From a bacterium (lineage in GTDB: Bacteria > Lindowbacteria > 2-12-FULL-62-27), in contig JACQOF010000076.1 of the NCBI GenBank assembly GCA_016202645.1, forward strand, positions 1-10,156: a stretch of 10,156 bases of DNA, given 5' to 3'. Position numbers and translations under genes: made by a program. The number at the start of each line of letters is the position of its first letter. Position 1 is the stretch's first letter. This document shows positions 1 to 10,156 of this stretch, in pieces. The notes under the pieces were generated by a model. It worked only from the letters and a program-made list of their open reading frames with translations, was not told where the DNA came from and did no database searches.

Positions 1-32
1 CCCTTTCTCCCTCTCTCCCTCTCTCCCTCCCC
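1..32. repeat. CCCTYTCT octamer tract 1
   Basis: Four octamer units (CCCTTTCT, two CCCTCTCT, then CCCTCCCC) form a pure polypyrimidine tract on the plus strand. On the minus strand the GGG runs recur every 8 bases with 5-base spacers, which fits a G-quadruplex pattern. It is cut by the window start, so the tract may be longer. It lies directly upstream of the candidate promoter of the first gene and is one of five such tracts in the window. Confidence 0.85.
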
Positions 33-33
33 A

Positions 34-62
34 TTGACCCCCCCCGTAATCTCGGCCATAAT
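34..62 (+). promoter_or_regulatory. Putative sigma70-type promoter of the TPR protein gene
   Basis: TTGACC (34-39) is followed after a 17-base spacer by CATAAT (57-62), matching 5 of 6 bases of each sigma70 consensus box. Transcription would start near 69-70, only a few bases before the ATG at 73 or about a dozen before the ATG at 82. The leader would therefore be very short or absent. The prediction rests on consensus match only. Confidence 0.45.
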
Positions 63-72
63 ATTATCCGAT

Positions 73-1350
73 ATGTTCTATATGTCCGCTCTGTCCTCGC
101 TTTCTCTCAGAATCATCGCGGCGCTTGTCGCGCTCTGGTCGTGTCTCCCCGCGGCGGTTGCGGTCGAGAAAACCAGCGCGACGTCCGTCGACGCGCCGGA
201 CGTCGGGGCGGCGCGGGCGTCGTATGAGATCAATCGAAGCGCGGCGCAGACGACGTTCCTCGACCGGCAGATCACCGGGCTGGGATTTTCGCCGAATGGG
301 TATTCCTCCACCAAGGTCCAGCGCGGGATCACGCTCGATCTCTACTACACGCTCGTGGCCGGGTCCCTCGTCGGCAGCCGCGTCGGGTTCGGCAGCGAAT
401 TCGCCGACCCGATCCTCTCGCAGATCGCTTCCATCCAGGGTAAGTGGGTGGTCCTGCGGGAAGGATTCCTCTGGCCGGCAATCGCCGGAGGCGTCGACCT
501 GAACCTCGACCTTAATTTCCGGGGCGGCGTGCCCTTCTCCAACTTCCGGACTCTGACCTACCCGAGCTTCGTCGCTTTCTCAAAAACCGTTTTCCCGCGC
601 TCCGGCACGTTCATCACGGTCGGCCGGTACGCGCGCTCGCAGATGGAACACCTCGCCTACCTCACCCGGTTCCTCGATCACAAAGCTTCCAGTGTCACGT
701 TCGCGGGGCTCGATTTTAAGGTCAAGGATCCGTCCAAGGGATTTCGCGTTGAAGTCTTTCTGCCGGTCGATCACAAAGATAATGCCCAAATCGCCAATAT
801 GTACATCAAGGCCCTGTCGGCGATGCCGCTCACGCTGATCACGTACGCGCGGAGCGACGTGGGCCGCGCGGTCGTCCTGTCCTTCTCGTTTCGGCTGACC
901 TTGTTTCCGTCCCTCACCAAGGAACAACGCTTTAAGAAAAAATGGTGGAACCCGCTGTCCTGGTACCTCAATGACAACAAGGACGCGGCGAAAAAGTTCG
1001 CGCTGGAGGGCGACGGGCTTCTGCAGAAGGGCGAATATAAAAAAGCGCAGAAAAAATATCAGGAGAGCCTCCTGCTAAACGACAAGATAGCGGCGGTTCA
1101 CTATAACCTCGCCACGGCCTCCCTCCAGATGAATTCGCCGGCGGAATTGCCGCGCGCGATCTTCCACTTTAATCGCTCCATCGAACTCGGCGGGGCCGAC
1201 GCGGAGAAATTGTACGGGCTGGGTCTCGCGTATTTTAAGGCGGGGTCGAAAGACAACGCCAGAAAAGTCTGGACGGATTCGCTGAAGTTCGACCCCAATT
1301 ACGGCGCCGCCAAAAACGCCATCCAGATATTGAATGGGCCCAAAGGATGA
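73..1350 (+). CDS. Secreted or outer-membrane protein with C-terminal TPR repeats
   Basis: The protein has about 425 residues. The start at 73 is the first in-frame ATG after the predicted promoter; a second ATG at 82 is equally plausible, and a TTG at 34 overlaps the -35 box and is unlikely. The N-terminus is a signal peptide: an Arg, a hydrophobic stretch (RIIAALVALWSCLPA) and an AVA cleavage site near residue 30. Residues ~50-280 are rich in alternating hydrophobic/polar beta-strand-like segments, compatible with a beta-barrel or periplasmic beta domain, but I recognise no named family. Residues ~306-410 carry three TPR-like units (for example GDGLLQKGEYKKAQKKYQES and YGLGLAYFKAGSKDNARKVW), which normally mediate protein-protein contacts. 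A basic, Trp-rich segment (RFKKKWWNPLSWYL, ~286-299) joins the two parts. It is probably exported to the periplasm or outer membrane as an assembly or scaffold protein. The gene is complete. Confidence 0.8.
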   Translation: MFYMSALSSLSLRIIAALVALWSCLPAAVAVEKTSATSVDAPDVGAARASYEINRSAAQTTFLDRQITGLGFSPNGYSSTKVQRGITLDLYYTLVAGSLVGSRVGFGSEFADPILSQIASIQGKWVVLREGFLWPAIAGGVDLNLDLNFRGGVPFSNFRTLTYPSFVAFSKTVFPRSGTFITVGRYARSQMEHLAYLTRFLDHKASSVTFAGLDFKVKDPSKGFRVEVFLPVDHKDNAQIANMYIKALSAMPLTLITYARSDVGRAVVLSFSFRLTLFPSLTKEQRFKKKWWNPLSWYLNDNKDAAKKFALEGDGLLQKGEYKKAQKKYQESLLLNDKIAAVHYNLATASLQMNSPAELPRAIFHFNRSIELGGADAEKLYGLGLAYFKAGSKDNARKVWTDSLKFDPNYGAAKNAIQILNGPKG

Positions 1351-1370
1351 GAATGCGCCCTTCCCGCCCA

Positions 1371-1410
1371 CACCCCTCCTCCCCCCTTGAGGGGGAGGAG
1401 GGGAGGGGGG
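1371..1410. repeat. C/G-rich inverted repeat (CTTGAGGGGGAGG family), copy 1
   Basis: A perfect 13-bp inverted repeat (1373-1385 against 1391-1403) encloses the loop CTTGA and is followed by GGAGGGGGG. The same core, CCTCCCCCCTTGAGGGGGAGG less its last base, recurs at 3803-3822, so this is a dispersed repeat rather than a private hairpin. There is no T-run after the stem, so a standard intrinsic terminator is not supported, although the hairpin could stabilise the 3' end of the preceding transcript. Its right end supplies a GGAGG-like sequence ahead of the next gene. Confidence 0.8.
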
Positions 1411-1453
1411 TTCTCGGATAAGCTCTAAATCCCTTGCCGACCAACTGATTGAA

Positions 1454-2275
1454 TTGGCCCGACGCTCTCGTATGCTCTTCCTCTTCCTCGATTACGACGG
1501 CACCCTGCGAGAAATCGCCGGAAGACCCCAGGACGCTCTGCCCGACGCGGACCTCCTGCGGCTCCTCCGGAGGCTCGAGCGGTCCCGAAACCTCAGGCCG
1601 GTTATCATTACGGGACGGTCCATCCGCGATATCCGGCGTATGCTCCCCCTCCGCCGGACTTGCTTTATCGGTACCCATGGCCTTGAATTCGCACGGGGAA
1701 CGGGAACTGTCCGTTACCTCTTGCCGGTCGCCAAGGCGAAATCGGCGGTGAACCGCATTTGCGCGGAATTGAAAAAATGGATCGACGGTTCGTTCACGCT
1801 TGAAAACAAAACGGTCTCCCTCTCTCTCCACGACAGGCTCGCGCCACCCGCCAGGGCGGCCCGCGCGCGGCGGAAATTGATGGAACTCGTCCGGCCCTAT
1901 GTCAAACGCGGAATCCTGGACCTCATCCGGGGGAAATGCGTCCTTGAAGTCCGCCCGATGGGGGCGCATAAGGGGATCGGCGTCGAGTTTGTTCTCGATC
2001 GGGCCCCCGGCGGCGCCGCGGCGGTCGCCTTCGGCGACGATCGCACCGATGAGGACATGTTCCGCGTCCTCAATCGCCGGAAACAGGTGACGGTGGTGGT
2101 CGGGAAAAGAAAAAGCGCTGCGCTATTTCGCGTCCCTTCGCCGAGGTTGGCTCGGAAAATCCTGTCGAGTCTCCATTGCGCGTTGGGAACGGACAGGGAT
2201 GTCCTGTCCCCAACGCTCCAGTCTCAGAAATTTCCAGGACGGAAATTTCTCCATCGCGCGTTGGGGGCGGACTGA
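1454..2275 (+). CDS. otsB: Trehalose-6-phosphate phosphatase-like HAD hydrolase (OtsB family)
   Basis: The enzyme would dephosphorylate trehalose 6-phosphate to trehalose in the cytosol. HAD motifs, numbered from the TTG at 1454, are DYDGT at 13-17 (nucleophile D13, acid D15), ITGRS at 52-56 (motif II Thr), GTHGLE at 73-78 (typical of trehalose-phosphatases), motif III Lys at ~173 in AHKG, and GDDRTDEDMF at 194-203 (metal-binding Asp). Length of ~270 residues fits the family. Start is uncertain: TTG at 1454 or ATG at 1472. Codons upstream of 1454 (LADQLIEL) read like normal family sequence, but no ATG, GTG or TTG precedes them after the stop at 1388, so a rare start such as ATA at 1418 or CTG at 1445 cannot be excluded. 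The family-like part ends near residue 240; the remaining ~32 residues are encoded in a hairpin repeat. The stop codon overlaps the ATG of the DedA gene. No trehalose-phosphate synthase lies in the window, so a related sugar phosphate is possible. Confidence 0.85.
   Translation: MARRSRMLFLFLDYDGTLREIAGRPQDALPDADLLRLLRRLERSRNLRPVIITGRSIRDIRRMLPLRRTCFIGTHGLEFARGTGTVRYLLPVAKAKSAVNRICAELKKWIDGSFTLENKTVSLSLHDRLAPPARAARARRKLMELVRPYVKRGILDLIRGKCVLEVRPMGAHKGIGVEFVLDRAPGGAAAVAFGDDRTDEDMFRVLNRRKQVTVVVGKRKSAALFRVPSPRLARKILSSLHCALGTDRDVLSPTLQSQKFPGRKFLHRALGAD
2170..2272. repeat. Two-hairpin repeat element inside the 3' end of the otsB-like gene
   Basis: TCTCCATTGCGCGTTGGG at 2170-2187 is repeated with one mismatch at 2248-2265. 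Between the copies are two hairpins. The first pairs GCGTTGG (2180-2186) with CCAACGC (2210-2216) and GGACAGG (2191-2197) with CCTGTCC (2203-2209) around a 5-base loop. The second is a perfect 10-bp stem AGAAATTTCC/GGAAATTTCT (2226-2235/2241-2250) with loop AGGAC. The element is read in frame by the phosphatase gene and ends in GGGGGCGG, which is positioned as the ribosome-binding site of the next gene. Confidence 0.75.
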
Positions 2276-2913
2276 TGGACGCGCTCTTGGAACAATTTGA
2301 AAAATTGAGGTTCTTCCTCTTTACCCCCGAAGGCCTCCAGGCCATGATCCTCGCGGGCGGGTATGCCATCCTCATCGCGATTGTCTTCGCCGAAACGGGG
2401 CTCTTCGTCGGATTCTTCCTCCCCGGCGATTCCCTCCTCTTTGTGGCGGGTTTCGTCGCGGGCTTGGGTCACCTCGACTTCTGGACCCTCAACATCGTCC
2501 TTTCCGTCGCGGCGATCGTCGGAGATACGGTCGGCTACTGGATCGGTCACAGCGTGGGCGCCGCCTTTTACGACAGGCCGGACTCAATGTTCTTTAAGCG
2601 GCGGCACCTCATCAAAACGCATGAGTTCTATGAACGGCATGGCGGCAAAACCATTGTCCTCGCGCGCTTCGTGCCTATCGTACGCACCTTCGCCCCCCTC
2701 GTGGCCGGCATCGCCAAAATGAAATACTCGCGGTTCCTCTCTTTTAACGTCTTCGGCGGCATCTTCTGGGTCTTCGCTATGACCGGACTCGGCTATAAAC
2801 TCGGCGCAATCCCATGGGTCCGGGCCAATCTCGAAAAAGCGGTCCTCATCGTCATCTTCATCAGCATCCTGCCGATGATCATCGAATACTGGAGACACAA
2901 GAAATCCGCCTGA
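2275..2913 (+). CDS. DedA family membrane protein
   Basis: The 212-residue integral membrane protein has the usual length of DedA proteins. Hydrophobic segments lie at ~23-48, ~52-65, ~72-90, ~136-148, ~155-175 and ~188-204. Family motifs include FAETGLFVGFFLPGDS (38-53, with E40 and D52), GDTVGYWIG (83-91) and RFVPIVRTFAP (131-141, with R131 and R137). Several members of this superfamily translocate undecaprenyl phosphate or other lipids across the cytoplasmic membrane, and loss often affects membrane potential and envelope stress responses; which lipid this one handles cannot be inferred. The ATG overlaps the upstream stop as TGATG, indicating translational coupling, with GGGGGCGG (2263-2270) as ribosome-binding site. 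An in-frame extension back to 2176 is rejected because it lies wholly in the upstream gene's repeat-derived end. Confidence 0.9.
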   Translation: MDALLEQFEKLRFFLFTPEGLQAMILAGGYAILIAIVFAETGLFVGFFLPGDSLLFVAGFVAGLGHLDFWTLNIVLSVAAIVGDTVGYWIGHSVGAAFYDRPDSMFFKRRHLIKTHEFYERHGGKTIVLARFVPIVRTFAPLVAGIAKMKYSRFLSFNVFGGIFWVFAMTGLGYKLGAIPWVRANLEKAVLIVIFISILPMIIEYWRHKKSA

Positions 2914-2952
2914 CTCGCGCAGTCCGCCTTTCGTTACTACTCTGTCCTCTCC

Positions 2953-3025
2953 GTCATTCCCGCGAAAGCGGGAATCCAGTCTGCTTTGCGATGCTCTGGA
3001 TGCCCCCGCCTCATACAGGCATGAC
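2953..3025. repeat. dRS3/REP-like palindrome plus degenerate inverted partner
   Basis: At 2953-2979 lies a 27-bp unit with an 8-bp stem ATTCCCGC/GCGGGAAT and GAAA loop, flanked by GTC and CCAG. At 2996-3025 a degenerate copy (CTGGATGCCC ... GGCATGAC) sits in the opposite orientation, as in paired REP elements. The same unit recurs twice at 8950-9007. ATTCCC-N8-GGGAAT is the form of the dRS3 repeat known from Neisseria and of similar repeats in many environmental genomes. It lies between convergent genes and could protect transcript 3' ends. Confidence 0.85.
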
Positions 3026-3036
3026 AACCTGAACAA

Positions 3037-3759
3037 TTACTTCCCTCTCTCCCTTTCTCCCTCTCTCCCTTTCTCCCTCCCATCCTCCACCAGCTTACCC
3101 CCCCTCAGCTCAAACCTCCGATCCGCGCGCGCCGAAACCGCCGGATTGTGCGTGACCATCACAATCGTCGTCCCCTCCGATCTCGCGATGCCCTCGAAAA
3201 GATCCAGCAGTTCCTCCGACGCGCGCTCGTCCAGATTGCCCGTCGGCTCGTCGGCGAAAATAATCCGTGGACCGTGCGCCAGCGCCCGCGCAACCGCCAC
3301 CCGCTGACGCTCGCCGCCCGATAACTTCTCGATCCGGCGGTGACGCAGAGCCGCAAGACCCAGCCGCTCGATGAGTCCCGAAACGCCGGGGAATCCGGGG
3401 GATCTGTTCGCCAGATCAATCGATAGGCGCACGTTCTCCTCCACGGTCAAGTCCGCCAGAAGATGATGAAACTGAAAAATCATGCCGGCCTCGCGCGCGC
3501 GGCGGGCGGACCGGCCTGGCTCACGCATTCCGTACAAATCCGAGCCGCCCCACTTCACACTCCCGCGGTCCGGCGGGAGCAGACCCGCCAGCATATGAAG
3601 CAGCGTCGTCTTCCCGCTCCCGCTCGGCCCAGATATCGACACCCACTCCCCGGCGCCGACGGCCATCCCCACACCGGACAAAACAGGACTCTCCTCCCCG
3701 CCGTTCCGGTACGCTTTGAATACGCCCTCACACTCCAATTCTCTCCCGCCTTTCTCCAT
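3037..3759 (-). CDS. LolD-type ABC transporter ATP-binding protein
   Basis: This 240-residue ABC ATPase has all motifs in order: Walker A GPSGSGKT (44-51), Q-loop Q96 in IFQFHHLL, signature LSGGERQR (146-153), Walker B IIFADE (166-171), D-loop after EPTGNLD, and switch His204 in VTHNP. Sequence and length match the LolD/MacB/FtsE-like group; LolD energises release of outer-membrane lipoproteins by LolCE. No permease gene is adjacent: the gene is flanked by a convergent DedA gene and a divergent C45 gene, so it is an orphan here and the exact subfamily stays open. The ATG at 3759 is preceded by GAGAGGGG on the coding strand. The family-like sequence ends near residue 226 (GGKLVED); the final tail [14 protein letters not shown] is encoded entirely by an octamer repeat tract and is unlikely to be ancestral. 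Confidence 0.88.
   Translation of the reverse strand: MEKGGRELECEGVFKAYRNGGEESPVLSGVGMAVGAGEWVSISGPSGSGKTTLLHMLAGLLPPDRGSVKWGGSDLYGMREPGRSARRAREAGMIFQFHHLLADLTVEENVRLSIDLANRSPGFPGVSGLIERLGLAALRHRRIEKLSGGERQRVAVARALAHGPRIIFADEPTGNLDERASEELLDLFEGIARSEGTTIVMVTHNPAVSARADRRFELRGGKLVEDGREKGREGERERGK
3041..3081. repeat. CCCTYTCT octamer tract 2, inside the ABC ATPase 3' end
   Basis: Four octamers alternating CCCTCTCT and CCCTTTCT are followed by CCCTCCC. The tract is coding on the minus strand, giving the charged tail of the ABC ATPase. Minus-strand GGG runs every 8 bases satisfy the G3N5 quadruplex pattern at least four times. Confidence 0.9.
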
Positions 3760-3800
3760 GCCCCTCTCTTATCTCCCCATCCCCGCCCTGACAAGAACAC

Positions 3801-3836
3801 CCCCTCCCCCCTTGAGGGGGAGGCCGGGAGGGGGGT
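3801..3836. repeat. C/G-rich inverted repeat (CTTGAGGGGGAGG family), copy 2
   Basis: An 8-bp stem CCTCCCCC/GGGGGAGG (3803-3810 against 3816-3823) with loop CTTGA is followed by CCGGGAGGGGGGT. It shares this core and right flank with 1371-1410. It sits in the 159-bp spacer between the divergent ABC ATPase and C45 genes, immediately beside octamer tract 3. No recognisable promoter was found in this spacer. Confidence 0.75.
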
Positions 3837-3840
3837 CTCT

Positions 3841-3880
3841 CCCTTTCTCCCTTTCTCCCTCTCTCCCTCTCTCCCTTTCT
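3841..3880. repeat. CCCTYTCT octamer tract 3
   Basis: Five consecutive octamers (CCCTTTCT twice, CCCTCTCT twice, CCCTTTCT) lie upstream of the C45 gene and downstream of the C/G-rich inverted repeat. An open frame that runs through this tract (peptide FLPFSLSPSLPFLLF) is an artefact of the repeat. Confidence 0.9.
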
Positions 3881-3918
3881 TGCTTTTTCCCCCCTCCCAA
3901 ACTACCCTCCCGCCTTCC

Positions 3919-4956
3919 ATGAAACCGGTCATCGAATTTGAAGTCTCCGGGTTTAATTATGACGTCGGGCTGGGGATCGGACGCAAATTCCGGCGCGAGA
4001 TCCGCCGCTTCGTCGCGCTCAACAACCGGGCACTCGCCGCTGAATGGACCGGGCGCGTCGGCACGCTCCAGAAAGCCCTCGATGAATCCATCGCTCGAAG
4101 CACGCACGCCTTCCCGCGATACGTCGAGGAAATCGACGGCATGGCTCACGGCGCCGGCGTGCCGTTTCGCGATATGTTCGCGCTCAACTATATCGAACTC
4201 CTCGAAATCGATGAGTCTATCGCGCGCGGGCCGGGGTCTTGCTCAACGATTGCGGCGCCGCGCAGCGGGCATTATCTCGTGGGCCATAACGAGGATTGGT
4301 CCTCAGGCAGAAATGATGTCTACGTCCTGCGTGTCCGCTACCCAACCGGCGGCGGATTCCTTTGCCTTGCGTATTACGGATACCTGCCGGGCATGAGCGT
4401 CGGGGTGAATTCGCACGGGCTCTTCCACGCGATCAATTATCTCTCCCCCAAAGACCGCCGCGTCGGGATTCCTAGAACGCTCATCACGCGCGCCATCCTC
4501 GACGCGCCGGATTTTAAATCGGCTGTGCACATCGCCAGGTCGCACTACAGGTCCTTCGGCCAGAGCATCAACCTCTTTAAACACGCCCGGTATCTGAACG
4601 TCGAAACTTCCGCCAAACGCGTCTCTCTCTCCAGACCGCGTGGCGTCGCCCTCCACACCAATCATTACATCCACTCCGATATGCTCGACATGGACTCGCC
4701 GGGCGGCCTTCAGTGGACCCTCTCGCGGATGGGGGTCGGGAAAGATTTTATCGCCAGAAATCCGAAGTTCGACGAACGCCGGATCCGCAAACTCCTCGGC
4801 TCCCGCGCGGGCGCGCCCTTCTGCTTCTATTGTACCCCGCACCCCCAAAACGACCACGTCACACTCGCCACCGCCGTCTTCGATACACGAAAACTCGGCC
4901 TCCGTATCTCCCGCGCCAACCCATCGGAGGCCCGCGGGAAATGGTTCCCGCTGTGA
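3919..4956 (+). CDS. C45-family autoproteolytic acyltransferase/hydrolase
   Basis: The 345-residue protein resembles the C45 (acyl-CoA:6-aminopenicillanate acyltransferase) group of Ntn hydrolases, which self-cleave before a catalytic Cys and then hydrolyse or form amide bonds. Key features are GPGSCSTIAAP (104-114, predicted nucleophile C108), GHNEDW (122-127, matching the conserved Asn/Asp-Trp block), GYLPGMSVGVNSHGL and a later CFYCTPHPQNDHVTLA block. The upstream frame to 3463 is discarded because it is antisense to the ABC ATPase and contains repeat-derived sequence; ATG 3919 starts the family-like sequence (MKPVIEFEVSG). No Shine-Dalgarno sequence is visible. There is no signal peptide, so it is probably cytosolic. 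It is followed by an ATP-grasp gene on the same strand, suggesting joint amide metabolism. The substrate is unknown, and bile-salt hydrolase-like or peptide-cleaving activity is also possible. Confidence 0.82.
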   Translation: MKPVIEFEVSGFNYDVGLGIGRKFRREIRRFVALNNRALAAEWTGRVGTLQKALDESIARSTHAFPRYVEEIDGMAHGAGVPFRDMFALNYIELLEIDESIARGPGSCSTIAAPRSGHYLVGHNEDWSSGRNDVYVLRVRYPTGGGFLCLAYYGYLPGMSVGVNSHGLFHAINYLSPKDRRVGIPRTLITRAILDAPDFKSAVHIARSHYRSFGQSINLFKHARYLNVETSAKRVSLSRPRGVALHTNHYIHSDMLDMDSPGGLQWTLSRMGVGKDFIARNPKFDERRIRKLLGSRAGAPFCFYCTPHPQNDHVTLATAVFDTRKLGLRISRANPSEARGKWFPL

Positions 4957-4959
4957 TGA

Positions 4960-5134
4960 GAAGTCATTTCAAAACCCCCTTCCCGCCTGAGAGGCGGGGG
5001 GGTGGCAACGGTCTGGCGCCCGAACCGGAACGGACCCTCCGAAGCCCGGGAACCGGGCGTAGGAGGGGAGTACCGGAAGGCGGACGACAGACCGTTGGCA
5101 GGACCCCCGGGTCAGGGGGTTTTGAAATGACTTC
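4960..5134. repeat. 175-bp element with perfect 21-bp terminal inverted repeats and internal hairpins
   Basis: The left arm 4960-4980 (starting GAAGTCATTTCAAAAC) is perfectly complementary to the right arm 5114-5134. Inside are hairpin CCCGCCT/AGGCGGG (4982-4988/4992-4998), a 10-bp stem CAACGGTCTG/CAGACCGTTG (5006-5015/5088-5097), stem CCCTCC/GGAGGG (5035-5040/5062-5067) and terminal hairpin GCCCGG/CCGGGC (5044-5049/5053-5058) with a GAA loop. A GAA/GTA 3x3 internal loop separates the last two stems. It starts 3 bases after the C45 stop and ends 18 bases before the ATP-grasp ATG, so it fills almost the whole spacer. It could be a miniature inverted-repeat transposon or a structured RNA; no protein is encoded and no obvious target duplication is present. 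Confidence 0.8.
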
Positions 5135-5152
5135 GAGCTTCGCGCGGCGGCC

Positions 5153-6685
5153 ATGACCACCGCGACAGCTTCGCCCCTCCGCAGCCTCTCGGCGCTGAAA
5201 AAAATCGCGCACCAGAGGCGATGGTTTCAGGGCAAACGATTCGTCTACTACGGCGCAACGGCATGCGACTCGCACATGCTCTCGCATTTCCTGCCGGTCT
5301 CGGCGGTCATCTGCGATGACGACGGCGATGAGGTGCGCACGATCATTGAGAATGCCTGGGGCGCGAAGGTCTTCTCCTACGAACGGAAAAAGCGTGTCCG
5401 GCACGGCGACCCGGAACCGTTCGAGATGTTCTTCCTCCACGACGAAGGCGACCGCATCATGAAATGTATTGGGGAATGGGACGACGATGTCTGCTTCGTG
5501 CCGTTCTCCACGACGCCTGACCTCCAGGAATTCCTGTTTCATAAGGGTCGCCATCTGCGCCTCCTCCAAAATCCCGTGATCGTGCAGAATTATTTCGATT
5601 ACAAGGCGCGCCTCGCATGGCGCGCGGCCAAACTCGGCATTCCGATTCCCCCTGAAAGCTCCCTCGGATTTCTCGGAAGCCTCAACTATGAGGAACTCAC
5701 GCAGAAATACGGAGGCGCGTTCGTCGTCCAGGTCCCGCTCTCGTCGGCCGGCATGGGCACCGATATCATCCGGTCGAAAGTGGACTTCGACAACATGGTC
5801 GCGGAAAAACAGGAAATGCTCGAGGACCGGTTCGATCGGACCCAGGTCAAAATCACCAGGTTCCTGCCGGGGCCGCCCCTCAATTGCACGGCCTCCATTT
5901 GCAACGGAGAAATCGTCCTCTCCCCGCCCTGCGTCCAGATCGTCGGCGAACCCGCGCTCACGCCCGTCCAGACTCAACACAGCGGGTCGGACTTCAGCCT
6001 GAGAGGCATTCCGCCTGAAATTCGAAAACAGATGATCGACACGATGATCAAGGTCGGCCGCTGGATGGGGGGGAATTGCTATCGGGGAAACTTCGGCATC
6101 GACTTCCTCACGACCACCGATAAATCCGGCGTGCCGGACGCGGTCTTCGTCAGCGAAATTAACGCAAGACTCGTCAGCGAATCCCAGTACATGGCGGACT
6201 TCGAAGCCATGAGGGACGTCGTGCCGCTCAGCTTCTTCCACGTCGCCGAATTCATGAATTATGAAATACGCCCCGAAGACATCCTGCGATATAACGAGGC
6301 TCTGCCCGAGATCGAAGGCTCCAACCTCATCGTCTGCACGCTCGAGGAAGGCATCTTCCGATGTCCCGGGACTCTCAAGGCCGGCCGTTACGTCTGGCGC
6401 GACAACGCCCCGCTCTGGATCGGCCCGGGAATATCCCTCTCTGACACAAAAAACTCCGAGGAATTCGTCGTCACTTCCGGCGTCCCCTGCGAAGACCTCG
6501 TCATCGGACACCCCCGATACGGCTACCTCGACATCCCCCTCTTCAACGTCATGTCCCGCGAATCCGTCCTCGACCCCAATGACTGGAAACGCCTCAACCC
6601 AAAATGGCAGTCCATCATCCACGCCCTCCGCAACGCCGTCGCCCTCGCCCCCTGCCCCCCGCGCTCCCTCAAAGACCTCCCATAA
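5153..6685 (+). CDS. ATP-grasp domain protein (probable carboxylate-amine ligase)
   Basis: The 510-residue protein has an N-terminal Rossmann-like segment (~28-150: RFVYYGATACDSHML, AVICDDDGDE) followed by an ATP-grasp fold. Visible ATP-grasp features are the nucleotide-binding strand and flexible loop FVVQVPLSSAGMGTDIIRS (190-208), the ITRFLPGPPLNCTASIC strand (~234-250), RGNFGIDFL (311-319), and the metal-binding VSEINARL (333-340, with E335, N337 and R339). A C-terminal region (~370-510) is less familiar. Such enzymes activate a carboxylate as acyl phosphate and join it to an amine or other nucleophile. The start ATG at 5153 has no Shine-Dalgarno sequence and lies just after the 175-bp inverted-repeat element, so translation might depend on that structure or on readthrough. 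Pairing with the upstream C45 gene hints at amide formation and remodelling. The substrate is not inferable. Confidence 0.82.
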   Translation: MTTATASPLRSLSALKKIAHQRRWFQGKRFVYYGATACDSHMLSHFLPVSAVICDDDGDEVRTIIENAWGAKVFSYERKKRVRHGDPEPFEMFFLHDEGDRIMKCIGEWDDDVCFVPFSTTPDLQEFLFHKGRHLRLLQNPVIVQNYFDYKARLAWRAAKLGIPIPPESSLGFLGSLNYEELTQKYGGAFVVQVPLSSAGMGTDIIRSKVDFDNMVAEKQEMLEDRFDRTQVKITRFLPGPPLNCTASICNGEIVLSPPCVQIVGEPALTPVQTQHSGSDFSLRGIPPEIRKQMIDTMIKVGRWMGGNCYRGNFGIDFLTTTDKSGVPDAVFVSEINARLVSESQYMADFEAMRDVVPLSFFHVAEFMNYEIRPEDILRYNEALPEIEGSNLIVCTLEEGIFRCPGTLKAGRYVWRDNAPLWIGPGISLSDTKNSEEFVVTSGVPCEDLVIGHPRYGYLDIPLFNVMSRESVLDPNDWKRLNPKWQSIIHALRNAVALAPCPPRSLKDLP

Positions 6686-6717
6686 CTCTTTTCACTTCTG
6701 ACTTTATCTATATCTTT

Positions 6718-6740
6718 CCCTCTCTCCCTTTCTCCCTCCC
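6718..6740. repeat. CCCTYTCT octamer tract 4
   Basis: CCCTCTCT and CCCTTTCT are followed by CCCTCCC, giving four C3 runs on the plus strand. As with tract 1, the sequence ATTGAC follows within a few bases and begins a putative promoter. The rest of the 126-bp spacer shows only this tract, the promoter and a ribosome-binding site. Confidence 0.85.
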
Positions 6741-6743
6741 TAA

Positions 6744-6772
6744 TTGACTTTCCCCCCCAAATATTTGAAAAT
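6744..6772 (+). promoter_or_regulatory. Putative sigma70-type promoter of the ADH synthase gene
   Basis: TTGACT (6744-6749) and GAAAAT (6767-6772) are 17 bases apart and match 5 and 4 bases of the consensus. The leader to the ATG at 6812 would be ~33 bases with a GGGAGG ribosome-binding site at 6801-6806. A run of seven C lies in the spacer, as in the promoter at 34-62. Confidence 0.35.
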
Positions 6773-6811
6773 ACCCTCCGCGTGTCAGACTCGACTGCCA
6801 GGGAGGCAAAC

Positions 6812-7621
6812 ATGTTGATCGGCAAGGCGGTTCGCATGGACCGCATCATGGACCGGAAAACCGGGAACTGCGTCATCATCCCCATGGACCACGGCCTCAC
6901 CGTGGGGCCCATCCGCGGTCTCGAAAATATGCGGGAGACAGTCGCCAAGTGCGTCGAAGGCGGCGCCGACGCGGTGCTCCTCCACAAGGGCATCATCGAA
7001 CACGGATACCGGGGCGGCGAGGGCAAAGACTGCGGGCTCATCGTCCACCTCTCCGGGTCCACGGCCATGTCGCCCAAACCGAATTACAAGGTACTCGTCT
7101 GCACGGTCGAAGAAGCCATCCGCCGCGGCGCCGATGGCGTGTCCGTTCACATCAACCTCGCCGCCGATGAAGAACCCGAAATGCTCGAACAGCTCGGCCA
7201 CGTCTCCGCCCAGGCCCGCGCCTGGGGGATGCCGCTTCTTGCCATGATGTACACCCGCGGCGAAAAAGCCAAAGACCCCTACGACCCCCAGATCGTCTCC
7301 CACGCCGCCCGCGTCGGCGCGGAACTCGGCGCCGATCTCGTCAAAGTCCCCTACACGGGCGGCGTCGAAAGCTTCAAAAAAGTCGTCAACGGCTGCCCGG
7401 TCCCCGTCCTCATCGCGGGCGGCGACAAAATGGACACCGATATCGAAGTCCTCGAAATGATGCACGGCGCCATGCAGGCCGGCGCGCGCGGCGCGTCCAT
7501 CGGCCGCAATATCTTCCAGCACAAAGACCCCGCCAAAATGATCCGCGCCATCGCCGCCATCGTCCACGATAAAAAACCCGTCAAAGAAGCCGAAAAAATC
7601 CTCCGCGGCAAGTCTAAATAA
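6812..7621 (+). CDS. 2-amino-3,7-dideoxy-D-threo-hept-6-ulosonate (ADH) synthase, class I aldolase family
   Basis: This 269-residue DeoC/FbaB-type TIM-barrel lyase matches ADH synthase (archaeal MJ0400-like), which makes ADH from L-aspartate semialdehyde and a 6-deoxy-5-ketofructose phosphate donor as the first step of the alternative dehydroquinate route. Expected active-site residues are D26-H27 in [13 protein letters not shown]147 in AMMYTRG and the Schiff-base K178 in [10 protein letters not shown]; a phosphate-binding GAR/GRNIFQ segment lies at 224-235. ATG 6812 is chosen because GGGAGG (6801-6806) precedes it by five bases and family sequence begins there; the upstream GTG at 6782 adds ten residues of doubtful value. 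The partner gene, dehydroquinate synthase II, follows on the same strand. A plain fructose-bisphosphate aldolase is the main alternative, but the neighbour makes ADH synthase more likely. Confidence 0.87.
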
Positions 7622-7705
7622 CAACCGTGACCGCCTTGGCCTCGCACGACATGGCCTTTCGGCCTCGGAACTTGGCAACCCTTCTCGGACTCGCCAACAG
7701 GGTAT

Positions 7706-7860
7706 GGCGGCGGGTGGCGCGGAGGAGATGTCCCCCGAGCGGATTTGGATGCGCCGGAAGGCCCGGACGGCCGTGAGGCGCATCCACCTCGGAGCCCCGC
7801 AGGGATGCGGGGCGAGAATGAGCTCGGGGAACTTCTCCGACAGCGACAGGACCCGCCGCC
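7706..7860 (+). other. Highly foldable intergenic region, candidate structured RNA leader
   Basis: Nested complementary segments predict one fold: GGCGGCGGGT/ACCCGCCGCC (7706-7715/7851-7860), GGAGGAG/CTTCTCC (7721-7727/7832-7838, one G-T pair) and CCCCGAGC/GCTCGGGG (7733-7740/7822-7829). These enclose two hairpins: GGATGCGCC/GGCGCATCC (7747-7755/7777-7785) and GCCCCGCA/TGCGGGGC (7794-7801/7806-7813) with a GGGA tetraloop, giving a three-way junction. The whole 279-bp spacer 7622-7900 has no convincing coding sequence; additional small stems lie at 7653-7664 and 7672-7697. It sits 40 bases upstream of the dehydroquinate synthase II start. It may be a cis-regulatory leader or a repeat insertion; I recognise no known RNA class. 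Confidence 0.6.
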
Positions 7861-7900
7861 GGCGCGCTCGGCCATTAACGCCCCCGGGGGTTGACCTTCT

Positions 7901-8902
7901 TTGAAAAAAGAACTCTGGGTCCAGATCGACAAACCCGATAAATCCCTCGTCACGGCTTGCATCGAAGCCGGCGCCGACGCACTGCTCATTCCGCAGGCCG
8001 GACAGACGGACGCCATCCGCAAACTCGGCAAAATTAAAATCGTCGCGCCCGACGGCGACCTCAAACTCGGCGTCGACGCGGTCATTGTCAAAATTCATAA
8101 CAAGGAAGACGAACGCCGCGCCGCTCGCGAGGCCGCCAGCAAAACGGTCGTCGTCGATACTACCGACTGGACCATCATCCCTCTCGAAAACCTCGTCGCG
8201 CAGTCCGACGCCCTCTACACCTACGTCTCCGGCGCCGAGGAAGCCAGACTCGCGGCCGGCATCCTCGAAAAAGGCGTCAAGGGCGTCGTCCTCAGAAACG
8301 GCAGCGCCAAATCCGTCCGCGCCGTCGCCGACGCCCTCCGCGATCTCGAGGAATCCCTCACGCTCGTCCCCATTAAACTCACCAAAGTCGTCCAGACCGG
8401 CATGGGCGACCGCGTCTGCGTTGACACCTGCACCAAAATGTCCATGGGCGAAGGCATCCTCGTCGGCAACAGCTCCTCGGGGTTCTTCCTCGTTCACGCC
8501 GAAGTCGAAGAAAGCGAATACGTCGCCTCAAGACCCTTCCGCGTCAACGCCGGCGCACTCCACGCCTACTGCAAAGTCCCCGACGGCAAAACAAAATACC
8601 TCTCGGAAATTCAGGCGGGCGTCGAAGTCCTCCTCGTCCGCCACAACGGTAAAACCCAGCGCGCGGTCGTCGGCAGAGCCAAAATCGAACGCAGACCCAT
8701 GCTCCTCATCGAAGGCATCTCCCCCGACGCCCGCCCCGTCTCCCTCGTCCTCCAAAACGCCGAAACCATCAAACTTACCCTCGAATCCGGCATTCCCAAA
8801 TCCGTCGTCGACCTCATCCCCGGCGACTCCGTCCTCGGCCTCACCGACGACCCCGGCCGCCACTTCGGCATGAAAGTCAAAGAATCCATCCAGGAAAAAT
8901 AA
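7901..8902 (+). CDS. 3-dehydroquinate synthase II (archaeal type)
   Basis: The 333-residue protein belongs to the MJ1249-like family, which uses NAD+ to oxidatively deaminate and cyclise ADH to 3-dehydroquinate, entering the shikimate pathway. It is unrelated to classical AroB. Hallmarks are DTTDWTIIPLENLVAQ (86-101), GDRVCVDTCTKMSMGEGILVG (169-189), NSSSGFFLVHAE (190-201) and RPFRVNAGALHAY (211-223). The C-terminal half is beta-rich, ending DDPGRHFGMKV. The start is a TTG at 7901 where family sequence begins (MKKELWVQ); GGGGG at 7886-7890 is the only ribosome-binding candidate and forms part of the palindrome CCCCCGGGGG (7881-7890). The gene follows ADH synthase, the enzyme that supplies its substrate. 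Codons are strongly biased to C at third positions. Confidence 0.93.
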   Translation: MKKELWVQIDKPDKSLVTACIEAGADALLIPQAGQTDAIRKLGKIKIVAPDGDLKLGVDAVIVKIHNKEDERRAAREAASKTVVVDTTDWTIIPLENLVAQSDALYTYVSGAEEARLAAGILEKGVKGVVLRNGSAKSVRAVADALRDLEESLTLVPIKLTKVVQTGMGDRVCVDTCTKMSMGEGILVGNSSSGFFLVHAEVEESEYVASRPFRVNAGALHAYCKVPDGKTKYLSEIQAGVEVLLVRHNGKTQRAVVGRAKIERRPMLLIEGISPDARPVSLVLQNAETIKLTLESGIPKSVVDLIPGDSVLGLTDDPGRHFGMKVKESIQEK

Positions 8903-8949
8903 CCCCCTCCCAACGATTCAGCCCTCGCCGTCTTTCTCGACCCGGTTAC

Positions 8950-9007
8950 GTCATTCCCGCGTAAGCGGGAATCCAGATACGTCATTCCCGCGTAAGCGGG
9001 AATCCAG
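8950..9007. repeat. Tandem pair of dRS3/REP-like palindromes
   Basis: Two identical 27-bp units at 8950-8976 and 8981-9007 have an 8-bp stem ATTCCCGC/GCGGGAAT and GTAA loop, separated by ATAC. They differ from the copy at 2953-2979 only in the loop (GTAA versus GAAA) and share with it the right flank CCAGTCTGC. They lie between dehydroquinate synthase II and the recombinase gene. Confidence 0.9.
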
Positions 9008-9030
9008 TCTGCCTTTTCTATAATCTCTCT

Positions 9031-9049
9031 CCCTTTCTCCCTCTCCCCC
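9031..9049. repeat. CCCTYTCT octamer tract 5 (short)
   Basis: CCCTTTCT and CCCTCTCC are followed by CCC, preceded by CTCTCT. It is the shortest tract, with only three separate C3-or-longer runs, and as at 2953-3081 it follows a REP repeat. The remainder of the 215-bp spacer 8903-9117 shows a possible -10 (TATGCT, 9101-9106) without a good -35. Confidence 0.75.
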
Positions 9050-9117
9050 AGCGCTCGGTCACCAGCCACTTCTCTTTTTTCGCTTTATTTTCTCCATCAG
9101 TATGCTATGCTCCCCCC

Positions 9118-10156
9118 GTGACTACATTCACCCTCGCGGATAACGGCACTGACACCATCAAAGTCTCGTTCACCTTCGAGAAGGCCCTTCTACCGCTCAT
9201 CAAAAGCATCCCCGGGCGCATGTGGGATAACGAAAATAAATTCTGGGCCGTCCCCAAAACCCGCGACACCATCCGGCGATTCCGTCAGACCTTCTCCGGC
9301 CATACCATTCGCATCGACCCCGCTCTCAATCACCTCCTGGGCCCTGAACCCACAACCCACGGATCGGCCGCCCCGGATGATGCTCCGGTCGACCGCCGGG
9401 AGGGCCTCAAGGACCGCAGGCTCTCTTCCGTCCGTTCTCCCGCAACCGAGCGGCGGCGGGCCGACCTCGCTGAACACGTCTCTCGTCAACTCCGCGCCCG
9501 AAAGTACAGCCCACACACGGTCAAACTCTATAAAAACATCATCGCTGACTTCTCCCGCTCCTTCTCGCGCCCCATCGAGGAATTGTCCAACGACGACCTC
9601 ACCCAATATATCCTCCATCTCATCGAGAAAAGAGACGTCTCCACGTCCCGCGTCTCTCAGGTCGTCTGCGCGCTTAAATTTATGTACGGCAAATTGTTCG
9701 ATCGCAAGGATATCGTCCTTAAACTCGACCACCCGCGCAAAGATAAAAAACTCCCGAAAGTCCTCGATCGCGATGACGTGTTGGCCATCCTCAATGCCAC
9801 CCAATCCCCCAAACACCGCCTCATCCTTGAAATCATGTACTCCTCCGGCCTCCGCGTATCCGAAGTCGCCCGCATCAAAGTTACGGACATCAACCTCTCT
9901 GACCTCTCGCTCTCAGTCAGAGCCGGCAAAGGCCGTAAAGACCGCCAAACCATGCTCTCCGAAAAATCATTGAACCTCCTCAAAGTCTTCATGGCCGGCA
10001 AATCCGCCGACGACTTCCTCTTCGAAGGCAAACCCCCGGACCAGCCCATCTCGCCAAGAACCATCCAAAAAATATTCAATCAAGCCCTCATCCGCTCTGG
10101 CATCCAAAAGAAAGCCTCTTGCCACACCTTCCGCCACAGCTTCGCCAGCCACCTCA
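9118..10156 (+). CDS. Tyrosine recombinase/integrase with HARP-like N-terminal domain (3' end outside window)
   Basis: An open frame of 346 codons runs off the window end. The GTG at 9118 is the best start, giving MTTFTLADNGTDTIKVSF. Residues 1-66 resemble the small HARP-like domain (VSFTFEKALLPLIKSIPGRMWDNENKFWAVP), known from SMARCAL1-type proteins and from some bacterial integrases. Residues ~67-114 form a basic linker. Residues ~115-205 are a SAM-like core-binding domain (SPHTVKLYKNIIADF) and ~212 onward the catalytic domain with Arg246 in SSGLRVSEV, Lys271 in AGKGRKDR, and His336/Arg339 in HTFRHSFASHL. The catalytic Tyr should lie ~30-45 residues beyond the window. It would catalyse site-specific DNA strand exchange; Xer-like, phage or integron-like roles cannot be separated here. 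No phage genes are visible nearby. Confidence 0.88.
   Translation, partial: MTTFTLADNGTDTIKVSFTFEKALLPLIKSIPGRMWDNENKFWAVPKTRDTIRRFRQTFSGHTIRIDPALNHLLGPEPTTHGSAAPDDAPVDRREGLKDRRLSSVRSPATERRRADLAEHVSRQLRARKYSPHTVKLYKNIIADFSRSFSRPIEELSNDDLTQYILHLIEKRDVSTSRVSQVVCALKFMYGKLFDRKDIVLKLDHPRKDKKLPKVLDRDDVLAILNATQSPKHRLILEIMYSSGLRVSEVARIKVTDINLSDLSLSVRAGKGRKDRQTMLSEKSLNLLKVFMAGKSADDFLFEGKPPDQPISPRTIQKIFNQALIRSGIQKKASCHTFRHSFASHL

Follow-up and report, generated by a model that had tools for sequence, protein, structure and literature searches.

Insertion sequences (ISs) of the IS427 group have been described in Paracoccus. They are 832–865 bp in length, often, or at least in some members, carry two overlapping ORFs, and are mostly flanked by 2-bp direct repeats (PMC3281130). 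Miniature inverted-repeat transposons (MITEs) commonly form long hairpins, and effects on mRNA processing have been reported for two other groups of short repeats, Correia/NEMIS and ERIC/RU-1 (PMC10969869, PMC2229807). We analysed a 10,156-nt stretch of DNA, referred to here as the window, which corresponds to contig C52 of a Lindowbacteria assembly (G000) that is 2.9 Mb long and 82% complete; this phylum is represented by three genomes in the set analysed. The window contains a 175-bp element that, judging from its sequence and that of its copies, is very probably a MITE insertion with IS5-type (IS427-type) ends.

The element is positioned at 4960–5134 in the spacer of two genes and contains no transposase. 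The two flanking genes, the parts of the element and the core-like fold at 7707–7859 described below are on the plus strand. The element begins 3 bases past the TGA at 4954–4956, and 18 bases separate its end from the ATG at 5153, as the first-pass annotation of this DNA had placed it. The left terminal inverted repeat (GAAGTCATTTCAAAACCCCCT, 4960–4980) and the right terminal inverted repeat (AGGGGGTTTTGAAATGACTTC, 5114–5134) are complementary at 21 of 21 positions, and the chance expectation for perfect 21-bp inverted repeats with a spacing within 300 bp is approximately 1e-6 for this window. The dinucleotide GA precedes (4958–4959) and follows (5135–5136) the element, a putative unstranded 2-bp target duplication, although such a pair alone has a chance of 1/16.

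The predicted minimum free energy of the element was −121.3 kcal/mol, while the mean of shuffled sequences was −75.9 kcal/mol (z −10.3), and none of 200 shuffles was as low. The nested stems previously read by eye were all present in this fold. They comprise the 5′ hairpin CCCGCCTGAGAGGCGGG (4982–4998), which connects the left end to the core and has a short hairpin as its counterpart at the equivalent position in copies from the genome G179, a 10-bp stem (CAACGGTCTG/CAGACCGTTG) and an interrupted inner hairpin. The interruption, earlier described as GAA/GTA, belongs to a conserved internal-loop module. The region at 4999–5107 is designated as the core, a structured rod.

The gene upstream of the element (3463–4956) encodes a C45/AAT-family acyltransferase/hydrolase (PF03417, 1e-24; NF040521, 2e-54), and its true start is probably later than the start of the open frame. 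The downstream gene (5153–6685) had been called an ATP-grasp gene. A likeness to ATP-grasp was retained, as the product matched NF005096 ‘biotin carboxylase’ with an E value of 3e-20, but this match was below the cutoff and a Pfam search of the gene gave no match; we thus refer to it as ATP-grasp-like. The C45 and ATP-grasp-like genes are also adjacent in the two relatives G001 and G002, whose ATP-grasp-like genes share 65% and 67% identity, respectively, with that of the window. The element is absent at both junctions: a single base separates the C45 stop codon from the ATG of the ATP-grasp-like gene in G001, and the two genes overlap in G002. Because the two flanking genes abut or overlap in both relatives, with no insert, the element is, by this sequence comparison, an insertion relative to G001 and G002. 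One reading frame is open along the full length of the element (ORF 4713–5156). The 3′ end of the element provides an ATG that opens a short frame terminating at the ATGA where the downstream gene starts; that this ATG takes part in translational coupling is speculation.

Further copies were searched for, and the copy counts given here rest on searches and on sequence stretches. G000 has another full copy with 80% identity (C1:1060–1214) and a shortened, deletion-type copy on C139. G001 carries a full copy (C33:99028–99179) and a 3′-end fragment on C24, and G002 carries an element of 87 bp in which the left end (15 bases) is the same but the interior differs. A model built from the first three full copies (R1) was run over 290 genomes, and matches outside Lindowbacteria were found in G179, in G133 and, as one match at a contig end, in G256. 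The last (L083) is a fold-back at the extreme contig end and was not considered further because it may be an assembly artefact. G179 belongs to a different small phylum (five genomes in the set) and has at least nine copies, several of which have the ends GAACTCATTTCATAACCTC within CTAG and CTAG/TA flanks. The genes adjacent to the other copies are unrelated, and the copies occur in either orientation. The 2-bp flanks are GA/GA at the window element and TA/TA in G002 and several G179 copies, but no 2-bp repeat is present at C1 (TA/GG), G001 (CA/GA) or C139 (TC/GA). Copies with the same or similar ends are therefore present in this genome, in both relatives and in another phylum, with a 2-bp repeat at some of the sites only. 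A pattern scan of genome contigs gave 91 stretches; 50 of the 80 listed were scored with R1, which matched the G001 copy (L109) alone. Neither the element nor a G179 copy gave a convincing match in blastn searches of plasmids, and scans covering approximately 400 kb of G000 and a similar length of G001 revealed no further convincing copies. A scan of viral contigs with a 17-mer of the end gave 14 matches with no close inverted partner nearby, which were judged to be chance.

When the end was combined with CTAG, the viral-contig scan gave eight matches, one of which (L244) had an inverted partner 846 bp away. This pair delimits an 866-bp IS, found in L244 and L248, with ends (CTACAAGTCATTTCATAA and CTAGAACTCATTTCATAA) that resemble the left repeat of the element. 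The IS encodes a DUF4096 and DDE_Tnp_1 transposase in two frames, and the L244 transposase matches the NCBIfam IS5 model NF033580. Remoter IS5 relatives from Deinococcus (CTAGAGATCATCCGGAAATT) and Enterobacter (AGAACCCATCCCAGAAGG) have the same general form of end; the IS of L244/L248 was the only one found with closely similar ends. A transposase of the L244 type was not found in G000, G001, G002, G179, G290 or G133 with one 148-aa query run with no positive control, and no autonomous partner with the ends of the element was found by end pattern in the incomplete G000 assembly. The IS701 family (PF13546), first suggested by the CTAG flanks, gave one match in G001 and none in the other five genomes; an earlier pattern search found no matching ends near the G001 match, and this candidate was abandoned after the IS5 link.

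The first-pass annotation had left two readings, a miniature inverted-repeat transposon or a regulatory RNA controlling the ATP-grasp gene. The empty sites in two relatives, the dispersed copies, the IS5-type ends and the putative GA/GA duplication argue strongly for the former. A riboswitch-like cis-regulatory RNA that evolved for the ATP-grasp-like gene, with the arms as its outer stem only, would account for the strong fold, the covarying stems described below and the location just upstream of a start codon. However, the element is missing at the same junction in both relatives, other copies adjoin unrelated genes in both orientations, and the ends are IS-like. Given the empty sites and the dispersal of the copies, this alternative is for the most part refuted, and we regard it as very improbable. 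Specific control of the ATP-grasp-like gene by the element is likewise unlikely, and a gene-specific RNA is unsupported because the copies adjoin different genes and the syntenic genes of the relatives lack the element.

Within the predicted MITE, the fold of the interior was examined for paired changes. Among the three Lindowbacteria copies, 14 of 56 pairs over the whole element had both bases substituted and still paired. In nine G179 copies, 17 pairs were double-changed, where the shuffled mean was 6.9 and none of 500 shuffles reached 17; this alignment, having been fitted to the model, leans towards its structure. Structures slid along the G179 alignment gave 0–4 double-changed pairs. Mean pairwise identity among the G179 copies was 0.91–0.95 in the core, 0.72–0.81 in the hinge stem and 0.62–0.85 in the ends. 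The ends were lost or decayed and the core was kept in L224, L225, L226 and L227, and in L225 the hinge stem is a different one but still pairs. Rfam searches at gathering scores gave no match for the window or for eight core loci, and permissive searches gave only matches far below threshold. Integron attC, considered for an AAC/GTT in the stem, was discarded, as AAC/GTT is absent from the copies in G179, G133 and G369.

Two asymmetric internal-loop modules were recognised in the core. M1 has the form GGGT-GR opposite NCAGG-ACCC (2 nt versus 5 nt) and is present in the cores of Lindowbacteria, G179, G133 and G369. Its short side is GG in the window (5004–5005) and GA in G179 and G133; its long side is GCAGG in the window (5098–5102) and NCAGG in aligned copies, followed by ACCC. 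In a mono-shuffle control of the scan for M1 plus stems, one match was obtained in 1.5 Mb. A viral-contig scan for the M1 pair gave 21 matches without stems, which were judged to be chance. M2 consists of an N-A mismatch, 2 bp and G[CG]A opposite GA. Its 5′ side in the window is CCGGAACGGACCCTCC (5025–5040; stem, A mismatch, 2 bp, GGA, stem) and its 3′ side is GGAGGGGAGTACCGG (5062–5076; stem, GA, 2 bp, A mismatch, stem). M2 was present in 9 of 9 Lindowbacteria and G133 cores examined, which are not nine independent cases because several G133 copies are near-identical. It occurred in 26 of 18,000 shuffled interiors, a count that is not blind, as M2 was defined after seeing the sequences. The G179 and G369 cores have no M2. 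Both modules sit on different stems in G133 from those in Lindowbacteria.

Paired changes could have another origin. Template-switch correction of quasi-palindromes in replication can yield compensatory changes without selection, and the element might then be an ordinary MITE with palindromic filler inside, long hairpins being common in MITEs (PMC10969869, PMC2229807). Such correction should, however, erase asymmetric loops, whereas M1 and M2 persist across lineages and on other stems. In addition, conservation in G179 is higher in the core than in the transposon ends, and cores are found without ends. We therefore consider filler unlikely; on our reading, the interior is not mere filler. The covariation, together with the loop modules common to several lineages, supports the earlier suggestion that the inner symmetry reflects a selected fold, at the RNA or DNA level.

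Cores without transposon ends were found with a second model (R3), built from the G179 core and run over 384 genomes. Five copies were in G133 and three in G369, genomes that are listed outside both the phylum of G000 and that of G179, and M1 is present there without terminal repeats. In 954 kb of G369, nine core copies were found in both orientations and with varied neighbours, as judged from raw ORFs. The window itself has a weaker core-like fold with M1, no M2 and no terminal repeats seen (7707–7859; R3 19.8 bits, E 0.044 in a 31-kb search), which lies between DeoC-type and DHQS-II genes and is probably an occurrence of M1 without ends. Two arrangements in G369 were recorded separately: two tandem core copies, 166 bp from start to start (L264 1338–1575; C1 9482–9727), and a core nested in a longer palindrome built of further M1-like halves (C2, approximately 116940–117130).

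These copies bear on another explanation, in which the core is a REP/REPIN-like single-stranded-DNA hairpin, moved or bound as DNA by some enzyme and inserting into or hitching with palindromes such as MITEs. The core-only copies dispersed in intergenic spacers of both G133 and G369, with orientations that vary in G369, are consistent with such a hairpin, and the flanks extend the palindrome at C139 and at one G179 copy (L082/L176). On the other hand, no linked enzyme was identified, and in most G179 cores the composite is shared in full, IS5-type ends included. We judge this explanation possible but somewhat doubtful.

Other repeats were also seen in the window. A palindromic repeat (CGTCATTCCCGCGNAAGCGGGAATCCAG) occurs in three copies (2952–2987, 8949–8984 and 8980–9015), and C-rich/G-rich inverted-repeat units (ACCCCTCCTCCCCCCTTGAGGGGGAGGAGGGGAGGGGGGT) at 1372–1411 and 3797–3836 are 90% identical. 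A tyrosine recombinase with an N-terminal extension (9118–10155) runs off the contig end; its matches to the XerA-like model NF040815 and to integron-integrase models were both below cutoff.

In the explanation that we prefer, an IS5-type transposase supplied in trans would recognise the terminal repeats, insert the element and make the 2-bp target duplication, in this case between the formerly adjacent C45 and ATP-grasp-like genes. The core would be a rod kept by selection on its fold, with the modules M1 (GR opposite NCAGG) and M2 (G[CG]A opposite GA plus the N-A mismatch), and may have been captured by the MITE or may travel with it, because the same kind of core occurs elsewhere without ends. 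It is the shape of the core, not its letters, that recurs in unrelated bacterial groups, which suggests that the fold itself does something. We tentatively propose, as its most likely action here but far less firmly than the MITE reading, that the core acts in a read-through transcript as a stable rod altering the processing or stability of the two-gene mRNA; this action is modelled on reports for Correia/NEMIS and ERIC. As an equally tentative proposal, the core may represent an undescribed structured nucleic-acid family with asymmetric internal-loop modules and changeable stems, dispersed in several phyla and packaged by IS5-type ends in Lindowbacteria and the phylum of G179. As RNA, such a core may have catalytic activity or bind a protein. 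A MITE is generally regarded as a pair of transposon ends with nothing of note inside. If the proposal is true, a MITE whose interior fold is kept across phyla despite decay of its ends would offer a traceable example of a hairpin, in the form of structured RNA or of DNA, that moves by transposition, and such a MITE would give a defined fold for functional testing.

The element resembles IS427-group ISs and their MITEs in its ends, (CTA)GAAGTCATTTCA, which are as in the IS5-family (NF033580) IS of L244, and, at some of the sites, in a flanking 2-bp repeat, GA/GA or TA/TA. It differs from these ISs in having no transposase gene and in its interior, a conserved rod that has no relation to the IS. 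It shares a covarying fold with Rfam structured RNAs, but neither the window nor the eight core loci reached a curated threshold. REP/REPIN-type repeats are likewise intergenic dispersed palindromes, and the core-only copies of G369 and G133 look like them; in contrast, the cores have the asymmetric loops GR/NCAGG and G[CG]A/GA. Correia/NEMIS of Neisseria and ERIC/RU-1 of enterobacteria are similar in architecture, being 100–200 bp, intergenic, with inverted ends and a long stable transcript hairpin. Unlike Correia/NEMIS and ERIC, the element has an interior with loop modules common to distant lineages, and its cores also occur without ends.
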